Of a DNA stretch of 5,180 nt, positions 1 to 5,180 are shown one piece after another. The DNA comes from an uncultured Synergistia bacterium (GTDB taxonomy: Bacteria; Eremiobacterota; SpSt-956; JAKJGF01). The notes beneath the pieces were generated by a model. The model was not told the DNA's origin, ran no database searches, and worked only from the letters and a program-made list of their open reading frames with translations. The stretch's first letter is position 1, and each line of letters opens with the position of its first letter. The stretch is taken from positions 1 through 5,180 of the forward strand of contig CALARM010000800.1 of assembly GCA_937888925.1 (NCBI GenBank). Direction: 5' to 3'. A program made the position numbers and the translations under genes.

Positions 1-2528
1 ATGAAGAACCCGGCGGAATAGATGTTGATTTAAATGAAGAAATATCTGAAATAGATACATTGTCTGAGGTTTCTGAAAAAAGTGAAAAAGAACATGCAGA
101 AAAGAAAGACAGCAAATCACCGGGTAAAACAAGTATGTTTTCTCAACAGCTTTTATCTGTGATAAAACAGAAAGAATATGAAGAAGTTAAAGAAGATGAA
201 TATGATAAGGAAGATGTCGAGGTAGAAGAAGAAGTAAAAATAGAAGAAAAAGAAGAGTCCGTAAAAGAAATAAAAGAAGAATCATCTGTTTTGACAAAGA
301 AGCTTACTGAGGGCACAGATAAAAAAATTACCCGTAAGTCCAGTATAGCTGATTTTTTACGCAGTAAAACAGGACTATCGGAAGAAGAATATGAAGTGAA
401 CAGGGAACTTGTAACAAAGGGGAGAAGAAAGTCAGGTCTTTCCGAAGAATTTCTTGCTTCATTAAAAGCCACTTCTTCGTCGTCAGTAAAATTTTCAGGA
501 GATACAACAATAAAAGAAGTCGCTTTCCCTTTTTATAAAAAACCTCTTACAGAACCTCCCCTGGGTGTTTACGAAGAAGTGGATATGCTCAAAAACAACA
601 GATATGAAATCAGAGAGTTAATACACAGCGATTGTTACGGTGCAGTATATAGAATTCAGGACTATGACGAAAAAGATGATGAAAAATCTATAAAAATATT
701 AAAGGAAATACAATATAAAGGGAATAGTAAAGAAAAAACAGCTTCAATAGTGAATAGATTTCAGCAGGTAATGGGAAAACTCATTACTTTAAAACATACA
801 GGATTGACTGAAATAGAAGATTATTTTCATATCACAGGAGAGAATGGCACAGAACTTCGTCTGTGTATAATTATGGAATATATTGAAGGTATGTCCTTCA
901 GTGAAGTCGCTATGACCTATTATGGAGAAGACGGGAAAAGCCAGATGCCTGCTAAAACAGTCTTAGGAGTAATCAGTAAGGTCTATGATGCTCTCGGTTA
1001 TTTGCACAGTAATTCTGTTGTATATGGTGATTTACGTCCTTCAAATTTATTACTTGCTTCAGATGGTAATATAAAATTTTTGAATTATGGTATAGCAGAT
1101 ATTTTTCGTGATATAAATGATGATGTTTATCCATGCAGGGGAACCTATGGCTATGTTGCTCCCGAGTTAAAGAGTTTATCTGAAGGAGATTTTAAGTCAG
1201 ATATATTTTCCCTGGGAGCGGTTATGTATTTTATGCTTACAGGGAATAATCCTGAGGAAATATCTTATAAATTTCAACCATTAAGAAAGCTGAACCCTTT
1301 CCTGTCACCGCAGATAGAACGATTTGTTCAATCAATGTTAAGCCCTTCTAACAGACCTGATATAAGTCAGATTATAAGGGTTATGGATAATATGAATTTT
1401 TTTGAAGCAGTGAAAGATAAGGTTCCGGGCAGAACCGATACGGTGCAGTTAAAGGCTCCTGATAAGGATCCTTATAAAGAAAGTCCTGGCGCTGCCGGTC
1501 TGGAGCAGTTAAAGAGTAATATATCCGAAATTTCGGAAACTATTAAAAAAGTTCCTCCTCAACTTTTGTTGATTGCTTTCGCTATTGTTTTTGCCGTTGT
1601 ATTTATGGTTGTATGGACAGTTGGATATATACAGAGTAGAGGCAGTTTTTCCGATTTTTTATATGTTTTTTCTTCTGAAACAAAAGAACTCGTAGCTCTG
1701 GATCGGAAGAGCGGCAAAGTCTGCAGGCAATTGCAGCTGGGAGACTGCAGAAGCTCTATGGCTTTTTCTGCAACCAGAAAAGAATTGTATGTTTTAAATA
1801 CTATGGGAAAAATTTTTATTATAAATCTCCCTGAATTTGTAGTAAAAAAGTTTATTGCACTTGATAATACACCTTATGCCATTACTATGTTAAAGGATGA
1901 GAAGACCCTCTGTGTCACTACCCCTGCGTCATCGGAGTTAGCTTTATATTCCATTGAAGAAAGAAAAAAACTTGCAGGTTTTGTTGTAGGAAAATTTCCT
2001 ACTGATGTATTATTATTAGAGAAAGAAAATATGTTACTTGTAACAGATTTTAAGGAAAATAAAGTCTACGGAATGAATCTCAGGGATAATAAGTTAGTCC
2101 TTAATATAGATACAGGCCAGGGACCAAAGAATATGTTATATATTCCTGACAGGGATATAGTTTATATAACAAACTGGATATCAAACGATATTACCGTTAT
2201 TCATATTCCCAACAGTAAACTGGCTTATACTATTCCTGTCGGTACCAATCCCAGTTCAATAGCTGCTTCCCCGGATTATAAGAATGTCTATGTAGCAAAT
2301 CAGAAAGCCAATAGCTTCTCTGTTATAGATGTTGATACTCATAAAGTGACCAATGAAATAAAAGTTGACGGAGAACCTACTGTAATAATGGCAGATAGCA
2401 AGAATATATATGTAGGTCTAAAAAAAGCAGGTAATAATAAAGTGGTTCTGCTTAACAGAACGACTTTTGGCCTGGAGAAAGATTTCAGTCTTGCCGGTTT
2501 CCCTATAAATCTCCTTTTACTTAAGTGA
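1..2528 (+). CDS. Membrane pseudokinase with C-terminal YVTN beta-propeller (5'-partial)
   Basis: The reading frame (codons from base 3) is open to the left edge and its first residues match the linker of the downstream paralogue, so the true start lies outside the window. The in-frame TTG at 60 has no ribosome binding site and is probably not a start. Counting that TTG as residue 1, the order is: Glu/Lys-rich linker (1-90), conserved linker motif (91-139), kinase-like domain (about 181-448), spacer, one TM helix (502-524), and seven beta-propeller blades (533-822). Kinase landmarks are a degenerate glycine loop keeping only G194, beta-3 Lys K215, YGD at 322-324 instead of HRD, R326 in place of the catalytic-loop Lys, N329, NYG at 342-344 instead of DFG, APE at 367-369, D381 and R432. 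The DFG Asp change suggests weak or absent phosphotransfer. The inferred topology is kinase-like domain in the cytoplasm, propeller outside, which suits a sensor or scaffold. The substrate and ligand cannot be read. The protein ends at TGA 2526-2528. Confidence 0.9.
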   Translation, partial: EEPGGIDVDLNEEISEIDTLSEVSEKSEKEHAEKKDSKSPGKTSMFSQQLLSVIKQKEYEEVKEDEYDKEDVEVEEEVKIEEKEESVKEIKEESSVLTKKLTEGTDKKITRKSSIADFLRSKTGLSEEEYEVNRELVTKGRRKSGLSEEFLASLKATSSSSVKFSGDTTIKEVAFPFYKKPLTEPPLGVYEEVDMLKNNRYEIRELIHSDCYGAVYRIQDYDEKDDEKSIKILKEIQYKGNSKEKTASIVNRFQQVMGKLITLKHTGLTEIEDYFHITGENGTELRLCIIMEYIEGMSFSEVAMTYYGEDGKSQMPAKTVLGVISKVYDALGYLHSNSVVYGDLRPSNLLLASDGNIKFLNYGIADIFRDINDDVYPCRGTYGYVAPELKSLSEGDFKSDIFSLGAVMYFMLTGNNPEEISYKFQPLRKLNPFLSPQIERFVQSMLSPSNRPDISQIIRVMDNMNFFEAVKDKVPGRTDTVQLKAPDKDPYKESPGAAGLEQLKSNISEISETIKKVPPQLLLIAFAIVFAVVFMVVWTVGYIQSRGSFSDFLYVFSSETKELVALDRKSGKVCRQLQLGDCRSSMAFSATRKELYVLNTMGKIFIINLPEFVVKKFIALDNTPYAITMLKDEKTLCVTTPASSELALYSIEERKKLAGFVVGKFPTDVLLLEKENMLLVTDFKENKVYGMNLRDNKLVLNIDTGQGPKNMLYIPDRDIVYITNWISNDITVIHIPNSKLAYTIPVGTNPSSIAASPDYKNVYVANQKANSFSVIDVDTHKVTNEIKVDGEPTVIMADSKNIYVGLKKAGNNKVVLLNRTTFGLEKDFSLAGFPINLLLLK
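328..1273 (+). repeat. Tandem paralogue duplication, copy 1 (overlap with copy 2)
   Basis: This stretch corresponds position by position to 4235-5180 at a constant offset of 3907 bp, with no net indel. It covers the end of the linker and the kinase-like domain up to a shared Ser/Tyr/Lys codon run. The first 29 bp (328-356) are identical to 4235-4263. Elsewhere the copies differ at many silent and some replacement sites. Weaker protein similarity extends further left: both copies have LLSVIKQKE in the linker. Confidence 0.9.
330..476 (+). other. Conserved linker motif in the first gene
   Basis: This 49-residue segment begins TRKSSIADFLRSKTGL and ends GRRKSGLSEEFLASLKATS. It is identical at 45 of 49 positions to residues 541-589 of the paralogue, higher than the adjoining kinase-like domain. 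It contains two Arg/Lys-Ser sites (RKSS and RRKS) of the type basophilic kinases phosphorylate. That similarity is suggestive only. I do not recognise a named domain. Confidence 0.75.
600..1403 (+). other. Kinase-like domain of the first gene, degenerate active site
   Basis: The bacterial Ser/Thr kinase fold can be followed from the N-lobe start (NNRYEIREL) to the NRPD of the last helix. It keeps the beta-3 Lys (ILKEI), the hinge-region IMEYIEG, APE, SDIFSLG and NRPD. It lacks the first two loop glycines (His and Asp instead), the alpha-C Glu (Val in an ungapped reading of RFQQVMGKL), the HRD Arg (Gly) and the DFG Asp (Asn). The HRD Asp and the following Asn are present, so residual activity or nucleotide binding cannot be excluded. 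Confidence 0.85.
1563..1631 (+). other. Single transmembrane helix
   Basis: About 23 uninterrupted hydrophobic residues (502-524 counted from TTG 60, LLLIAFAIVF onward) follow a Lys-Lys pair and precede the propeller. The positive-inside rule suggests that the kinase-like side is cytoplasmic and the propeller is outside. No cleavable signal peptide is expected from this internal position. Confidence 0.85.
1656..2525 (+). repeat. Seven-bladed YVTN-type beta-propeller repeats
   Basis: Seven repeats of about 40-42 residues start near residues 533, 574, 615, 657, 699, 741 and 781. Each opens with a strand such as FLYVF, ELYVL, TLCVT, MLLVT, IVYIT, NVYVA or NIYVG. Blades 5 and 6 are the most typical, with IVYITNWISNDITVI followed by IPVGTNPSSIAASPD. 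This is the YncE/40-residue YVTN pattern, a fold used for protein or ligand binding. The seventh blade ends at the stop codon, so the propeller looks complete. Confidence 0.85.
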
Positions 2529-2548
2529 AAAATTGATCAAAGATTTCC

Positions 2549-2577
2549 TTGACACATTGGTTATTCCCCTGTAAAAT
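2549..2577 (+). promoter_or_regulatory. Sigma70-type promoter of the second paralogue
   Basis: A perfect -35 box TTGACA (2549-2554) is followed after exactly 17 bp by TAAAAT (2572-2577), one mismatch from the consensus -10. Transcription would begin near 2584, giving a leader of roughly 33 nt before ATG 2617. It lies wholly in the 88-bp gap, so the downstream gene probably has its own promoter. No hairpin followed by a T-run is visible between the upstream stop and the promoter, so read-through from the first gene is also possible. Confidence 0.75.
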
Positions 2578-2606
2578 TTATATATGTTTTATTAAAATTT
2601 ATTGAT

Positions 2607-2611
2607 AAGGA
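2607..2611 (+). promoter_or_regulatory. Ribosome binding site (AAGGA)
   Basis: AAGGA sits 5 nt before ATG 2617 and 11 nt before ATG 2623. A weaker AGGA (2613-2616) sits 6 nt before the second ATG. The stronger site and better spacing favour 2617, which would give the N-terminus Met-Phe-Met-Ile. The two-residue ambiguity does not affect the domain content. Confidence 0.65.
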
Positions 2612-2616
2612 CAGGA

Positions 2617-5180
2617 ATGTTTATGATCTTTGAAAAGGGAGATTTTATTCAAAATAAATATCAGGTAGATACAATACTATATTCCGATAATGAAGGTGTT
2701 ATTTATAACTGTAAATACAGAAAAGGCTATAAAGTAGTAAAACAGATCCATTCTTCAGAAGATAAACAACCCGATAATTTAGATAAACTTTTTTCTGACA
2801 GGTGCAGTGAATTAAAGAAATTAAACCACAGGAATCTCGTTTTAATAGAGGATTTTTTTATAGAAGACCGTTCTTATTTTGTTGTAATGGAACAGATAAA
2901 AGGAAAAACACTTGAAGAAATCTATAAGAATGATTATAAAGGCAGAGTTTTTCCTTCAGATGTACTGATGCAGTATATGTTAAAGGTATGTGACGGGTTA
3001 AAATATATGCATGGCCAGAAACCTCCTGTTTTATATGGTGCTCTGGCGCCGGAAAAAGTTATTACAGGAGGAGGGGGTGTAGTTAAACTCTTAAATTACG
3101 GTCTCGGCGCTACGGTCAGACATGGGTTTAATAAAGGTGTAAATGGTTTTAGTGCTCCGGAACAGACAGAAGAAAAAAAAGATGACATATCTTCGGATAT
3201 CTATGGAATAGCCTCTCTTATGTATTATTTATTAAGCGGAAAAAAATATGAGGCAGGTACAAAAAAAATAGAGACTTTAATGAGTTCTAATAAGAATGTG
3301 TCAAAAAATCTCGCAGAACTCATTGCAAAGTGTTTATCAAAAAAGATTTCTAACAGACCTGATACAGGTGATTTCTCCCGCCAGTTATCCAAGTTATATC
3401 TTTCTGAAACAGTGTTAAAAGCAACAAGGGGATTTTCTGTGGCATCTCATGATGAAGAAGACGATGAAATAATCCCTTCTGAAAAAGAAGAATCTTCTGT
3501 TGAAACAGAAAAAAGTAAGAAAGAAACATCCGAAATTGCCGGTAAAGCAGAAAAAAGCAAGAAGGAAGAAGCTGAAATTTCTGTGGAAGAAAAAGACAGG
3601 GAAACAGATTCTGCTACTGCGGTAATAGAGGAAGAGAAGAAAAAGAAGAAGAAGAAAAAAAAGAAAAAAACAGTTACCGATGATTTGAAAGATACGGTGG
3701 GAGAAGAAGCCGGTCAGATAGATGTGGGAGAAGAAAAAGAAGATTCGGAAGGCACAGACAGGGTGGATGAAGAAGCAGAACCGGATATGAAGCCTGAAGA
3801 AGTTAAACCTGAATTGCCCGAAAGTCCTGAAAGTGATAGTAAAGAAAAGAAGAAGAAAAAGAAAAAGAAAAAAAAGGAATCTCTTTCTTCTGAAACAGAA
3901 GAAGTAAAGGAAGAATTTGATGAAATTACAGAAGAGTATGAAGAACCGGACGAAATTGCTGATATAGATACTATAGATAGTAAAGAAGAAATCGTAGAAA
4001 AATCTGAATTACCGGAGAAAAAAGGGAGTAAACCTTCACTTAAGACAAGTGCTTTATCCATGCATTTGTTATCTGTTATAAAACAGAAAGAAGAAGATGT
4101 TGAAGAAGTCGGAGAAGAACCGGAAACAGATACGGAAGAGGAAGTAACGGAAAAAATAAAAGAAGTCAGTAAAGAAGAAATAAAAAAAGATTCTCTATCT
4201 GTTCCCGGACAGATCGGTAAAGATGGCAAACCGGTTACCCGTAAGTCCAGTATAGCTGATTTTCTTAGAAGTAAAACAGGACTTACGGAAGAAGAATATG
4301 AAGTAAATAAAGATTTAGTTCTGAAAGGTAGAAGAAAATCCGGTCTTTCTGAAGAATTTCTTGCCTCATTAAAAGCCACATCCGGCAGTTCTTCTATAAA
4401 AACCGGGGCAGATGCCATAAAAGACGTATTCTTTCCTTTTTATAAGAGACCATCTACAGATCCTCCCTATGGTGTTTATGAAGAGGTGGATATGCTTAAA
4501 AATAACAGATATGAAGTAAGAGAATTACTTCAGAAAGACTGTTATGGAGGTATATATACAGTTCAGGACTATGATGAACAGGATGACGGGAAATCTACAA
4601 AGATATTAAAAGATATTCAATATAAAGGAAGTAATCCGGAGAAAGTAAAAAGCCTTATAGATAAGTTCCAGAAGGTATGTGAGAAACTAACTAAGTTAAA
4701 TCATACCGGTCTTGTAAAGATAGAAGACTATTTTTATACACCGATGGATAACGGCGCAGGTGTGCGATTTTCTTTGATTATGGAATATATTGAAGGTATG
4801 TCTTTTAATGAAGTAGCCAGAACCTATTATAATGAAGATGCAAAGAGTCAGTTACCTGCAAAAACAGTATTCGGCGTCATAAGCAAGGTTTATTCCGCTC
4901 TGGAATATTTGCATAATAACGGTGTCGTCTGCGGCGATATACGTCCTTCCAATCTTATACTTACATCTGACGGAAATATAAAGTTTTTAAATTACGGACT
5001 GGCAAATATATTTTATGGCCTTACGGATGAAGTCTATCCTTTTAAAGGGGTTTACGGATATGTAGCGCCGGAATTGAGATGCCTTCCTGACGGTGATTTT
5101 AAATCCGATATATTTTCCCTGGGAACTGTAATGTATTTTATGCTTACAGGAAGTAACCCTGAGGATATAAGTTATAAATT
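2617..5180 (+). CDS. Double pseudokinase membrane protein paralogue (3'-partial)
   Basis: The frame is open from ATG 2617 to the right edge (854 full codons) with no stop. The start has AAGGA at 2607-2611, 5 nt upstream. A second ATG at 2623 is possible, with AGGA 2613-2616 in front of it. An N-terminal kinase-like domain (about residues 9-268) has G27 as the only loop glycine, beta-3 Lys K42, YGA at 140-142 for HRD, K147 where Asn is expected, NYG at 160-162, APE at 180-182, D194 and R247. A Glu/Lys/Ser linker (about 273-540) carries Lys tracts at 341-351 and 411-420. The conserved linker motif follows at 541-589. The second kinase-like domain (from about 631) has K665, CGD at 772-774, R776, N779, NYG at 792-794, APE at 817-819 and D831, and is cut by the edge. 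By analogy with the upstream paralogue, about 420 more residues with a TM helix and propeller should follow. That is inference. The protein is probably non-catalytic or atypical, and its partners are unknown. Confidence 0.92.
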   Translation, partial: MFMIFEKGDFIQNKYQVDTILYSDNEGVIYNCKYRKGYKVVKQIHSSEDKQPDNLDKLFSDRCSELKKLNHRNLVLIEDFFIEDRSYFVVMEQIKGKTLEEIYKNDYKGRVFPSDVLMQYMLKVCDGLKYMHGQKPPVLYGALAPEKVITGGGGVVKLLNYGLGATVRHGFNKGVNGFSAPEQTEEKKDDISSDIYGIASLMYYLLSGKKYEAGTKKIETLMSSNKNVSKNLAELIAKCLSKKISNRPDTGDFSRQLSKLYLSETVLKATRGFSVASHDEEDDEIIPSEKEESSVETEKSKKETSEIAGKAEKSKKEEAEISVEEKDRETDSATAVIEEEKKKKKKKKKKKTVTDDLKDTVGEEAGQIDVGEEKEDSEGTDRVDEEAEPDMKPEEVKPELPESPESDSKEKKKKKKKKKKESLSSETEEVKEEFDEITEEYEEPDEIADIDTIDSKEEIVEKSELPEKKGSKPSLKTSALSMHLLSVIKQKEEDVEEVGEEPETDTEEEVTEKIKEVSKEEIKKDSLSVPGQIGKDGKPVTRKSSIADFLRSKTGLTEEEYEVNKDLVLKGRRKSGLSEEFLASLKATSGSSSIKTGADAIKDVFFPFYKRPSTDPPYGVYEEVDMLKNNRYEVRELLQKDCYGGIYTVQDYDEQDDGKSTKILKDIQYKGSNPEKVKSLIDKFQKVCEKLTKLNHTGLVKIEDYFYTPMDNGAGVRFSLIMEYIEGMSFNEVARTYYNEDAKSQLPAKTVFGVISKVYSALEYLHNNGVVCGDIRPSNLILTSDGNIKFLNYGLANIFYGLTDEVYPFKGVYGYVAPELRCLPDGDFKSDIFSLGTVMYFMLTGSNPEDISYK
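2641..3420 (+). other. N-terminal pseudokinase domain of the second gene
   Basis: This is the most degraded of the three kinase-like domains. VVKQI supplies the beta-3 Lys and LNHRNLVLIEDFF matches the N-lobe segment after helix C. The catalytic loop reads YGALAPEK, so the catalytic Asp, the Lys and the Asn are all replaced. DFG is NYG. FSAPEQ, SDIYGIASLMYYLLSG and SNRPD show that the C-lobe framework is kept. This pattern fits a folded but non-catalytic domain. Confidence 0.85.
3508..3579 (+). repeat. Short internal linker repeat (EKSKKE, 42-nt period)
   Basis: The peptide pattern EKSKKExxEI occurs at 3508-3537 and again at 3550-3579, 14 codons apart. The third positions differ between the two units. 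It probably reflects local expansion of the disordered charged linker. Confidence 0.55.
3637..3669 (+). repeat. Poly-lysine tract 1 (11 Lys)
   Basis: Eleven consecutive AAA/AAG codons lie in the linker of the second gene after three Glu codons. The tract contains the in-frame heptamer A AAA AAG (3657-3663). The mixed codons keep the DNA from being a pure A homopolymer, but the tract is still prone to slippage and sequencing error. Confidence 0.9.
3847..3876 (+). repeat. Poly-lysine tract 2 (10 Lys)
   Basis: Ten consecutive Lys codons, preceded by Lys-Glu, lie 177 nt after the first tract ends. This tract also ends in an in-frame A AAA AAG heptamer (3870-3876). The surrounding linker is strongly acidic, so the protein alternates blocks of opposite charge. 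Confidence 0.9.
4237..4383 (+). other. Conserved linker motif in the second gene
   Basis: This is the counterpart of 330-476, located 41 residues before the second kinase-like domain in both proteins. Only four residues differ, while about 15 codons differ silently, which points to purifying selection on the peptide rather than recent copying. Confidence 0.75.
4507..5180 (+). other. Second kinase-like domain of the second gene (partial)
   Basis: This domain is homologous to the kinase-like domain at 600-1403. In the first 45 residues from NNRYE I count 31 identities. Its catalytic loop reads VCGDIRPSN and its metal motif NYG, with YVAPEL and SDIFSLG retained. The window ends shortly after the SDIFSLG region, so the last C-lobe helices are missing here. 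Confidence 0.85.

Follow-up and report, generated by a model that had tools for sequence, protein, structure and literature searches.

Paired genes for putative receptors with doubled, degenerate kinase modules and apparently exchangeable propeller sensors

PknD of Mycobacterium tuberculosis is one of the described receptors closest to those analysed here: it has a kinase fold inside the cell, a transmembrane (TM) helix and a beta-propeller sensor outside, an arrangement that is also predicted for them. N-lobe dimerisation activates PknD, and its propeller is six-bladed and highly symmetric (PMC3601408). Bacterial pseudokinases are the other point of reference and are largely unexplored experimentally, as stated in a 2025 review of their families (PMC12599244). 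The same text describes MviN of M. tuberculosis (ActPs3), a protein essential for peptidoglycan synthesis with one pseudokinase domain, VALT in place of VAIK and activation-loop deletions, which PknB phosphorylates and which in turn recruits FhaA; the primarily actinobacterial ActPs1 group, substituted in all three motifs and with a C-terminal PQQ-related domain in many members; and the DYD pseudokinases, defined by a beta3 Lys to Arg change and a DYD motif (PMC12599244). The receptors encoded in our 5,180-nucleotide stretch of DNA (hereafter the window) combine known kinds in a new way. A single TM helix stands between the kinase part and a C-terminal propeller, as in PknD; unlike PknD they carry two degenerate kinase modules, neither of which reads as a competent kinase, and a YVTN-type propeller that is modelled with seven blades rather than six. 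Like MviN they are membrane proteins, and we propose by analogy that their dead kinase domains may serve as scaffolds, as that of MviN does. They are pseudokinases like ActPs1, but they retain the beta3 Lys and carry the module twice. The ectodomain shares repeat type and fold with YVTN/YncE-type propellers (1l0q; TIGR02276; PF21783). We found no fusion of a YVTN-type propeller to tandem pseudokinases, and no earlier account of a doubled degenerate pair, in the literature searched at the level of titles and abstract openings, subscription papers being mostly outside that search; a word search of the review gave no "propeller", "tandem" or "Eremiobact" (PMC12599244).

The window holds two genes, A and B (Table 1), each open at one end. 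A homologue search placed gene A letter for letter at residues 443-1283 of the protein P0008 and gene B at residues 1-852 of P0001. A preliminary description made from the window alone had deduced that each complete protein probably consists of two kinase-like modules, a TM helix and a YVTN propeller, and had named an N-terminal kinase-like domain missing from the first gene, or a TM and propeller missing from the second, as findings that would speak against it. Both parts are present in the full-length proteins: P0008, which contains gene A exactly, has the N-terminal module, and P0001, which begins with gene B exactly, has the TM helix and the propeller. The deduced architecture thus holds; the length is 1283 aa in each, against about 1270 residues expected. 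The order in both is K1, variable linker, conserved linker, K2, TM and propeller. Each protein matches the Pfam model Pkinase in two stretches, there is one strong hydrophobic segment per protein (residues 964-982 in P0008, 952-970 in P0001), and the propeller of P0008 scores above the cut-off for both PF21783 and PF10282; that of P0001 passes PF10282 (24.2 against 21.7) and lies below the cut-off of PF21783 (23.2 against 27.1). By pairwise alignment genes A and B are collinear, with 65% identity over 414 aa spanning linker and kinase, and the kinase of A is 26% identical to the first kinase of B. Genes A and B are paralogous members of one membrane-receptor family. The open reading frame list starts gene B at a TTG at 2602, and P0001 begins at the ATG at 2623. 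In the promoter region three sites scoring at least 9 were found against 2.5 expected, and the evidence that gene B has its own promoter is therefore weak. Antisense open reading frames at 143-472 and 3714-4418, both opposite linkers, were not taken as genes.

Table 1. Features of the window, with positions counted from its first nucleotide
Feature	Position	Strand	Remark
Gene A	3..2528	+	Open at 5' end; 841 aa, C-terminal part of the 1283-aa receptor P0008; N-terminal K1 outside window
Gene A conserved linker block (TRKSSIADFLRSKTGL..., GRRKSGLSEEFLASLK)	321..479	+	Basophilic-looking Ser motifs
Gene A pseudokinase 2 (K2), membrane-proximal	576..1430	+	
Gene A K2 catalytic-loop equivalent YGDLRPSN	1023..1046	+	Asp and Asn retained
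Gene A K2 DFG equivalent NYG	1083..1091	+	Asp to Asn
Gene A transmembrane helix	1566..1622	+	
Gene A YVTN-type propeller, beta-type sensor	1644..2525	+	Seven blades in model
Sigma-70-like promoter TTGACA-17-TAAAAT	2549..2577	+	11/12 consensus match only; inside 94-base gap before gene B
Gene B	2623..5180	+	Open at 3' end; N-terminal 852 aa of the 1283-aa receptor P0001; TM and propeller (alpha-type sensor) outside window
Gene B pseudokinase 1 (K1)	2623..3447	+	
Gene B K1 catalytic-loop equivalent YGALAPEK	3034..3057	+	Ala replaces the HRD Asp, Lys the Asn
Gene B K1 DFG equivalent NYG	3094..3102	+	
Gene B variable charged linker	3448..4227	+	25% E, 20% K; low pLDDT
Gene B poly-Lys tracts	3637..3669; 3847..3876	+	11 Lys; 10 Lys
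Gene B conserved linker block	4228..4386	+	
Gene B pseudokinase 2	4480..5178	+	Cut by window end; CGDIRPSN 4930..4953, NYG 4990..4998

The preliminary description had also proposed looking for the two-kinase plus YVTN architecture elsewhere, and such a search shows that the tandem pair, while real, is not isolated and belongs to a wider family of at least 16 doubled members and at least 27 single-module cousins. The gene B protein retrieved 44 proteins at E <=1e-3; a close group of 13 stands out at >=40% identity, and the others are at most 32% identical. A search with C-terminal halves (best 120 of 370 proteins) added the doubled P0045, P0046 and P0047 and the single-module P0048, and a search with P0048 (best 120 of 268 proteins) added 26 further single-module proteins, P0154-P0179. 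Each search scored only about 8000 candidates sharing most words, and more members may therefore exist. Fragments (the doubled P0007 and P0013; the single P0170, P0177 and P0178) were dropped from the TM, ectodomain and junction counts, which leaves 38 of 43 proteins. Phylum-bearing source names accompany P0006, P0007, P0174 and P0178; each of the four reads Candidatus Eremiobacterota bacterium, a name that resolves to the phylum Vulcanimicrobiota in the NCBI taxonomy; P0167 is listed under bacterium ADurb.Bin363, and the family sequences are otherwise metagenomic or without an organism name. Two peptide patterns searched in the GTDB species genomes gave 208 confirmed relatives, the best 80 of which are all at most 29% identical with no family member among them, an absence that holds only for members carrying those exact two patterns. 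Viral contigs gave no match to gene B or to the family set A2.

The protein kinase fold is present in these receptors, and the modules are degenerate, as had been proposed from the window. With motifs placed by alignment to solved kinases, K2 of gene A has YGDLRPSN where HRDVKPAN would be expected, NYG for DFG and Val at the alphaC Glu position, and K1 of gene B has YGALAPEK for HRDIKPQN and NYG for DFG. Across the doubled members (P0012 starts inside K1, and its K1 N-lobe was left out of the counts) K1 lacks the HRD Asp of Hanks-type Ser/Thr kinases in 16/16, carries Arg or Lys at the alphaC position in 14/14 readable cases and retains the beta3 Lys in the same number (14/14 readable); the metal-binding DFG Asp is Asn in 13/16 and is kept as DYG in P0011, P0012 and P0045. 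K2 presents another pattern. Its DFG Asp is Asn in 15/15 readable members and its alphaC Glu is missing in 16/16, and most K2 keep the HRD Asp together with the loop Asn (14/15 readable) and the beta3 Lys (15/16), P0047 being the exception in both, with Arg for the Lys. The single-module cousins have lost both acidic residues, DFG Asp to Asn and HRD Asp to Tyr, in all 26 that are readable out of 27, and the same 26 retain the alphaC Glu and the beta3 Lys. As read from these motifs no module appears to be a canonical active kinase. Since K2 keeps the HRD Asp, the loop Asn and the beta3 Lys, it might still bind a nucleotide or catalyse an unusual reaction. Comparison with described groups gave no match: the kinase part alone reaches 145.7 (P0008) and 148.2 bits (P0001) against the cut-off of 450 bits for the PASTA kinase NF033483, the retained beta3 Lys departs from the full substitution of ActPs1, the DYD combination does not occur (the Arg in K2 of P0047 is the only one), and the DLHK pseudokinases have no TM region and have lost the beta3 Lys, both of which are present here.

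Between the modules lies an acidic, poly-Lys linker that is predicted to be poorly ordered. A conserved block forms its end and has a pLDDT below 50 in the models of both genes. Tracts of at least five Lys occur in 13/16 doubled members and are absent from P0045, P0046 and P0047. The pattern IAxFL[RK]xK is found in 16/16 doubled members and LS[ED]xFLx[SG]LK in 15/16, P0047 being the exception. The closer members carry TRKSS and RRKSG in the conserved block; these resemble basophilic-kinase sites by known substrate preference, and the linker Ser motifs look like putative sites of such kinases.

At the membrane, the best hydrophobic segment falls between the kinase part and the C-terminal propeller in 38/38 unfragmented members and is followed by 296-315 aa; the TM is weak in P0173 (1.68, next best 1.32). 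More K/R residues precede than follow it in 30/38, a modest positive-inside bias, and the propeller would face outward. Among the matches listed by the fold searches, those for the gene A model fell on the propeller and those for the gene B model on K1. The YVTN repeat model TIGR02276 (cut-off 27.85) is passed by five of the seven proteins tested, namely P0008 (52.4 bits), P0001 (55.7), P0046 (71.9), P0048 (68.2) and P0166 (71.7); P0002 (23.9) and P0047 (26.3) stay below it, and their gamma-type ectodomain is a putative propeller.

From an evolutionary point of view the doubled module most likely goes back to an internal duplication. We built a tree of 8 K1, 9 K2, 11 single modules and 17 intact kinases, the modules being taken from 9/14 doubled and 11/24 single unfragmented proteins. 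The intact kinases were picked by RD/GD and DFG/NFG-like motifs, and each of them carries [HFY]RD and D[FY]G; unlike residue composition was flagged in 5 of these 17. K1, K2 and the singles each form one group, K1 joins K2 (96/92), and the three together stand apart from the intact kinases (98/98). The simplest reading is that one already degenerate module was duplicated internally, in which case the three DYG sequences among K1 would be reversals or the Asp would have been lost more than once. The order of duplication is not firm because the AU test keeps both alternatives, K2 with the singles (p-AU 0.087) and K1 with the singles (0.27). A separate tree placed the single P0048, weakly supported, beside another long branch, and the singles are therefore read from the tree described above.

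The sensors follow a different history. P0001, P0002 and P0003 are 92-98% identical in K1 and 92-97% in K2, and their propellers are 19, 38 and 20% identical; the propeller of P0003 matches the gene A type (72% to P0008), and sliding identity drops right after K2. This comparison of K1, K2 and propeller covered 11 of the 13 rows of set A1, with 17 members known by then. The cytoplasmic tree of 14 doubled receptors joins P0001-P0003 (100/99), and the sensor tree (14 doubled receptors and P0048) joins P0001 with P0004, P0003 with P0005, P0006, P0008 and P0009, and P0002 with P0047 (bootstrap 100 each). In AU tests, for which the groups were chosen with the identities already known, a single cytoplasmic clade of the beta-sensor carriers is rejected (p 9.8e-5), and so are the sensor clades P0001-3 (3.5e-53), P0001-2 (1.3e-5) and P0001-6 (2.6e-6). 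Exchange also appears to cross between doubled and single receptors. Among 38 proteins, the doubled P0046 is 93, 89 and 86% identical in the ectodomain to the single P0166, P0168 and P0169 and 25-26% identical in the membrane-proximal kinase; the reverse is seen in P0160/P0166 (kinase 95%, ectodomain 21%) and P0157/P0162 (94% and 22%). The tree of these 38 rejects the doubled receptors as one sensor clade (AU p 8e-52). Long branches meet in it and support for P0002 with P0047 falls to 90/53, and its deep joins are therefore less sure than the P0046 case. Placed on the kinase tree, sensor groups defined at 40% identity require 14 changes against a least number of 8, and at 60% identity 23 against 21, a small excess. 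In 27/27 discordant pairs (identity of 80% or more in one half and of 45% or less in the other; the pairs overlap and are not 27 events) identity breaks between -54 and -18 from the TM start. What is exchanged is thus more than the propeller and takes in the TM and a portion of the juxtamembrane segment, as judged by sequence comparison, and we infer that such sensor cassettes were swapped by recombination.

It is very unlikely that this discordance is an artefact, in the form of metagenome assembly chimeras or of sensors merely evolving faster than kinases. The sequences are indeed metagenomic or nameless, but a rate difference alone cannot yield the contrast between P0046 and P0166, P0005 and P0006 carry the same kinase-sensor combination although they come from different sources, and the rejected topologies and the single short zone of breaks, in pairs that are not independent, also speak against it. 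Faster sensor evolution as the whole cause is ruled out by the AU tests, the P0046/P0166 contrast and the clustering of junctions. What the exchanged sensors act through is a further question, and we see about an even chance that these are dead receptors that signal through a partner kinase, which they would scaffold or regulate allosterically. The propeller would bind a ligand or partner outside the cell, binding would alter the oligomeric state of the pseudokinases, and these would act as a scaffold or allosteric activator of a separate active Ser/Thr kinase, for which the linker Ser motifs could be substrate or docking sites; by analogy with the dimerisation of PknD and with MviN as a target of PknB, a ligand-induced rearrangement of the dead kinases may present or activate the partner. 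A bolder and rather doubtful version leads us to speculate that an unchanging output hub of one or two dead kinases receives interchangeable propeller cassettes at a fixed juxtamembrane junction and forms a combinatorial, phosphotransfer-free receptor repertoire with which the cell would recognise surfaces, neighbours or phages as these change.

Two other functions deserve consideration. The proteins could be adhesion or cell-surface anchors, with a propeller that attaches to material of the surface layer or matrix and pseudokinases that merely tie it to cytoplasmic structures. Indeed the solved propeller closest in sequence to the ectodomain, 1l0q, is an archaeal surface-layer protein that is also among the tied best by fold; yet YVTN/YncE-like propellers serve many functions, and for an anchor two conserved kinase-fold modules and a conserved linker Ser block seem superfluous, which makes this reading unlikely. 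We also consider it improbable that K2 is an unusual active enzyme, Mg-independent, an atypical phosphotransferase or a nucleotide-transfer enzyme, regulated by K1 as a pseudokinase in what we take to be a JAK-like pair. The residues that K2 keeps and the loss of the HRD Asp throughout K1 would agree with such a division, and pseudokinases with new chemistry are known in bacteria (PMC12599244), but K2 has lost the DFG Asp and the alphaC Glu throughout and the single-module cousins lack both Asp residues. If signalling runs through a partner kinase, exchange of the sensor would rewire input while keeping output. In this receptor family dead kinases are joined directly to a sensor and the module is doubled. 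The natural sensor-swap chimeras reveal which junction keeps the receptor intact and offer ready-made exchange points for synthetic receptors, and the family allows experiments on how a signal crosses the membrane through a receptor that lacks ordinary phosphotransfer chemistry.

A defence role is conceivable. PADLOC matches to Mad6, PD-T4-6 and MkoA (three proteins, best 25 matches each) were not taken as defence calls because they lie on kinase domains and no other part of those systems was found; the antiphage MADS6 model of NCBIfam is far from reached (115.9 and 128.5 against a cut-off of 460). The MkoA match runs from the kinase domain on through the charged linker of doubled proteins.

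The exchange of TM-propeller cassettes between members, the more surprising property, is invisible from the window alone. Two doubled genes close together probably recur in the family: P0002 and P0009 are both listed on a 13974-base contig, and P0006 and P0007 both on one of 18523 bases, the shared contig being deduced in each case from equal size. On the same grounds the doubled P0004 and the single-module P0154, both listed on a 38602-base contig, would share a contig. Where the window has a beta sensor (A) and an alpha sensor (B), the counterpart of B in the pair P0009/P0002, namely P0002, carries the gamma type.

Of the intact kinases read for the kinase tree, P0180-P0186, P0188 and P0189 lie closest to the single-module group, cousins with one degenerate kinase module. 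These nearest kinases carry FRD in place of the catalytic HRD motif, suggesting that the His of this motif may have been lost earlier than the catalytic Asp. In three doubled family members (P0011, P0012 and P0045) the first pseudokinase, K1, has DYG instead of NYG, the usual DFG equivalent here, which may reflect either retention or reversal; the HRD Asp is absent from these K1 domains as well. Single-chain tandem kinases also occur beyond the doubled-pseudokinase receptor family, as in P0049 from Candidatus Brocadia sp. WS118, which has two kinase domains in tandem with HRD and DFG in each and is without a propeller.

A near-consensus match to a sigma-70 promoter suggests that the tandem genes A and B may be transcribed separately. 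Poly-lysine runs frequently slow ribosomes. The linker of gene B contains two such tracts, both unbroken and encoded by mixed AAA and AAG codons, and close relatives preserve them at similar length.

Candidate promoter and poly-lysine tracts, in window positions
Feature	Position	Location
Sigma-70 promoter, near-consensus (sequence match)	2549-2577	between genes A and B
Poly-Lys tract, 11 Lys	3637-3669	gene B linker
Poly-Lys tract, 10 Lys	3847-3876	gene B linker
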